64,000 bases of DNA from an uncultured Parafilimonas sp. (lineage in GTDB: Bacteria > Bacteroidota > Bacteroidia > Chitinophagales > Chitinophagaceae), in NCBI GenBank assembly GCA_903882935.1, contig CAIRZB010000007.1:62001-126000 (forward strand), read 5' to 3'. Positions 1-64,000 of the stretch are shown here, piece after piece. The notes under the pieces were generated by a model, which was not told the DNA's origin, did no database searches, and saw nothing but the letters and a program-made list of their open reading frames with translations. The position numbers were made by a program, and so were the translations under genes. How positions within the stretch are numbered: position 1 is the first letter of the stretch; each line of letters starts with the position of its first letter.

Positions 1-1855
1 GACCCAGCTTGCGTGCCTCATAGTTACCTTGGCCTGATACTGCTGGTGCGTTGCTATAAACACTGGTGTTATATACTGGGAAGGTTAAGGCGTTTGATCC
101 GTTAATACCAACATTAAAGTTACCGATTTGGTTATCAAGGTAGCTGTAGCCAGCGGTACCATTAAAATTAAAATTCTTTGCAATAGGCGTATTTACCGAC
201 ACGATGAAGTCGTTACCAAACAACAGGTTGTTTGAAGTTGCCAATGCATAGTTGGCTGGGTGTGGGTTGTCGCCTTGTGCAATGGCTTTCAAGCCACCAC
301 CATATGGGTCAGTTGTGTAACTTACGGTACCGCTGCCGTCAGCAGTGGGGTAAACCATTACCGTATTGCTCAACGTAAACGGACTGTATACAATTTGTAA
401 ACCCTTGTATTCGTATTTGGTGTTGATATTGTTTAGCGATGCGCGATACGATAAACTTAACCATTTAAACGGCTTTAAGCTAAGTTGCAAGTTACCGTTG
501 ATGTCGTTTTCTGTATTAATATTACGGTACTGGTCAATTGTTTGCCATGGGTTGCCGTAATAGTCATTGTAGTAACCATCTGGTGTAGAATACTTATCAG
601 TTTGCCAGTTTTTCAACTTGGTAAGGTCGATAAATGTAGGCGATTCTATTACTTGTTGGTAAACAGAGCCTGTGTTGGAAGTGTTCGTGCGTTTGTATGT
701 ATAAGACAATGCATAGTTGGCAGAGAACATACCATATCTTTTTGAACCACCGATACGGAATATATCCCTACGGCCTTCGTCTTTAGGCATTACTGCTGTG
801 CTAACAACATCTTGTGCACTTAAAAAGAAAGACCCATTTTCCTCAGACGACTGTAGGGAAATGTTTTGCTGGGTAGTAACGCCTGTGCTAAAGAAGTTTC
901 TTTTTGCGTTAGGTAAATATTTGTAAGGCAAAAACAACTGTGTACCATCAGAAAGAGGCCTGCCCACTGGTACTGTTTTACCATTGTACTCAGGGCCATA
1001 GCTTTGGTTTTCGTAAGGTATGTAATACGAAAGGTTGTTAAAGTCAATTACTGTTGTTTCACCACCATTGCTACCAAACCTTGTTTGCAGTTCAGGCATG
1101 TAGGAAATAGACTCCGCTTGCGCAGTGGTAGACACTGTAACAGAAGTTTTGGCAGAACCTTTAAGGCCGTGTTTGGTTGAAACGATGATTACACCGTTTG
1201 AGGCATCGGAACCGTACACCGCAGAGGCACTTGAACCTTTAAGGGTAGTAATGTCGCCAATGTCTTCGGGGTTAATGGTGCTGATGTCAGCGTAGTAAAT
1301 AGCACCGTCAACAACAATCAACGGCGTATTGTTACCTGTTAACGACCTGTTGCCGCGCAAAGTAATACGTGTTGGTGCAAACAAACCGTTGTTTACGGTG
1401 CTTACTTCCAAACCAGATACTTTACCGGTTAAACCGTTGGCAAGGCTGATGGGCTTTGCTGCAACAATATCGCCACCAGAAACTTTTGCGGTGGAGTAAC
1501 CCAGCGATTTTGCCTGGCGTTGTATACCCAAACCTGTGGTTACAACAACATCGGTAAGGCTGGTAGATGTTCTGGTTACTTTAACCAATACATTGTTTTC
1601 GGCACCAACGGTAACTGTTTGGGTAGTGAAGTTTACCGCTGAAATTTCTAAAACATCCCCTGTTTTAGCTTTTACAACAAAAGCACCGTCTGGACCGGCG
1701 GCCACGGTTGCTTTGGAGCCTTGTACTTTGATGGTAGCAAACGGAACAGGGTCTCCATTTGTTTCTACAACCCGCCCGCTGATGTTTCGGGTTTGCGCAA
1801 TAGCCATTGTAAAAAGCAACAATAGCATTGCAGTTAAACTTACAATTTTTCTCAT
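1..1855 (-). CDS. SusC/RagA-family TonB-linked outer membrane receptor, N-terminal part
   Basis: This is the first 618 codons of a TonB-dependent transporter; the C-terminal barrel continues beyond the left edge. Reading from the ATG at 1855 gives a signal peptide ending in AIAQ, then a carboxypeptidase-regulatory-like domain (roughly residues 22-100, beginning ISGRVV) and a plug domain with the family-typical stretch DASNGVIIVSTK near residue 225, followed by barrel strands. Proteins of this family import glycans or other large nutrients across the outer membrane with a SusD lipoprotein, which would be expected just outside the window. The substrate cannot be told from the sequence. A TATATTTA box lies 31 bases upstream of the start. 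Confidence 0.95.
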   Translation of the reverse strand, partial: MRKIVSLTAMLLLLFTMAIAQTRNISGRVVETNGDPVPFATIKVQGSKATVAAGPDGAFVVKAKTGDVLEISAVNFTTQTVTVGAENNVLVKVTRTSTSLTDVVVTTGLGIQRQAKSLGYSTAKVSGGDIVAAKPISLANGLTGKVSGLEVSTVNNGLFAPTRITLRGNRSLTGNNTPLIVVDGAIYYADISTINPEDIGDITTLKGSSASAVYGSDASNGVIIVSTKHGLKGSAKTSVTVSTTAQAESISYMPELQTRFGSNGGETTVIDFNNLSYYIPYENQSYGPEYNGKTVPVGRPLSDGTQLFLPYKYLPNAKRNFFSTGVTTQQNISLQSSEENGSFFLSAQDVVSTAVMPKDEGRRDIFRIGGSKRYGMFSANYALSYTYKRTNTSNTGSVYQQVIESPTFIDLTKLKNWQTDKYSTPDGYYNDYYGNPWQTIDQYRNINTENDINGNLQLSLKPFKWLSLSYRASLNNINTKYEYKGLQIVYSPFTLSNTVMVYPTADGSGTVSYTTDPYGGGLKAIAQGDNPHPANYALATSNNLLFGNDFIVSVNTPIAKNFNFNGTAGYSYLDNQIGNFNVGINGSNALTFPVYNTSVYSNAPAVSGQGNYEARKLG

Positions 1856-1885
1856 GTGACTATAGTTTTTAAAAAATTATGCGTG

Positions 1886-1893
1886 TAAATATA
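1886..1893 (-). promoter_or_regulatory. Candidate -7 box of the SusC gene
   Basis: Read on the minus strand the bases are TATATTTA, one mismatch from the Bacteroidota -7 consensus TAnnTTTG, 31 bases before the SusC start codon. No clear TTTG is seen at the right distance upstream, so this rests on one element. The rest of 1894-2246 is very AT-rich and I see no gene in it. Confidence 0.4.
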
Positions 1894-2246
1894 GCAGGTT
1901 GCGCTGAAATTCGTTAAAAAAAATTAACGCCCTGTTAATTTACATTTAACAAAAGTAGACATCAAGAAAGAAACTTATGCTGCACCAAAAAAATATTTTT
2001 TAAATATATACATTTTATAATATATACGTTTGTACGAAACAACCACTTAAAAAACCCGACAAGATAGTAGGTTAAGTTTATATTTTTTTTATGCTAATGT
2101 GTTTTTATCTAAAAAAGTTAAATAAATATTTATTTGGCAAAATTTTACAGGCTGTTTTGGCCAAAAAAACTAGCTCAAACAAAAAATCATAATGCCCTAA
2201 TTTAAAGTAGGCCCAAAACTAATTACCGCAAACGCGATGGGTTTAA

Positions 2247-2254
2247 TACTTTTG
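2247..2254 (+). promoter_or_regulatory. Candidate -7 box of folD, positioned for a leaderless transcript
   Basis: TACTTTTG matches TAnnTTTG exactly and ends only four bases before the folD ATG. With the usual spacing in this phylum, transcription would begin at or next to the start codon. No good -33 TTG is visible, so the call is moderate. Confidence 0.5.
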
Positions 2255-2258
2255 CAGT

Positions 2259-3149
2259 ATGATATTACTAGATGGCAAAACTGCCTCACAAGCAGTAAAA
2301 GAAAGTTTACAACAACGGGTAACATCGCTTACAGCCGCCGGCCATAAAAAGCCCCACCTGGCAGCCATTTTGGTGGGTACCAACGGCGCCAGCGAAACCT
2401 ACGTGGCCAGCAAGGTAAAAAATTGCGAAGAAATTGGCTTTGCATCCACCCTGGTGCGCCTAGATGAAAACGTAGCAGAAAGCGTATTGCTTGCAGAAAT
2501 TGACGCATTGAATAACAACGACGACATAGACGGCATTTTGGTGCAGCTGCCATTGCCCAAACAAATAAACGAGCAAAAGGTAATTGAAGCCATCAGCCCT
2601 GCTAAGGATGTTGACGGCTTTCACCCCGTAAGCGTAGGCAAACTGGTACAGGGGCTCAACACCTTTATACCAGCCACCCCCTATGGGGTTATGCTCATGC
2701 TGGAACATTTTAATATTGACACCAAAGGCAAGCACGCCGTGGTGGTTGGCCGAAGCAATATTGTTGGAAGGCCAATGAGTATTTTATTGAGCAGCAATAC
2801 AAAATATGGCAATTGCACTGTTACCATTTGCCACAGCCATACCAAAAACTTAACGGAAATATGCCGCCAGGCCGATATTTTGGTTGCCGCATTGGGAAGG
2901 CCAGAATTTGTAACCGCCGATATGGTTAAGGAAGGTGCCGTAGTAATTGATGTTGGCATAACCCGTGTTGAAGACGCCACCGCTAAAAAAGGCTACCGCA
3001 TTAAAGGTGATGTTGCTTTTGCTGAAGTTGCCGCTAAAGCCGGCGCCATAACCCCCGTACCGGGCGGCGTTGGGCTAATGACCATTGCAGGCTTGTTGAA
3101 AAACACGTTGCAAGCGTACGAAAACAGGGCCAAAATTTTGGGGGATTAA
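2259..3149 (+). CDS. folD: Bifunctional methylenetetrahydrofolate dehydrogenase/cyclohydrolase FolD
   Basis: This cytosolic enzyme interconverts 5,10-methylene-THF, 5,10-methenyl-THF and 10-formyl-THF, feeding formyl groups to purine synthesis. The 296-residue length is typical. The catalytic YxxxK pair is visible as Tyr48 and Lys52 in ETYVASK; GRSNIVGRP near residue 163 is the nucleotide-binding signature, and PVPGGVG near residue 267 is the conserved C-terminal motif. The ATG is preceded closely by a TAnnTTTG box and no other in-frame start fits. It stands alone on the plus strand, 114 bases before queE. Function is secure from the motifs. Confidence 0.97.
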   Translation: MILLDGKTASQAVKESLQQRVTSLTAAGHKKPHLAAILVGTNGASETYVASKVKNCEEIGFASTLVRLDENVAESVLLAEIDALNNNDDIDGILVQLPLPKQINEQKVIEAISPAKDVDGFHPVSVGKLVQGLNTFIPATPYGVMLMLEHFNIDTKGKHAVVVGRSNIVGRPMSILLSSNTKYGNCTVTICHSHTKNLTEICRQADILVAALGRPEFVTADMVKEGAVVIDVGITRVEDATAKKGYRIKGDVAFAEVAAKAGAITPVPGGVGLMTIAGLLKNTLQAYENRAKILGD

Positions 3150-3254
3150 AAGTATTAGCCTGTTACTTTATGTGTTAGCGGTTGTTATTATATGCTAGCC
3201 GGGTGCCCCCGACAATAGGCTGCTGCTAAGTACAGCATGTATCACTAAAAGCCA

Positions 3255-3284
3255 AATGACTTAATGACCAATGACCTAATGACT
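3255..3284 (+). repeat. Tandem 15-base repeat across the queE start
   Basis: Two adjacent 15-base units, AATGACTTAATGACC and AATGACCTAATGACT, together make four AATGAC hexamers. Because 15 is divisible by three, each unit supplies an in-frame ATG for queE (3264 and 3279). Confidence 0.75.
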
Positions 3285-3881
3285 ATAGCGTTGCCGGTAA
3301 TGGAACAGTTTTACACCCTTCAGGGTGAGGGGTACCACCAAGGCCGCGCCGCTTATTTTATTCGCTTGGGCGGTTGCGACGTGGGCTGTTTTTGGTGCGA
3401 CGTAAAAGACAGCTGGGATGTAACAAAGCACCCATTGCTAACCGTGGGCAGCCTTATTGCCACTGTTAAACAAACCAAAGCCGAAATAGTGGTTATTACC
3501 GGCGGTGAACCATTGATGCATAACCTTGATGCATTAACAAGCGAACTGAAAAAAGCAGGCCTCAAAACGCATATTGAAACTTCCGGCTCATCGCCCCTTA
3601 GCGGAAGTTGGGACTGGGTATGCCTTTCACCCAAAAAATTCAAGGCCCCTTTGCCCGAAGTTTTACCTGCGGCCAACGAATTGAAAGTGATTATATATAA
3701 CAAAGCTGACTTTGCTTGGGGGGAGGTGTTTGCGGCCCGAGTTTTACCAACATGCAAACTTTACTTACAACCCGAATGGAGCAAGGCGGCCGAAATAACG
3801 CCCCTGATAATAGACTACATAAAAGCAAACCCCCAATGGGAACTGAGTCTGCAGATACATAAATATATTAATGTACCGTAA
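3264..3881 (+). CDS. queE: 7-carboxy-7-deazaguanine synthase QueE (radical SAM)
   Basis: QueE converts 6-carboxytetrahydropterin to 7-carboxy-7-deazaguanine in the preQ0/queuosine pathway. The protein (205 residues from 3264) opens with FYTLQGEG, which binds the substrate, and then has the compact radical SAM cluster motif CxxxCxxC at Cys38, Cys42 and Cys45. VITGGEPL near residue 78 is the SAM-binding GGE motif. The start is uncertain: ATG codons at 3264 and 3279 lie in a tandem repeat, and ATG 3300 gives MEQFYTLQGEG, so the first 12 residues may not be conserved. No other queuosine gene is adjacent. Confidence 0.93.
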   Translation: MTNDLMTIALPVMEQFYTLQGEGYHQGRAAYFIRLGGCDVGCFWCDVKDSWDVTKHPLLTVGSLIATVKQTKAEIVVITGGEPLMHNLDALTSELKKAGLKTHIETSGSSPLSGSWDWVCLSPKKFKAPLPEVLPAANELKVIIYNKADFAWGEVFAARVLPTCKLYLQPEWSKAAEITPLIIDYIKANPQWELSLQIHKYINVP

Positions 3882-4104
3882 GGGCCAGTTTAGCGAATGT
3901 ATTATACCTAATAAATTAGTGGCAGTTGCATAACGGTTTAAACAACCCCCAGCCCCGCTATTGTAACAACCGGAAATCCCGGCAGCCTTTATCATAACCG
4001 TTTGAATGTTCCTAACCCTGAACTAAAAAAATTTTTTTACGCTTTTTTGGAATGTGTTCATTTTACACAAATGTTTCAGATATTTAGGGCATAAAAACTT
4101 CTTT

Positions 4105-5484
4105 ATGCTATTAAAACGATTGCTTTTTGCCGGGCTTATTGCCTGTATGTTTTATGCTTGCGGCAATAGTACTTTAACCAGCCAAACCACGACCGCAACG
4201 GGTGATTTGAATGATACCGCCACGGTGGAGGGGCACCCCGCATGGATTATGCAGGGCAATATTTATGAAGTAAACGTACGGCAATACACGCCGGAGGGTA
4301 CCTTTAAAGCTTTTGCCAGCCATTTGCAACGGCTTAAAAACATGGGGGTGCAAACACTCTGGTTTATGCCCATTAACCCCATTAGTAAAATTGAAAGAAA
4401 AGGTGTGCTGGGAAGCTACTATGCCGTTGCCAACTATACCGCCATTAACCCCGAATTTGGTACAATGGACGATTGGAAAGCGCTTGTAAAACAATGCCAC
4501 GAAATGGGTTTTAAGGTAATTATAGATTGGGTACCCAACCATACAGGGGCCGACAACTATTGGCTAAAGACACACCCAGACTTTTATGTGACCGACAGCA
4601 CGGGCAAAGCCGTTTCGCAATTCGACTGGTCGGATACCCGTAAGTTAAACTACCAAAACCCGGCATTGGTTGACAGCATGATAAACTGTATGAAATTTTG
4701 GGTGGAGCAAAGTAATATCGACGGCTTCCGCTGCGATTATGCAGTTGGGCCTACGAGGCAGTTTTGGAAAAAATGCATTACTGACCTTAAGAAAGAAAAA
4801 AACCTGTTTATGCTGGCAGAGGCCGACAGTGCCTGGCTGCATGACGTGGGCTTTGATGCCACCTATACATGGAGTGAGTTTAACGCCATGAAGGCAATTG
4901 CGGCAGGCAAAGCACCGGCAACAGCCATTGACAGTGCATTGGCTGCGTTGGATAAAGACTTTGCCCCTACGGCATTGAAACTTTATTTTACCAGCAACCA
5001 CGATGAAAACAGTTGGAACAAAGCCGACTATGGCACCATGCCCGGTGCTATACACGCACCATTTGCGGTATTAACACAAACCATAGGCCGCAGCGTGCCT
5101 TGTATTTACAGCGGCCAGGAAGAACCCTTTTTAGACAGCGTTAGCTTTTTTTATAAAGACACGATAACCTTTGCCAAATTTGGGCGTGCGCCGTTTTACA
5201 ACACTTTGCTTCATTTGCGTGACAGTACACCAGCACTTGCAGCCAATGCGAAGTTTACAAAGTTAAAAACATCGCAAGATGCAGCCGTTTATGCTTACGA
5301 GCGTACAAAAGACGGCAAAAAAGTTGTGGTGCTGCTTAACCTAAGCAGCAAGCCTTTGTCTTTTACGTTAACAACAGGTGAAGAAGGCAGCTTTAAAAAC
5401 GTTTTTGCCCAAAAAGCTGAATTGCTAACAAAAAGCCAGGCGTACCAACTACCTGCTTGGGGCTACGTTGTATATACCAACTAA
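4105..5484 (+). CDS. GH13 alpha-amylase-family lipoprotein
   Basis: A secreted alpha-glucan hydrolase or related GH13 enzyme. From ATG 4105 the first 20 residues form a lipoprotein signal with a cysteine after FYA, so it is probably membrane-anchored in the envelope. The four GH13 regions are present: DWVPNH (about 141), GFRCDYA with the nucleophile Asp (about 206), LAEAD with the acid/base Glu (about 238) and NHDE (about 298). An in-frame ATG at 4054 would bury the signal peptide inside the protein, so I prefer 4105. The C-terminal beta-domain is short. Exact specificity (amylase, neopullulanase, cyclomaltodextrinase) cannot be told. Confidence 0.9.
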   Translation: MLLKRLLFAGLIACMFYACGNSTLTSQTTTATGDLNDTATVEGHPAWIMQGNIYEVNVRQYTPEGTFKAFASHLQRLKNMGVQTLWFMPINPISKIERKGVLGSYYAVANYTAINPEFGTMDDWKALVKQCHEMGFKVIIDWVPNHTGADNYWLKTHPDFYVTDSTGKAVSQFDWSDTRKLNYQNPALVDSMINCMKFWVEQSNIDGFRCDYAVGPTRQFWKKCITDLKKEKNLFMLAEADSAWLHDVGFDATYTWSEFNAMKAIAAGKAPATAIDSALAALDKDFAPTALKLYFTSNHDENSWNKADYGTMPGAIHAPFAVLTQTIGRSVPCIYSGQEEPFLDSVSFFYKDTITFAKFGRAPFYNTLLHLRDSTPALAANAKFTKLKTSQDAAVYAYERTKDGKKVVVLLNLSSKPLSFTLTTGEEGSFKNVFAQKAELLTKSQAYQLPAWGYVVYTN

Positions 5485-5742
5485 CTTAGCCGTGGCGATA
5501 ATTACCGCCCGTGTGCTGCCATGTATTAAGTTGGCGGGGTTAATTTAACACCACTACGAGTATTTACGCTGGTTTTATACCCACTGTTTAACATACGGGT
5601 TTATGTTACAGGCATTGCCCGGCAACCTATACATGGCCTTACCAACAGTTACCTGCCGGTACTATAAACAGTGCTGGCAGCTAACTATTTTACCAACAAT
5701 GGCTTATATTTACTTCTTTAAAACGTTTACGCCTAGTTTTAC

Positions 5743-6213
5743 ATGCTCTCCAAAAAAACCAAATACGCCATTAACGCGCTTGTTTACCTTGCCCGGCAAC
5801 ATAAAAGCACAGGCAGCCAGCCCGTTCAAATTATTAAGATTGCCGAAAGTGAGCATATACCCCGCAAATTTTTAGAAGCCATTTTGCTCGACTTAAAAAA
5901 CGCAGGTATACTAAACAGCAAAAAAGGCAAAGCAGGGGGATATTTTTTACAAAAATCGCCCGATGAAATAAATATTGCCGAAGTGATGCGCCTTTTTGAT
6001 GGGGCCATTGCATTGCTACCCTGTGTGGCACATTTATATTATGCACGGTGCGAAGAGTGCCAAGACGAAGCCACCTGCGGCATTCGCGACGTATTTGCCG
6101 AAGTACGGGCAGAAAGTGTACGCATGCTAAAAAAAGCCACTTTAACTGAAATAGTAAACCGTGCGGAGGCCCTTACCTTACAATTAAAGGATAGCGATAA
6201 CACAATAGTATAA
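5743..6213 (+). CDS. Rrf2-family transcriptional regulator, probable iron-sulfur sensor
   Basis: The protein is a 156-residue winged-helix regulator with the Rrf2 opening (KTKYAINALVYLA) and the recognition segment HIPRKFLEAILLDL. Cysteines at 94, 103, 106 and 112 lie in the region where IscR and NsrR bind a [2Fe-2S] or [4Fe-4S] cluster, so it may sense iron-sulfur status, redox state or NO. The spacing differs from E. coli IscR, so the ligand set is uncertain. It has no operon partner: a GH13 gene lies 258 bases upstream and ubiX is convergent. A TATATTTA box at 5705-5712 could be its -7 element. Confidence 0.9.
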   Translation: MLSKKTKYAINALVYLARQHKSTGSQPVQIIKIAESEHIPRKFLEAILLDLKNAGILNSKKGKAGGYFLQKSPDEINIAEVMRLFDGAIALLPCVAHLYYARCEECQDEATCGIRDVFAEVRAESVRMLKKATLTEIVNRAEALTLQLKDSDNTIV

Positions 6214-6408
6214 AAATATCGCCACCAGCCACCACCTACCCACCAGCCTAATTACACTACACTAAAAAAGGCACCATAAAACATTACACTAAATAATAAA
6301 ATATTTTCAATATAATCTCCTACCATTTCGATAGACTATATATATTTGCATCGTAAATAAACAACAATAGCAACTAATTATAATCACTGTTGGAGGTAAA
6401 CGTTTGAG

Positions 6409-6440
6409 TAAAAAAGCCGTTCTTTTCCAAGAACGGCTTT
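6409..6440 (-). terminator. Intrinsic terminator of ubiX
   Basis: A perfect 12-base-pair stem (6413-6424 with 6429-6440) has a four-base loop and, read on the minus strand, ends in a run of six T. It begins five bases after the ubiX stop codon. The structure is symmetric enough to slow plus-strand transcription from the Rrf2 gene too. Confidence 0.85.
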
Positions 6441-6445
6441 CAAAT

Positions 6446-7018
6446 TTATTGCTGCTGCCCTTCGTTCCAGCGGTAGGTATCAACGGCAATGCCCGCCAAG
6501 TCGAGTACGCGGTCCACAACAGTGGCTGCTACATCTTCAATGTTGGTAGGCCTGCTGTAAAAAGATGGCGTTGCAGGGCAAATAATGCCACCTGCTAAGG
6601 TAACGGTTTCCATATTGCGTATATGCACCAAATTATAAGGGGTATCTCTCACCACCAAAATAAGCTTACGCCTTTCCTTTAAAGCCACATCAGCCGCCCG
6701 TGTAATCAAGTCGTCGCTTATACCGCCTGCAATCCTACCCAAAGTGCCCATGCTGCACGGCACTATAATAACAATGTTGTATTTGGCCGACCCCGACGCA
6801 AAGGGAGCCATAAAATCAAATTTATCAAAGTACCGCACCGGGTATTTGCCATAATCATCATTGCCCAGTTCTGTTTTCCAAACATCCTTGGCATTATTGC
6901 TCATTACAACATCAAGGGCCTGCCATTGTTCTTTGGCCCTCAATAGTTTCTCCAAAAGCAGTTTTGCATAAATGCTACCACTGGCACCCGTTATTGCTAT
7001 CGCTATTTTGTTAGGCAT
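6446..7018 (-). CDS. ubiX: UbiX-type flavin prenyltransferase
   Basis: UbiX prenylates FMN with dimethylallyl phosphate to make the prenyl-FMN cofactor of UbiD-type decarboxylases. The 190-residue protein has the FMN-binding start AITGASGS (residues 8-15), the VVPCSMGTLGRIAGG segment near residue 90 and the phosphate-binding RKLILVVRDTPYN segment near residue 120, all characteristic of the family. No ubiD is seen in the window. A consensus -7 box precedes the gene and a strong terminator follows it, so it is a single-gene unit. Confidence 0.95.
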   Translation of the reverse strand: MPNKIAIAITGASGSIYAKLLLEKLLRAKEQWQALDVVMSNNAKDVWKTELGNDDYGKYPVRYFDKFDFMAPFASGSAKYNIVIIVPCSMGTLGRIAGGISDDLITRAADVALKERRKLILVVRDTPYNLVHIRNMETVTLAGGIICPATPSFYSRPTNIEDVAATVVDRVLDLAGIAVDTYRWNEGQQQ

Positions 7019-7038
7019 TATCTGTTTAAAATAAACAA

Positions 7039-7046
7039 CAAAGGTA
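7039..7046 (-). promoter_or_regulatory. Candidate -7 box of ubiX
   Basis: On the minus strand the bases are TACCTTTG, an exact TAnnTTTG match, 20 bases before the ubiX ATG. No convincing -33 element is seen. Confidence 0.55.
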
Positions 7047-7288
7047 GCTGGTAAAAGTTTACAGGCGGGTATTAACGCTTAGGTATGCGTAGGTGGGCCC
7101 AGTGCTTGTAGCTGCATAAAATGATATGTATAGCATTAGCAGCAACATTCGCAAAACCCAGAAGCGGATTACTGTAAATAGCACCTTGATGGTCTTTAGG
7201 CATTGAAAAAAATTGCACAGCTGGCTTTATACCTAATCCCCCATCTAGGTAAATTTTAGCAATGCTGGTATATGCTACAAAACAAAGA
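7047..7288. other. Intergenic stretch without a recognised gene
   Basis: This lies between the ubiX promoter and the terminator of the pyrophosphatase unit. I see no conserved reading frame, RNA gene or repeat in it. Confidence 0.6.
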
Positions 7289-7313
7289 GGGGATCGGAAA
7301 ATATCCCGACCCC
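7289..7313 (-). terminator. Probable terminator of the ppa-tauE-small-protein unit
   Basis: On the minus strand GGGG-TCGG pairs with CCGA-CCCC across one bulged base, and the hairpin is followed by a T-rich run (CTCTTTGTTTTG). It lies 41 bases beyond the stop of the 52-codon gene. Confidence 0.6.
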
Positions 7314-7354
7314 CACATATTAGTAAGGTGAAAATGTTTAATGAATAACGGCAA

Positions 7355-7513
7355 TTACATAATGTCCATGCCCTTGGCGAAAGACGTGCAAAGGCCTGGC
7401 AATGCCAACCAAAAAAACTGGCGCACCGGCGAGTAAACCAGCATAGCTACGATTATTACCAGCCAAATAAAAAAGTATATCCAATATTTTCCGGTAGATG
7501 CTTTAGCTTCCAT
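7355..7513 (-). CDS. 52-residue single-pass membrane protein, unknown function
   Basis: A short frame from ATG 7513 to TAA 7355 encodes 52 residues: a short polar start, a strongly hydrophobic helix (about residues 11-27, YWIYFFIWLVIIVAMLV), then SPVRQFFWLALPG and a short tail. It follows the TauE/SafE gene on the same strand with a 51-base gap and lies ahead of a terminator, so it is probably the last gene of that unit. The aromatic-rich helix and clean placement argue for a real gene. I do not recognise the family; a role as partner of the half-size permease is only a guess. Confidence 0.65.
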   Translation of the reverse strand: MEAKASTGKYWIYFFIWLVIIVAMLVYSPVRQFFWLALPGLCTSFAKGMDIM

Positions 7514-7564
7514 GTAATACTATTTTGTGCAAAAATAAGGCGGGCAAGGGATATAACGAAAGTA

Positions 7565-7936
7565 TTATTTGTCAAAAAAAAGCATTTTTGTGGCTATCGC
7601 CACTAACACCCAAGCAAAAACCCGCTTTAGCGAGGTTTGTGAAATGTTTAGTGCCAACTTGCTGCCAAGCCACCCGCCCACCACAAATGCTATGGACATT
7701 ATCAATACCACCTTTATATCGATATACCCTTTTTTGTAATAGTTCCAAACCGCTAGTAAACCCACAGGCAACAGCAGCAAACCCAAAGAAGTACCTTGGG
7801 CCTGCTGTTGACTATAGCCTAGTATGAGAATTAATGCCGGAACAATAATTATGCCGCCACCAACACCTATCAGCCCGCTTAGTGCACCTGAAAGCAGGCC
7901 AACCAGCAGCAGTAACAATAGGGTTTGTGTACTCAT
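7565..7936 (-). CDS. Half-size TauE/SafE (TSUP) family permease
   Basis: The protein is a 123-residue membrane protein with about four helices and the TSUP repeat signature GLIGVGGGIIIVPAL (residues 21-35). Full TauE/SafE proteins are about 240-270 residues built from two such repeats, so this is a single repeat that would have to dimerise or pair with another half. The family moves sulfite, sulfoacetate or other organic anions; the substrate here is unknown. The start lies three bases after the pyrophosphatase stop, so the two are co-transcribed. Confidence 0.85.
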   Translation of the reverse strand: MSTQTLLLLLLVGLLSGALSGLIGVGGGIIIVPALILILGYSQQQAQGTSLGLLLLPVGLLAVWNYYKKGYIDIKVVLIMSIAFVVGGWLGSKLALNISQTSLKRVFAWVLVAIATKMLFFDK

Positions 7937-7939
7937 AAC

Positions 7940-8494
7940 CTATCTGTTAAAGGTAGTGTGGTATAACTTTATGGCCTCCTCTATAATATGGATGGCTTGT
8001 GTTTTATCACCAAAATCTTCCACCTTAACACTTTTGTTTTCTAAGGTTTTATATTCTTCAAAAAAGTGGCGCATTTCACTAAAAAAGTGCTTGGGAAGCT
8101 CTTCTATATTGTTAATGTAATTGATAGACGGGTCGTTGTTGGCCACCGCAATAATTTTATCATCGGCATCTCCGCCGTCAATCATCTGCATCACACCAAT
8201 AACCTTGGCCTCAACCAAGCAAAGCGGCTGGATGCTAAGGCTTGATATCACCAAAATATCCAGCGGGTCTTTGTCGTCGCCGTAGGTTTGTGGGATAAAA
8301 CCATAGTTGGTAGGGTAGTAAAACGACGAATAGATAACCCTGTCTAACTTTAGCAGCCCAGTGGGCTTGTCAATTTCGTACTTAGCACGAGACCCCTGTG
8401 GAATTTCAATAATTGCATTTACTATGCGTGGTGCTTTGTCTCCATAATTAACGCCGTGCCATGGATGTAGGACGGTGGTTGTAATTTCTGCCAT
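7940..8494 (-). CDS. ppa: Family I soluble inorganic pyrophosphatase
   Basis: This cytosolic Mg-dependent enzyme hydrolyses pyrophosphate and drives biosynthesis. The 184-residue protein has the family signature around DDKDPLD (residues 73-79), with the metal-binding aspartates, and the nearby [11 protein letters not shown] segment. It sits directly downstream of the riboswitch-controlled CLC-F antiporter on the same strand (144-base gap, with its own -7 box) and is three bases from the permease gene. Family I pyrophosphatases are classic targets of fluoride inhibition, which makes the neighbourhood meaningful. Confidence 0.96.
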
Positions 8495-8524
8495 AGATTA
8501 ATTTGTTAGTTAGTTTTTCGGATA

Positions 8525-8532
8525 TAAAGGTA
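8525..8532 (-). promoter_or_regulatory. Candidate -7 box of ppa
   Basis: TACCTTTA on the minus strand, one mismatch from TAnnTTTG, 30 bases before the ppa start. If active it lets ppa be expressed independently of the fluoride riboswitch upstream. Confidence 0.45.
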
Positions 8533-8638
8533 ACTTAATATGTTAACAGTAAACATTAAGAAAACACCCAATAGAAGCTGTACGCTGGCAAAATAACTGC
8601 CCAAGTTTTATATTACCAAATATACCTACCATTATTGC

Positions 8639-10054
8639 TTAGCCTCCCTTTTTACCAACGCCGCCTTTTTTAGCCTTTAAACCACGCCACCAAAGCAATA
8701 AAATGCCTTCCGTAAATTTATTACGCCTCTTGAAAGAATTAGCTAAACTGATTCCATCCCCGAAATAGGCTCCAGTACTTTTAGGCACGGCAATTATTTG
8801 GGCAGAATATATACCCGAATGCCCGCTGCACAAATATGCACTAAAACATGCCACTGCGTAATATAAAACATGTTCTCCCCCAAACAACTCAACACCCATA
8901 ATGGTACAGGCAAGGGGGGTATTGGTAGCACCAGCAAAAACGGCAATAAAGCCCAGGCCGGCAAACAAATCAATGGGGGCACCAAACAATACAGCCAACG
9001 TGTTGCCTAAAGCGGCCCCCATAAAAAATAATGGCGTTACCTCCCCGCCTTTAAAACCGCAGCTTAATGTAATGGCGGTGAATAACATTTTCCAAAACCA
9101 GCTCATGCTGCCCGCCCCGCCAACACCAAAGGCAGAAACGACAGTTACCGCATGCGGACTGTTGGCACTAACGCCAAGGCCCAAATAATCGCGGGTACCC
9201 AATACATACGTAAGCAAAATAATAATGCACGCCCCTACAATAGGTATCAACAGGGGTACCTTTATCCATTTTTGAAAAAGGTATTTAAACCGATGGGCCA
9301 TTTGTGCAAACAAAAAACCAGCCAGCCCAAAGGCAATACCCCCGGCAATAACTTTTAGCAGCAGCCAAACATCAATATGCAAAAAAACGGCGAGGCTGTT
9401 AGCTGAAGGGGTTAAACTGGCGATATGGTATTTAGTATGGTGTGTGCCCCAAGCGGCACATGAAGCATCCCCAACTATAGCAGCCACCAAACAGGGCAAC
9501 AGTGCATTGTACTGTAGCCGCCCAATAGCCAGAACCTCCATTGCAAATATGGCTCCGGTAAGGGGCGTGCCAAACACGGCACCAAAACCAGCCGCAATGC
9601 CTGCCATTAAAGCAAGCCCCATGTTTTGCTTATGCAACCCAAACCAATTGCCGAACATGGCCGCTATACTGCCGCCCATTTGCACGGCAGTACCTTCCCT
9701 GCCGGCAGAGCCGCCAAACAAATGCGTAACCAAAGTACCCAAAAGTACCAGCGGCGCCATGCGGCGCGGCACCCCCCCGCCGGGCGTATGTATTTCGTCA
9801 ATTATCAGGTTGTTACCCTTGCCGCTGCGGCCGCCAAATTTTGTATACACAAATGCAATCAGCACACCTGCAAAAGGCAATAAAAACAACAACCACGGGT
9901 TGGCCCACCTTATATTCGTAACAACATCTAACAACCACAAAAACAGTGCTACCGCACAGCCTGTTGCAATAGCTATAGACGTTACAATAAAAGCCCAACG
10001 AAGTTGGTTAGATACGATGGAAAAATTTTCGGAGATTTGTTTAGTGCCCTTCAT
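8639..10054 (-). CDS. CLC-F type fluoride/proton antiporter (CLC channel superfamily)
   Basis: A polytopic CLC protein of 471 residues, predicted to export fluoride from the cytosol in exchange for protons. Three features point to the fluoride-specific branch rather than chloride CLCs. The anion-selectivity loop reads GKGNNLI (78-84) and so lacks the GSGIP serine. The gating glutamate (Glu120) sits in GREGT rather than GREGP. The third selectivity motif is GGEVTP near residue 336 instead of GxFxP. A fluoride riboswitch lies in the leader, which independently supports the assignment. The start ATG is four bases beyond the end of a leader stem. A basic glycine/lysine tail closes the protein. 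The pyrophosphatase gene follows on the same strand. Confidence 0.93.
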   Translation of the reverse strand: MKGTKQISENFSIVSNQLRWAFIVTSIAIATGCAVALFLWLLDVVTNIRWANPWLLFLLPFAGVLIAFVYTKFGGRSGKGNNLIIDEIHTPGGGVPRRMAPLVLLGTLVTHLFGGSAGREGTAVQMGGSIAAMFGNWFGLHKQNMGLALMAGIAAGFGAVFGTPLTGAIFAMEVLAIGRLQYNALLPCLVAAIVGDASCAAWGTHHTKYHIASLTPSANSLAVFLHIDVWLLLKVIAGGIAFGLAGFLFAQMAHRFKYLFQKWIKVPLLIPIVGACIIILLTYVLGTRDYLGLGVSANSPHAVTVVSAFGVGGAGSMSWFWKMLFTAITLSCGFKGGEVTPLFFMGAALGNTLAVLFGAPIDLFAGLGFIAVFAGATNTPLACTIMGVELFGGEHVLYYAVACFSAYLCSGHSGIYSAQIIAVPKSTGAYFGDGISLANSFKRRNKFTEGILLLWWRGLKAKKGGVGKKGG

Positions 10055-10058
10055 GCCC

Positions 10059-10094
10059 GCAAAATAATTAAAGGATGTAAAAAATACATTTTGC
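10059..10094 (-). promoter_or_regulatory. Possible expression platform between riboswitch and CLC-F start
   Basis: A 7-base-pair stem, GCAAAAT with ATTTTGC (10088-10094 with 10059-10065), overlaps the 3' edge of the riboswitch and ends four bases before the ATG. An alternative small hairpin, ATGTA/TACAT, lies inside it. The two could switch with ligand binding to expose or hide the start codon. There is no clear terminator, so control of translation is the more natural reading. Confidence 0.4.
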
Positions 10095-10158
10095 AGGCGC
10101 CATCAGCAGCATGTTATAAAACCCACGCGGCGGTTGGGTAGGGAAGACACCATTTCCC
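10093..10158 (-). ncRNA. Fluoride (crcB) riboswitch
   Basis: On the minus strand a 5-bp stem GGGAA/TTCCC encloses an 8-base loop ATGGTGTC, followed by AACCGC, a hairpin (GCCGCGTG with CATGCTGC) and GCTGATGGCGCCTGC. This matches the fluoride aptamer: a P1 stem with an 8-base loop, the AACCGC segment, and a GCUGAUGG tail whose GGCGCC pairs back to GGTGTC of the loop as the pseudoknot (four Watson-Crick and two G-U pairs). It lies in the leader of a CLC-F gene, exactly where such riboswitches are known to occur. Fluoride binding would switch on expression. Confidence 0.92.
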
Positions 10159-10172
10159 TTTACGGTAAACAG

Positions 10173-10180
10173 CAAAGCTA
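10173..10180 (-). promoter_or_regulatory. Candidate -7 box for the fluoride riboswitch transcript
   Basis: TAGCTTTG on the minus strand matches TAnnTTTG exactly and lies 14 bases before the aptamer, so the RNA would start just ahead of P1. It overlaps the stop codon of the preceding lipoprotein gene. A second box, TACTTTTG, occurs a little further upstream inside that gene. Confidence 0.55.
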
Positions 10181-10585
10181 TAGGTTTCCGTCAAAAGTAT
10201 ATTTAAAATCGGTTCGCCAGGCATTGTTGCGCAGTACCACTTTTATTTTGCGGGCCACTTTGTCGTAGGAGTTCATATAATGTATAATGTGTACCGAATC
10301 GCTTACCGTTTCTTCCTCTTGCACCACTATCGAGGCAGTGCTGTATTCCGTTTTTTGTTCTGGGGTTTTGGCATTGTATACTGTTTTAATCTCCTGAAGG
10401 TCTTTATTATTCTCCCCGTCGGGCACCATATAAAAGGATGCTTTTGCAAAATCACCTTTTAAACAGCCATCAATAAACTCGCGGCCTGCGTCAAAAGCGT
10501 TGTCAGCAGCTGGGTAGCTTGTGCCTGAATTACAACCACCCAACACAATAAAAACAAAGCCTATAAAAATGTACCTGTTTTTCAT
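10178..10585 (-). CDS. Small lipoprotein of unknown function
   Basis: A 135-residue protein with a lipoprotein signal (hydrophobic stretch, then VLGGC at 14-18), so it is an envelope lipoprotein. The mature part has the helix-then-sheet look of small NTF2-like/DUF4878 lipoproteins, with a segment FIDGCLKGDFAKASFYM resembling FLTALEHGDIMEAKKYA of the next gene upstream, but I cannot confirm the family. Together with that gene it forms a same-strand pair (62-base gap) directly before the fluoride riboswitch. A TAACTTTA box 17 bases before the ATG could be its own -7 element. Confidence 0.75.
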   Translation of the reverse strand: MKNRYIFIGFVFIVLGGCNSGTSYPAADNAFDAGREFIDGCLKGDFAKASFYMVPDGENNKDLQEIKTVYNAKTPEQKTEYSTASIVVQEEETVSDSVHIIHYMNSYDKVARKIKVVLRNNAWRTDFKYTFDGNL

Positions 10586-10647
10586 CTGTTACAATTGGGC
10601 GTAAAGTTAAACATACACAGCAAACTAAACAACGTTTCAACATTCGG

Positions 10648-11115
10648 TTAAGGTAACGAATCTAAACTTGTTTTAATTGAATCTATCGCGTTGCCTACCT
10701 CCTTCCTTACATCTTGCCCGGCCTTTTTAATGCCGTCAATGGCGGAATTAAATAGGGAGCCCAGATTAAATACCACTTTCCATTCGCCATTTTCTTTCCG
10801 CAGGCTAAAATCAATACCCGTATCGCTGGATTTACCTTTAACCTCTACTTTGGCATCGCTGCCATCTATACGCACATTATCGGTCACCACAAAATCTTGG
10901 TTTTTATACACGTCCACACTCCCGTTTTTGCCTTCACCTACCATGTTTAAAAACGATTGGCTATCGGCGCTGGCATATTTTTTTGCCTCCATTATGTCTC
11001 CATGTTCCAAAGCGGTTAAAAACTTAGCCAACACGCCTTGTGGAGATGATGCCGAACTACATCCAGCCAAAACTAGCAAACTGAGCAGGCAAACGGAAAC
11101 AAACAATTTTTTCAT
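10648..11115 (-). CDS. DUF4878-like lipoprotein
   Basis: From ATG 11115 the protein is 155 residues, with a lipoprotein signal ending VLAGC (lipobox at about 14-18). The domain after it (PQGVLAKFLTALEHGDI and a C-terminal GEWKVVF strand) fits the DUF4878 pattern seen in Bacteroidota lipoproteins. A longer frame starts at 11202 but would place the signal peptide 29 residues inside, so I use the inner ATG. The tail after residue 120 is helical (SAIDGIKKAGQDVRKEV). Function is unknown; it is probably a distant paralogue of the next gene downstream. Confidence 0.75.
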   Translation of the reverse strand: MKKLFVSVCLLSLLVLAGCSSASSPQGVLAKFLTALEHGDIMEAKKYASADSQSFLNMVGEGKNGSVDVYKNQDFVVTDNVRIDGSDAKVEVKGKSSDTGIDFSLRKENGEWKVVFNLGSLFNSAIDGIKKAGQDVRKEVGNAIDSIKTSLDSLP

Positions 11116-11278
11116 CCACGAAGTTTGCGCAAAACTACCGGCTATTCTTGAATTTATTTTTTGGATTTCGCCTGGCATGAAAAATCGCAGTAATGATGAC
11201 AAGGTTTTTTGCTAGTTCAAGCCGATAAGCAGTTATAGGTCTATTCGTTATTTGGTTTGGCTACCAATTGTTCTTCGC

Positions 11279-11305
11279 CGTTGTTAGGTGTTTTCACCAA
11301 CAACG
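11279..11305. repeat. GTTGTTGGTG hairpin repeat, copy 1
   Basis: CGTTGTTAGGTG and CACCAACAACG flank a TTTT loop (one bulged A). The element with its left flank TTCGCC recurs at 59721-59750, and a related hairpin occurs at 59785-59810. Confidence 0.7.
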
Positions 11306-11431
11306 ACTATACTGGGCTGACAATAAAATGAGAAATCTGACTGCCGAAAGACAAACGGGTGTAACCAAAAATGTCTCACAGTAGGGAATTTATTCGGGTA
11401 GGTGATGGGTGGTGATGGATACTATTTTCAT

Positions 11432-11554
11432 TTAAGCGATTCTCAAGGCCTTTAAAAACCTTTTCGGTCGGCCCGGGTGGGTAAACCTGTCGCCCAATCC
11501 CGGCTGCCTATCTGCATACCACCCACAAGCAGCCAAAAACTCTTTTGCGCATGC
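11432..11554 (-). pseudogene. Remnant of a ParE/RelE-type toxin gene
   Basis: One minus-strand frame reads AKEFLAACGWYADRQPGLG and on to DRF, which resembles the N-terminal helix region of ParE-family toxins (a WY..qqpGLGdrF pattern). It then runs into 16 unrelated residues and a stop. There is no in-frame start codon nearby and the beta-sheet core with its catalytic region is missing. It follows the broken antitoxin on the same strand, as in a parDE operon. I read it as a truncated, non-functional toxin. Confidence 0.6.
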
Positions 11555-11558
11555 CTTA

Positions 11559-11819
11559 TTAATAGGCTTGTTTACCACATCTCTTACGCTCTTCCTTCAG
11601 CTGCGCAATAACTGCATCCGTTTCTTCAAGCGTGAATGCTTTCTCCTTTCCTTTTTCCCAGGCCTCATAATCATTATCCATTTGCTTAACAAATGCCTTA
11701 TCATTCCACCATTCGGCAGTTTTTATGATTTCGTCCTAGAGAATAGAAGCTTGCTCAATGTTCCTTTCACCCACGTTCTCCAACAAAGAATCTTCAAGTT
11801 GTGCAGTAATTTGTGCCAT
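11559..11819 (-). pseudogene. Antitoxin-like gene broken by an in-frame TAG
   Basis: The frame from ATG 11819 to TAA 11559 would encode 86 residues with one TAG at 11736-11738 (codon 28). After the stop the sequence continues in frame with EWWNDKAFVKQMDNDYEAWE and GKEKAFTLEE, the hallmark of a Bacteroidota addiction-module antitoxin family found upstream of ParE/RelE toxins. The toxin frame begins just beyond it. The single nonsense codon, with no indel, suggests recent loss or a sequence error. Confidence 0.7.
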
Positions 11820-11852
11820 ACCATATATTATCAATACAAATCGATCTTCACG

Positions 11853-11898
11853 CCACCCCTCCCCACCGGTGGAGAGGGGACGGCGGTAAGGGGGTTAC
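11853..11898. repeat. CCCCTCTCC palindromic element, copy a
   Basis: On the minus strand the element starts one base after the Gfo stop codon with TAACCCCCTTACC and ends in a 12-base inverted repeat, CCCCTCTCCACC facing GGTGGGGAGGGG, with no loop and one mismatch. The same design recurs at 13264-13300, 13430-13459 and inside purN at 39931-39970. Confidence 0.8.
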
Positions 11899-13260
11899 TC
11901 AATACTTAAACACTTTTCCCCCGGCCATAACTTCCTGTGTTTTGTCATCAAACGTAACTTTTTGGCCGGTACGGTAAGCCGCGTTGGTCATAATAACGGC
12001 CTTTGCATGGTTATACCCGGCTTCGATGGGCGCGTTGGGCTGTTTGCGGCTGCGCACACATTCCATCCAGTTGCGCACGTGGGCAGTGGTAAGCTCGTCG
12101 CCCCCCGTGTTGGCACCGGTGGAAACCTTAGGCACCATGTCAGTAAGTGAAGCAGACGGCAGTAAGTTGGCCTGCATGCCCATTGCCTTGGCGTACCCTT
12201 CTGTCAACCCACCGTCGGGGGTTATTTTATTGGTATCTAGATTAAGGGTGCCGCCATTGGAGTAATAAATTTCCTTCACATCGTCTGCCGCATTCGTTTG
12301 GCGGGATCTGAACAACACCTGAAAACCGCTGCTCATATCATCGGCCGGGCCATAATCAAACACCGCCGTTAACGTATCTGCATTTTTGCGGCCATCCTTC
12401 CAAGCATAAATGCCGCCGTTAACGGCCACGCTGCGGGGGTGGGGCAATCCGCTGAACCAATGCACCGTGTCAATCTGGTGGCTCATCCATTGGCCGGGTA
12501 TGCCTGAAGAATATGGCCAGAACAGGCGGAACTCCAAATAATGCCGGGCATTAAACGGCTCGTAAGGGCGGTTTATTAAATAGCGTTTCCAGTCTGTGTC
12601 TTCTTCTTTTAGCTGGGCCACCAAGGCTGGCCGGCGCCAGCGGCCGGGCTGGTTAACATTCCAGGTAAGCTCAACCATTACAATGGGGCCAAACTTGCCG
12701 GACTGAATAAAATCGCGTGCGGCAAAATAGTTGGGGCCGCTGCGCCGCTGGCTGCCAATCTGTACAATTTTCCCACTATCCTTTACTGCCTTTAGCACGT
12801 TACGCGCATCCTCCATGGTTTCGGCCAAGGGTTTTTCGGTATAAGTGTCGCGCCCGGCCTTTACGGCCTCAATGGTATGGTAAGCATGCTGAAAATCGGC
12901 GGTGCTTATAAATACTGCATCCACCGCTTTTATATTATACAACTCATCATTATTAACGCAGGCGGTAATATCGTGGCCCAGTTTTTCGTTCAGGTAGGCC
13001 TGGCCTGCCTCGCGCTTATATTTCCATATATCACTTACGGCGATAATATCAAAATTCAATTCTTTGTTAGATGCGAGAAAAGCCGGTATGTGCGCATCCT
13101 TATGCCTGTCGGAAAAGCCGATAACGCCCACATTTACGCGGTCGTTGGCACCTATGATGCGGTTGTAACTTTTGGCAGCCATACCCAAGGTGCTGATATA
13201 GGTGGCGGCACTGGCCATGCCCGCCTGCTTGATGAATTGCCTACGGTTTGCGTTTGTCAT
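11899..13260 (-). CDS. Tat-exported Gfo/Idh/MocA-family oxidoreductase
   Basis: The 453-residue protein has a twin-arginine signal (RRQFIKQAG, residues 6-14), an NAD(P)-binding Rossmann start (VGVIGFSDRH), the family EKPLA motif near residue 140 (TYTEKPLAETMEDA) and a C-terminal alpha/beta domain. Such exported Gfo/Idh/MocA proteins act on sugars or their 3-keto derivatives in the periplasm. The DUF1080 gene upstream on the same strand, a predicted 3-keto-disaccharide hydrolase, is consistent with that. The gene is closely bracketed by inverted copies of a palindromic repeat. The substrate is unknown. Confidence 0.9.
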   Translation of the reverse strand: MTNANRRQFIKQAGMASAATYISTLGMAAKSYNRIIGANDRVNVGVIGFSDRHKDAHIPAFLASNKELNFDIIAVSDIWKYKREAGQAYLNEKLGHDITACVNNDELYNIKAVDAVFISTADFQHAYHTIEAVKAGRDTYTEKPLAETMEDARNVLKAVKDSGKIVQIGSQRRSGPNYFAARDFIQSGKFGPIVMVELTWNVNQPGRWRRPALVAQLKEEDTDWKRYLINRPYEPFNARHYLEFRLFWPYSSGIPGQWMSHQIDTVHWFSGLPHPRSVAVNGGIYAWKDGRKNADTLTAVFDYGPADDMSSGFQVLFRSRQTNAADDVKEIYYSNGGTLNLDTNKITPDGGLTEGYAKAMGMQANLLPSASLTDMVPKVSTGANTGGDELTTAHVRNWMECVRSRKQPNAPIEAGYNHAKAVIMTNAAYRTGQKVTFDDKTQEVMAGGKVFKY

Positions 13261-13263
13261 ACC

Positions 13264-13300
13264 CGTTACCCCCTGGCCCCTTTCCCCTGGTGGAGAGGGG
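13264..13300. repeat. CCCCTCTCC palindromic element, copy b
   Basis: Directly upstream of the Gfo ATG. On the plus strand it reads GTTACCCCCTGGCCCC, then CCCC...CC facing GGAGAGGGG. Its orientation is opposite to copy a, with both ACCCCC ends towards the Gfo gene. Confidence 0.7.
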
Positions 13301-13429
13301 CGATATGGAGGATTTTATTTAATTGAAGTGAAAAATATTTTTAAACGTTTTCAATGAACCGTTCTTTGCCCGCGCGGGTGACCGTTTGGACGCGTGTCGC
13401 GCTTTTGTACTATTGTGCAATTTATCGCC

Positions 13430-13459
13430 TCACCCCTGGCCCTCTCCGCCAGGAGAGGG
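13430..13459. repeat. CCCCTCTCC palindromic element, copy c
   Basis: CACCCCTGGCCCTCTCC followed by GCCA and GGAGAGGG: a perfect 8-bp stem (13440-13447 with 13452-13459). It lies between the DUF1080 and Gfo genes. The rest of 13301-13557 holds no gene I can see. Confidence 0.75.
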
Positions 13460-13544
13460 TTGAGAAGACTATGTAGAAAGACCTACAATATTGGTGCTGC
13501 GCAGCTAAATCGCCATTTAAAATAATTAGTAAGCAATTGTATTG

Positions 13545-13573
13545 CCCTCTTCTCCCTTTAGGGCCGGGGTAAC
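13545..13573. repeat. Repeat variant at the 3' end of the DUF1080 gene
   Basis: On the minus strand GTTACCCCGGCCCTAAAGGG and a following AGAAGAGGG resemble the ACCCC-NN-CCC opening of the palindromic family. The last codons and the TAA stop of the DUF1080 gene fall inside it. Confidence 0.5.
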
Positions 13574-14913
13574 ACCTTTATCTTAATACTCCTGTAACTT
13601 ACCTCGTTGCCATGGTCTTGCAGCAAAATATGCCCTTCCGTCCACAACCCGAAGTTGGGCCATACTTTGTATTTGCTTATCGCCACCCGGTTTAAAAAGT
13701 CAAGAGAACCCTTTTCGTATTCCAGCATTTTGTACCCATTTAGCCAATGTTCCACATGGTTGTTTCTGTTCACCAATATGCGGCCATGGTTCCATTCGCC
13801 AATGGGTTTAAAGGCATTGGGCTGTATGTTACGGGGTATCAAATCGTATAGGGATGATAAGGTACGGTCGCCATTCAACCCCAGCTTGGCATCTGGGTGC
13901 AAGGCATCATCCAGCACCTGGTACTCCAAGCCAATGCCCGATTTGCCTTTGCTGTCGTACGTTTCCTTTACAAAATATTTTACGCCGCTGTTGGCACCGG
14001 GGCTAAGCTTAAAGTCAAAATCAAGTTCAAACGCTGTATACTCCGTGTCGGTAATTATATCACCCCCGAGGCCCTCTTCCTGGCCGTTGCTGCTGTGTAT
14101 GGTCAAGACACCATCCTTCATTTCCCATCCTGCTTCAGGAAAAGTTTTCTTGTATATGCCCCGCCAGCCCTTGCTGGTTTGTCCGTCCCACAATAATTTA
14201 ACCCCATTCCTTTTTTCCTGCTCGCTTAGGTTATTTGGTATGGTGCTTAACACATATAATTTGTCCCAATTTTTAGGCTTCAAATCCCCCGTACGTATGT
14301 TGATGTTTCTAAAATAAACATGTGCCCCGGCGGCCGCATCATCTGCCTCAAGTTGCAGGCCAATAAACCCTTCGTGGGTGGCATCGTCTACCAAAAAGGC
14401 AGCAGGCACGCCATTAAGCCAAGTGCGTATATTATTGCCTATACACTCAATAAACATCTTGTTCCACTCACCCGGTTTATAGGCATTTTGTGCATTCGGG
14501 TTGCTGGTAAGGGGGTAAAGCCATCCGCGGCGGTTGCAGTCGTAAAGGCCGCCGGTCCACGCCCTTGGGGATGGGTCAATTTCAGCTTGGTAACCAAAAA
14601 CACTGCCATTTTTATAGCTGGCATCGGTTTGGCTGCGTAGCTGTATGCCTGAGTTTATGTTGCTGTCGGCCTTAAACTCAAGGGCCAAAGTAAAATCGCC
14701 GTACGTTTTGTCGGTCACCAAAAATGAGCTTGGGGAATTGGCCACTACGGTGCCAACAATGGCCCCGTCTTTTACGCCAAACAATGCTTTACCGTTTTGT
14801 AAGTGCCAGCCTGTTAGGTCTTTGCCGTTAAACAGGGCAACAGTTTTTTGGGCGTGGGCAAAACATAAAAAAAATGCACAGGCAAGCACTAAAAACAGTG
14901 GGTTCTTTTTCAT
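13558..14913 (-). CDS. Secreted protein with two DUF1080 (3-keto-disaccharide hydrolase) domains
   Basis: 451 residues with a signal peptide ending FAHAQ. Two concanavalin-like DUF1080 domains follow: the first from [12 protein letters not shown] (about 27) to about 210, the second from [13 protein letters not shown] (about 240) to the end. Each has the typical opening LF/W-[ND]G..L/S.GW and a core with SGIQLRSQ or SGVKYFV. Family members cleave 3-keto-glucosides made by periplasmic dehydrogenases, or bind glycans. The tandem arrangement is known in Bacteroidota. It probably cooperates with the Gfo/Idh/MocA gene downstream. The C-terminal LPRP and stop are encoded by a repeat variant. Confidence 0.88.
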
Positions 14914-15086
14914 ATTAGTCTATTAGCCGTCAATCGTAAAAATATTGTTTTAGGGAAGATGGTAAAACTACTGTTAATACATGGCGAATTTATATTATTT
15001 CGCGAAAGATCACCAAGCTAATTCTTATTTTAGGAGGGTGTTGCAACCATATTGACTAAAGACACTGGTGCTATCACAAATAAAAT

Positions 15087-15992
15087 ATGAAATTAAAAAA
15101 AGACGATGCACTTTGGAAAGGCATTTTAGAAGATGTATTCGACGATTTCCTGTTGTTTATCTTTGAGGCAAAAGCCGAAATAATAGACTTTACAAAAGGG
15201 TTTGAGTTTTTAAATAAATAACTGGCACAGATTTACCCTGTGGACGAAAATGCCACTCACCCGAAATATGTAGATAAACTGGTGAAGGTTTTTACAAAAG
15301 ATGGCAATGAAGAGTATATTTTGGTACACGTGGAAGTGCAGGGTTACAACGACCCGAATTTTGCCAAAAGAATGTTCACCTATTTTTATAGGATAATTGA
15401 TAAGTTTAATAAACGTGTGACTTGCATAGCGTTATTTACCGGAAATGAAACTGCCGGGGTTAAAAAGCAATATGAATATGACTTTTTAGGTACCGAAAAC
15501 CAATTTAAATTCAATTACTACAATATTATTAACCAAGACATTGACATTCTTGGTGAAAGCAGTAATCCATTTGCCTTGGTTGTACAAACGGCACTGATAG
15601 CACTGCAAAAGGATGGATTGGGGGAGGAAAATGTATTAAACCTTTATAAAAGTATTGCCCGGAGGCTTTTGCAAAAATATATTAGCCCGGTAAAAATGAG
15701 GGCCATTATGAATTTTTTAAAATATTATGTAAGTTTTGAGAACAAAGAAAACATAAGTAAATTTGAAGAGGAAATAAGAACATTAACCAATAATAATTTT
15801 ACCATGGGTATAGAGGAACTACTGTTAGAAAGGGCTGAAAGACGGGCTATTGAAAAAGGAAGGGAAGAAATCGCGTACATCTTTGTCAAAAATCTTTTGA
15901 TAGATACAAATTTTGACAATGAAAAAATAGCATCCCTTGCAGCAGTTGACATATCCTTTGTGCAGCTAGTAAGGGCCGAAATAGGCTTGTAA
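15087..15992 (+). pseudogene. Rpn/PD-(D/E)XK nuclease-family (transposase-like) gene broken by TAA
   Basis: The frame from ATG 15087 reads MKLKKDDALWKGILEDVFDD, meets TAA at 15219-15221 and continues in the same frame for 256 more codons with HPKYVDKLVKVFTKDGNEEY and ILVHVEVQGYNDPNFAKRMF. That HVEVQG stretch is the E-x-Q active-site strand of the Rpn/PDDEXK recombination-promoting nuclease family. A GTG at 15240 could restart translation and give 250 residues, but the first beta-strand and helices would be lost. Codon use is more AT-rich than in its neighbours, consistent with a mobile origin. Most likely inactive. Confidence 0.75.
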
Positions 15993-16076
15993 ACCCTACT
16001 CTGTCTTTGGAAATACACCTTGCCCATCCCCGACCAAGGCCATCTTATCGGTTAACAACAAAAAATATTCCACTAT

Positions 16077-17117
16077 ATGCGTCATGCTTGCTTTTGCCGT
16101 TTTGCTTTAATTGCGTTTTGCACCGGCCTGGTGCTTGCAGCCAAAGCACAATCTAAAGTAGAGGTTACCCGAAAACCCAATGAACCTAAAGTGAACATTT
16201 TTATTGACAACAAGCCTTTTACCACCTTCTTTTTTACCGATACGCTGGAAAAACCCGTACTCTACCCCATTTATGCTGCCAACGGGCAGGCGGTAACAAG
16301 GGGTTACCCACTAGCCCCAAGGCCGGGCGAACCCACCGACCACCCCCACCATATTGGCCTTTGGTTTAATTACGAAAGCGTAAACGGCCTCGACTTTTGG
16401 AACAATTCATTTGCCATACCCGATGATAAAAAGGAGCAATACGGTTGGATAAAAACCGACGCCATTACCCAAACCAAAAGTGGGTCGAAAGGCATTTTAT
16501 CGTACACGGCCCTATGGCAAAACATACATCATACGGTGTTGCTGAAAGAGGCAACCAGTTTTATTTTTAGTGCTTTTGGCACCACCCGCATAATTGACCG
16601 CACCACCACACTTACTGCCGAACAGGATGTTTTGTTTAAAGACGTGAAGGACGGCATGCTAGGCCTGCGTGTTGCGCATGAGCTGCAACTGCCCGATACA
16701 GCCACCAAAACCTTTACAGATGACAAAGGCAATATTACGGTTGTTAAAGCCGACACCATTACTACAGGCAACTATGTTACAAGTGAGGGCATGCAAGGCA
16801 ATGCCGCATGGGGTACCAGGGCTAATTGGTGCATGCTATATGGCAAATTGGGCAACGATACTGTTAGCATAGCCATTATTGACCACCCCGCTAATACAGG
16901 CTACCCCACCTACTGGCATGCCAGGGGCTATGGCTTATTTGCCGCCAACCCACTCGGTCAAAGGATATTCAGTAATGGCAAACAGGAACTGAATTTTATG
17001 CTGCCCAAAGGCAAGTCCGTAACATTCCGCTACCGCATCATCATCAACAGTAGCAAAACCCGTTTGGGTGTTGGTGAAGTAGAAAAAATGGCTTCGGAAT
17101 TTGGCAAAAGCAAATAG
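16077..17117 (+). CDS. Secreted DUF6807 (PmoA-annotated) family protein
   Basis: 346 residues with a signal peptide ending in AAKAQ. The diagnostic stretch HPHHIGLWFNYESVNGLDFW (about residues 87-106) is typical of DUF6807 proteins, which are often labelled methane oxygenase PmoA without evidence for that activity and are common in Bacteroidota polysaccharide regions. The conserved histidines suggest a metal or sugar site. It is transcribed alone, downstream of a broken nuclease gene and upstream of the LemA operon. The true reaction is unknown. Confidence 0.85.
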   Translation: MRHACFCRFALIAFCTGLVLAAKAQSKVEVTRKPNEPKVNIFIDNKPFTTFFFTDTLEKPVLYPIYAANGQAVTRGYPLAPRPGEPTDHPHHIGLWFNYESVNGLDFWNNSFAIPDDKKEQYGWIKTDAITQTKSGSKGILSYTALWQNIHHTVLLKEATSFIFSAFGTTRIIDRTTTLTAEQDVLFKDVKDGMLGLRVAHELQLPDTATKTFTDDKGNITVVKADTITTGNYVTSEGMQGNAAWGTRANWCMLYGKLGNDTVSIAIIDHPANTGYPTYWHARGYGLFAANPLGQRIFSNGKQELNFMLPKGKSVTFRYRIIINSSKTRLGVGEVEKMASEFGKSK

Positions 17118-17158
17118 GTATACTGTCAAAAAATTGCACTGTTGAGTAAAATCATTGT

Positions 17159-17186
17159 TTTGGGGTGACTTAACGGCATACCTTTA
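17159..17186 (+). promoter_or_regulatory. Candidate promoter of the lemA operon
   Basis: TTTG (17159-17162) and TACCTTTA (17179-17186) are separated by 16 bases, close to the Bacteroidota -33/-7 arrangement, 48 bases before the LemA ATG. Confidence 0.5.
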
Positions 17187-17234
17187 TTATATTGGTATCA
17201 GTTTTGCTACATACTGGTTAGTAAAAAAGGAACA

Positions 17235-17828
17235 ATGAAAACATCTACCATTACATTAATAGTTATTGCGGCACTATTGCTTTTTGTTGGCGGTTGCGGC
17301 TGCACACAGTATAATAACTTGGTTGGTGCCGACCAAAACGTAAAGACAGCCTGGAGCAATGTTGAAACAAACTACCAGCGCCGTACAGATTTGTACAGCA
17401 GTATTGTTAAAACGGTTTCTGCATCAGCGAATTTTGAAAAATCTACTTTAACTGCGGTAGTTGATGCAAGGTCTAAGGCCACATCTTTAACTGTTGATGT
17501 GAATGATTCAGCATCGCTAGGTAAATTTCAAGCGGCACAATCCCAGTTGAGTGGCTCATTTAGCAGATTGATGGCTGTGGCCGAGGCTTACCCGGACTTA
17601 AAAACCACCGATGCTTTCAGAGATTTTCAAACAAACATAGCAGGTACTGAAAACCGCATTGGCGTAGCCCGCCGTGATTTTAATTTAGCAGTGCAGGATT
17701 ACAACCTTCGCGTAAAGCAATTCCCCAGCAACATTTTTGCAGGCATGTTTGGCTACCACGAAAAACCTTTTTACAAGGCCGATGAAGGTGCCGAGAAAAA
17801 CCCCGACATCAATTTCGACATCAAGTAA
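17235..17828 (+). CDS. LemA family protein
   Basis: 197 residues: an N-terminal hydrophobic segment (ITLIVIAALLLFVGGCGC) followed by the LemA helical bundle with its signature NLVGADQNVKTAWSNVETNY and the helix QRRTDLYSSIVKTV. The cysteines at the end of the hydrophobic segment could make it a lipoprotein rather than an anchored protein. LemA proteins are envelope proteins of unclear function, regularly encoded beside TPM-domain proteins, as here: two TPM genes follow with small gaps (12 and 92 bases), forming a three-gene unit. Confidence 0.93.
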   Translation: MKTSTITLIVIAALLLFVGGCGCTQYNNLVGADQNVKTAWSNVETNYQRRTDLYSSIVKTVSASANFEKSTLTAVVDARSKATSLTVDVNDSASLGKFQAAQSQLSGSFSRLMAVAEAYPDLKTTDAFRDFQTNIAGTENRIGVARRDFNLAVQDYNLRVKQFPSNIFAGMFGYHEKPFYKADEGAEKNPDINFDIK

Positions 17829-17840
17829 CCACTGCCACCC

Positions 17841-18299
17841 ATGCCTATCTTCAAAAAAAAACAACAACAATTTTTTACTGCTGCGGAAGAGCAAGCCATT
17901 TTTAAAGCCGTGGGGGAAGCCGAAAAGCGCACCAGCGGAGAAATAAGGGTGTATGTGGAAAGCCGCTGTAGCTTTGTAAATGCGCTTGACCGTGCCGCAG
18001 AAGTTTTTCATAAGCTTAAAATGCACGCCACCAGCCAGCGTAATGCCGTATTGGTTTATGTGGCCATGGCAGACCGGCAATTGGCTGTGTATGCGGATGA
18101 AGGCATTTACCAAAAGGAGGGGGAGGCTTTTTGGAATGGTGCAGTTAAACAAATTCTCAGCCATTTTAACAAGCAAGATTATGCCAAAGGCATTGCCGGT
18201 GTGGTACACGAAATAGGCGAAAGCCTGGCCAGCCATTTTCCGTTTGATGCTTCGACAAGCAAGAACGAATTGCCCGACGATATTGTTTTTGGGAAATAA
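17841..18299 (+). CDS. TPM-domain protein without signal peptide
   Basis: 152 residues with a TPM (TLP18.3/Psb32/MOLO-1) fold: FTAAEEQAIFKAVGEAEKRT, GEIRVYVES, and the later strand NAVLVYVAMADRQLAVYAD with GIYQKEGEAFW. There is no signal peptide or membrane anchor at the C-terminus, so it is probably cytosolic or exposed by another route. TPM domains in other organisms have been linked to acid phosphatase activity and photosystem repair; the role here is unknown. It is 12 bases after lemA and clearly co-transcribed. Confidence 0.85.
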   Translation: MPIFKKKQQQFFTAAEEQAIFKAVGEAEKRTSGEIRVYVESRCSFVNALDRAAEVFHKLKMHATSQRNAVLVYVAMADRQLAVYADEGIYQKEGEAFWNGAVKQILSHFNKQDYAKGIAGVVHEIGESLASHFPFDASTSKNELPDDIVFGK

Positions 18300-18391
18300 C
18301 CCATAAAAGTTGCCAGCCTTTTGCAAATAGCTTTTAGAAAAACAATAAACATTACCCCTGCGGCTTGCCGTTAAAAGCAACACTGAATACG

Positions 18392-19165
18392 ATGAAACAA
18401 ATTCTATTAATTACATTGTTTTTAATAAGCTTTACCAGCAGTTTTGCGCAAAACCTATTGCCAAGACCCAACCCGCCGATGCTGGTAAACGACGAGGCGC
18501 AAGTGCTTTCTGCCTATGACCGCGACGCCCTGGAACAAAGGTTGGTAGCACTAGACGATTCAACATCAAACCAAATAGCCATTGTTACCATACCTACGTT
18601 GAACGATTACCCCATTGAGGAGTACGCGAATAAACTGCTCCGCGCCTGGGGTATCGGTAATAAAAAAACCAATAACGGTGTGCTGATATTGGTGGCGGTT
18701 AACGACCATAAGATGCGCATTGAAGTAGGTTATGGGCTGGAAGGTGCCATACCCGATGTTACCGCAAGCGATATTGTTGGCAACGATATGAAGCCCGCGT
18801 TTAAACAGGGGGATTATTATACAGGCCTTAGCAATGCAGTGGAATCATTGGCCCAAGCGGCCGCAGGCGAATACCATACAAGCAAGGGCAAAAGCCAAGA
18901 CGGTGGCGGCGGTGGAAGCGGATGGGTAGGCTTTATAATTATAGTGGTGGTGGTATTGATTGTCATCGGCCGCAGCGGCAGGGGTGGTGGCGGAATGATG
19001 AGCAGGCGGGGCGCTGGCTGGTTTATTTGGCCATTGCTGTTCAGCAATTTTGGCGACAGCGGGCGAAACAGCGGCAGCTGGGGTGGAGGCAGCGGAGGCG
19101 GAGGCGGTTTTGGGGGCTTTGGCGGTGGCAGCAGCGGTGGCGGCGGTGCCAGCGGAAGTTGGTAG
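18392..19165 (+). CDS. YgcG-type TPM-domain protein with glycine-rich tail
   Basis: From ATG 18392 there are 257 residues: a signal peptide ending SSFAQ, a TPM domain (VNDEAQVLSAYDRDALEQRL to about residue 160), a membrane helix (WVGFIIIVVVVLIVI, about 178-192) and a C-terminal tail made mostly of glycine and serine ending GGASGSW. This is the classic YgcG/TPM architecture with an extracytoplasmic domain tethered to the inner membrane. An alternative TTG at 18365 would put nine residues before the signal. It ends the lemA unit. Confidence 0.9.
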   Translation: MKQILLITLFLISFTSSFAQNLLPRPNPPMLVNDEAQVLSAYDRDALEQRLVALDDSTSNQIAIVTIPTLNDYPIEEYANKLLRAWGIGNKKTNNGVLILVAVNDHKMRIEVGYGLEGAIPDVTASDIVGNDMKPAFKQGDYYTGLSNAVESLAQAAAGEYHTSKGKSQDGGGGGSGWVGFIIIVVVVLIVIGRSGRGGGGMMSRRGAGWFIWPLLFSNFGDSGRNSGSWGGGSGGGGGFGGFGGGSSGGGGASGSW

Positions 19166-19526
19166 AAAAACTTTATTCCAGAAGGAACCCCTTTGGGATA
19201 GTTTGTATTGTATAGTTTTTAGTTAGTTGGAGTGGATTGGCAATTTATTTGCATTTCACTACAGCTAAAGGAATGAATCCTTTTGGGGGCATAGAATCGC
19301 CATGAATATAGCCCCACCGATATGAAACTGTTGCAACCAACGATAAACCAAAAACGGCTCCTCCATTTGTATGAAAAGCGTAAAACCATAAACCACAAAG
19401 CATTAACTCTTTCTCCACATTTGTGTATAACAAATAACACCTCCTATCGATCTTATTTAAGTAAATTGTGGTGACAACACCAGCACAAACAGGTACCAAT
19501 TTATTTACTCATTAAACTATCATCCA
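19166..19526. other. Intergenic stretch without a convincing gene
   Basis: A minus-strand frame of 84 codons (19245-19499) is open here, but its composition does not look like a conserved protein and it has no promoter or neighbours to support it. I see no RNA gene or repeat. Confidence 0.55.
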
Positions 19527-20507
19527 TTGACTGAAACAATCATTAACCTCGAAACTGTTAACCCGATTGAATTTTTTGGTGTAAATAACAAGAAGCTTGA
19601 CCTACTGAAAAAGAAATTTCCCCTGTTAAAAATCCTTTCCAGGGGAACGCAAATTAAATTGAGCGGGGCACCCGAACAAATTGAAACGGCCAAGGAAAAA
19701 ATTGACCTTATTTTACAGTACCTTGAACGGAACGGCGATTTAAGCGAGAACTATTTTGAACAAATTTTAGGCGGAGACGATGCTGAAACAATTGACAATT
19801 TTGTTGAGCGTAACCCCAACGACATTTTAGTATTTGGCCCCAATGGCAAAACGGTACGCGCACGCACTGCCAACCAAAAGAAAATGGTACAGGCTGCCGA
19901 GCGCAACGACATTGTTTTTGCAGTAGGCCCTGCCGGTACCGGTAAAACATATACTGCGGTAGCACTTGCAGTTAGGGCGTTAAAAAACAAGCAGGTTAAA
20001 AAAATCATACTTACCAGGCCGGCTGTTGAAGCTGGTGAAAACCTAGGCTTTTTGCCTGGTGATCTTAAAGAAAAGATTGACCCATACCTGCGCCCCTTGT
20101 ATGATGCTTTGGATGATATGATACCTGCGGACAAACTTGGCTATTACATGAGTACGCGCACGATAGAAATTGCACCATTGGCCTATATGCGCGGCCGTAC
20201 GCTGGATAATGCTTTCATTATTTTGGATGAAGCGCAAAACACCAACGACCTACAGATTAAAATGTTTCTTACCCGCATTGGTGCCAACGCAAAAGCCATC
20301 ATCACCGGCGACCCAACCCAGGTGGATTTGCCGAAAAACCAGCGCAGCGGCTTAGAAAAAGCTACCCGCATATTAACCAACATTGACGGTATAGCGCATA
20401 TACAGCTGGATGAAGAAGACGTTGTACGCCACCGCTTGGTTAAAGCCATTATTCGTGCCTACGAACATGCGCACGAAAAGGAGAAAGAAGCTTATTTTGG
20501 CCACTAG
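19527..20507 (+). CDS. phoH: PhoH family ATPase
   Basis: 326 residues, cytosolic. The P-loop GPAGTGKT (about residues 136-143), the PhoH signature [18 protein letters not shown], the Walker B ILDEAQN and the [11 protein letters not shown] motif are all present; residues 1-80 form the N-terminal KH-like region usual in PhoH-like proteins. PhoH proteins are RNA-related ATPases, often linked to ybeY, which is not seen here. The start is probably the TTG at 19527 (TTGACTGAAACA), since no ATG precedes the conserved region; a strong terminator follows. Confidence 0.95.
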
Positions 20508-20541
20508 GTAAAATACAATCCCCCAATACGTTTACTTCAAG

Positions 20542-20567
20542 AAACCCTGCCGCAAGGCGGGGTTTTT
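20542..20567 (+). terminator. Intrinsic terminator of phoH
   Basis: AAACCCTGCC and GGCGGGGTTT (20542-20551 with 20556-20565, one G-U pair) flank a GCAA tetraloop and run into a TTTTT tract. It is 34 bases after the stop. Between it and the next promoter (20568-20810) I see nothing else. Confidence 0.9.
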
Positions 20568-20810
20568 AGTTATTACCTACTGCCGTTTGCACACAAGAAC
20601 ATACGATTGAACTGGGCTGGACTATGCAGATAAACAGGCCCTCGCTTACTAGGAAGCCACTGTATGTAAGACTTGCGATTTTTTACAATTGCGCTTCAAT
20701 TGTATTTACTAAAACAAGCAAGGTAGCCATGTTGCTGGGCATTTTACAAAGCGGGCGCTGCCTACCGCTAAACTAGCATTTATATAGCCTACAGTTCAGG
20801 ATACCCAATC

Positions 20811-20841
20811 TTGCAATCGTTTACACAAATCCCTATCTTTA
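20811..20841 (+). promoter_or_regulatory. Promoter of the glutaminase-like gene
   Basis: TTG (20811-20813) and TATCTTTA (20834-20841) are spaced by 20 bases, a near-ideal Bacteroidota -33/-7 pair, and the ATG follows 21 bases later. Confidence 0.65.
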
Positions 20842-20862
20842 ACCCCACTAAAATTGCTTCCC

Positions 20863-23349
20863 ATGTCGTTGTCAAAGCGCCTCCTCAAGTATCTGGCTGC
20901 CGTGTTAGCACTATATAGTTTTTGCACCTCAACCCATGCCCAACTAACCAAGGTGCCTGCTTACCCGCTTATTACACACAACCCCTATTTCAGCGTTTGG
21001 TCTGTTACAGATGATGCCACTGCCAGCACTACACGGCATTGGACTGGTAGCAACCAAAGCCTGCTTGGCCTTGTACATGTAGATGGGAAAACTTACCGCT
21101 TTCTGGGCAAAGAAGATGTTGTGTATCAATCCGTTTTGCCCACATCAGACGAGGAGAGCTATCAGGTAAACTATACAGAATCAAAACCCGCGGATGGTTG
21201 GACGAATCCAGGTTTTGACGACAGCCAATGGAAAACCGCAGCCGCACCCTTTGGGGATGATGATAATGCCGCCACACAATGGCGCAGCAAAAACATTTGG
21301 GTACGCCGCGTTTTTACGCTCGCCGACACAAAATTTGACAACCTCTTTCTAAAAATTCAACACGACGACAACACCGAGGTATATTTAAACGGGGCATTGG
21401 TGTACAAATTTGCAGGCTGGTTGAATAAGTTTAATTACTTACCCTTGTCGCAAGCCATTCAGCAAAAACTGGTAAAGGGTATTAATGTACTAGCAATACA
21501 CGTGGCCAACACCGCAGGTGGTGCTTGGCTGGATGCAGGCCTATCGTACACCAAAAAGGAAACCCAAAACACGCCAATATCAACAGCAGTGCAAAAAACT
21601 GTGGTTATAAAGGCCACGCAAACTTTGTACACGTTTGCCTGCGGCGGCATTAACTTAGCCGTAACTTTCACCTCACCATTGTTAATAAACAATTTGGATG
21701 TTTTATCAAGGCCCATTTCATACATAACATTTAATGTGTCGTCAAATGATGGCCACCAACATAATACCAAATTATATTTTGGCACCTCTACCGACCTGGC
21801 TGTGAACACACCCTCTCAAGAAATAACTGCGGAAAACTATACAAAAAATGGCTTAACCATACTTAAGGCCGGCACTAAACAACAACCGGTGCTGCAAAAA
21901 AAAGGCGATGACCTTCGTATTGACTGGGGCTACCTGTATACAGCTGCCCCAATTGGCAAAAACGATGTAACACAAACCATTACAGAAGGCAATGAGGGTA
22001 GTAAAGCCTTTGCCACGGGCAACCAAAGCACAGGCAACCTAACCAACGGCAAACACCTTACCTTAAACACTATTTTTAATTTTGGCAGTATAGGTGCCTT
22101 GGCAAAAGAACACTTCATGGCCCTTGGTTATGATGAGCAGTATTCCATACAATATTTTGGCACCAACCTTAAACCTTAGTGGACAAACTCAAACATTGGC
22201 AATTTTGATGAATTGTTGGCCAAAAGCGTAAGAGAGTATCCCCAACTGTTACAACAATGCAACCAACTTGACACCAAAATATATAACGATGCCGTAACTG
22301 CAGGCGGTGATGTATATGCCAAGCTCTGCGTGGCCGCTTACCGGCAAAGCATAGCAGCACACAACTTGGTTAAAAGCAATGATGGCGAATTATTGTTTTT
22401 ATCGAAGGAAAATTTCAGCAATGGCTGTATAAACACGGTAGATGTAACGTACCCATCGGCACCATTGTTTATCAATTATAACCCTGAATTAATGAAGGGG
22501 ATGCTAAACGGTATTTTTTATTTTAGCGAGAGTGGCAGATACACCAAGCCTTATGCCGCACACGACCTGGGTACCTACCCCCAAGCCAACGGCCAAGTAT
22601 ATGGCGAAGGGATGCCCGTTGAAGAATCTGGCAACATGATTATACTTACTGCGGCCATTGCTAAGGCTGAGGGCAATGCAGACTACGCCAAAAAACACTG
22701 GCAAACCCTAACAACATGGGCTAACTACCTAATGGAAAAAGGTTTTGACCCAGAAAATCAACTCTGCACCGATGATTTTGCAGGCCATTTGGCCCGCAAC
22801 GCCAACCTATCAGTAAAAGCTATTGTAGGCTTGGGTTGTTACGGCATGCTGGCACACATGCTCGGCGATGAAGCCACCGCAACCAAATACCACGACACCG
22901 CGGCCGCAATGGCTAAAAAATGGGCTGTTTTTGCCAATGCGGGCGACCATTATGCCCTAACCTTTAACGATAAAAATACCTGGAGCCAAAAATATAACCT
23001 GGTTTGGGATAAAGTACTAGGCCTGCAACTGTTTCCCACTGCTGTGTATAACAAAGAGGTAGCCTACTACCTAACTAAACAAAATGCCTTCGGCCTACCG
23101 CTCGACAGCCGTAAAACATATACAAAATCTGACTGGATAGTTTGGACGGCAACCCTTGCCAGCACCCGCAGCAGTTTTGAGGCATTGATAAACCCGGTGT
23201 ATACATTTACACAGCAAACACCCACACGGGTGCCGTTAAGCGATTGGCACGAAACTACAAATGGCAAACAGGTTGGCTTTCAGGCTAGAAGTGTAGTTGG
23301 AGGCTATTTTATGAAAGTATTACAAGTAAGTTTGGCACACAAAAAATAA
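20863..23349 (+). pseudogene. Secreted glutaminase-A-like protein (DUF4964/DUF5127/DUF4965/DUF1793) split by an in-frame TAG
   Basis: One frame of about 828 codons runs from ATG 20863 to 23349, interrupted only by TAG at 22177-22179 between GTNLKP and [13 protein letters not shown]. The first part has a signal peptide (ending THAQ), the VPAYPLITHNPYFSVWS opening and a galactose-binding-like insert (PGFDDSQWKTAAAPFG). The second part has [16 protein letters not shown] and the C-terminal GYFMKVL, typical of the DUF4965/DUF1793 glutaminase-like family. A tyrosine codon mutated to TAG would explain the break. Start codons for the second half are poor, so unless the stop is read through the enzyme is lost. 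It could equally be a base-call error. Confidence 0.85.
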
Positions 23350-23428
23350 AAACAGACACCTGTTTGGCAATTGCCAAGCAAGCTTCTAGGGGTAAACAAA
23401 CCCAGAATGGCTGTTGGTGAACCATTTT

Positions 23429-24031
23429 TTACCTATAGTAGGGGCTAATCATTAAATAAACCACCGGCCCCGTAACTGCCACATAAAACCATAACGGCCA
23501 AGTGTAGCGAGCCAACTTTTTATGTATACCATATTCCCCAATTAAGGCGCGGTAGGCAGTAAACAATATAAACGGTAGTATTATAGCAGCTAGCGCAATA
23601 TGCGTGGAAAGAACAATAAAATACACGAGCCGCATGTTGCCAACAGAGGCTAGCTCAGCCGCATCAACGATACCATCATGGTTAATATCACCAAACCTGG
23701 CTTCACCAGCAAAAAGGTGGTGCGCAATATACGATACCAAAAAAATAATAGAAAGGGCTAGCGAAAAAAGCATAATGCCCTTATGCAACCCATAGCGGCC
23801 ATTTTTAACAGCCGCTAATGCTGCCACTAACAATATAGCAGTAATTGCATTTATAACGGCATTAAGCTGTGCGAATATGTGTACATCAAACCCAAGGTTT
23901 ACACTAAGCTTTAATTTACCAATAGTTGCTACCACAATAAATACAACTACAGAAAAAATAATAATCATCGTGGCAGCTTTCCGGTCATCTTTTTTCAAAC
24001 TTGCCTGCGGTAAACGAAATGTACTTTGCAT
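23429..24031 (-). CDS. DUF420 membrane protein with an EF-hand-like loop
   Basis: 200 residues with about five membrane helices, of the DUF420 family found next to haem-copper oxidase genes and thought to help oxidase assembly. Conserved histidines occur in DVHIFAQ, HKGIM, IAHHLF and STHIALA. Between the helices, at about residues 115-126, is DINHDGIVDAAE, which fits the EF-hand loop pattern DxNxDGxxDxxE perfectly. The gene starts one base after the SCO stop codon and is the last gene of the respiratory block; the convergent glutaminase-like gene ends 79 bases away. Confidence 0.88.
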   Translation of the reverse strand: MQSTFRLPQASLKKDDRKAATMIIIFSVVVFIVVATIGKLKLSVNLGFDVHIFAQLNAVINAITAILLVAALAAVKNGRYGLHKGIMLFSLALSIIFLVSYIAHHLFAGEARFGDINHDGIVDAAELASVGNMRLVYFIVLSTHIALAAIILPFILFTAYRALIGEYGIHKKLARYTWPLWFYVAVTGPVVYLMISPYYR

Positions 24032-24032
24032 T

Positions 24033-24845
24033 TTATCTATTTACGGTTTTCTTTTTCTTAAATATAAATGTGATCGCCAATATGGTAATAATAATCGCCA
24101 ATACAAAAAACACACCCATCAACAACGGGTCAAAAGGCAATACGGCAGGGCCCTTATCCTTTTCTAACATCAGCAACCCAATATCCTTGGCCAGCTTTGA
24201 AATAGAGGCAGCATCAAGGCCATTGTAGTAGCCCCGTACTTGGTAATACTTATCAAGCAACACATAGCGGCTGGTATGCACAAAATTGGTGTCAATTGGT
24301 TCTGTGCTAAATTTATCAACCTTTAATTCATTAAAGGCAAACGAGTAGATTGAATCCTTGGACCCTGTTAAAAACCACCAGTTGTCATGGCTCACACCAT
24401 ATCGGTCGGCATAGTCTTTCAACCTAGCTACTGAGTCACGTTCAGGGTCAACGGTAAACGAAACAAAATGCACTACCGATGTATCTACCTTGTTCATTGG
24501 GTCGCCGCCGGTTATAAAAGAGTGCTGCAGTTTTACCATATTACGCGTAAGCTTTGGGCAAATAGACCCGCAACTGGTAAAAAAGAAATCAATCACAATG
24601 GCCTTTCCCTTTATATCATGTAACTGCACGGTATCGCCTAACTGATTTACAAGCCGAATATCGCCTACGGTATGCCAAATGGTATCGCTAACCAGCTTAC
24701 CCCCCTTTACGGTATCAATAGTACTATCGGGCAAATAACGGCTTGGCATTACCACTGCGTTATCACTAGCTCCCTTTACCAATAAATAGCTAATCACAGG
24801 TATTAAAACAGCAATGCAAATGGCGAAAAAAGCTTTTTTATTCAT
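24033..24845 (-). CDS. SCO1/SenC family copper chaperone
   Basis: 270 residues: an N-terminal signal-anchor (FFAICIAVLIPVISYLLV), a thioredoxin-like domain with the copper-binding pair in FFFTSCGSICPKLT (CxxxC, about residues 92-96) and the distal histidine expected near residue 190 (FVHTSRY), then a C-terminal membrane helix (PLLMGVFFVLAIIITILAIT). SCO proteins deliver copper to the CuA site of oxidase subunit II, encoded upstream in this same block. The extra C-terminal helix is a variation of Bacteroidota SCO proteins. Confidence 0.94.
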   Translation of the reverse strand: MNKKAFFAICIAVLIPVISYLLVKGASDNAVVMPSRYLPDSTIDTVKGGKLVSDTIWHTVGDIRLVNQLGDTVQLHDIKGKAIVIDFFFTSCGSICPKLTRNMVKLQHSFITGGDPMNKVDTSVVHFVSFTVDPERDSVARLKDYADRYGVSHDNWWFLTGSKDSIYSFAFNELKVDKFSTEPIDTNFVHTSRYVLLDKYYQVRGYYNGLDAASISKLAKDIGLLMLEKDKGPAVLPFDPLLMGVFFVLAIIITILAITFIFKKKKTVNR

Positions 24846-24923
24846 GGCTCATTATATAACAAAGCATCCCGCAATTTGTGCGGGATGATCAGTATTGTTT
24901 AGCAAAATAATTAAAACACGTAC

Positions 24924-25361
24924 CTACTCCTGCCCAGGCTTCTTCTCGTCCTTCTTTTCCTCCGTAGCAGGTGCCTTTTCCGTAGTCATTTGTTTATACA
25001 CTGGGTTATACTTGTTACGCAGCGTTCTAAAGCTGTTTCCATCAAATAAAAACGCAGTAATAAACCAAACAAACAACAAGCACGGAACTATAATGGTCAT
25101 TATAAGGTTTTTTAACTCATGCTTTAAGTGCATGAAATAGCCCACTATGTAAAACGCCTTCGCAAGCATCAGGATAATAATTACCCCTTTTACAAAATGT
25201 TTTCCAAACCCGTTTTCCTCCATGCCAATCATCCAAAAACCGAGAAAAACCTCCACTATAGTAAGCACAGAAAGTATAATAGTTACTTTTATAACCTCTT
25301 TAGTACCCCCGCCATGTGTGTCTTCATGTAAAACATCCGAATATGCTGTATGTTGTTCCAT
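24924..25361 (-). CDS. Cytochrome c oxidase subunit IV-type membrane protein
   Basis: 145 residues with three hydrophobic helices (about 28-47, 55-76, 86-106) and a charged, lysine/glutamate-rich C-terminal tail, as in the bacterial subunit IV/CtaF family. It lies 21 bases after a subunit III gene and before SCO, which supports the role. Such subunits stabilise the CuB centre or the assembly and have no catalytic residues. Confidence 0.88.
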   Translation of the reverse strand: MEQHTAYSDVLHEDTHGGGTKEVIKVTIILSVLTIVEVFLGFWMIGMEENGFGKHFVKGVIIILMLAKAFYIVGYFMHLKHELKNLIMTIIVPCLLFVWFITAFLFDGNSFRTLRNKYNPVYKQMTTEKAPATEEKKDEKKPGQE

Positions 25362-25382
25362 TCGATTATTCTTTTTGTTTGG

Positions 25383-26069
25383 TTAAATAAGATAAAAACA
25401 GGTGAATACAAACACCCACACAAGGTCAACGAAGTGCCAGTAGAGGCCGGCTTTTTCAATCATCAGGTAATGACCGCGTTTCTCAAATACACCCAATAGC
25501 GTCATTATCAACATTACAATATTAATGATTACTCCTGAAAACACATGGAAGCCATGAAAACCTGTAATGGTAAAAAAGAAATTGGTAAAATCTTGATGCC
25601 CAACAGAACCATTAGAGTTTAAAAAAGGATTATGCCCCCACCAAGCACCTTCTGCATGCAGGTGTGTCCATTCCCAAGCCTGACAGCCTAAAAATGCCAA
25701 CCCTCCAATTATAGTCAAAATAAGGTTAAACACTACCCTACTCTTTTTCATTTCATGACCAGCCTGTACTGCAAGCACCATCGTAACAGAACTCACAATC
25801 AATATAAACGTCATTACACTCACAAACACCAGCGGTGCATTGGGGTGTTCACCAGCACCGGGGTACGACTTAAAAACTTCGTTAGGGTTAGGCCACCCAT
25901 TGGCAGCAAAGCGCGTGGTACCGTAGGCAATCAAAAAAGCACCAAATGTAAAAGCATCGCTCATTAAAAAATACCACATCATTAATTTGCCGTACTCTAC
26001 ATTAAAAGGGCTTCTTCCCCCGCTCCAGTATTTTGGAGCCACTGTTGCTGTTGCAGTTGTTGTAGCCAT
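25383..26069 (-). CDS. Cytochrome c oxidase subunit III (second copy, 228 aa)
   Basis: A polytopic protein of about six helices. Subunit III hallmarks are WEWTHLHAEG (about 130), TGFHGFHVFSGV (about 168-179) and the C-terminal AGLYWHFVDLVWVFVFTCFYL. Subunit III protects the proton-uptake path of subunit I. A shorter subunit III gene precedes it by 82 bases, so the oxidase has two such subunits or one replaces the other. No catalytic metals are expected. Confidence 0.95.
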   Translation of the reverse strand: MATTTATATVAPKYWSGGRSPFNVEYGKLMMWYFLMSDAFTFGAFLIAYGTTRFAANGWPNPNEVFKSYPGAGEHPNAPLVFVSVMTFILIVSSVTMVLAVQAGHEMKKSRVVFNLILTIIGGLAFLGCQAWEWTHLHAEGAWWGHNPFLNSNGSVGHQDFTNFFFTITGFHGFHVFSGVIINIVMLIMTLLGVFEKRGHYLMIEKAGLYWHFVDLVWVFVFTCFYLI

Positions 26070-26151
26070 GTTGGTTATTCAAATTTTCGTTCGCAAATTT
26101 ATTACCCTGCGCCCAAAAAAATTGCATAATGTGCAACTTTTTTAAAGCGCA

Positions 26152-26730
26152 TTAAATCAAATTAAAAAATATAAACAAATAAACCCATAAAATATCAACA
26201 AAATGCCAATAAGTACCCACAATCTCAATTCTGCTCACGTTGTAGCTTTTTACCTTACTACTGTATGCGCGTATAAAAATCACCAATAACGCAACAACAC
26301 CACCTAACACATGCAATGCATGCAAACCCGTAATAACCAAAATAAACGATGCAGCGGGGTTACTGCCTTGGCCCGTTAACTGAACACCGTGCCCACCTAA
26401 ATAGAGAAACCCAATAACTTGCAAACCTGCGAACAAAACACCCAATCCAGCTGTTATGGTAACCAACAAACGGTACCGTGGCATCTCCCTCGCTTTAAAT
26501 GCTTTTAAGGCTAAATGCATGGTAAGACTGCTAAACAGTATTACCACAGTTGAATACCAAAATACCGCCGGCAATGAAAACTCAAGCCAATTTGCCTGAT
26601 TTCGCCTTACGATGTAAGCACTAGTTAACCCTGCAAACATCATAATAATACTCCCGATGCCTACCCAAAGTATAAATTTGTGGGGATGCATCCTTCCGCG
26701 TTCCGGGCTGCCTACTGCTGCCATTATCAC
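26152..26730 (-). CDS. Cytochrome c oxidase subunit III (first copy, 192 aa)
   Basis: 192 residues with five helices and the family motifs TGLHALHVLGGVV (about 135-147) and GTYWHFVDILWVYLFIFFNL at the end. It is shorter than its neighbour, as in paired subunit III genes of Bacteroidota ACIII-aa3 loci. Starts at codon 1 or 3 (MIM) are both possible. It follows the farnesyltransferase gene by 71 bases. Confidence 0.94.
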   Translation of the reverse strand: MIMAAVGSPERGRMHPHKFILWVGIGSIIMMFAGLTSAYIVRRNQANWLEFSLPAVFWYSTVVILFSSLTMHLALKAFKAREMPRYRLLVTITAGLGVLFAGLQVIGFLYLGGHGVQLTGQGSNPAASFILVITGLHALHVLGGVVALLVIFIRAYSSKVKSYNVSRIEIVGTYWHFVDILWVYLFIFFNLI

Positions 26731-26801
26731 CTTCTTTTTAAACGTTACACGAACTTTTCACCTCAAATCAAAACAACGCCGTACCCTCTATAAAATAGCC
26801 A

Positions 26802-27782
26802 CTAAACCGCAACCTTGTCAAACAAAAGTGCCAACAGAACCACCGGCAAATAAATGTAACTGCTAAACATAACACGCCGAGCAGCTTTTACATCCATTTC
26901 TTTATAAAGCCGGAGGCACTGACCAACCATCATCAAATTACAAATCATCAAAATAACCAAGCTTATTTGTCCGCTGATATGGAACTTATAAGGCAACAAG
27001 CCAACCGGTATCATCAAAACACTGTACATAACCGCTTGCAGCGCAGTAAATTTAGTAGGCCCTTTATCAGCAGGCAATAGTCTGAAACCAGCCTTGGCAT
27101 AATCACCATGAGCAACCCAAGCAATTGCCCAAAAATGCGGAAATTGCCAAAGAAATTGGATGCCAAACAAAGCCCACCCGGCAAAATTACTATACGCAAC
27201 ACCATTTACCTGAAACTCAGCAATAGGACTCAAAAACCCTGTTGCTGCTACCCAACCAATTAAACAAGGCAAAGCCCCAGGAAAAGCGCCAACCAATACC
27301 GCAATTGAATTAACCTTTTTAAGTGGCGTATAAATATAAGCGTACAAAAAAAGACTAAAGGCAGACAACAAGGCCGACTCGATGTTAAACACAAAATACA
27401 TCATACCAACACCCAAAGCCCCAGCCATAAAGGCAAACCCATAGGCCTCTTGCTGGCTCATCCGGCCATCGGCAACCGGCCGTTTTGCTGTACGTTTCAT
27501 CAACGCATCAGTGTCCTTTTCAACAGCCTGGTTAATTGCATTAGCACTACCGGTAACCAGCATGCCTGCAATAAAAAGTAATATCACCTTAATAACAGTA
27601 TCGGTATTGTGCAATTGAACATTTGGGGCAACCAAATAACAAATAACACAAGAAAACACTACAGTGAAGCTTAATGTAAACTTCATCAGCAAAAAATAAT
27701 CCTTAACCTTTTGCGCAACTTTGAAAGAGGTTGAGGCTGATGTGTTTAAGTTACCACCCACTATATAATGATTATTACCCAC
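26802..27782 (-). CDS. ctaB: Protoheme IX farnesyltransferase (haem O synthase)
   Basis: This inner-membrane prenyltransferase adds farnesyl to haem b to make haem O, the precursor of haem A for the oxidase. The 326-residue protein has about eight helices and the prenyl-diphosphate motif NAINQAVEKDTDALMKRT (about 82-99), with the conserved TAKRPVADGRMS after it. The start appears to be GTG at 27782, since the next in-frame ATG lies inside the first helix. It sits 63 bases after oxidase subunit I. No haem A synthase (ctaA) is visible in the window. Confidence 0.95.
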   Translation of the reverse strand: MGNNHYIVGGNLNTSASTSFKVAQKVKDYFLLMKFTLSFTVVFSCVICYLVAPNVQLHNTDTVIKVILLFIAGMLVTGSANAINQAVEKDTDALMKRTAKRPVADGRMSQQEAYGFAFMAGALGVGMMYFVFNIESALLSAFSLFLYAYIYTPLKKVNSIAVLVGAFPGALPCLIGWVAATGFLSPIAEFQVNGVAYSNFAGWALFGIQFLWQFPHFWAIAWVAHGDYAKAGFRLLPADKGPTKFTALQAVMYSVLMIPVGLLPYKFHISGQISLVILMICNLMMVGQCLRLYKEMDVKAARRVMFSSYIYLPVVLLALLFDKVAV

Positions 27783-27845
27783 AAACTATTTTTGAAAAAT
27801 GATGCCCTGCTAACCAGGGCATCACAATATATTTATCTACACAAA

Positions 27846-29687
27846 TTAATGGTGGTGAGACTCATTTGGATCAATGGGTACGTTTTGCGGAACGAACTCC
27901 TTGCCATCTTTCGCATAATCATACGCCCAACGGTGTACCTCAGGTATTTCACCAACCCAATTTCCATGCCCAGGATTAATTGGTGTGGTCCATTCCAACG
28001 TATTTGAATTATATGGATTTTTGCTCGTTACTTTTCTCCCTTTCCAAATTGAGTAGAAAAAGTTGAACAGGAACAAAATTTGTGTTGCAAAAACAATTAA
28101 GGCAACGGTACTAATAAATTGATTTAAACCACCAAACTGTTTAAAGCTTTCCCAAATGCTATAGTCATAGTACCTACGGGGCATACCAGCCAAACCCTCA
28201 TAGTGCATGGGCCAGAATATCAAATAAGCACCAATCATCGTAATCCAAAAATGCATATAGCCAAGTGTATTGTTCAGGTAACGGCCATACATTTTAGGAT
28301 ACCAGTGGTAAATACCTGCAAACATCCCAAACATTGACGCAACACCCATTACAATATGGAAGTGGGCGATTACAAAATATGTATCATGCAAGTGAATATC
28401 TAAAGCAGAATTGCCTAACCAAATACCAGTTAAACCGCCCGAAATAAATAAACTCACAAAACCGATAGCAAACATCATTGCAGGCGTAAAACGTATGTTG
28501 CCACGCCAAAGGGTTGTAAGCCAATTGAATACTTTAATTGCTGAAGGAACTGCAATAAGCAAAGTAAGTAAAACAAATATCGAACCCAAGAAGGGATTAA
28601 GACCAGTAACAAACATGTGGTGGGCCCAAACCAAGAAAGCTAATATTGCGATGGCAAACAACGACCCAACCATTGCCATGTAACCGAAAATTGGCTTACG
28701 TGAGTTAACCGACAATATCTCCGATACCATACCCATTGCAGGCAGCAAAATAATGTATACCTCAGGATGCCCTAAAAACCAAAACAAGTGTTGGAAAAGA
28801 ATGGCATTACCACCTTCATTCGGCAATATACCCGTATTGGCACCACTGCCCTGTACAAATATATCTGACAAATAGAAGCTAGTGCCAAAATTGCGGTCGA
28901 ATATCAACAAGATAAAGCCAGACAACAACACAGGGAATGACAACACACCCAAAACAGCTGTGAAGAACAACGCCCATATTGTTAAAGGCAGCCTCGTCAT
29001 GCTCATGCCCTTAGTGCGCATATTCAATATAGTAGCAATATAGTTTAGACCGCCTAACAAAGACGATACAACAAACAACGCCATAGCAATAATCCACAAA
29101 TCCATACCGGTACCGGAACCAGGTGACGCACCTCTTAAGGCACTTAGCGGCGGGTAGGCAGTCCAACCACCACTAAACGGCCCTGTTTCAACGAAAATGG
29201 ACGACAACATTATAACGCTAGCCAAAAAGAAAAACCAATAGCTAAGCATATTCATGAAAGGAGATGCCATATCACGGGCACCCACTTGCAAGGGAATTAA
29301 AAAGTTGGCAAATGTGCCACTCAAGCCAGCAGTCAACACAAAAAACACCAAAACAGTACCATGGGTTGTAACCAAGGCATAATAGGCTTGTGGCGTTATT
29401 TTACCGTCTTGCACCCAAAACTTGCCTAGAATATCTTCAAGAAAAGTAAAATGGGAATCAGGATAGCCAAGTTGCAACCTAAACAAAACCGACATTAAAC
29501 CACCAAGCACGGCCCAAACCATCCCTGTGATAAGAAATTGCTTAGCAATCATCTTATGGTCCATGCTGAACACATACTTGGAAATAAATGTATCATGGTG
29601 GTGGTGTTCGTGATGCTCATCCTCATGATGAACACCATGCGCAACCGCACCCTCTACACTTGTTTGCAAAACCGCTTCATTACTCAT
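27846..29687 (-). CDS. Cytochrome c oxidase subunit I (haem-copper, type A1)
   Basis: The catalytic subunit: 613 residues and about 12 helices, holding haem a and the haem a3-CuB centre that reduces oxygen and pumps protons. Landmarks: WFLGHPEVYIILLPAMG (CuB histidine with the cross-linked Tyr; the Glu marks the A1 class), WAHHMFVTG (CuB histidines) and HDTYFVIAHFHIVMG (haem ligands). Both ends are histidine-rich (HHEDEHHEHHHHDTF near the start, SHHH at the end). It follows subunit II by 58 bases. Confidence 0.97.
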   Translation of the reverse strand: MSNEAVLQTSVEGAVAHGVHHEDEHHEHHHHDTFISKYVFSMDHKMIAKQFLITGMVWAVLGGLMSVLFRLQLGYPDSHFTFLEDILGKFWVQDGKITPQAYYALVTTHGTVLVFFVLTAGLSGTFANFLIPLQVGARDMASPFMNMLSYWFFFLASVIMLSSIFVETGPFSGGWTAYPPLSALRGASPGSGTGMDLWIIAMALFVVSSLLGGLNYIATILNMRTKGMSMTRLPLTIWALFFTAVLGVLSFPVLLSGFILLIFDRNFGTSFYLSDIFVQGSGANTGILPNEGGNAILFQHLFWFLGHPEVYIILLPAMGMVSEILSVNSRKPIFGYMAMVGSLFAIAILAFLVWAHHMFVTGLNPFLGSIFVLLTLLIAVPSAIKVFNWLTTLWRGNIRFTPAMMFAIGFVSLFISGGLTGIWLGNSALDIHLHDTYFVIAHFHIVMGVASMFGMFAGIYHWYPKMYGRYLNNTLGYMHFWITMIGAYLIFWPMHYEGLAGMPRRYYDYSIWESFKQFGGLNQFISTVALIVFATQILFLFNFFYSIWKGRKVTSKNPYNSNTLEWTTPINPGHGNWVGEIPEVHRWAYDYAKDGKEFVPQNVPIDPNESHHH

Positions 29688-29745
29688 ACAATTCGCTTTT
29701 CAGAATACTAAATATTTAAACTAGCTTGTTTAATCCTCTCAGTAA

Positions 29746-30846
29746 CTATTGTTTGGCCAAGGCACCTTTAACTGCCTTGGCAATTACCGCAGCCATTTTT
29801 TTCGTAGAATCAGCGGCCACGGCCGGCGTTGTTGTTGATGGTGCCGGAAATGCTGCGGAATAAGCACTTGACAAACCAGCCAACCAAACATCATACTCTG
29901 GTTGTGACACCACTTTAATAACACCCCTCATACCAAAATGGCCATTGCCACACATCTGGTCGCAACTAATTTCATAATCATAATCAGGGTTCCCCATAAT
30001 TTCCTTCATTTCCTTAGTGGTATATTTTGGCGTAAACCACAAAGTAGTGGGCGTACCAGGCACAGCATCCATTTTAAGCCTGAAGGCTGACAAACCAACA
30101 TCATGAATAACGTCTTTAGAACCGATTATCAATTTACAAGGCCTGCCTTTTACCGCGTACATCGTTTGTGTGGTAACAATATCATCATGGGCAGCAGGGT
30201 CATCTTTCAAATTAAGCCCAGCACTGTCTTTCCAAAGCAAGCCTAACGAATTTGTGCCGTCGATATACTTGTAATATTTTTTACCAAACGTTTTATCCTT
30301 ACCGGCATACCTAAATATCCAACCGAATTGCTGCCCTGTAACCTCTACCTGTATAGCATTAGCCGGTGCTTCGCTGGTAAACGAAAACCAGTTGCGCAAA
30401 CCAATAACAACTAAAAAGGTAAGAGCAATGGCGGGTATTACTGTCCAGATAATTTCCATTGTGTTGTTGTGCGGAAAAAAGAAAGGCTTAGCATTTTCTT
30501 TTTCTTGAAACCGGTATGCAAACCAAAACAATGCAACTTGGGTAAGCACAAACACAATACCAGTTATGATAACAGTGAGCTTTAGCATGGAATCCACCTT
30601 CTCACCCTGCACACTAGCAGAATCATGTGCAAGCAATGTTTTACCGAAAAACAGCTCGTTGCACCAGTACACACCAATCAATCCAATAATAAGGAAGGTT
30701 ATCATAAAAAAACCATTCACTTTATTGTTCTCTTTGCGGCTTTTTTCCTCGCCCTTCAAAACGGCTACATATTCGCTCGCCTTGGCTATCTGGAATATTA
30801 TCAGAAAGACAAGTACAATAACCGCGATAGTAAAGAAAGTAGACAT
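29746..30846 (-). CDS. Cytochrome c oxidase subunit II (CuA, no haem c domain)
   Basis: 366 residues, with three N-terminal hydrophobic segments (one more than the usual two), then a cupredoxin domain with the CuA ligands DVGLSAFRLKMD (after the histidine of VIHDVG) and SCDQMCGNGHFGM (about 293-305: two Cys, His, Met). An insertion of about 45 residues (GKDKTFGKKYYKYIDGTN and beyond) separates the early strands. The tail after residue 330 is alanine-, proline- and threonine-rich and has no CxxCH, so this is an aa3 rather than caa3 enzyme; electrons must come from ACIII or a separate cytochrome c. Confidence 0.95.
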   Translation of the reverse strand: MSTFFTIAVIVLVFLIIFQIAKASEYVAVLKGEEKSRKENNKVNGFFMITFLIIGLIGVYWCNELFFGKTLLAHDSASVQGEKVDSMLKLTVIITGIVFVLTQVALFWFAYRFQEKENAKPFFFPHNNTMEIIWTVIPAIALTFLVVIGLRNWFSFTSEAPANAIQVEVTGQQFGWIFRYAGKDKTFGKKYYKYIDGTNSLGLLWKDSAGLNLKDDPAAHDDIVTTQTMYAVKGRPCKLIIGSKDVIHDVGLSAFRLKMDAVPGTPTTLWFTPKYTTKEMKEIMGNPDYDYEISCDQMCGNGHFGMRGVIKVVSQPEYDVWLAGLSSAYSAAFPAPSTTTPAVAADSTKKMAAVIAKAVKGALAKQ

Positions 30847-30902
30847 TGTATTCTGTAGTTTTCTATTCGTTAATAAAACAACCTGTTTTGTAAATAGTTC
30901 GA

Positions 30903-32147
30903 TTATGTATTATATATCAAACTTTCTTTTAAGAACGGATGATATTTTGGCACCAATGGTTTCTTAGACAACGAGTTGGCAACAATGTAAATCATCATTC
31001 CAACAAAAAATGCAGCTGTACCAAAATCTAACCAGCTTAAAGATGCACTCTCCTTACGGATGCTGCCCATCACCATTTGGTAAAAATCTATCCAATGCCC
31101 AAAAATTATCAGCACAGCCATAAACGTAACCAAGGTGTAGTTTCTTTTCGCAGACCTTTTCATCAAAATTAATATGGGGCAAACAAAATTGATGATTATG
31201 TTTAAGAAAAAGATGCCTTTGTAGGGTCCTTGCACACGGTGTTTGAAATAAACCGTTTCTTCCGGTATGTTTCCGTACCAAATAAGCATGTATTGCGAAA
31301 ACCACAAATAGGTCCAGAATATGGAAAACGCAAACATAAATTTACCTAAATCGTGCAGATGCTCCTCATTGGTATATTCCAAATAACCCTTGTTCTTCAA
31401 GTAAATTACCCAAAGTGCAATCAAACTCATGCCAGACACGAAAGAACTTGCAAACGTGTACCAGCTATACATAGTGCTGTACCAATTAGCATCAATGCTC
31501 ATCATCCACAGCCAAGGGATGGTTGAACCAACTGTTAAAGCAAACCAAACAATAAACACAGCAGCCGAAATGGTATTCCTCAAAATAAAACTGCGCCCAG
31601 GCTCTTCGCCTTTCAAGCTCGCTTCGTCAGCCTCTCTGCTAAGTTTACGCATACGGTAACCAAGCAAGCTCCAAAGGCCAATGGCCAATGTTGTCCATAT
31701 AAAAAAGAAATACGGGTTCAAGAAACCAAGCTTTTTAAGCACCTCGGCATTGCCGTCCTTTTCCAATTGGGCCTTGTTTAGCCATTGGTAAATATGCGTG
31801 CTGGAACCCATACCCCAAGTGATATAAATTAGTACTGAAAACGCAATGAGGCCAAATATTGGCACAACAGTTGAAATTGCCTCAGGCACGCGGCGGAAAG
31901 CCGTTTGCCAGCCACCCATGGCAAGCGTGGTAGCGCAAATAAAAAACATGCTTGCATTGGTTATCAGCATAAAGAAAATACTGTTATACATAACAGTACC
32001 CCAGAAAATATCTTTTTGGTGCTGGTCTGGGCTTAAGCCCCAATGCACGAAGCCTATAATTATTGCCAAAGCCCCAATAGCCGTTAAAGCCAATGACCAG
32101 GTTTTTAACTTTGCCGGAACTTCAAATTGCTGTTTTATAGCTACCAT
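30903..32147 (-). CDS. actF: Alternative complex III subunit ActF (NrfD-like)
   Basis: 414 residues with about ten helices, a PsrC/NrfD-like quinone-site subunit paralogous to ActC. It shows family patterns such as FWGTVMYNSIFFMLITNASM and PWLWMMSIDANWYSTMYSWY. In ACIII, ActC and ActF are the two large membrane subunits involved in quinol oxidation and possibly proton movement. It lies 39 bases after actE and 56 bases before oxidase subunit II, which links the two complexes in one transcription unit. Confidence 0.92.
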   Translation of the reverse strand: MVAIKQQFEVPAKLKTWSLALTAIGALAIIIGFVHWGLSPDQHQKDIFWGTVMYNSIFFMLITNASMFFICATTLAMGGWQTAFRRVPEAISTVVPIFGLIAFSVLIYITWGMGSSTHIYQWLNKAQLEKDGNAEVLKKLGFLNPYFFFIWTTLAIGLWSLLGYRMRKLSREADEASLKGEEPGRSFILRNTISAAVFIVWFALTVGSTIPWLWMMSIDANWYSTMYSWYTFASSFVSGMSLIALWVIYLKNKGYLEYTNEEHLHDLGKFMFAFSIFWTYLWFSQYMLIWYGNIPEETVYFKHRVQGPYKGIFFLNIIINFVCPILILMKRSAKRNYTLVTFMAVLIIFGHWIDFYQMVMGSIRKESASLSWLDFGTAAFFVGMMIYIVANSLSKKPLVPKYHPFLKESLIYNT

Positions 32148-32186
32148 CTTAGTCTCTTTTATCGCTGGTTAATATTATTCTAACTC

Positions 32187-32849
32187 CTATTTTTTAACAA
32201 CTGTCTCAGCAGGTGCCGGTGCAGCCGCTGCCTTTTTGGCCAGCTGCTTATCCTTAATATACCTAATTATCTGCCAACGTTGTTTGCGGCTTAATTGCGA
32301 GGCATAACTACCCATCAGGTTTTTACCGTAGGTAACTGAATAAAACATTTGTCCTTCGGGCATGTTTTCATACTGCGCTTTGCCAACAAGCATGGCCGGT
32401 GCAGCAGGGAAAGGGCCACTGCCATCTTTCCACAAAGGGCCGTTACCATCAAGTTTTGCACCATGGCATATACCGCAGTTTACCAAATAAAGGCGTTCAG
32501 CTTCTATGCTGTCTTTGCCAGCTAGCGGAGCCGTAAGCGGGCTGGTAATAACCTTAGATGCCACATAATTGGCACTGTCGCCCAATTTATCCTTAGCCAC
32601 GGAGAATGGCAATTCTTCCCCACGGGAAATTGTACCTTCCACTGGCTTGTTGTTGTAGAATATCTTACCAGACCCGTCACTTGGGTCGCTGGTAAAAAAA
32701 GCCGAATCTTTCTCAGCGTAGGTTTCAAAAGCACGGCTGTAAGCCATGTCTGGCATATACACAGCACCAGGCTCCCGCCTAATATCACTGCAACCTGCTA
32801 AAGCAATGCCTGCGGTAATAAAACCAATAACAGATAATTTCTTCATCAT
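32187..32849 (-). CDS. actE: Alternative complex III subunit ActE (mono-haem cytochrome c lipoprotein)
   Basis: From ATG 32849 (or 32846) the protein has a lipoprotein signal ending ALAGC and a mono-haem cytochrome c domain with CGICH (about residue 140) and a later methionine ligand (MFYSVTYGKNLMGSYASQLS). The tail is alanine/lysine-rich. An earlier ATG at 32876 would overlap the actD stop and push the lipobox to residue 29, so I prefer the inner start. It relays electrons to the oxidase. Confidence 0.92.
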   Translation of the reverse strand: MMKKLSVIGFITAGIALAGCSDIRREPGAVYMPDMAYSRAFETYAEKDSAFFTSDPSDGSGKIFYNNKPVEGTISRGEELPFSVAKDKLGDSANYVASKVITSPLTAPLAGKDSIEAERLYLVNCGICHGAKLDGNGPLWKDGSGPFPAAPAMLVGKAQYENMPEGQMFYSVTYGKNLMGSYASQLSRKQRWQIIRYIKDKQLAKKAAAAPAPAETVVKK

Positions 32850-32859
32850 TCTATTAAGT

Positions 32860-33450
32860 TTATGCAACTTCAACATGAGAGCCCTTAATCAATTGTTGTT
32901 CCTTGTCGTAAGTACCCAACCACCATTCTGGTTCTGCCACCTGCACATTAACCTCCAAGGCACCAGTGCTTGACAAAAAGCCCATCAAGTCATCAACATT
33001 GGTTTTGGCTGTGCATTCAATCACCATCACAAAAAGATCGTCTGTGGCACGGGCATGGAAATGATGCTTTTTTACAAACGGCGCCAATTGGCACAGGTAG
33101 CAAAAAGTTAGCACCATACCAACCGCTGCAAACAACACGGTTAATTCAAATGTAATGGGTATCCAAGCTGGCAAGGCAAAATGTGGTTTACCGCCAAAAT
33201 TCATAGGCCAGTCGGCCGTTAAAATCCAGCTGATACAGCTTAATGCCGTGGTGGTACCTGTTATGCCATAAATAAAACCGGCGGTATGCAGGCTTGTTTC
33301 ACGCAACCCAAGTGCGTGGTCTAGGCCATGCACGGCAAAAGGTGTGTAAACATCGTGGATTTTATAACCTGATGTACGAACCTTTTTAACTGCAGGAAAT
33401 AGAACATCCTCGTCATCAAAAGCGGCTACTACAAATTTCTTTTTTGACAT
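32860..33450 (-). CDS. actD: Alternative complex III subunit ActD (DUF3341)
   Basis: 196 residues: an N-terminal cytosolic part (VVAAFDDEDVLFPAVKKVR), two membrane helices (about 61-81 and 96-121, with FGGKPHFALPAWIPITFELT between) and a C-terminal domain containing HHFHARATDDLFVMVI, the DUF3341 signature. ActD is a structural subunit of ACIII. It lies between actC and actE in the standard order. Confidence 0.93.
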   Translation of the reverse strand: MSKKKFVVAAFDDEDVLFPAVKKVRTSGYKIHDVYTPFAVHGLDHALGLRETSLHTAGFIYGITGTTTALSCISWILTADWPMNFGGKPHFALPAWIPITFELTVLFAAVGMVLTFCYLCQLAPFVKKHHFHARATDDLFVMVIECTAKTNVDDLMGFLSSTGALEVNVQVAEPEWWLGTYDKEQQLIKGSHVEVA

Positions 33451-33615
33451 AACACTTTTACATTTCTCCCCGAGAGAGGAGGGTTAAAGTTAAACCATGG
33501 TTTGATGCGGCTCGGCAGACTAAAGATGTCTTTAAAAAAACCTTAATCACCTGCCTTTCCGCCTTCCCCATGCTTTCTTACAACAACTTATCGTCAAATG
33601 ACCAATTACAATATT

Positions 33616-35055
33616 TTAATGCACATATTTATGCGCAAACTCTTCCGTCTCCAAAACTTCTTGCACATCCATCTTATCCTTAAAGCTTTCACCAGTAGTT
33701 TTCAACACATACTTAATTTCCGCAATGGCAATAACCGGGAAGTATTTGGCGAACAAGAAGAAGCAAGTGAAGAACAAGCCGAATGTACCTAAGTAAAAAC
33801 CTATCTCCCAAACAGTTGGGTGGTAGTAAACCGACCATGAAGACGGCAAATAGTCACGGTACAGGGATGTTACGATGATAACAAAACGCTCAAACCACAT
33901 ACCTATGTTTACGATAACACTCATAAAGAATGTTACATATAAATTCCTCCTGAGCTTACGGAACCAGAAAATCTGTGGGCTTAACACGTTACAAGTCATC
34001 ATACCCCAGTAGCTCCAACCATAGGGGCTGAACGGATTGGCTCGGCTGTACCAAAAGGTATACCCTTCATATTTGTTTTGGCTATACCAACCCATGAACA
34101 ACTCCGTTAAATATGCTACGCCTACTATAGAACCCGTAAGCACTATTACCTTATTCATGGCCTCAATGTGGCCCATGGTTATGTAATCGCCCAAGCCAAA
34201 TACTTTGCGCACAATAACCATCAACGTTTGTACCATGGCAAAACCCGAGAACACCGCACCGGCCACAAAGTATGGCGGAAAGATTGTAGTATGCCAACCA
34301 GGTATAACCGACGTGGCAAAGTCAAAAGATACAATGGTGTGTACTGACAGTACCAACGGGGTGCTTAAGCCCGCCAAAACCAATGACAACGACTCGTGGC
34401 GCTGCCAGTGCTTGGTAGAACCTATCCAACCAAATGAGGCAATACCATATAATTTTTTGCGCAGTTTAGTTTTTGCACGGTCACGAACAGTAGCCAAGTC
34501 AGGTAACAACCCGCTGTACCAAAACAACAGCGATACTGTAAAGTAGGTAGAGATGGCAAATACGTCCCACAACAACGGTGAGTTAAAGTTCGGCCATAGA
34601 GGTCCGCGGCTATTTGGGTAAGGCATTACGAAAAAAGCCATCCAAACACGGCCCATGTGCCAAATAGGAAATTGGCCTGCGCACATAACCGCAAAAATGG
34701 TCATGGCCTCAGCGGCACGGTTAACACCCGTTCTCCAACCTTGGCGAAACAGCAACAGGATCGCCGAAATTAGTGTACCAGCGTGGCCTATACCTACCCA
34801 CCAAACGAAGTTGGTAATATCCCAACCCCAACCGATGGTTTTATTTAGGTTCCACTGGCCAATACCATAAGTAACGTCTCTGTAAACTGCGTATACACCA
34901 AACATCAGCAACGACACGGAAATGAAAAACCCGATGTACCAAAGTTTACTGGGCTTTGCCTCAATGGGGCGCACAATATCTTCTGTAACCTGGTGATAAT
35001 CCTTAGTGCCGTAAACCAAGGGTTCCCTTAACGGTGATTCGTACTTTAGATGCAT
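33616..35055 (-). CDS. actC: Alternative complex III subunit ActC (NrfD-like)
   Basis: 479 residues, about ten helices, NrfD/PsrC family. Typical stretches include GIGHAGTLISAILLLFRQGW, GMMTCNVLSPQIFWFRKLRR and LYRDYLPSSWSVYYHPTVWE. This integral membrane subunit contacts the ActB iron-sulfur part and forms the menaquinol site. It is preceded by actB with a 102-base gap and followed by a 165-base gap containing a G/C-rich palindromic remnant (33469-33484). Confidence 0.94.
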   Translation of the reverse strand: MHLKYESPLREPLVYGTKDYHQVTEDIVRPIEAKPSKLWYIGFFISVSLLMFGVYAVYRDVTYGIGQWNLNKTIGWGWDITNFVWWVGIGHAGTLISAILLLFRQGWRTGVNRAAEAMTIFAVMCAGQFPIWHMGRVWMAFFVMPYPNSRGPLWPNFNSPLLWDVFAISTYFTVSLLFWYSGLLPDLATVRDRAKTKLRKKLYGIASFGWIGSTKHWQRHESLSLVLAGLSTPLVLSVHTIVSFDFATSVIPGWHTTIFPPYFVAGAVFSGFAMVQTLMVIVRKVFGLGDYITMGHIEAMNKVIVLTGSIVGVAYLTELFMGWYSQNKYEGYTFWYSRANPFSPYGWSYWGMMTCNVLSPQIFWFRKLRRNLYVTFFMSVIVNIGMWFERFVIIVTSLYRDYLPSSWSVYYHPTVWEIGFYLGTFGLFFTCFFLFAKYFPVIAIAEIKYVLKTTGESFKDKMDVQEVLETEEFAHKYVH

Positions 35056-35157
35056 TTGTTCTGATTTAGAACCAGGCTTGTGGCCGGGTTTTAAAAAATA
35101 AGATATTCCTAAACGTTTATTTCAATCTAACCTTTCTTGCTGCACTTTGTGTAAAGC

Positions 35158-38100
35158 CTACGCTTCTTTCTTCCCCTCTTCTTCATCCCTGTTGCGCACC
35201 TTGGCCAAATAGTTAACGTTGGGCAACACATGCAGTTGCTCCAGCGATTTAAACAACCTGTAATGGTTTGAGGCGCGCGTTTGGGTGATGGCACTCTTGC
35301 TGTCGTTGGCGTTACCAAACACAATAGCGTTGGTGGGGCAAGCTTGCTGACAGGCAGATTTTACATCCCACTCATTGTTTTCGCCAGACTTCAACGGACG
35401 GCTTTCTTTCTTGGCCTTCAGCTTACCTTCCTGTGTACGCTGTACGCAGAACGAACATTTTTCAATAACACCACGGCTACGTACGGTAACATCTGGGTTA
35501 AGTACCATTCTGGTAAGGTCATCATTCATACCCCAAGTTACTTCACTTATGTGGCCTACTTGGTTATGCGGGAAGCTGTCTGCGCCGGTATAGTCAGCCC
35601 AGTTAAACCTACGTACTTTAAACGGACAGTTGTTGGCGCAATACCTTGTACCGATACAACGGTTATAAATCATTTGGTTGGTACCCTCGCTGCTGTGGTT
35701 GGTGGCATTAACAGGGCACACATTTTCGCAAGGCGCATTGTCACAATGTTGGCACATCAGCGGTTGGAACACCACAGACGGGTTGTCAATATCGTTACCG
35801 CTGTAATAACGGTCAATGCGTATCCAATGCATGTCGTGGAAACGGGACACTTCCCTTTTGCCCACAACAGGTATGTTATTTTCTGATATACAGGCCACCA
35901 CACAAGCACCGCAACCCACGCAGGAGTTCAAGTCAACGCTCATGCCCCAATGCACACCGGGCTTATCGAAAACGGGGTAAATGGTACCGTCTCTTTCAAA
36001 ATTCGCCACACCGCCATACTCTTTCAGCTCATGTTCGCGCTCGTCAAGTATGTCGCTAGGGTCTTTCTTAAATTCAGCCAGCGTTAATTCCTTCATAACC
36101 TCGGTACGGTTACCTTGGTCTGTATTGTAGGTGCTGTGTGTTTGTGTTTGTGCAACATCAAACATATCAGGTGCTAGTTCAAGTTTTACATCTTCCGCAA
36201 AAAACTGTACTGATCCGCCGTTTAAGGATGCAAATGGGTAAACAGTTTTACCAACCGGCTCGCCATCATCCGTAACAGCAGCCTTGCCTAATTCAACATT
36301 ACGTCCGTAACCAAGGGCAATGCCTATGGTATCTTTCTGTGTGCCCGGTATAATTAAGGCAGGCAGCGTAACTTTTTTACCGTTTACGGTAACTGTTACT
36401 TGCTTTTTGGCTGGGTGTACTTCGTAATCATCGCTTTGGCCATTGTTTCTTAGGTCAATGCCAAGTAGTTTCAATGCCAGCGCGGGGGAAACGATAACAT
36501 AGTTATCCCAAGTGGCCTTGGTAATTGGGTCGGGCAATTCCTGCAACCATGGGTTGCTGGCACCCTGGCCTGCGCCGATACCCACTTTTTGGTAAAGAAC
36601 AACCTCGTATTCGCCACCTTTTTTAGCACCTGCAATGGCCGCTATAGCTGCTGTTTCAACACCGGCTTTAAATGCAGCATCGGCCGCAGCGGGCTCGGTG
36701 GCTGGGTTGATAACCCCATCTTGCAGGGCTTTGTCCCAACCAGCTTCACCACCCAATTTGGTTGCCCAATATGTTTTAAGTGCCGCCAAATAGTCGGTGG
36801 TTGCACCGCTCCATTTAAGCAGGCTGTCCTGCCATTGGCGTGTTTTAAACAATGGGTGTATGGTGGGCTGTATTAAAGAAAAATAGCCTGTTTTAGGTTC
36901 TGCATCACCCCAGCTTTCCAAAAAATGGCTGTCTGGGATAATATATTGTACTTCTTTGGCAGTTTCATCTAACCTGCCGCTGAAAGAAACGGTCAATTTA
37001 GCCTTCTTAATGCCGCTTACCACTTTCGCACTGTCAAACCAAGTATATACCGGGTTTGCGCCAGAAACCAGTAAAGCACCAACAGTGCCTGCGTTAAGGT
37101 CGTCAACCAATTTCGCAAAATCGGCGTCAATACCTTGCTTATAATTTAATGTTGAGGACCAATCAATTGTTTTGCCACCAGCCTGCAATGCTTCGTTAAT
37201 GGCGTTTACCACTATCTGCACATTTACATCGTTGCTTCCGCAAACCACCAATGCAGCACCCTTGTTCTCATTCAATGCGGCAGCCGCTTTTGCAATGCCT
37301 ACCTTAAGTTTTTCGTCGGCTATGCCTGTAACGCCTTGGCCTTTAATGGCACCCAACAAAGCGGTAACAACAGCACCTGTTTCAGAAGGGCGGTGTAAAA
37401 ACCGTTCGTCTGCATTAGAACCTGTTAAACTTGCCACCGTTTCAAAATGGATGTGCTTGCTCATGGATGGGTTCTTCTCGTCAATTTTCTTGCCTACTGA
37501 GTATTGCCTTGCAAACTCAACCGGGCTTAACCATGTGCCGAGGAAATCTGCGCCTATGCTTACAATTGCTTTCGCATTGTCAAAACGGTAACTGGGTATT
37601 GCTTTTTTACCATAGCTGGCTTCGTTGGCCAACAGCATACCGCTGTACGATACTGCATCGTATTGCACGTGGCGGCTGCCGGGGTATTTTGCCAAAAACT
37701 GGCTGATAACTTGCAAAGTGCTGGGCGAGTTTACAGTACTGGTAAGCAGTACAACGGGCGCACCGCCTAAACCGGCCAATGCAGCGCCGATGGCTTTATC
37801 GGCTGCCTCCAGCGTAATTTCGTTGTTATTATATTTGGGATGCCTCAAACGGGCAGTATCGTACAGGTCTAACACAGATGCCTGCACCCTTGCGGATGTA
37901 CCGCCGCCGGTAATGGGCGAAGATTCGTTACCTTCTATCTTAATGGGCCGCCCGTCGCGTACTTTGGCGAGGATGCTTATGGCATCACCGTCTTGAACGT
38001 AAGTGGTGGCATACCAGTTGGCTATGCCTGGCACAATATCTTCGGGCTTGTTTGCAAAAGGTATGGCCTTTTTCACCGGTATTTCACAACCGGCTGCCAA

Positions 38101-38289
38101 TGCAGCAGCAGCGGTGCTGAACCCGAGGTATTTAAGAAAATCCCTTCTTGGTGTAGACGTTTTAAAAAAGCCGCCTTCCTCATTTCCTTCAAAAGGCAGT
38201 TCTTCTCTAAACTCGTCTTTCGCTGCTTTTTGGTAGGCTTCAGAATTGTTCAGCTCTCCGAAACTTTGCCAATGTTTATTTTGCTCCAT
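35158..38289 (-). CDS. actB: Alternative complex III subunit ActB (molybdopterin-like plus 4Fe-4S domains)
   Basis: 1043 residues, a fusion of a molybdopterin-oxidoreductase-like domain (about 75-750), which in ACIII holds no molybdenum cofactor, and an NrfC-like ferredoxin domain (about 785-1000). A twin-arginine motif, RRDFLK at residues 48-53, sits 47 residues from the start, so export to the outer face of the membrane is by Tat. Cluster ligands are visible: SCVGCGACVVAC, CQHCDNAPCENVCP, CIGTRYCANNC and CSFC with a late CQQACP. This is the electron wire between the quinol site and the ActA haems. Confidence 0.95.
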   Translation of the reverse strand: MEQNKHWQSFGELNNSEAYQKAAKDEFREELPFEGNEEGGFFKTSTPRRDFLKYLGFSTAAAALAAGCEIPVKKAIPFANKPEDIVPGIANWYATTYVQDGDAISILAKVRDGRPIKIEGNESSPITGGGTSARVQASVLDLYDTARLRHPKYNNNEITLEAADKAIGAALAGLGGAPVVLLTSTVNSPSTLQVISQFLAKYPGSRHVQYDAVSYSGMLLANEASYGKKAIPSYRFDNAKAIVSIGADFLGTWLSPVEFARQYSVGKKIDEKNPSMSKHIHFETVASLTGSNADERFLHRPSETGAVVTALLGAIKGQGVTGIADEKLKVGIAKAAAALNENKGAALVVCGSNDVNVQIVVNAINEALQAGGKTIDWSSTLNYKQGIDADFAKLVDDLNAGTVGALLVSGANPVYTWFDSAKVVSGIKKAKLTVSFSGRLDETAKEVQYIIPDSHFLESWGDAEPKTGYFSLIQPTIHPLFKTRQWQDSLLKWSGATTDYLAALKTYWATKLGGEAGWDKALQDGVINPATEPAAADAAFKAGVETAAIAAIAGAKKGGEYEVVLYQKVGIGAGQGASNPWLQELPDPITKATWDNYVIVSPALALKLLGIDLRNNGQSDDYEVHPAKKQVTVTVNGKKVTLPALIIPGTQKDTIGIALGYGRNVELGKAAVTDDGEPVGKTVYPFASLNGGSVQFFAEDVKLELAPDMFDVAQTQTHSTYNTDQGNRTEVMKELTLAEFKKDPSDILDEREHELKEYGGVANFERDGTIYPVFDKPGVHWGMSVDLNSCVGCGACVVACISENNIPVVGKREVSRFHDMHWIRIDRYYSGNDIDNPSVVFQPLMCQHCDNAPCENVCPVNATNHSSEGTNQMIYNRCIGTRYCANNCPFKVRRFNWADYTGADSFPHNQVGHISEVTWGMNDDLTRMVLNPDVTVRSRGVIEKCSFCVQRTQEGKLKAKKESRPLKSGENNEWDVKSACQQACPTNAIVFGNANDSKSAITQTRASNHYRLFKSLEQLHVLPNVNYLAKVRNRDEEEGKKEA

Positions 38290-38393
38290 ATTTACCCTGC
38301 CCCTGAAAGGGACATTTATTTATTGAAATAAAATGATATTTTCTCTCCCGTTACCCCTTTAGTCCAAAGGACTCCTTTTGGAGGGGATGGGGG

Positions 38394-39656
38394 TTAGTAA
38401 TGGCATTTTTGGCACTCGGTACCGCCAATTTTTTCTACAGTAATCACGCTGTCCATGGTACCGTTCTTAATCTTGTCATGGAACTTTTCGTATATGCTGT
38501 AAAATCCGTTGTCTTTAAATTGTACCTGCGTGTTACGGTGGCAGTTTACGCACCAGCCCATGCTTAACGGCGCAAACTGGTAAACTTCGTCCATTTTGGT
38601 AATTTCGCCATGGCAGGTTTGGCATTGTACTTTGCCTGCAACTACGTGTTGTGCGTGGTTAAAATAAACGTGGTCGGGCAGGTTGTGTATGCGTACCCAG
38701 CTAATTGGGGTTGCTTTACTGGCATCCCAAGGCTGGCCTACCGTGTAACCTGCGTATTTATATAATTTTTGTATTTCGTTTGTGCCGTTTACTTCCGTAC
38801 CTTCTGCAGTATACAGTTTTTCTTTGCCTTTGTATTCGTTTATGCCCATGTGGCAGTTCATACAAATGTTAACACTTGGTATGGTTGCTTGCTTGCCTTG
38901 GTAAACACCTATGTGGCAGTACTGGCAGTTAATTTGGTTAATGCCCGCATGCACTTTGTGGGAGTAGAATATAGGCTGAGAAGGTTGGTATTTTTGGCTT
39001 CTGCCCAACCCAATGGCACCCTGGGCCAAGTAGTAACCGCCTACAATAAACAATATAACTGCACCAAAGGCGATGTAAGATTTATTTTTCCAAAAAGACA
39101 CCGGCTCAATAGCTGGCATGCCCTCTTTATCGTCGGAAAGTTTTTTAAGGTTGGAATTAACTTGTAACAATACAAAGGTTATAACAGCCAAAATCAATGT
39201 TAGTATACCGAAGAGAAGGGTGTTGTCAGTTTCACCACCACCACCTGGAGTTGGTTTGTCATTTACTACAACCACTGGTTTCCATTCTTTAATATATTGT
39301 ATAACGTCATCTACTTCGGCGGGTTTTAAAACACCGGCGAACACTGACATGGCGGCACCGTTATATTCCTTAACAAGGTTAGTGGCATAGGTGTCGCCAG
39401 TTTTTTGAAATTCAACATTGTTGTAAATCCAAGCGTGTAGTTTTTTATCGTCGCCCCAGCGCTCAGCGGCATTCATAAGGGCCGGCCCAACTACCTTTGC
39501 ATCCATCTTGTGGCAGGAGGTACAGTTGGCCTTAAACAGCGCTTCGCCGTTTTTAGCATTTGGTGCCTGCGCGTACAAATTACCGCTTATGGATACTAAT
39601 AAGGTAAATACAAGTCCAAAAGTTAGTTTCGCGGCGTTACGTCTAATGTGGGTCAT
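38394..39656 (-). CDS. actA: Alternative complex III subunit ActA, with six CxxCH haem motifs
   Basis: From ATG 39656 the protein has a Sec signal peptide (ending NLYAQ), a mono-haem cytochrome c domain (CTSCH), two membrane segments (FGILTLILAVITFVLLQV and AFGAVILFIVGGYYLA) and a multihaem c3-type part with CQYCH, CMNCH, CQTCH, CVNCH and, at the very end, CQKCH. The last five correspond to the pentahaem ActA known from Rhodothermus; the extra N-terminal haem domain is fused on. An upstream ATG at 39761 is rejected because a consensus promoter lies between it and 39656. First gene of the respiratory unit. Confidence 0.93.
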   Translation of the reverse strand: MTHIRRNAAKLTFGLVFTLLVSISGNLYAQAPNAKNGEALFKANCTSCHKMDAKVVGPALMNAAERWGDDKKLHAWIYNNVEFQKTGDTYATNLVKEYNGAAMSVFAGVLKPAEVDDVIQYIKEWKPVVVVNDKPTPGGGGETDNTLLFGILTLILAVITFVLLQVNSNLKKLSDDKEGMPAIEPVSFWKNKSYIAFGAVILFIVGGYYLAQGAIGLGRSQKYQPSQPIFYSHKVHAGINQINCQYCHIGVYQGKQATIPSVNICMNCHMGINEYKGKEKLYTAEGTEVNGTNEIQKLYKYAGYTVGQPWDASKATPISWVRIHNLPDHVYFNHAQHVVAGKVQCQTCHGEITKMDEVYQFAPLSMGWCVNCHRNTQVQFKDNGFYSIYEKFHDKIKNGTMDSVITVEKIGGTECQKCHY

Positions 39657-39704
39657 ATTCACAATGCTGTTGGTTGGATGTAGGAAAAATATCCAGAACG
39701 GGGG

Positions 39705-39712
39705 CAAAAATA
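39705..39712 (-). promoter_or_regulatory. Promoter of the ACIII-oxidase operon
   Basis: TATTTTTG on the minus strand is an exact TAnnTTTG, 48 bases before the actA start. A TTTTG lies 14 bases further upstream (39727-39731), a short but possible -33. It probably drives the whole 16-kb unit, since the gaps between genes are small and contain no strong terminator. Confidence 0.55.
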
Positions 39713-39861
39713 TGACACGATGTTGACAAAACCCCACACCTTTTAAATTTTTTTTAACCAAAACGGTATATTATATTTCGCCGCGCCGAAACCGCGTCAA
39801 AGTTGATTTATAATGCTTTAAGTTGTTTTTTGTGCAACTTTGTAACAAATAAAAGCCTGTT

Positions 39862-41244
39862 ATGCATACCAATATAGCCATTTTTGCATCCGGTGCAGGC
39901 AGCAATGCCAGAAAAATAATAGAATATTTCCCTCACCCCCTACCCCCTCTCCACGGGGTGGAGAGGGGTCACGCGGATTTTGAGCGGGATAATTCTACAA
40001 AAAATAATATAAAAGTTTCATTGGTTGCCTGCAACAAAGTCGGCGCTGGTGTGCTTGATATAGCAAGAGAACTCAATATCCCTGCCATTTTGCTTGATAA
40101 AGAAAAATTTTTTAGGGGCAATGCCTATGTGGATGAATTAAAAGAAGCAGGTATTAATATAATAGTGCTTGCTGGTTTTTTATGGAAGGTGCCCAGCGCA
40201 TTGGTGAATGCCTACCCCGGCAGAATAATTAATATACACCCAGCACTGCTGCCTAAATACGGTGGCAAGGGCATGTATGGCAATTTTGTGCATACTGCTG
40301 TAATAGCTGCGGGTGAAAAAGAAAGCGGCATCACCATCCATTTGGTGGATGAGCTATACGACCATGGCCAGCATATTTTCCAAGCCACTTGCCCGGTACT
40401 GCCCGGCGATACGGCGGAAAGCCTGGCAAGCCGCATACATTCGCTGGAACATGCCAACTATCCAAAAGTGATAGCGGAGTTCGTAAAAAATTTGGAAGAG
40501 CCGATGAAAGATTTGATTTTAAAATTTCATGCCTTTATAAAAGAAAAAATAGAACGATATAAAAATCTATATGCATTCGGCGAAGACAGTATTCGATATG
40601 ATTTTTATCATGCAGCCTTGAATTTATTTAATCTGACCCCTTCTGATATTATTTTAGAACAAGCTCTCCCTTCTTCGCTGTTTACAGCAAAAGAAAGGGA
40701 TATTACAATGCGAACAAAGCAGGGCAGAAGTCTCGAAAAACCCGAATTTGATTTAAGAATTGATCCTATAAAACAACTTCAATCCGGCCTGTTAGCAGAA
40801 TTTGCTTTTTTCAGATCGACTGAAACCGCACATCATCAAGCAAAATCACAAAGACATGGAAAACTTATGAACGAGATGTTCCGATTGGCTCTCCTGAAAA
40901 GTTATAAAAATGATAATGGCGAATTCATCTATAAAGACTTTTCAAAATTTAGATGTTTATTAATCTGTGTCACAGATTCTGAAATGATTGATTACGGCTA
41001 CAATGATCGAGGACCTCGTGCAATACCAATACAAGCAAAATATGAGCTTTCCGAAGACTATTTAAAAAAATTTCCTAAAACAATAACAGGGTCCATAGAT
41101 GATAAATTTTTGAGTAAAGCAAAAACACTAAAAATTGTTCCTGTTGCAACGAGGATTTACGAATTTAATGAACCAGCGAAATCAATAACTCCAAAATGGG
41201 CAACATGGGTTTGGGAAGTTAGTTACAATCGTATCGGAATTTAG
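39862..41244 (+). CDS. purN: PurN-like phosphoribosylglycinamide formyltransferase fused to an unknown C-terminal domain
   Basis: 460 residues. Residues 1-213 are PurN, which formylates GAR with 10-formyl-THF in purine synthesis: IAIFASGAGSN at the start, VLAGFLWKVPSALVNAYPGR, the catalytic INIHPALLP (Asn and His, about 123-125) and VDELYDHG with the conserved Asp. Two oddities: residues 24-43 are encoded by an intergenic-type palindromic repeat, and from Met215 onward there are about 246 AT-rich residues unlike any PurN. That domain starts MKDLILKFHAFIKEKIERY and contains EKPEFDLRID, GLLAEFAFFR and the end TWVWEV; I do not recognise it. ATG 40504 could start it separately. Confidence 0.88.
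   Translation: MHTNIAIFASGAGSNARKIIEYFPHPLPPLHGVERGHADFERDNSTKNNIKVSLVACNKVGAGVLDIARELNIPAILLDKEKFFRGNAYVDELKEAGINIIVLAGFLWKVPSALVNAYPGRIINIHPALLPKYGGKGMYGNFVHTAVIAAGEKESGITIHLVDELYDHGQHIFQATCPVLPGDTAESLASRIHSLEHANYPKVIAEFVKNLEEPMKDLILKFHAFIKEKIERYKNLYAFGEDSIRYDFYHAALNLFNLTPSDIILEQALPSSLFTAKERDITMRTKQGRSLEKPEFDLRIDPIKQLQSGLLAEFAFFRSTETAHHQAKSQRHGKLMNEMFRLALLKSYKNDNGEFIYKDFSKFRCLLICVTDSEMIDYGYNDRGPRAIPIQAKYELSEDYLKKFPKTITGSIDDKFLSKAKTLKIVPVATRIYEFNEPAKSITPKWATWVWEVSYNRIGI
39931..39970. repeat. CCCCTCTCC palindromic element, copy d, inside purN
   Basis: CCTCACCCCCTACC is followed by CCCCTCTCCAC (39944-39954), a GGG loop and GTGGAGAGGGG (39958-39968): a perfect 11-bp stem. The element keeps the purN frame and encodes about 13 residues (PHPLPPLHGVERG). 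Confidence 0.9.
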
Positions 41245-41250
41245 GTTTTT

Positions 41251-41284
41251 CGCGATTATTGATGTTTTCACACCACCAATCGCG
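41251..41284. terminator. Stem-loop between convergent genes
   Basis: CGCGATTATTGATG and CACCACCAATCGCG form an imperfect inverted repeat around a TTTTCA loop (7 perfect outer pairs). It lies six bases after the purN fusion stop and before the convergent hydrolase gene, so it may stop transcription from both sides. There is no strong T tract. Confidence 0.45.
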
Positions 41285-41318
41285 AATGGAAGATTTGGAT
41301 AACAAAGGGAATTGATTT

Positions 41319-42014
41319 TTATAACCCGGCACCATACACCCACGCATGTAGCAACTTTCTGCTGGTGCTTATTTTGGCAACCATCCTATAAGTGGCATAA
41401 TATAATATATTGCTGGTTGCGGCATCCTCCTTAACCACCGCTTTTTCACCAAACCATTTTGCGTGTATAAACCAGCAGCTGGCATCATCAACCAATATAA
41501 AACCAACGTGGCTGTTTAGCCCAATAATGTACAAGCCCGCCCCCTGTTGGCGCAAGTATGCCAGTACTTGGGTTAGGGGTTTCTCGTAAAATAGTTTGGT
41601 ATCCTTTTTTTCAGCCAAGTGGTGAATCATCTCTTCTGAGTCCATTTGCCCCATTTTAACGCGGTTTACCCGTAGGCCTGCATCCCTTAACACCGTGCTT
41701 ACAAAATAGCCGCAGGCAATGGCACCGGTGCCAGGTGTTTGGGAGGTTCCATTAAAATCCCAAGCGGTGCCATACCAGTAGGGCAAAATTGAGTCGGCCA
41801 CCAGTTGGGTAAACCGTTGGCCCAGCAGGTCGGTTGTAGTGCTTTGGTGCCCGCCCAGCTGCGCCCTGGCGAGCTTAACCGAATGTAGGGTGTTGGCGTA
41901 ACAATGCTTTAATGGGCCAGTCGGCGGGTAAACAACCCTATTGTGGCCCAGTGCAGCGGCGGGGCTGTTGGTAAACGAAAAGGCAACGCCTATTAACAAT
42001 GTCATTTTTTTCAT
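41319..42014 (-). CDS. Secreted cysteine-hydrolase-like protein of unknown family
   Basis: From ATG 42014 (MKKMTLLIG) the protein is 231 residues with a signal peptide and a compact domain. A cysteine at the start of a helix (GAIACGYFVSTVLRDAG) and a histidine opening a later strand (GLNSHVGFILVDD) are spaced as the Cys-His pair of NlpC/P60 or CHAP peptidases, and FNGTSQTPGTGAIACGYF fits the usual residues before the catalytic Cys. This suggests cell-wall amidase or peptidase activity, but I cannot place the family. A more upstream ATG (42056) would spoil the signal peptide. Confidence 0.65.
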   Translation of the reverse strand: MKKMTLLIGVAFSFTNSPAAALGHNRVVYPPTGPLKHCYANTLHSVKLARAQLGGHQSTTTDLLGQRFTQLVADSILPYWYGTAWDFNGTSQTPGTGAIACGYFVSTVLRDAGLRVNRVKMGQMDSEEMIHHLAEKKDTKLFYEKPLTQVLAYLRQQGAGLYIIGLNSHVGFILVDDASCWFIHAKWFGEKAVVKEDAATSNILYYATYRMVAKISTSRKLLHAWVYGAGL

Positions 42015-42088
42015 GGTTGGGGTTTTAATATAGATGCAGCACTGCAATATTTCCACATCTTATATTATCTTCCCCAAAAATTTGCTGT

Positions 42089-43357
42089 ATGAAAAAAATT
42101 ATACTCCTTCATTTGGTTATGCTGCTGGCGTTTTGCTTGCAAACATTTGCCCAAACCATAAACACCAGCGGTAACCCCGCCGCAACGGTAGATTATACCC
42201 GGCTTAAACGGATTGACACCTTGGTGAATGATTATATAGCCAAAGGCTGGCTAACCGGTGCGGTAACCTTGGTAGTAAAAGATAACCAGTTGGTACAATA
42301 TAAAGGATACGGCTACCAAGACGCAGACAGCAAAAAGCCGATGCCCCCAGATGCGCTGTTTAGGTTGGCATCGCAAACAAAAGCCATTGTGAGCGCAGCT
42401 ATTATGACGCTTTGGGAAGAGGGCAAATTTACTTTGGATGAACCGATTGCCGATTTTATACCCGAGTTTAGGCACCCGCAGGTGCTGGATAAGTACAATG
42501 CGGCAGACACTACTTATACCACCATACCCGCCAAACGGGAAATAACCTTCCGCGACTTGCTTACCCATACCGGCGGCCTCGATTACGCCGCCATAGGCAG
42601 CCCAAATATGAAAGCCATTTATTCCAAAGTGGGTATACCAGTAGGGTTGGGTAAAATTACTGCCAATCTTAAGGAGCGTATGGCGGCACTGGGCAAGTTA
42701 CCGTTGGTAAGCCAACCCGGCGAAAAATGGGTGTACAGCCTTAGCGTGGATGTGTTAGGGGCCTTGGTTGAAATTATGAGCGGCACAAACCTACAGGATT
42801 TTTTGAACCAAAAACTGTTTAAGCCATTGGGTATGAAGGATACATACTTTAATGTACCTGCAACCAAGGCCGCACGCCTGGCCACAGTTTACACCGAAGA
42901 CAGCTTGGGGCACGTGGTTAAATGGGACAAAAACGTTAGAGGCGCAGACCCAGATTACCCCCTGCTGGGCAATACGTACTACTCTGGCGGCGCTGGCTTA
43001 ACGGGAACAGCTTATGATTACGCCATTTTTTTACAAATGATGCTAAACAAGGGCAAATACAACGGCATACAAGTGTTGGCACCCCGTACGGTGGAACTGA
43101 TGACCAGCGGCCAGTTAGATTTTATGTTTAATGGCATGGACAATTTTGGTTTGGGTTTTGACATTACCAGCGAAAAATCGGCGGCACGCTCCCCGAGAAA
43201 CGCAGGTAGCTTTTCCTGGGGCGGTTATTTTGGCACCACTTATTGGGCCGACCCAAAAGCAAAGTTGATAGGGCTTATTATGACGCAACAAAGCCCCAAC
43301 AGCCATGGCGACTTGGCAACAAAAGTTGAACAGTTGATGTACCAGAGTGTAAAATAG
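42089..43357 (+). CDS. Serine hydrolase, class C beta-lactamase-like
   Basis: 422 residues, signal peptide ending TFAQ. The nucleophile motif SxxK is SQTK in FRLASQTKAIVSAAI (about residue 96), and the YxN-like motif is YSL in KWVYSLSVDVLGALVE (about 212). The size and layout match the beta-lactamase/serine-hydrolase family (esterases, DD-peptidases) rather than true resistance enzymes. It is divergent from the hydrolase-like gene with only 74 bases between them, so the two may share regulation. The substrate is unknown. Confidence 0.9.
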   Translation: MKKIILLHLVMLLAFCLQTFAQTINTSGNPAATVDYTRLKRIDTLVNDYIAKGWLTGAVTLVVKDNQLVQYKGYGYQDADSKKPMPPDALFRLASQTKAIVSAAIMTLWEEGKFTLDEPIADFIPEFRHPQVLDKYNAADTTYTTIPAKREITFRDLLTHTGGLDYAAIGSPNMKAIYSKVGIPVGLGKITANLKERMAALGKLPLVSQPGEKWVYSLSVDVLGALVEIMSGTNLQDFLNQKLFKPLGMKDTYFNVPATKAARLATVYTEDSLGHVVKWDKNVRGADPDYPLLGNTYYSGGAGLTGTAYDYAIFLQMMLNKGKYNGIQVLAPRTVELMTSGQLDFMFNGMDNFGLGFDITSEKSAARSPRNAGSFSWGGYFGTTYWADPKAKLIGLIMTQQSPNSHGDLATKVEQLMYQSVK

Positions 43358-43442
43358 ATTGGTGGCATTGCGGCTTTATACTTTACACTAGCTTATATTT
43401 TTATTAGCAATTTTCATAGTCAACAATCCTTAGTTTTGGGCC

Positions 43443-43997
43443 ATGGCACAATTAGATGCAACAAAATGGGTGAACGAGTATGGCGACATGCTGTACAGGT
43501 ACGCCATACCCCGGGTGAATGACAAAGAAATTGCCAAAGACCTTGTGCAGGACACCTTTTTGGCGGCTTGGCGCAACCACGACAATTTTAAAGGCGAGAT
43601 ATCAGAAAAAAACTGGCTGTTCACCATTCTTAAAAATAAGATTATTGACCATTACCGTAAAGCCAGCACAAGGCTTACGGAGGGTTTGCCAGACAATACC
43701 AACGACCCTTTTTTTGATGAAGCCGAACATTGGACCGAACAAACAGGCCCCAAAGAATGGGGCATTGATTATACCCAAGGCGTTGAAAAAAGGGAATTTT
43801 ACGAAATTTTAAACCGTTGCCGCAAGAAATTGAAAGACATACAAAGTGCTGTTTTTGCAATGAAATACCTTGACGGGCTGGAAAGCGAAGAAATTTGTAA
43901 GGAACTTAACATTTCCGCGTCAAACTTTTGGGTATTGGTGCACCGTGCCAAACTTAATTTGCGTGCCTGTTTAGAGAAAAACTGGGTATTGAAATAA
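43443..43997 (+). CDS. ECF-type RNA polymerase sigma factor
   Basis: 184 residues with sigma region 2 (YRYAIPRVNDKEIAKDLVQDTFLAAWRN, about 20-47) and region 4 (SAVFAMKYLDGLESEEICKELNISASNFWVLVHRAKLNLR, about 134-173). It belongs to the ECF sigma-70 group that typically answers to envelope signals. A small Cys/His protein of anti-sigma type follows 63 bases downstream. I see no clear autoregulated promoter. Confidence 0.94.
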   Translation: MAQLDATKWVNEYGDMLYRYAIPRVNDKEIAKDLVQDTFLAAWRNHDNFKGEISEKNWLFTILKNKIIDHYRKASTRLTEGLPDNTNDPFFDEAEHWTEQTGPKEWGIDYTQGVEKREFYEILNRCRKKLKDIQSAVFAMKYLDGLESEEICKELNISASNFWVLVHRAKLNLRACLEKNWVLK

Positions 43998-44060
43998 GTT
44001 TTGGCATGGTGGCAAATACCGAACGGGCTTACGGTTTAGCCTTTAACCGGGTAATTTTTA

Positions 44061-44309
44061 ATGAAGCGTATGAGTTTGCAAATAACCTGTAAAAAAGCAA
44101 CAGAATATATTGTACTGCGGGAGGAAGGGAAGCTTTCGCCCAAAAAAAGGCTGCAACTTTGGCTGCATTTCGGCATTTGTGGTTTGTGCAAACTATTTTC
44201 AAAACAAAGCAAGTTCATCAGCCGCAACGCGGCACACCTCCACGAACATGTGGACGCTTCACTAACCGATGCTGAGAAGCTAACCATTGTAGAAAGTTTG
44301 CAACGGTAA
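44061..44309 (+). CDS. Small Cys/His protein, likely anti-sigma factor
   Basis: 82 residues: ITCKKATEYIVLREEGKL then LHFGICGLCKLFSKQS. The H-x3-C-x2-C group, with an earlier cysteine, matches the zinc-binding anti-sigma domain found right after ECF sigma genes; Bacteroidota often have a short soluble version like this. Its place 63 bases after the sigma gene supports the reading. There is no membrane segment, so sensing would be cytosolic (for example redox-linked). Confidence 0.75.
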   Translation: MKRMSLQITCKKATEYIVLREEGKLSPKKRLQLWLHFGICGLCKLFSKQSKFISRNAAHLHEHVDASLTDAEKLTIVESLQR

Positions 44310-44504
44310 CACAGGTAGGTATACGGAAGAGATCGTTCATAAACATGAGTTTTTCTGCAAAACGGCGTTTTTATACAACATTGTAAAGTGTACCCGTTTT
44401 AAGTCACTTTTTCTACCGACATTACATCCCCCCTATTAATTTTATTTTATACTTTCTTCCCCTTCCCTTAATTTCAGGGCATTTATTATCCTGCCAACAC
44501 TTCT

Positions 44505-46067
44505 ATGAGACAAAAAATATTGCTTGCCATTGCACCGGCCATCCTGTTATTACTGCCTTTATTGATATCCGCACAGGATGCTGTTGACACCGTAATGATG
44601 CAAAAAATAAAAGACGAGGAGACCATCAACTCAAAAGTAATTTCCATTGCGCACAACCTTACTGATGTTTGCGGCCCCAGGCTCACCAATTCACCCGGGT
44701 ATAAAAAAGCGGTTGCCTGGGCGGTGGATCAACTCAAAGGCTGGGGCCTTGCTGCCGCCCCTGAGGCTTGGGGCGAGTTTGGCAAGGGCTGGAGCACCGA
44801 GCAAGTATATGCAGCCATGCAACAACCCTATTACCAACCGTTGATAGCCTACCCCAAAGCTTGGTCGGGCGGCACCAACGGCCCTCTCACGGCTAAGATT
44901 TGCATGATTGACAGGCTGGACTCTACCTCTATTGATGCCCAGGCCGCCAACATAAAAGGCAAGATTGTAATGGTAAAATCAACCACCACGGCATTGCGGT
45001 CGGCCTTTGTAGCCTATGGCAAAAGATATGCAGAAAGTGAATTGAACAAACTGCCAGATACCTACATGCTATCAAGAGGATTGCTGGAGTATTTTGTAAA
45101 ATTCCAAACCAAAGAATATTTAGCGCAGAAATATTTGCAATCAAAGGGTGCGGCGGCGCTACTGTCCATGACAAGTACTGAACGGGATGGCACCTTGATT
45201 GTTGACGGCACACCTGGCTATGCAAAAGGCTACGATAATCCGCTTGCCCAATTGGAAGTGTCAACGGAGGATTATATGCGCTTACAACGCCTATTGTTAG
45301 ACAAAAAAGACGTGGAACTTGGCCTAAACGTACAAAACAAATGGTACACCGACGACCTGCAAGGATACAATGTTACCGGCGAAATTGCAGGCACCGACCC
45401 TTTGCTAAAAAACCAAGTGGTGATGGTTGGCGGCCACCTTGACAGCTGGCACAGCGGTACCGGCGCAACAGACAATGCAGCTGGCTGTATTGTAATGATG
45501 GAAGCCATGCGTATACTAAAAGCGTTGGGTGTGCAGCCCCGCAGAACCATACGCATTGGCTTATGGGGCGGGGAGGAGCAAGGGCTGGTGGGTTCGTTCG
45601 GCTATGTAAAAAAACATTTTGGCAACCCCGCCAACATGCAGCTATTGCCTGAGCAAAAAAACATTTCCGCATATTTTAACCTCGACAACGGTTCGGGAAA
45701 AATACGCGGCATTTATTTGCAAAAAAATAAAGCTGCCGGGCCAATATTTAAAAGCTGGCTAAATGCCATAGCAGATACCAGCGCCACAGGTATTACGGAA
45801 AGTAATACTGGCAGCACCGACCATTTATCGTTTGATGCCGTAGGCATACCGGCTTTTCAATTTATACAGGATCCTCTGGAATACGAAACCCGTACCCACC
45901 ACAGTAACATGGATACGTACGACCACTTACAAATTGAAGACCTGAAGCAGGCAGCCGCCGTGGTAGCATGTTTTATTTACAATGCGGCCATGCGCGACGA
46001 AATGATACCCCGTAAGCCTTTGCCCAAGGCGACCCGCTTTTTGTTTGATACTGATGGGCCGTTGTAG
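44505..46067 (+). CDS. M28-family zinc peptidase
   Basis: 520 residues with a signal peptide (ending ISAQ), a PA-domain-like insert in the first half (KGKIVMVKSTTTAL, SKGAAALLSMTSTE) and the M28 catalytic core: VMVGGHLDSWHSGTGATDNA (zinc His and Asp), WGGEEQGLVGS (Glu pair), STDHLSF and THHSNMDTYDHL (last zinc His). A secreted aminopeptidase or carboxypeptidase. It follows the sigma/anti-sigma pair by about 195 bases with no strong terminator seen between; a regulatory link is not shown. Confidence 0.95.
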   Translation: MRQKILLAIAPAILLLLPLLISAQDAVDTVMMQKIKDEETINSKVISIAHNLTDVCGPRLTNSPGYKKAVAWAVDQLKGWGLAAAPEAWGEFGKGWSTEQVYAAMQQPYYQPLIAYPKAWSGGTNGPLTAKICMIDRLDSTSIDAQAANIKGKIVMVKSTTTALRSAFVAYGKRYAESELNKLPDTYMLSRGLLEYFVKFQTKEYLAQKYLQSKGAAALLSMTSTERDGTLIVDGTPGYAKGYDNPLAQLEVSTEDYMRLQRLLLDKKDVELGLNVQNKWYTDDLQGYNVTGEIAGTDPLLKNQVVMVGGHLDSWHSGTGATDNAAGCIVMMEAMRILKALGVQPRRTIRIGLWGGEEQGLVGSFGYVKKHFGNPANMQLLPEQKNISAYFNLDNGSGKIRGIYLQKNKAAGPIFKSWLNAIADTSATGITESNTGSTDHLSFDAVGIPAFQFIQDPLEYETRTHHSNMDTYDHLQIEDLKQAAAVVACFIYNAAMRDEMIPRKPLPKATRFLFDTDGPL

Positions 46068-46199
46068 TAGTTGCCAATGGTAACACAATTATTGCGTGGG
46101 CAAGCTTTAAATGGGTAGGAATGGAAATGCAGGAGTGAAATTTTCTGTCGTTAATACCGGTTGAGTTTAACAGGGATGGCACGTTTTGCGAAGCTATAA

Positions 46200-46403
46200 T
46201 TACGCGCCCATTGATGTTTTGTCAACTACAACACAAGGTGCTGCCCACCATATAGCCATACTAGCTGCGGCAAAAGGGTTGCCGAGCTTAAAATGTGTTA
46301 TGCGAATTTTATGGCTGGCCATTACAAAGCGCTTTACAGCCGGCAAATCAACCATTTGGCTAATATCATCACCAAAACAACCTAAAAGCCTGTTCAAAAG
46401 CAT
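46200..46403 (-). CDS. Orphan 67-codon frame, possible gene remnant
   Basis: The minus-strand frame from ATG 46403 has codon use like its neighbours and a protein-like sequence (DDISQMVDLPAVKRFVMASH, PFAAASMAIWWAAPCVVVDK) with a short hydrophobic stretch. Frames beyond its stop look degraded. I do not recognise the family, and there are no neighbours or promoter to support it. The rest of 46068-46434 holds nothing else I can name. Confidence 0.25.
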   Translation of the reverse strand: MLLNRLLGCFGDDISQMVDLPAVKRFVMASHKIRITHFKLGNPFAAASMAIWWAAPCVVVDKTSMGA

Positions 46404-46434
46404 TATTTGCCAAATTTTACTTTAACGTTCTTTT

Positions 46435-46461
46435 TTGTTAAATTCATTTACAATATATTTG
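46435..46461 (+). promoter_or_regulatory. Promoter of the outer-membrane barrel gene
   Basis: TTG (46435-46437) and TATATTTG (46454-46461, an exact TAnnTTTG) are separated by 16 bases, 100 bases upstream of the ATG at 46562. Confidence 0.55.
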
Positions 46462-46561
46462 TACTACATCCTTAGATTATCCGCAGCCGAATGAAAACAT
46501 TCCTAACAATACAAGGCCAGTATTCATGGCCATTATTTTTTTCCTACAAAAACTTACCATT

Positions 46562-47092
46562 ATGAAAAAGCTAACTATGTTAGTATGCCTATGCCTGTTA
46601 ACCGCAATTTACGCCCAGGCGCAACACGAAATGAGGGATAATACATTTGGGGGCATCGGCGCGGGCCTGCTTTCGCCATTGGGCAATTATAAAATTAACG
46701 CAAAATCGGGTTTTCAAGTTAATGCTGAAATTAACGGGCGTATTTACAGGCCCTTGTGGTTTTATGTTGACGCGGCCTACGAAAACCTGCCTTTAAACAA
46801 CAACGTATTAGTTACTTCATCAGCCATCAGCACCATAGGCGGCGGCGTAGGGGTAAAGCTATTTCCTGTTAAATTTTTGTATCTCAAAGGCGGCGCCGGT
46901 ATAAGAGGCGTAATTTCTGGTGTTTTGCCAGATAGCGATAATTCCACCATTTATTTTAACGCAGGTGCAGGCCTTTACCTACTTAAGTTTTTAAACGTAT
47001 TTGTTGACTATAACAGCTGGCAAGCGCAAACTAGCAAACCCGCCAATAACTATATTGTGGCAGGCATTAAACTTTCATTTGGTAGAAAATAA
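46562..47092 (+). CDS. Small outer-membrane beta-barrel protein
   Basis: From ATG 46562, 176 residues with a signal peptide (ending YAQAQ), then alternating strands of the small OMP beta-barrel type (FGGIGAGLLSPLGNYK, LYLKGGAGIRGVISG, and a terminal GIKLSFGRK ending in basic residues rather than the usual final Phe). Probably an eight-stranded barrel. No close neighbours share its strand and gap. The function is unknown. An earlier ATG at 46526 would place the signal peptide inside. Confidence 0.8.
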   Translation: MKKLTMLVCLCLLTAIYAQAQHEMRDNTFGGIGAGLLSPLGNYKINAKSGFQVNAEINGRIYRPLWFYVDAAYENLPLNNNVLVTSSAISTIGGGVGVKLFPVKFLYLKGGAGIRGVISGVLPDSDNSTIYFNAGAGLYLLKFLNVFVDYNSWQAQTSKPANNYIVAGIKLSFGRK

Positions 47093-47270
47093 CTAACTCA
47101 CCATGCCATATTATACGGGTTAGTGGTTGCGTTATGGCAGATTTTATGCTATTGCGGTAGTTTTTTTGCAAACGCAAAATAATTACCGCAATGTTTTTAT
47201 ATTACACCATCAGTAACAAACCAAGTTTGTGCCTGCCACAAAAAATATTTTAACCACACAAATAGCCTAC

Positions 47271-48431
47271 ATGAAACGATTGCTTGTTTTGCCTGCACTT
47301 TTACTGCTGGCTGGCACAGGTATTTGCCAGCAAAAATTTAACGGTATTGATGCCAATATGGGCAATATATTCCGTTTGTCGGATGCCAAAAGCCGGTCCA
47401 TCAGCCCGGAGAATTTTACTGGCGAAAAAGGCAAGGGGGGCATGGCTGCAACGGGTACCGGGGCCGGGCCTGCGCGGGAATTGGGCCAAACCTGGAAGCT
47501 TAGCCCCAGTGTGGTTATTAAGGCGAATACCACTTTTACCCTTGCGGAGATTGACGCACAAGGCAGTATACAACATATTTGGATGACACCCACGGGCAAC
47601 TGGCGTTTTTCTATTCTGCGCTTTTATTGGGATGATGAAACCACGCCCTCTGTTGAGGTGCCTGTGGGTGATTTTTTCTGTATGGGTTGGGGTAAATACT
47701 CCCCCTTGCAGTCGCTACCCATCGTCGTTAACCCCGGCAGTGCCTTTAACAGCTATTGGCCTATGCCATTTAGAAAAAAATGCAGGGTAACCATGGAAAA
47801 CATTAGTAACGAGGATATGGTGCTTTACTACCAAATTGACTACCTGCTTACCGAAGTGCCTGCCGATGCCGCTTATTTTCACGCGCAGTACCGCCGTGTA
47901 AACCCGGTACCATTTAAGAAAGATTATGTGTTGGTTGACAGTGTGCAGGGCAAAGGCCAGTACGTAGGTACCTACATTGCCTTTGGGGCCTACGACAATG
48001 GGTGGTGGGGCGAAGGGGAGATTAAGTTTTTTATGGATGGCGACACGCAGTTCCCCACCATTTGCGGCACCGGCACCGAGGATTACTTTTGCGGATCGTA
48101 CGACTTTGACAGCCGCCAAAAGCTGAATGGAAACGCCGAATCATCAGAATACACCGAATTTTGCAGCCCATACACGGGCGTACCGCAAGTAATACGTGGT
48201 GACGGGCATTACAATATTATGCAGCGTTTTGGCATGTACCGCTGGCACATAGCCGACCCAGTGCGGTTTGACAAAAACCTTAAAGTAACCATACAGGATA
48301 TTGGTTGGCATCTTGATGGGCGGTACCTGCCCCGGCAGGATGATATTGCTTCTGTGTCGTATTGGTACCAAACCGAGCCGCACAATCCATTCCCCAAGTT
48401 ACCGTCAAAAGATAATTTGGAGGTACGGTAA
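47271..48431 (+). CDS. DUF2961 glycoside hydrolase (GH172-like)
   Basis: 386 residues from ATG 47271, signal peptide ending GTGICQ. The DUF2961 hallmarks are visible: GGMAATGTGAGPARELG, TLAEIDAQGSIQHIWMT, YWDDETTPSVEVPVGDFF and GTGTEDYFCGSY (the acidic catalytic region). DUF2961 proteins form the GH172 family, known to act on D-fructofuranose and D-arabinofuranose linkages. Exported, so it acts on external glycans. The following stem-loop may terminate it. Confidence 0.92.
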   Translation: MKRLLVLPALLLLAGTGICQQKFNGIDANMGNIFRLSDAKSRSISPENFTGEKGKGGMAATGTGAGPARELGQTWKLSPSVVIKANTTFTLAEIDAQGSIQHIWMTPTGNWRFSILRFYWDDETTPSVEVPVGDFFCMGWGKYSPLQSLPIVVNPGSAFNSYWPMPFRKKCRVTMENISNEDMVLYYQIDYLLTEVPADAAYFHAQYRRVNPVPFKKDYVLVDSVQGKGQYVGTYIAFGAYDNGWWGEGEIKFFMDGDTQFPTICGTGTEDYFCGSYDFDSRQKLNGNAESSEYTEFCSPYTGVPQVIRGDGHYNIMQRFGMYRWHIADPVRFDKNLKVTIQDIGWHLDGRYLPRQDDIASVSYWYQTEPHNPFPKLPSKDNLEVR

Positions 48432-48531
48432 GGGCATTTGGCAAATCGGAAATTAAAAAAGAACCGAGAAAGGCTAGGCTGTTGCAAAACCAACACTAAT
48501 GGGTAAAATTTAAGGGGAATGATATACAATA

Positions 48532-48561
48532 GCCTATCCTGGGCATTGCCTTGGGATAGGC
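48532..48561. terminator. Stem-loop after the DUF2961 gene
   Basis: GCCTATCC (48532-48539) pairs with GGATAGGC (48554-48561), with a small inner GGC/GCC pairing. It lies between convergent genes; the T-rich tail is weak (CATTTATC). Confidence 0.5.
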
Positions 48562-48635
48562 ATTTATCAAAAATTGCCGATTACAAAACAAAGTCCCATC
48601 GTTTAGCCAAATTCACAATGATTGTTGCTGGCCTT

Positions 48636-48962
48636 TTACCACCTGTCTTCCTCTGGTATACTGTCATCGGGTTGTTTAAATTGCCGCCGTGTCTCTAACT
48701 TCTCCAACTGCCTTTCAATAATGAGCGCAGCTATTAAATTACCTGCATTGGCACCCGGTGATTCAGCCAATAGTTGCTTTAGCTTTTTCTCGCTAATGTC
48801 AAGGCGGTAAAGGATTAGGATGAGTTTGCTAAAATCGTAATTGATGAGCAGGTTGATATGATCCGACAGCTTTTGCCTGAACAAATCGGGGTTTATGCCC
48901 GGCACCAATGATAAACCAGTATGCTGAATAATACCCTGCTGTAATTGTTGCTCGTCATGCAT
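48636..48962 (-). CDS. Conserved hypothetical protein, 108 aa
   Basis: A soluble, mostly helical protein without signal or membrane segment. Segments such as QKLSDHINLLINYDFSKLIL and ILYRLDISEKKLKQLLAES, and a charged C-terminus (EEDRW), are typical of a small family I have seen in Bacteroidota but cannot name. It is 71 bases ahead of no recognisable partner: the DinB-like gene upstream on the same strand may be co-transcribed. The start is the only ATG in frame. Confidence 0.75.
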   Translation of the reverse strand: MHDEQQLQQGIIQHTGLSLVPGINPDLFRQKLSDHINLLINYDFSKLILILYRLDISEKKLKQLLAESPGANAGNLIAALIIERQLEKLETRRQFKQPDDSIPEEDRW

Positions 48963-49033
48963 CTGCGTAGTTTTGTTTTTGCAATAGTTGGATAAAACCG
49001 ATGTTCAAATTTTCTCGCGTCGGCTAAATCAAA

Positions 49034-49498
49034 TTATTTCTGCCGTATCAATTTTTTAATCATCACAATTTGTCCAAGGTGGTAATGCGCGTGTTCAGCA
49101 ATGCCATGCAGGGTTTTATATAAACTGTCAGTACCTGTGGGCGAAAGCTCCCAAAGTTTTTCATCGGCTAACGCGGCCACCATTGTGGCAAGGTTCTTAA
49201 ATGAACCAACGCTGGTAGACTTTAGTGTTTGCCATTCATCTTCGCTGCTTATGGTAATATCAAATCCGTTGGCCTCATTTATGGCTGGGTTAAGCCCATT
49301 TATCCGCTCTATAACAATATCGTTATAAAAGCCAATATGGTGTACCAGCATGGCAATAGAGTTTGTAAGGCCGGGCGGCACCGTAACTGCTTCGTGATAG
49401 GTTACATCGCTTATAACATCATCCAAGTAAATCTCCGTCCAGTTGCCGTTTACAACTTCGGCAATATGTTGTGCAACAAGCGTTGATATTTTCATCAT
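49034..49498 (-). CDS. DinB-family protein
   Basis: 154 residues, a four-helix DinB/YfiT-like bundle. Likely metal-site histidines are in AMLVHHIGFYNDIV and at the C-terminus in GIAEHAHYHLGQIVMIKKLI, the signature of the family. Members bind divalent metal and may act as thiol-dependent transferases or in stress responses; no activity can be assigned. Starts at Met1 or Met2. Confidence 0.9.
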   Translation of the reverse strand: MMKISTLVAQHIAEVVNGNWTEIYLDDVISDVTYHEAVTVPPGLTNSIAMLVHHIGFYNDIVIERINGLNPAINEANGFDITISSEDEWQTLKSTSVGSFKNLATMVAALADEKLWELSPTGTDSLYKTLHGIAEHAHYHLGQIVMIKKLIRQK

Positions 49499-49638
49499 AA
49501 ACTAAGTTTTCATTACCTCTTATGGCCACTAATTATCTACCCTAGTTACAATTCCTGCAATAACCACATACAACCCGGTAAAAGCCCACTAAGCCAGTTT
49601 AAAAGTGCCCCTTTAGGGCATAGGGGCGTTATTATTCT

Positions 49639-50418
49639 CTAGTACCGCTCCATCACGCCCAAGCCAAACAACGCAAAGTCGTATTTTACGGGGTCTGCTG
49701 CATCCAGCGTGCGTAAATAGCCCGTCAGTTCTAGGGCTGCTTGCCAGTCAACCTGTTTTCTTTCTAGCAGGTTAAACCGCTTAGCCACACGCGCAACATG
49801 CAAATCCACCGGGCAAATAAGCCAAGCGGGTTGAATATTTTTCCAAATACCAAAATCAACGCCTTTTTTATCGTTACGCACCATCCAACGCAAAAACATG
49901 TTCAGCCGCTTACAGGTGGAATTCCGTTCGGGTGTGGCAATATGCTTTTTGGTACGGGTTGGCAGGTGTTCCAACAAAAAAAAATACTTGTTAAAACCTA
50001 CCAGCATTTGTTCTGCCTCCTCTCTATCACTCTCCTTAAAAAGATGCATGGTAAAAGCATCCTCGAGGCTTTTATGGTGTTGGTAGTGGTGCCGTAGAAA
50101 TTCAACAAAATACAACAGGTCGGTAGTGTTAAACGTACGGTGCTTAAAGGCAAGCAACTGCTGCAAGTCTTTATCGGTATGGCCCGTAATAAAGTCATAC
50201 GGCGCCATGCCCATCAACTGCATCAGCTCTTTTGATTTATTAATGATGGTTAACCGTATGCCCCAAGAAAATACCGCCGTAAAAAAAGCGGCAATCTCAA
50301 TATCCTGCCGTTTGGTAAACAGGTGCGGTATGCAAACTGGGTCATCTTTTATAAACGCAGGCTTGTTGTATTCGGCCACCTTGCGGTCAAAAAACTCCTT
50401 TAGCGTTTGTTGCTCCAT
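49639..50418 (-). CDS. TIGR02757/DUF2400 family protein
   Basis: 259 residues with the family landmarks FDRKVAEYNKPAFIKDDPVC at the start and KRLNMFLRWMVRNDKKGVDF (about 168-187), followed by CPVDLHVARVAKRFNLL. The fold is related to HhH-GPD DNA glycosylases, but the reaction is not known. It lies 22 bases after the trans-sulfuration gene on the same strand, so the two are probably co-transcribed. Confidence 0.9.
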   Translation of the reverse strand: MEQQTLKEFFDRKVAEYNKPAFIKDDPVCIPHLFTKRQDIEIAAFFTAVFSWGIRLTIINKSKELMQLMGMAPYDFITGHTDKDLQQLLAFKHRTFNTTDLLYFVEFLRHHYQHHKSLEDAFTMHLFKESDREEAEQMLVGFNKYFFLLEHLPTRTKKHIATPERNSTCKRLNMFLRWMVRNDKKGVDFGIWKNIQPAWLICPVDLHVARVAKRFNLLERKQVDWQAALELTGYLRTLDAADPVKYDFALFGLGVMERY

Positions 50419-50440
50419 GGTTGTTAAATGCCGGGCTATG

Positions 50441-51580
50441 TTACCCTAAAGCCTGGCCCAAATCTTCTATCAAATCGTCAATGTCTTCAATGCCAACGCT
50501 TAACCGAATCAAGGAATCACTCAGGCCGTTCTTCAGCCGTTCTTCCCTTGGTATGGAGGCATGCGTCATGCTGGCCGGGTGGTTTATGAGCGATTCAACC
50601 CCACCCAGGCTTTCTGCCAATGAAAATACTTTTGTTGACGAAAGTACTTTTGTGGCCGCCTCCAAGCTGTTGTCGGCCAGTTCAAAACTCATCATGCCGC
50701 CAAAACCGCGCATTTGCTTTTTAGCAATGGCGTAACCGGGATGGTCTTCAAACCCGTTCCAATAAACTTTGCCTACTTTGTTGTGGCGGCGTAAAAACAG
50801 GGCTACTTTTTCGCCATTTTCGCAATGCCGCTGCATACGCACATGCAAGGTTTTTATACCCCGCAGCACCAAAAAGCAGTCTTGTGGGCCCGGTACTGCG
50901 CCGCAGCTTTTTTGTATAAAATACAACTGCTCGCGCAGCATATCGTCGTTCATTACCAGGCAGCCTTGTATCACATCGCTATGGCCGCCCAAGTATTTTG
51001 TGGCAGAGTGCATCACAATGTCGGCCCCAAAATCGAGCGGGTTTTGCAGGTATGGGCTGGCAAATGTATTGTCAACGCAAACCAATATGTTATGGGGTTT
51101 TGCCAATGCCACCACCGCTTCAATGTCGGTTATGTTCATCAAAGGGTTGGTAGGGGTTTCCAACCAAATAAGCTTTGTATTGGCATTTATGTAGGGCAGT
51201 ATGTTGCTGGCATCCTGCATGTTTACATAAGTAAACTTAATGCCATATTTGGCAAACACTTTGGTAAACAGGCGATAGGTACCGCCGTACATGTCGCTGG
51301 CGGCAATTACCTCATCGCCCGGGCTTAGCAGTTTAATAACAGCGTCCGTTGCCGCAACGCCACTGCTAAAAACCAGTCCGTGCCGCCCATTCTCAATAGC
51401 CGCCATCGCCTTCTCCAGCGCAAAGCGTGTGGGGTTTTGGCTGCGGGCATATTCATAGCCCTGGTTTTTACCCGGTGCTGCCTGCACGTAGGTGGAAGTT
51501 TGGTAAATGGGCGTCATTATAGCCCCTGTGGAAGGGTCTGGCTCAACACCTGCATGTATTAATTTTGTTGCGAGTTTCAT
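50441..51580 (-). CDS. PLP-dependent trans-sulfuration enzyme (cystathionine gamma-synthase/lyase type)
   Basis: 379 residues from ATG 51580 (MKLATKLIHAG). The PLP lysine is in HSATKYLGGHSDVIQG (about 204), with the family segments YTYxR-like GYEYARSQNPTRFALE and SGVAATDA. These enzymes make or cleave cystathionine in methionine and cysteine metabolism; gamma-synthase, gamma-lyase and beta-lyase cannot be told apart by eye. A longer frame begins at 51667 but the extra 29 residues are not conserved-looking. Confidence 0.93.
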   Translation of the reverse strand: MKLATKLIHAGVEPDPSTGAIMTPIYQTSTYVQAAPGKNQGYEYARSQNPTRFALEKAMAAIENGRHGLVFSSGVAATDAVIKLLSPGDEVIAASDMYGGTYRLFTKVFAKYGIKFTYVNMQDASNILPYINANTKLIWLETPTNPLMNITDIEAVVALAKPHNILVCVDNTFASPYLQNPLDFGADIVMHSATKYLGGHSDVIQGCLVMNDDMLREQLYFIQKSCGAVPGPQDCFLVLRGIKTLHVRMQRHCENGEKVALFLRRHNKVGKVYWNGFEDHPGYAIAKKQMRGFGGMMSFELADNSLEAATKVLSSTKVFSLAESLGGVESLINHPASMTHASIPREERLKNGLSDSLIRLSVGIEDIDDLIEDLGQALG

Positions 51581-51883
51581 GTATGCCCTTTGGTTATTTT
51601 GTACTGCAAAGGTGTGGAAACTTATGCTGTTTGCCACCCCCATATTTTCGTTGTTGTAATTTAACACAAGGTTAACCCTGTTAACAGACTACGAATTTAT
51701 TCGTTTATTGGCCGCCCAAATAGTGTTTTTACCGCTCAACATGCGGGATTGATAATGCCCGGCTGCAAACTAACAGCCACGTGTTTTTGCACATTACCGG
51801 TGGTGTATAACCACATAAACATGTTTAAAACTGCTAATACCTTAGCGGTGCTAATACAAAACTTAATTAGTAAAATAAAGTAT

Positions 51884-52330
51884 ATGAAAAAGACAATCTT
51901 CCTTGCTGCCGCCTTAATGCTAACTGCCTCGTTTTTATATGCAGGCACCGAAACCAAAATGGAAAAAATATTCAGGGAAACATTTCCCACTGCCGTTAAC
52001 GCCAAATGGACAAAAGACGACAATGGTTACCTTGTAAGCTTTACCCAAGCAGGCACCCTTACCCGCATTTGTTATACCAAAAACGGCAAATTTGTAAGCT
52101 CGTTGCGGTACTATGCCGGTAAAGATCTACCCACCAACGTGCTGCTGGCGGTTAAAAAAAAGTACCCCAACCAAGATATTTTTGGGGTAACTGAGTTTAC
52201 CAACAACGAACAGGTGATATACTATATAAAACTGTTCAACGGTAAAGAATACACCAGCCTAAAAGCCTACAGCGATGGTACTGTTGCCAATGAAGCTGCT
52301 GATGAAAGCAATGATGACAACGAACAATAA
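51884..52330 (+). CDS. Small secreted PepSY-like protein
   Basis: 148 residues from ATG 51884: a signal peptide (ending SFLYAG), then KIFRETFPTAVNAKWTKDDN and a sheet region, then LLAVKKKYPNQDIFGVTEFT. This is the beta-lactamase-inhibitor-like/PepSY-like fold with two repeats. A similar protein lies at 55244-55681. The C-terminal tail is acidic (EAADESNDDNEQ). Function is unknown; these are abundant periplasmic proteins in this phylum. Confidence 0.75.
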   Translation: MKKTIFLAAALMLTASFLYAGTETKMEKIFRETFPTAVNAKWTKDDNGYLVSFTQAGTLTRICYTKNGKFVSSLRYYAGKDLPTNVLLAVKKKYPNQDIFGVTEFTNNEQVIYYIKLFNGKEYTSLKAYSDGTVANEAADESNDDNEQ

Positions 52331-52356
52331 CCTTTACCACAGTTTAATAGATAAAC

Positions 52357-54282
52357 CTATAATAATTGCGCAATACACATATACCGCCAGTCGCTGTTTT
52401 TCCTGCCGTGGGCGTGGGATGCAGCGGCTGGCTTATTTAACACCTGTTTACCCAACACGTTTTCATGTACCAGTTTTTTGCGGGCCTCCATCATCAGTTC
52501 CAGCGCCGCAGGTTGCTGCATCCAATTTTTCTGCGGCGGCTCGTAACCAATTTTATCGGTACGCCATGTTATTTCCTTTGGCAGTTTGCCTTCTACCGAA
52601 CGCCTTAGCACCCACTTTGTAAACCCATCGCGTATTTTATAATGGGCCGGTAGGCTAAAAACAAACTCAACCAATTGGTGGTTTAAAAATGGCAGCCTTG
52701 CCTCCCTGCTATGCGCCATAGAGTTCCTGTCGGCATACCGCAACATTTCCTGCAGGCCCTGGGTAAAAGTATTATAATATAAAATATCCTCCAGTTTATT
52801 CACCACAGGTTTTTGCAGGGTATCTGCCACTTGGTATTTTCCCAAAAATTCGGGGTGAATGTTTTTATTGCCTAGTTGTTGCCTAACAGCCATTTGTTGT
52901 AACTGAGCAGCCGCCTTTTTGGGGAAAAAAGCCGCTGCATAGTTTGCAATGCCCCAAGCCTCTAAAAAATGGTTTTGTTGTAACAGCCGTTTCTCCATTT
53001 TAAATGCGGGTACATTTGTGCGCAACAATTGTTGTAAATACCATGGAGCGTATTTTTTATAGCCGCCCAAAATTTCATCGGCACCCTGCCCATCTAACAA
53101 TACCGTAACACCCTGAAGTTTGGCCAGCTTATACACCATAAACTGGGCCAGTACACTGCTGCTTTGCAGCGGTTCTTCCTGGTGGTACATCAACGTACTA
53201 AAATTATCAATCCAGTCATTGGCCGTAACTTCAACTATGTGTTGATGCAAACCAAAATGCCCGGCCACTTGTTTACTAAAAGTAAGTTCATCTTTTTCAA
53301 AACCGGGAAAAACAGCCGTAAAGCAATCGTGTGTCAAATGTGGTGCCCTTAACCCGTCGCAAGCCGCCACAATGGATGAGCTGTCTAAACCTCCGCTTAA
53401 GCATGTGCCAATATTCACATCGCTCCGCAACCTTCTTTCAACTGATGCCGCAAACAGGCTGCTAAAATTCGCAATCGCTTCGCCTTCACTCAAAAGCTTC
53501 GATTCACCTTTTTCTTCACCATGGGCCATGGACCACGGACTATGGACTTTTTCACCATTCACGTTTATCGATTCACGATTTCCCCCATACCATCTTTTCA
53601 TCTGCACCTTACCAATCTGTGGCTGAACGGTTAAGTAGTGCCCGGGCGGCAGGCTAAGTATATCGTTATAAAAAGTGGCTGTTTTTTTTATAGGGTTTTG
53701 CACATACCCCAGGGTAATATAATTAAGCACCATGGTGCCATTTAAATGCTTTGGCGCACCAGCAGCCCAAAGCCCTTTCATTTCACTTGCAAATACAAAA
53801 CGCTCAAATTTACCGCGCTGGGCATACTGGGCATGGTAATATAAAGGCTTCTCCCCAAAGCGGTCGCGGGCAAGTATAAGTTGCTGCTGCTTTTCGTCCC
53901 ACAGGGCAAATGCAAACATACCGTCAAACATTTGTAGGCAGTCTATACCCCAACAGTCAAAGGATGCAGGTATAACTTCGGTGTCGGCCCCGGTGGTAAA
54001 AACATAGCCTTGGGCTTGCAACAACTGTTTTAGCTCAATATAATTATAAATTTCGCCATTAAACACAATGGTGTAGTGTAAATAGTGTAACGGTTGGGCG
54101 GCACGGCTGCCCAAATCAATAATGCTAAGGCGTCGGTGCGCAAGGCCTACCTGGCCGCTGCTGCCCAACCAAAAACCTTCACCGTCAGGCCCGCGGTGTT
54201 GTAGTATATCGGCCATGGCAACCAATGTGCTGCGCCTAACCAAAGCCTCGTGTGGTGATATAATACCTGCTATTGCGCACAT
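52357..54282 (-). CDS. asnB: Asparagine synthetase B with an in-frame repeat insertion
   Basis: 641 residues; makes asparagine from aspartate with ATP and glutamine. The N-terminal glutaminase has Cys2 as nucleophile (MCAIAGI) and HRGPDGEG with GEIYNY; the synthetase half has CLSGGLDSSSIVAAC (the PP-loop) and AHSREARLPFL later on. Around residues 233-264, between KRWYGG and EAIANFSSLF, about 30 residues (NRESINVNGEKVHSP and more) are encoded by repeat-like DNA not expected in the family. They fall in the linker before the synthetase domain, so the enzyme may still work. Confidence 0.94.
   Translation of the reverse strand: MCAIAGIISPHEALVRRSTLVAMADILQHRGPDGEGFWLGSSGQVGLAHRRLSIIDLGSRAAQPLHYLHYTIVFNGEIYNYIELKQLLQAQGYVFTTGADTEVIPASFDCWGIDCLQMFDGMFAFALWDEKQQQLILARDRFGEKPLYYHAQYAQRGKFERFVFASEMKGLWAAGAPKHLNGTMVLNYITLGYVQNPIKKTATFYNDILSLPPGHYLTVQPQIGKVQMKRWYGGNRESINVNGEKVHSPWSMAHGEEKGESKLLSEGEAIANFSSLFAASVERRLRSDVNIGTCLSGGLDSSSIVAACDGLRAPHLTHDCFTAVFPGFEKDELTFSKQVAGHFGLHQHIVEVTANDWIDNFSTLMYHQEEPLQSSSVLAQFMVYKLAKLQGVTVLLDGQGADEILGGYKKYAPWYLQQLLRTNVPAFKMEKRLLQQNHFLEAWGIANYAAAFFPKKAAAQLQQMAVRQQLGNKNIHPEFLGKYQVADTLQKPVVNKLEDILYYNTFTQGLQEMLRYADRNSMAHSREARLPFLNHQLVEFVFSLPAHYKIRDGFTKWVLRRSVEGKLPKEITWRTDKIGYEPPQKNWMQQPAALELMMEARKKLVHENVLGKQVLNKPAAASHAHGRKNSDWRYMCIAQLL
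53484..53585. repeat. Degenerate GTGAAT/GTCCATGG repeat inside asnB
   Basis: On the minus strand GTGAATCG, GTGAATGGTGAA and GGTGAATCG units flank a GTCCATAGTCC, GTGGTCCATGGCCCATGG stretch. The element keeps the asnB frame. The same kind of GTGAAT/GTCCATGG mosaic is, to my knowledge, seen between genes in related genomes. Confidence 0.65.
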
Positions 54283-54330
54283 ATTGTAAATATCGGGCTT
54301 AGTGGCCCATGGTTTAAAATAATTTGTTGA

Positions 54331-54924
54331 TTATGTAAGGCCAAATTGGCTGAATTGCTCAAAAGCATAGGTTTTTACCGCTGGAAAAAATGCTTGGTAA
54401 TGCTCCTGCAACTGGTTGTAGTTTACCATAAAGGCTTCAAAAACAGCCTCGCTGCTGTTTAGGTATGCCGCCCGCCTTGCCAAACCTGCAAAGCTTTTGT
54501 TTATACCACCAACATTTGAATAATTGTATAGCCAGTTCTGCTGCTGCATATAGGGCAACATGGCCGCAAAACGGGTTGGCAAAATAGCCACATTATTATC
54601 CAATACGCCGTAGGTGTGCTGCGCAAACAGTTGCAGGCTTGTGGGGGTAAACACATGCAGGTCGGTTGCAAGAAAGTGGTCGTACACCACATCCATAAAC
54701 GCGCCCGCATACAACCCAACAAAAGGCTTAAACAATTTGGCGGCAATTTTTGTAACGGCATGGCTGTCGGTAAATGTGTCAATCATCCTATGCAGCATAA
54801 TACCGTTTTGTACCATGGCTGGGTAGGTAAATTTTGCTTTCCCCTTTACAAAATCGCTGGCCATATTGCCCACCAATATTTCCGGATGGTTAAATGATAA
54901 ATATGCGTGGGCCAAATAGTTCAT
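54331..54924 (-). CDS. AcpH-like (DUF479) acyl-carrier-protein phosphodiesterase
   Basis: 197 residues from ATG 54924 (MNYLAHAYLS). The HD-like fold's conserved residues are seen in LVGNMASDFVKG, HRMIDTFTDSH and VYDHFLA. E. coli AcpH removes the phosphopantetheine arm from ACP, but many homologues in Bacteroidota are of unknown activity. An upstream ATG at 54957 adds 11 residues before the conserved start. It lies downstream on the minus strand, next to asnB (48 bases), so the two may be one unit. Confidence 0.85.
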   Translation of the reverse strand: MNYLAHAYLSFNHPEILVGNMASDFVKGKAKFTYPAMVQNGIMLHRMIDTFTDSHAVTKIAAKLFKPFVGLYAGAFMDVVYDHFLATDLHVFTPTSLQLFAQHTYGVLDNNVAILPTRFAAMLPYMQQQNWLYNYSNVGGINKSFAGLARRAAYLNSSEAVFEAFMVNYNQLQEHYQAFFPAVKTYAFEQFSQFGLT

Positions 54925-55189
54925 CAAGTGGTATTTAGTGTTACCGTGTACCTGCAAGCTACACGTTTTTTAGGCCGCTTATACAAAATGTTAATGCCAC
55001 AGTTATAATTTAACCATTAATTGACGGGCTTTATATTTTTTTTAAGAATTAGCCTACAATGCAATATTGGCAATGGTTTCAAGCCAATGTTACCACGGCT
55101 TAACATACTGTGTTCTACCGTTCATAACAGTTCGGCTATTAAAGCATTGCATTAATCACAATTGGGTTTAGTGGTTATAATGCAGCCGC

Positions 55190-55197
55190 TACTTTTA
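55190..55197 (+). promoter_or_regulatory. Candidate -7 box of the second PepSY-like gene
   Basis: TACTTTTA, one mismatch from TAnnTTTG, 46 bases before the ATG. The rest of the gap from 54925 holds no gene I can see. Confidence 0.4.
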
Positions 55198-55243
55198 CAT
55201 CGTTAAAAAAACGAACAACAACTACAACAAAAAAATTACAAGT

Positions 55244-55681
55244 ATGAAATCAAAATTATTCATCGCAACAGCAGCATCGCTGGCCATTGCTTTTGGCGCA
55301 TTTGCAAAAAGCACTTCATCAACCAACACCGTTGCCATTAAACAATTAAAAGCTGAATTTAAAGATGCGGCTAATGTAACTTGGACCAGCACAGCAAGCA
55401 ACCTTACTGAAGCCAGTTTTGAGTGGAACGGCCAGAAATTGCATGCCTTTTACAATGCCAATGGCGAACAAATTGCAGTAAGCCGCGAAGTGAGTGATGA
55501 TAAACTGCCACTAAAAGCACTGCAAACCATTAAAAGCAAATATGCTGGTTACAAAACAACCGAAGCCATTGAATACAACAGTACCGAAGAAGGCCTTTGC
55601 TATTATGTGTCGTTGGAAAATAACAACAAAAAAATTATCTTACAAGTAAGCACCGAAGGTTCGGTTGCGGTTTATAAATAG
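55244..55681 (+). CDS. Small secreted PepSY-like protein
   Basis: 145 residues with a signal peptide (ending GAFAK) and one or two PepSY-like repeats (IKQLKAEFKDAANVTWTS, QTIKSKYAGYKTTEAIEY). It resembles the protein at 51884-52330 in size and fold. It is flanked by its own terminator. The role is unknown. Confidence 0.75.
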   Translation: MKSKLFIATAASLAIAFGAFAKSTSSTNTVAIKQLKAEFKDAANVTWTSTASNLTEASFEWNGQKLHAFYNANGEQIAVSREVSDDKLPLKALQTIKSKYAGYKTTEAIEYNSTEEGLCYYVSLENNNKKIILQVSTEGSVAVYK

Positions 55682-55710
55682 GTTTAGGAGAGGTTTGGTG
55701 TTCAAAGTGT

Positions 55711-55740
55711 AAAAGCCCTGCAACTTGTGGGGCTTTTGCA
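55711..55740 (+). terminator. Terminator of the second PepSY-like gene
   Basis: AAAAGCCC (55711-55718) pairs with GGGCTTTT (55730-55737); inner pairs extend the stem. It begins 30 bases after the stop. Confidence 0.8.
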
Positions 55741-55783
55741 TTACCCGCCTATGTTTTAGGTTGTGCCTATTGGCCGGGCAAGC

Positions 55784-55816
55784 AAAAGCCCCGCAACGGC
55801 ATGTTACAGGGCTTTT
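55784..55816 (-). terminator. Terminator of the sugar isomerase gene
   Basis: AAAAGCCC (minus strand, 55816-55809) pairs with GGGCTTTT (55791-55784), followed by a short T-rich run. It faces the neighbouring plus-strand terminator 44 bases away. Confidence 0.75.
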
Positions 55817-55837
55817 AGCATATTTTCGGGCTAACGG

Positions 55838-56725
55838 TTACAGTAGGTTTTTCTTCACATAATCGTAGCTCTTTTGGATACTGTCAAAAGGCGAACCGGG
55901 GGTAACATCTTGCTCAACAAAAAAGTATTTTAAGCCGGCTTTCTTGGAATGGGCCAGTATTTTTTTAAAGTCAATGGTACCGTTGCCAACTTCAGTAAAA
56001 AAGTGTTTGGGCGTGCTGTCCATATCTTTTAAGTGCATCAAAGGAAACCGGCCGGGGTGTTTTTCAATCAACGCCACGGCATCTTGCCCAGCTTTGTTAA
56101 CCCAGTACAAGTCCATTTCCATTTTTACCAGTTCTTTGTCGGTGGCGTCAAGCAATATATCGTACGGGTAAACATCGCCGCCTTGCTTGTCAAATTCAAA
56201 ATCGTGGTTGTGGTAGCACAGCTGTATATTGGCTTTTTTGCAAGTTTCTCCGGCTTTGTTCAGTTGTTCTGCCAAGCCCTTGTAATGGTCAATATTGCCC
56301 CTTTCTACAGGCGAAAGCCAGGCGCATACCATGTATTTTAGGCCAACAGCGGCGGCATCGTCCACTGCCTTGTCCCATTCGTGCAGCAGGGTACCTTTAA
56401 CAGGGGCACCGGCCCCAGTGTCTTCCCCAAGCCTGTAATGCAGGCTGGGCATTACCAGTCCGTTGGTTTTTAGCAATGCCCCAAATGCTGCTGCATCCAA
56501 GCCATAAAAATTTTGGGTGCCGGTATAGGTTGCACCTTCTACCGTGGTAAAACCTATGGCGGCAACCTTGGCAAGCGTACCCGCGGCATCTTTGCCCATG
56601 GCATCACGCACGGTGTATAACTGCAGGCCTATGTCGCGGGTTTTAAAATGGGAGGCACCCGGAACAATTAGTAAACCGGCAGAAGCAATAGAGGTTTTTT
56701 TGAGGAATGAGCGTCTTGAAATCAT
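55838..56725 (-). CDS. Tat-exported sugar phosphate isomerase/epimerase-like TIM barrel
   Basis: 295 residues from ATG 56725, with a twin-arginine signal (SRRSFLKKTS). The xylose-isomerase-like TIM barrel shows HYRLGED, LCYHNHDFEF and MHLKDMD segments with metal-binding Glu, Asp and His residues, and ends near FFVEQDV. Exported members of this family act in periplasmic sugar or inositol turnover together with Gfo/Idh/MocA enzymes, such as the one at 11.9-13.3 kb. A longer frame from 56749 adds eight residues before the signal. Confidence 0.9.
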   Translation of the reverse strand: MISRRSFLKKTSIASAGLLIVPGASHFKTRDIGLQLYTVRDAMGKDAAGTLAKVAAIGFTTVEGATYTGTQNFYGLDAAAFGALLKTNGLVMPSLHYRLGEDTGAGAPVKGTLLHEWDKAVDDAAAVGLKYMVCAWLSPVERGNIDHYKGLAEQLNKAGETCKKANIQLCYHNHDFEFDKQGGDVYPYDILLDATDKELVKMEMDLYWVNKAGQDAVALIEKHPGRFPLMHLKDMDSTPKHFFTEVGNGTIDFKKILAHSKKAGLKYFFVEQDVTPGSPFDSIQKSYDYVKKNLL

Positions 56726-57017
56726 ATATTTATTTTTTACGTATGGCATACAGTTTTGTTATAAAACCGCGTTTTACAGCATTAAAACTTAGGAAAGGTA
56801 TTATTTATTTGTATGTGCGGGTTATGATTAGACCAATTAATTGGCTAAAAATATAGTTAGCACCGCCCATAAAACCCCATATTTGCAAAAATTGAGGGGG
56901 TGCAAAACAGGTATTGGCCGGTTTATAGGTGAAAAATAATCGGGATTGCGTACAATTATTTTACCAGTGGCGGGAGTTTTGCACAAATTTTGCTAACAAT
57001 AACAAAACAGCTAACAA

Positions 57018-57248
57018 ATGGAAATACGTGATTACGGGCAGGCTGACATTGAAGTGGTACTGAACAAAGTGCGGGGCATTAAAAAAGATATAGGCACTTA
57101 CCAACAACATGCATTTACTGACTATGGTGATTATATGGTGCGGTTAACAAATGGTTCAATTAGGATTTACCCTGAAGAACTGCAGTTTAGCAAGGAGCTT
57201 TTTCATGAAAGACTGAAAGATATTTCTTTTAGGTTTAGGAACAAATAA
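57018..57248 (+). CDS. Hypothetical protein, 76 aa
   Basis: A small soluble protein starting MEIRDYGQADIEVVLNKVRG and ending in basic residues (RFRNK). No signal or membrane segment. I do not recognise a family, but composition and codon use look like a real gene. It stands alone; the gaps either side (292 and 240 bases) hold nothing else I can name. Confidence 0.55.
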   Translation: MEIRDYGQADIEVVLNKVRGIKKDIGTYQQHAFTDYGDYMVRLTNGSIRIYPEELQFSKELFHERLKDISFRFRNK

Positions 57249-57488
57249 TGGCTGGGGCCTAATGAGCAGCGTTGAATACATGTATTGGTGGCGCGGATAA
57301 AAGAGCCTGTTGAATGCATAAACCAATAGCCATTGAGGCGGGTTACCCAAATGGCTATTGGTGAAAATAAGCGGCATTATGCTTTGCCTTGCTAGCCACG
57401 CAAGCGTAAAAAAAAGGATTATTGTATTAATATCTAACCTTCAGAAACCCGGAAAGGTTGTTTATTAATGTAATGCTTACTTGCAAGG

Positions 57489-59630
57489 TTACCCTTCTTT
57501 AGATATATGCACCTCTGACCTTACCTCTGTGCCACTGGCATGTTGTCTGCTACTGTATTTAATATAGTCGCCGGCATTTTTAATATATTTTTCTTTCAGT
57601 TTCGCTTGCAATGCATCGGGCTGGCGCACGTTGTTTACCACAAACTCATTTTTGTTAAGTGTAAACGAAAGGGTCTCTTCGTTGGCAACTATACCTTGGG
57701 TTTTCAACAACGACACAATTTCTTTTATCGATTTGTTTTCAACCGGTGGCACCGGCGGTACGGGGGCAACCGGTGGTATGGGTGCTATTGGCGTTAACGA
57801 TGTTGGTGGCGTCGGTGCTATCGGCGGGGTTGGTGCCACCGGCGGAATGGGCACTATTGGCGTGCGCGACATGGGTGGCATGGGTGCCATGGGGGGAATT
57901 GGCGCGATAGGTGGTACTGGTGCCATCATAAAATACTTGTCTGAATCCTGCAGCATCTGTTCAAATTGTTGATGCTGTTTTCTAAATTCCTGCTGCTGCC
58001 TAGTAAATTGTTTTTGTTGTTCGCGAAACCGCTCTTCCTGTTGTTTAAACTGCCCCTTCATTTGTTCTTGTTGCTGCCTAAATGCACCATTGGCTGCTAT
58101 ATCCAGCTGCCGTCGCATTTCTTCTTGCTGGCTGGCAAACTGTTTTTCTTGTTCCCTAAATTGCTCTTGCTGTTGGCCAAATTGCTCCTCTTGCCGCTTA
58201 AACTGCTCCTCCTGTTGGGCAAACTGCTTTTGCTGCTGCTCTTTCAGTTCAGCCCTAATTTTATTTAGTGTAGGGCGGTACAGGTCAACTTTATCGCCTG
58301 GTATTCTGCCACCGTTTACAAACAGGGCTGTTAATGTATCATCGTCTACAACAATCCTATACGCCTTCCCTTCATATTCGGTGTTAAAATTCAAGTGGCT
58401 TCCGTCGTGGCCAATATAAGTGGTGGTACCATGTTGCTTTTTTGTTTTTGTGGTGTCACTGTCAAAATCGGGGTTCGGGGCCATCGTAGTGTCGTTAATA
58501 TTATCCGCAGGGGTAGCGGCATCTGTATTGTCTTGCGCCTTAGCGGCTTGGCTGTTTTGCACAACCTCCGCCTTTTTTACATCCTTATGCGTCTGTTTGG
58601 CATGCGCAAAGGCTAATGTTATAAAACTTATTATAACAATGCCGGTAGCCAATAATGTTTTTTCCATATTGTTTAATGTTTTATTAGTGTTTGTAATTAT
58701 GCGTGTTACGCGGTTTAGCAAATGGTTCTTTCTGCCGGGCAGGCCTACGGCATAGTTGGTGGTTGTTAAATTGTACTCCTGAAACGAGATAAGGGCGTGT
58801 ATAAATTGCTTTTTGTTTTTAACGTTGGCAATGGCAATATCATCGCAGCAATTTTCCCTTTCGTCTTTAATTAGCGACGATACCCACAGCACGGCTGGGT
58901 TAAAGAAAAATACGATCTCGCAAATGTTCTGCAGCATATTTACGAGGTAATCCTTCCGGCGTATGTGCGCTAGTTCGTGTAGCAGTATTGCCTCAATTTC
59001 ATCCTTAGGCAAAGCGGTTATTACACCCAGTGGAAGCAGTATTATGGGTTTAAGGTGGCCCGTTACCATGGGTACTTTTGCAATGGCCGATTGCATAAGC
59101 GTCACCGGTTTGGTAAGCTGAACACTGGCAGCAAGCTGGTTAAGCCGGTTAACCCAGTATGCGCCAGCAGGTCTAAGGCCTTTGTGCCGCAGTATGTAAA
59201 TACCCCTTAAGCCTATTAACAACTGCACACAACGAAAAGCAATAACCAGCAGCCACCCAAACACTATAAAGCCTGCATTGGCGGTTAGCCAGTTAAGAAG
59301 AATAGTAGTAACGGTTGCCTGTTTTACGGGTAATGCGCCAGACTGCAAGGCCCCAAAATTGCCTGTTACCACCACAACATTTAGTTGGGTTGGCTCTGCA
59401 ACAATGGCCCTTTTTGCAACACTGCTTAACTGGTAGCAGTATGTACAGCCTACGCCTGCCGCAAAAACAAGTAACAACGCTGTTAGTATATTATACCTTA
59501 CCGTCGCGCGCAATTTTTTTGTGAGCAACACAACAACACCCCCTGCTATGGCGAGCAGCAAGCCTTGCCATAGCGAATGAAACAAGGTGCGGCAGATAGC
59601 CTGCACGGTTTCGTTTGCCGAAATCTGCAT
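57489..59630 (-). CDS. BlaR1/MecR1-like M56 peptidase with Q-rich coiled coil and P-rich tail
   Basis: 713 residues. The N-terminal part (about 1-300) has four membrane helices and the M56 zinc motif HELAH (about 218-222), as in BlaR1. Another helix follows at about 325-345. Residues about 450-560 are a long coiled coil of heptad-like QQEEQFK units rich in Gln, Glu, Arg and Phe. Residues about 567-630 are an (A/M)P-(I/V/M)PP repeat, before a C-terminal SLLKTQGIVANEETLSFTLN domain. No penicillin-binding sensor is seen. It presumably cleaves or signals to the BlaI-type repressor encoded upstream. Confidence 0.88.
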   Translation of the reverse strand: MQISANETVQAICRTLFHSLWQGLLLAIAGGVVVLLTKKLRATVRYNILTALLLVFAAGVGCTYCYQLSSVAKRAIVAEPTQLNVVVVTGNFGALQSGALPVKQATVTTILLNWLTANAGFIVFGWLLVIAFRCVQLLIGLRGIYILRHKGLRPAGAYWVNRLNQLAASVQLTKPVTLMQSAIAKVPMVTGHLKPIILLPLGVITALPKDEIEAILLHELAHIRRKDYLVNMLQNICEIVFFFNPAVLWVSSLIKDERENCCDDIAIANVKNKKQFIHALISFQEYNLTTTNYAVGLPGRKNHLLNRVTRIITNTNKTLNNMEKTLLATGIVIISFITLAFAHAKQTHKDVKKAEVVQNSQAAKAQDNTDAATPADNINDTTMAPNPDFDSDTTKTKKQHGTTTYIGHDGSHLNFNTEYEGKAYRIVVDDDTLTALFVNGGRIPGDKVDLYRPTLNKIRAELKEQQQKQFAQQEEQFKRQEEQFGQQQEQFREQEKQFASQQEEMRRQLDIAANGAFRQQQEQMKGQFKQQEERFREQQKQFTRQQQEFRKQHQQFEQMLQDSDKYFMMAPVPPIAPIPPMAPMPPMSRTPIVPIPPVAPTPPIAPTPPTSLTPIAPIPPVAPVPPVPPVENKSIKEIVSLLKTQGIVANEETLSFTLNKNEFVVNNVRQPDALQAKLKEKYIKNAGDYIKYSSRQHASGTEVRSEVHISKEG

Positions 59631-59726
59631 ACAAAAATATTTAGCGGTTAAGTAATATATAATACGCTACAAGCCTTGAGCGATAAGCTCAACCTACAAG
59701 CTGTAAATTGAATAGGCCCTTTCGCC

Positions 59727-59750
59727 TTTGTTGGTGTTTTCACCAACAAA
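59727..59750. repeat. GTTGTTGGTG hairpin repeat, copy 2
   Basis: TTTGTTGGTG and CACCAACAAA flank a TTTT loop: a perfect 10-bp stem, with the TTCGCC flank shared with copy 1 at 11275. It lies in the gap between blaI and the blaR-like gene. Confidence 0.75.
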
Positions 59751-59784
59751 GTATCCATCGCTATAGTTTTAACCGATTGAGAAT

Positions 59785-59810
59785 CGTTGTTGGTGCAAAC
59801 ACCAACAACG
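59785..59810. repeat. GTTGTTGGTG hairpin repeat, copy 3
   Basis: CGTTGTTGGTG and CACCAACAACG flank a CAAA loop: a perfect 11-bp stem, 34 bases after copy 2. Confidence 0.75.
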
Positions 59811-59911
59811 GCGGATGACACCCCCACTAGATAAATCATAATTATTTAGGCACTTGAGTATGGTAGTAAACGGTATTGGTGTTAACCTTCCCAAACCTTA
59901 TGCCTTACACC

Positions 59912-60307
59912 TTACTCTTCCAATTTCTTCAACAAGTCTTTAATGGCTTCCAATTCGGTTTTTGAAGTTTTTTTATTGCCTAACAATTGTAATACAAGGC
60001 TGCCGGCACTGCCATTGTACATATTGTCAACAAATTTATCCAGCAGCAGGCCTTTCATTTTTTGTTCGTCCATGGCTGCGCTGTAAATATGCTTCATGTT
60101 GGTTTCATCACGGGTTAGCAGTTCTTTTTCGGCCATTATCTGCATCAGCTTAAGGGTTGATGTATAATGCACTTCCCGCTTTTGTTCGTTTAGTTGCTCG
60201 TTTACAAAACGCACGGTGCTTGGGCCGTGCTGCCATAACACCTGCAATATCTCCAGTTCAGATTTTGTAGGCTCTGGCTTTTTGTTTTGTTCTTTTTCCG
60301 GCTTCAT
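59912..60307 (-). CDS. BlaI/MecI/CopY-type transcriptional repressor
   Basis: 131 residues from ATG 60307: a winged helix (TKSELEILQVLWQHGPSTVR, then TSTLKLMQIMAEKELL) and a C-terminal dimerisation helix. BlaI proteins repress until cleaved by a BlaR-type sensor, here the following gene 281 bases downstream. A near-perfect promoter with a dyad in its spacer precedes the gene. A longer frame to 60340 runs through that promoter and is rejected. What inducer is sensed is unknown. Confidence 0.92.
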   Translation of the reverse strand: MKPEKEQNKKPEPTKSELEILQVLWQHGPSTVRFVNEQLNEQKREVHYTSTLKLMQIMAEKELLTRDETNMKHIYSAAMDEQKMKGLLLDKFVDNMYNGSAGSLVLQLLGNKKTSKTELEAIKDLLKKLEE

Positions 60308-60311
60308 GTTA

Positions 60312-60341
60312 TAAAGGTAGGAAATTTTTCGTACGAACAAA
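60312..60341 (-). promoter_or_regulatory. blaI promoter with candidate BlaI operator
   Basis: On the minus strand TTTG (60341-60338) and TACCTTTA (60319-60312) are spaced by 18 bases, and the -7 box ends four bases before the ATG. In the spacer lies the palindrome TTCGTACGAA (60328-60337), within a wider imperfect dyad spanning about 22 bases. That is where an autorepressing BlaI dimer would sit. Confidence 0.7.
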
Positions 60342-60435
60342 TTTTTATGTTGCTTTTAGGAAAATATTTGCAAATGGGGAGGGTGGGTTAGGGTTTAACA
60401 GTTTCCGGTAAACGGGAGCAGCTACCAACACTAAC

Positions 60436-60671
60436 CCTTAATCCAACACTGTAATGCATTAGACAAGTATTTGCCCCAAGAAATAAATTTTAGCCAACTC
60501 CACGATAATTATAGGGTAGACGTGACGGAAAAGCCAACAACCAAAATAACAATCACCTACAACAACGGCCAAACAAAAACCATAGAAGATTATTGCATGC
60601 AAGGCGCGTTCGGCCTAAAAAGGCTTTATGAACTTCTCTCCAACCTCCGCCTCAACCAAAACTGGCACTAA
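60436..60671 (+). pseudogene. C-terminal remnant of a DUF6438-like protein
   Basis: The frame reads KITITYNNGQTKTIEDYCMQ and GAFGLKRLYELLSNLR, like the end of DUF6438 domains, but there is no good start (only TTG at 60471), no signal peptide and the first half of the domain is missing. It directly precedes the aminotransferase gene. I read it as a fragment. Confidence 0.5.
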
Positions 60672-60706
60672 CCATTTGCCGCCCTTTTTGTAACATTGTG
60701 CCACGT

Positions 60707-61855
60707 ATGATCATCCATAGCAAGCTGCCCAATGTGGGCACCACCATATTTACTTTGATGAGCCAATTGGCCGCACAGCACAATGCCATTAACCTTGGCC
60801 AGGGTTTTCCTGACTATGCCATGAGCGGGGAATTGGTAGAACTTGTGGTGGCGGCCATGCGCAATGGCAATAACCAATACCCGCATACCAACGGGCTGCC
60901 CCTACTGCGCCAGCGGCTCGCAGAGAAAGTAAACAAACTGTACAATACACAAGTAAACGGCGAAACAGACATAACCATAACCGTTGGCGGCACGTACGCC
61001 ATGTACAACGCCCTCACCACCATTTTGCAACCGGGCGATGAGGTGGTTGTGTTTGAACCTGCTTTTGACAGCTACCTGCCCAATATTGAGGTTAACGGTG
61101 GCATACCTGTGCTTATTACGCTGCCTTACCCCACCTTTAGTATACCTTGGGATGAGGTAAGGGCTAAAATTACCCCCAAAACCCGGGCAATCATCATCAA
61201 CTCGCCGCAAAACCCGAGCGGGGCTGTGTTACAACCAGAGGATATTACCCAACTGGAAAGCCTGTTGGAAGAACATGAAAACATAGTTTTGGTGAGCGAT
61301 GAGGTGTACGAACACTTGATATTTGACGGAAAACCCCATTTAAGTATTCTGCGTTACCCTGCACTGGCAGCACGCAGTTTCGTGTGTTTTTCGTTTGGCA
61401 AAACATACCATTGCACAGGCTGGAAAATGGGGTACTGCATCGCCCCGGCAGCCATGATGGCCGAATTTAGGCGGGTACACCAGTTTAATGCTTTTTGTTG
61501 CCCGGCACCGGTACAGGTTGCGTTGGCGGAATACCTATTGAATGAAAACGCCTACCTGGAGTTGAGCAGTTTTATGCAACAAAAAAGAGATTACTTCAGG
61601 CAAATGATGCTGCAAACACCTTTTAAACCCATACCCTCTTACGGCAGTTATTTTGAATGTTACAGTTATGCGGATATTAGCAACCAGCCGGATAAAGAAT
61701 TTGCTATGCGGCTGGTAAAGGAGAAAGGCGTGGCAGTAATACCCATGAGCAGTTTTTACAAAAGCGGGCTTGATAACAAGCTATTACGTTTTTGTTTTGC
61801 CAAAAAAGAGGAAACATTGGCTGCTGCGGCCAAACGCCTGGCATCAGGCACATAA
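60707..61855 (+). CDS. PLP aminotransferase class I/II, methionine-aminotransferase type
   Basis: 382 residues from ATG 60707 (MIIHSKLPNVGTTIFT). The PLP lysine lies in SFGKTYHCTGWKMGY (about 234), and NSPQNPSGAVL (about 165) and SDEVYEHLIFDG are the usual cofactor contacts. The start and overall pattern match YbdL-like methionine/kynurenine transaminases. A GTG at 60698 is a possible alternative. The stop is five bases from the convergent PAS kinase gene, so the 3' ends almost touch. Confidence 0.93.
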   Translation: MIIHSKLPNVGTTIFTLMSQLAAQHNAINLGQGFPDYAMSGELVELVVAAMRNGNNQYPHTNGLPLLRQRLAEKVNKLYNTQVNGETDITITVGGTYAMYNALTTILQPGDEVVVFEPAFDSYLPNIEVNGGIPVLITLPYPTFSIPWDEVRAKITPKTRAIIINSPQNPSGAVLQPEDITQLESLLEEHENIVLVSDEVYEHLIFDGKPHLSILRYPALAARSFVCFSFGKTYHCTGWKMGYCIAPAAMMAEFRRVHQFNAFCCPAPVQVALAEYLLNENAYLELSSFMQQKRDYFRQMMLQTPFKPIPSYGSYFECYSYADISNQPDKEFAMRLVKEKGVAVIPMSSFYKSGLDNKLLRFCFAKKEETLAAAAKRLASGT

Positions 61856-61859
61856 TACA

Positions 61860-63677
61860 TCAATAGTATTGTGTCTTTGCCTCCACCGTTTTGTCTACAA
61901 TTTCTTTAATAATGCCATCCAGCTTTTGGGTTTCGTGCATCAATGCTTGCCGCAGGCTTTCATCCGCTATTTGCCCTTCCAACAAAGAAGTGATGGATAA
62001 AATATTAGCGAGCGGCGCACGAACGATATGTGATTGTTTCCAAGCAATGTCTTTCAATATCGCATTTTGGCTGTTTATTTTGTCTTCCGCTATTTTACTC
62101 GCTGTTATATCAGCCGCAGTATAAGCACAACCAATAATATTGCCTGCACGGTCGTACGCAGGTTGGTAATTCACCAACCAAACAAGGCTGCCCGTTGCAG
62201 TACCAATATCGGCCTGGCGGTTGTTCGTAGCAATGCCCTTAATAGCCCGGGTGGCAAAACGGGTAAAGCTTTGCTTAATGGGGCTTGGCAACTTAGCCGG
62301 CAAGTAATCGCCAACGGCAACGCTGGTTTGCATTGCATGTGTCATAAAATCTTCGGCCACCTTGTTAAACGCTAGCACGCGCAATTCTTTGTCAACCAGT
62401 AGGTGTAAGTTGGCTGTAATGCTAAAAAAAGCATTCAGCTTAATTTCTGAGTTCCGCACGGCTTCCTGTTTTTCCTTCAACTCGGTTATATCTGTTTCCA
62501 CAATTACATATTGCACCAAGTTGCCGTCAGCATCTAACACGGGCTGCCCGTCGGTTAGTAGGTGGCATTCTTTCCCCTCTTTTGAGTAATGAATAATTTC
62601 CTTTTTAAAAGGCAATCGGTTTATGATGGCCTCTTGTATTTGCTTGGTGGTTTCAATATTGCTGTTGGGGCCATGCAAGCACTCGCTGGGCCGCCTACCA
62701 TATACTTCATCTAGTGTAAACCCTGTTAGCCGTGTAAAAGCATCGTTCACCCAAGTTATCCGCCTATCCTTATCCAATATCATTACTTCGCTTGCTGTTA
62801 GCTTGGCTACCAACGAAAGCTTTTCCAACTCTTTTTTTGATTCCGTCAAATTTGCATTTATAACCACCAACTGGCTATTAAGTGCCGCAACTTCATTCTC
62901 CTTATTTTTCCGCGCCGTTATGTCAATCCTAAATGAAAATATCCGTTCAATGCCCCCGCTTTCTTTCATTATCGGTACAATAAAAGAATCGGCCCAGTAT
63001 GTTTCGCCATTTTTTTTGCGGTTGCAAACCTCGCCATGCCAAGTAGTGCCCGCTAGTACGGTTTGCCACATTTGCTGCCAAAAACTGTTTGGGTGGTAGC
63101 CTGAATTTATAATACTGTGTTTGCTGCCTACAAGCTCATCGCGGCTATAGCCGGTAAGTTGGGTAAAATTATCGTTCACATATTCAATAATACCCTCGCA
63201 GTCAGTTATTGAAATGATGGAACTGGCCGTGATGGCCGCTTTATATTCCCGCAATTCCTTGTTTACAAGCCTTAGTGCCAGCTCCTGCTGCCTATATTTG
63301 GTAACATTGTTAACCGTTACCAACCTAACAAGCCTATTGTTAAACACCGCTTCAAAACTTGAGATGGTTACCCAAATGCATTGGCCTGTTTTTGTGCTGT
63401 GCCGCCATACGGTGCCGCCAAGTGTTAAAGGGCTTAGGCTGGCTAATTGGGTTTCCAACAATTCAACATCCTCTTGCGGGCGGATATCTTTGATTGTCAT
63501 CTGCAAAAACTCTTCCCTCGAGTAGCCGTACAGCTTAATGGCAGATGGGTTTACCTCTAAAAATGCCAGCGTGGCAACGTCAAACACCCACATGGGGCTT
63601 GGGTTTTTGGTAAAAAAGTACCCAATAAAATCAGTATTACTGTTTAGCTGAAGATTATTTGGCACGTTGTTAATCAT
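61860..63677 (-). CDS. Multi-PAS protein with a HisKA-like domain but no ATPase domain
   Basis: 605 residues from ATG 63677, soluble. Four PAS domains can be traced (starting near FIGYFFTKNPSPMWVF, ITASSIISITDCEGI, LTASEVMILDKDRRITW and ANLHLLVDKELRVLAF). At the C-terminus is a phosphoacceptor-like helix, DIAWKQSHIVRAPLANIL (His near 550), ending at residue 605 without any HATPase catalytic domain. It could be a substrate or partner of another kinase. A frame from 63740 crosses a consensus -7 box, so 63677 is preferred. Confidence 0.88.
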   Translation of the reverse strand: MINNVPNNLQLNSNTDFIGYFFTKNPSPMWVFDVATLAFLEVNPSAIKLYGYSREEFLQMTIKDIRPQEDVELLETQLASLSPLTLGGTVWRHSTKTGQCIWVTISSFEAVFNNRLVRLVTVNNVTKYRQQELALRLVNKELREYKAAITASSIISITDCEGIIEYVNDNFTQLTGYSRDELVGSKHSIINSGYHPNSFWQQMWQTVLAGTTWHGEVCNRKKNGETYWADSFIVPIMKESGGIERIFSFRIDITARKNKENEVAALNSQLVVINANLTESKKELEKLSLVAKLTASEVMILDKDRRITWVNDAFTRLTGFTLDEVYGRRPSECLHGPNSNIETTKQIQEAIINRLPFKKEIIHYSKEGKECHLLTDGQPVLDADGNLVQYVIVETDITELKEKQEAVRNSEIKLNAFFSITANLHLLVDKELRVLAFNKVAEDFMTHAMQTSVAVGDYLPAKLPSPIKQSFTRFATRAIKGIATNNRQADIGTATGSLVWLVNYQPAYDRAGNIIGCAYTAADITASKIAEDKINSQNAILKDIAWKQSHIVRAPLANILSITSLLEGQIADESLRQALMHETQKLDGIIKEIVDKTVEAKTQYY

Positions 63678-63701
63678 GGCGCATTTGTGGGAAATAAACA
63701 G

Positions 63702-63709
63702 CAAAAATA
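63702..63709 (-). promoter_or_regulatory. Candidate -7 box of the PAS gene
   Basis: TATTTTTG on the minus strand, an exact TAnnTTTG, 24 bases before the ATG at 63677. Confidence 0.5.
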
Positions 63710-63930
63710 TTTTGCATTTATTAAGCAGGTGCTTAAACAATAATTAAACGGCATTAAATATTGCTGATTTATGATTTGCTGGCAACCACCACCCCACAGT
63801 TCACATATTCATCAACTTATTTTACCGTTTATCAGAGTGGCTTTTTTGCAAAAATTCGTATTTAATTGATATTCAGATATTTAATACAAAGCCCATATCC
63901 ATCCAGTGCAAGCTTCTAAAAAATAGTTGG

Positions 63931-63949
63931 TACTATGTATTGCATAGTA
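63931..63949. promoter_or_regulatory. Perfect dyad, possible operator for a gene beyond the right edge
   Basis: TACTATG (63931-63937) and CATAGTA (63943-63949) flank TATTG. The surrounding 63710-64000 is AT-rich with no gene I can see, and may be the promoter region of a gene starting outside the window. Confidence 0.4.
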
Positions 63950-64000
63950 ATAAATTTTCTACATCTTTGTGTTGTCAAAGCAAAAAAGCATTTCTGATTG

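Follow-up and report, generated by a model that had tools for sequence, protein, structure and literature searches.

A fluoride riboswitch with a start-codon-adjoining helix predicted to control translation of a CLC-F antiporter gene in Bacteroidota

Known Fluoride Riboswitches and CLC-F Antiporters

Fluoride riboswitches located in front of CLC-F genes represent a long-known, textbook pairing. In the aptamer of these riboswitches, the pair between A40 and U48 is a linchpin held by fluoride (PMC8752731, PMC11077080). In the crcB switch of Bacillus cereus, the aptamer tail with U48 overlaps the expression platform, and the two folds are mutually exclusive (PMC11077080, PMC8752731); the same arrangement was found in the window, that is, the whole stretch of 64,000 nt analyzed in this study. 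The B. cereus switch is of the terminator type, whereas the platform strand in the window adjoins the AUG, is followed by no U-run, and looks like a lock on translation. In translational riboswitches that conceal the initiation region, a helix lies over the segment before the start codon, as in the window; unlike in those riboswitches, the helix in the window hides no Shine-Dalgarno sequence, as Bacteroidota lack such sites and tune initiation by the structure around the start codon (PMC6847099). For CLC-F proteins, the published signatures are GNNLI/GMGLI, GREGT/V, and GEVTP, and about 30% of CLC-F genes in general are controlled by riboswitches according to a review (PMC11139923).

The riboswitch and the CLC-F gene are both of well-known kinds. 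What is added here is a helix adjoining the start codon, which is consistently built in relatives. No description of this platform was found in a literature search, whose reach did not include the original riboswitch paper of 2012.

Fluoride Aptamer in the Leader

The features of the locus are listed in Table 1. By its covariance-model match, the segment upstream of the CLC-F gene is a fluoride riboswitch aptamer. The match to RF01734 scored 39.8 bits against a gathering cut-off of 34 (E 1.5e-7, window versus 4227 Rfam families), spans the full model (positions 1-64), and is the sole Rfam match above gathering within the window. A single copy of RF01734 was found by covariance-model search in the 5.5-Mb genome. 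The first-pass annotation had placed the aptamer at 10158-10093, which proved to be the core of the match; the RF01734 search that it had proposed as a check yielded a match above threshold, and the opposite outcome, no match, did not arise. All of the parts that it had named were also located, namely the P1 stem with an 8-nt loop, the AACCGC motif, the tail GCUGAUGG, and the pseudoknot, in which 5 of 5 pairs can form, two of them G-U. All parts of the known riboswitch are represented, including P3 and the A40/U48 partners (numbered after the T. petrophila aptamer). From its family membership, the aptamer would be expected to bind fluoride.

Table 1. Positions of the features identified at the locus.
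Feature	Position	Strand	Remarks
Candidate Bacteroidota -7 element TAGCTTTG	10180-10173	minus	Consensus TAnnTTTG; 14 nt upstream of aptamer
Fluoride riboswitch aptamer (crcB motif, RF01734)	10166-10087	minus	Covariance-model match
P1 stem-loop GGGAA-AUGGUGUC-UUCCC	10158-10141	minus	Arms 10158-10154 / 10145-10141
5' pseudoknot strand GGUGU	10151-10147	minus	Within the P1 loop
AACCGC	10135-10130	minus	
A40	10103	minus	Partner of U48
3' pseudoknot strand GCGCC	10100-10096	minus	Linchpin U48 next, at 10095
Locking helix, 5' strand GCCUGCAAAAU	10098-10088	minus	Overlaps three pseudoknot bases and U48
Locking helix, 3' strand AUUUUGCGGGC	10065-10055	minus	Adjoins AUG; no U-run after it
CLC-F type fluoride/proton antiporter, 471 aa	10054-8639	minus	PF00654, E 3e-66
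CLC-F signature GKGNNLI	9823-9803	minus	Sequence and published signature
CLC-F signature GREGT	9703-9689	minus	Sequence and published signature
CLC-F signature GGEVTP	9049-9032	minus	Sequence and published signature
Promoter-like TAnnTTTG box of the pyrophosphatase gene TATATTTG	8624-8617		
Inorganic pyrophosphatase	8494-7940	minus	Sole PF00719 copy in genome; 144 nt behind CLC-F
Small lipoprotein-like gene	10178-10585		Upstream
Small lipoprotein-like gene	10648-11202		Upstream; weakly DUF4878-like

CLC-F Antiporter Gene

The gene starting 32 nt downstream of the aptamer encodes, judged from the protein sequence, a fluoride/proton antiporter of the CLC-F type. Of the proteins with solved structures, 6D0J, a CLC-F, is the most similar (E 2.8e-62 over 385 residues), being far closer than the chloride-type CLC Sll0855 (E 5e-5 only). 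The CLC-F identity and the three characteristic sequence changes had been proposed in the first-pass annotation, and all three were recovered (Table 1). The signature regions match those of Eca-CLC-F (6D0J) and of the GNNLI subgroup; 6D0J carries GMNLV and GREGV, whereas the protein in the window carries GNNLI and GREGT. In a protein scan across genomes, the sole match was found in Pedobacter nutrimenti (58% identity). Fluoride transport by this protein is expected from its family membership. No match to CrcB/Fluc was found in the genome, so the CLC-F protein is the only fluoride exporter recognized there.

Distribution of the Pairing in the Host Family

In total, 197 genomes of the host's family were analyzed. 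RF01734 matches above the cut-off were found in 59 of these genomes and close relatives of the CLC-F protein in 68. The riboswitch is located directly before the CLC-F gene in 52 loci, 51 of them in addition to the one in the window. About three quarters of the CLC-F genes in the family are riboswitch-controlled, in comparison with the general share of about 30% given in the review. Matches to RF01734 below the cut-off, such as the one in the same-genus genome G114 (24.5 bits), were excluded; most of them have no fitting gene downstream. The start codon is typically located 21-58 nt behind the aptamer, with a distance of 157 nt in one locus. In the aptamers of these 52 loci, the pseudoknot is fully paired in 49, and the A40/U48 partners are invariant in all 52.

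Promoter and Neighboring Genes

The TAnnTTTG sequence is the consensus of the -7 element for the housekeeping sigma factor of Bacteroidota (PMC6847099). It was found within 60 nt upstream of the aptamer in 39 of the 52 leaders, in almost all cases at a distance of 5-16 nt, the expected number being 0.03 per leader as estimated from sequence further upstream. The position of the candidate box in the window suggests that transcription begins approximately at the 5' end of the aptamer. The first three bases of TAGCTTTG also serve as the stop codon for the gene upstream. This 135-aa lipoprotein-like gene adjoins the riboswitch in six relatives as well.

Downstream of the CLC-F gene lies a gene for inorganic pyrophosphatase, a fluoride-sensitive enzyme. 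A fluoride operon including this gene was considered and rejected: of the 25 loci with enough downstream sequence, only two (L083 and L085) share the gene order, and the pyrophosphatase gene has its own TAnnTTTG box.

Proposed Locking Helix at the Start Codon

The aptamer tail segment GCCUGCAAAAU can pair over 11 bp with AUUUUGCGGGC, touching the AUG. The predicted pair probability of this helix in the OFF state in the window is 0.75-1.0. As the helix uses three pseudoknot bases and U48, the aptamer and the helix are mutually exclusive.

A helix at the start codon was found in all 52 riboswitch-CLC-F loci of the family, its last pair lying anywhere from 7 nt upstream of the start codon to the codon's own first base. 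When the tails and start-site partners were permuted between loci, none of 10,000 permutations reached the true pairing. In a sequence-only, structure-blind MAFFT alignment, the register of which depends on a match to the conserved TTGYAGG motif, 89.4% of the helix cells are paired, in comparison with 35-43% (maximum 42.5%) in slid registers. Cells changed on both sides number 56, versus 22 in shuffles, and the compensatory exchanges include A-U/G-C, C-G/A-U, and A-U/U-A.

Retention of nucleotides 45-48 by the aptamer lowers the stability of the hairpin in the window from -16.0 to -5.8 kcal/mol, a loss of 10.2; the median loss for the 52 loci is 7.8 kcal/mol. When the pseudoknot bases were barred from pairing in a simple model, part of the helix (9 bp) persisted before the AUG, so full opening is not predicted for the ON state. 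The remaining helix would presumably be opened by the ribosome. The leader as a whole is not unusually stable in comparison with shuffles (z -1.47). A second OFF helix, in which the P1 loop pairs with codons 2-6 in the minimum-energy fold of the leader in the window, was dismissed as a chance pairing, since it beats shuffles (p<0.05) in only 1 of the 52 loci.

Alternative Explanations

Pairing of the tail into an intrinsic terminator, with control by transcription termination in the style of B. cereus, appears unlikely. Such a switch would have the same overlap of the tail as the one in B. cereus (PMC11077080), and a hairpin followed by a T-run does occur in some other Bacteroidota fluoride riboswitches (L106, L117, L125). 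However, the locking helix in the window runs straight into AUGAAGGGC, with no U-run, and was not reported by a terminator scan. Additionally, the 8 bases after the helix contain fewer than five T in 47 of the 52 loci, and in most loci the start codon is located within these bases.

It is even less probable that the aptamer is a relic with the right appearance but with neither fluoride binding nor a regulatory role. Its score is among the lowest above the cut-off in the family, and its P3 is longer than in the consensus and contains one mismatch, the aptamer comprising 80 nt in comparison with 64 nt in the RF01734 model. This long P3 with its mismatch probably accounts for the modest score, and the core bases, the pseudoknot, A40/U48, and the 11-bp platform are all intact.

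Least probable of all, and scarcely credible, is a role of TTGYAGG as a signal that recruits ribosomes to the CLC-F gene rather than as a part of the switch, since this element, although conserved in sequence and position and also present in one riboswitch-less gene (L151), covaries with the aptamer tail (CCUGAUUAUA with UAUAAUCAGG) and is lacking in 12 of the 13 riboswitch-less CLC-F genes of the host family with a clear start, none of which has an RF01734 match. The covariation of the 3' strand with the tail and its lack in riboswitch-less genes indicate that the element belongs to the switch.

The exception, L151, is a CLC-F gene with no detectable aptamer; the TTTGCAGG located directly before its ATG may be left over from a riboswitch that was lost.

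Proposed Mechanism

A fluoride-responsive ON riboswitch very probably controls translation of the CLC-F gene by means of a helix that locks the start site. The direct basis for this model consists of the aptamer, the identity of the gene, the helix, its compensatory changes, and the absence of a U-run. According to the model, transcription would start at the Bacteroidota promoter with its -7 box just before the aptamer. In the absence of fluoride, the tail GCCUGCAAAAU would leave the pseudoknot and pair with AUUUUGCGGGC, burying the initiation region. In the presence of fluoride and Mg, the tail would be retained by the pseudoknot and the A40-U48 pair, the locking helix would be left without its strongest pairs, and translation would yield the antiporter, which would expel fluoride in exchange for protons. 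The direction of the switch (ON with fluoride) is expected from family membership, and control of translation rather than termination is predicted. As in translational riboswitches, the helix excludes the aptamer and covers the initiation region, and no intrinsic terminator was found. Since initiation in Bacteroidota is tuned by structure, a helix adjoining the AUG would be a sensible lock.

This model provides a simple, testable account of riboswitch action where translation starts without Shine-Dalgarno sites, and mutants suggested by the locking helix would allow structure-gated initiation in Bacteroidota to be tested directly. The element could perhaps also be used as a fluoride-inducible expression part for these bacteria. 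On a broader scale, the CLC-F fluoride riboswitches of Bacteroidota may form a distinct, as yet undescribed class of platforms in which a short covarying helix of the tail with the bases adjoining the AUG gates Shine-Dalgarno-free initiation, with the AUGs of Fluc genes lying inside the helix and their first codons constrained by the RNA; we rate this wider proposal at somewhat less than an even chance.

Other Fluoride-Riboswitch Loci in Bacteroidota

In six Fluc/crcB loci (L002, L003, L006, L009, L018, and L128), the AUG and the first codons are complementary to the aptamer tail. The first codons in that strand read AUG UAC AGG, AUG UUC AGG, or AUG AAC AGG, so residues 2 and 3 look constrained by the RNA switch.

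Fluoride riboswitches were also found in front of other genes. In two loci (L117 and L125), the riboswitch and a terminator-like hairpin precede a gene for a dynamin-family GTPase, assigned by PF00350 in L117 (E 1.4e-27) and by similarity on visual inspection in L125. We know of no association between fluoride riboswitches and dynamin-family GTPases in the literature. In L136, a riboswitch match is located shortly before a gene for a PAP2-type membrane phosphatase (PF01569, E 1.3e-16). In L131 and L132, the match precedes a short membrane protein that is PAP2-like by eye and has no Pfam match. Finally, in L064 and L068, a second fluoride riboswitch, some 2.7 kb away from that of the CLC-F gene, precedes a gene for an MFS transporter (PF07690 in L064, E 1e-42).
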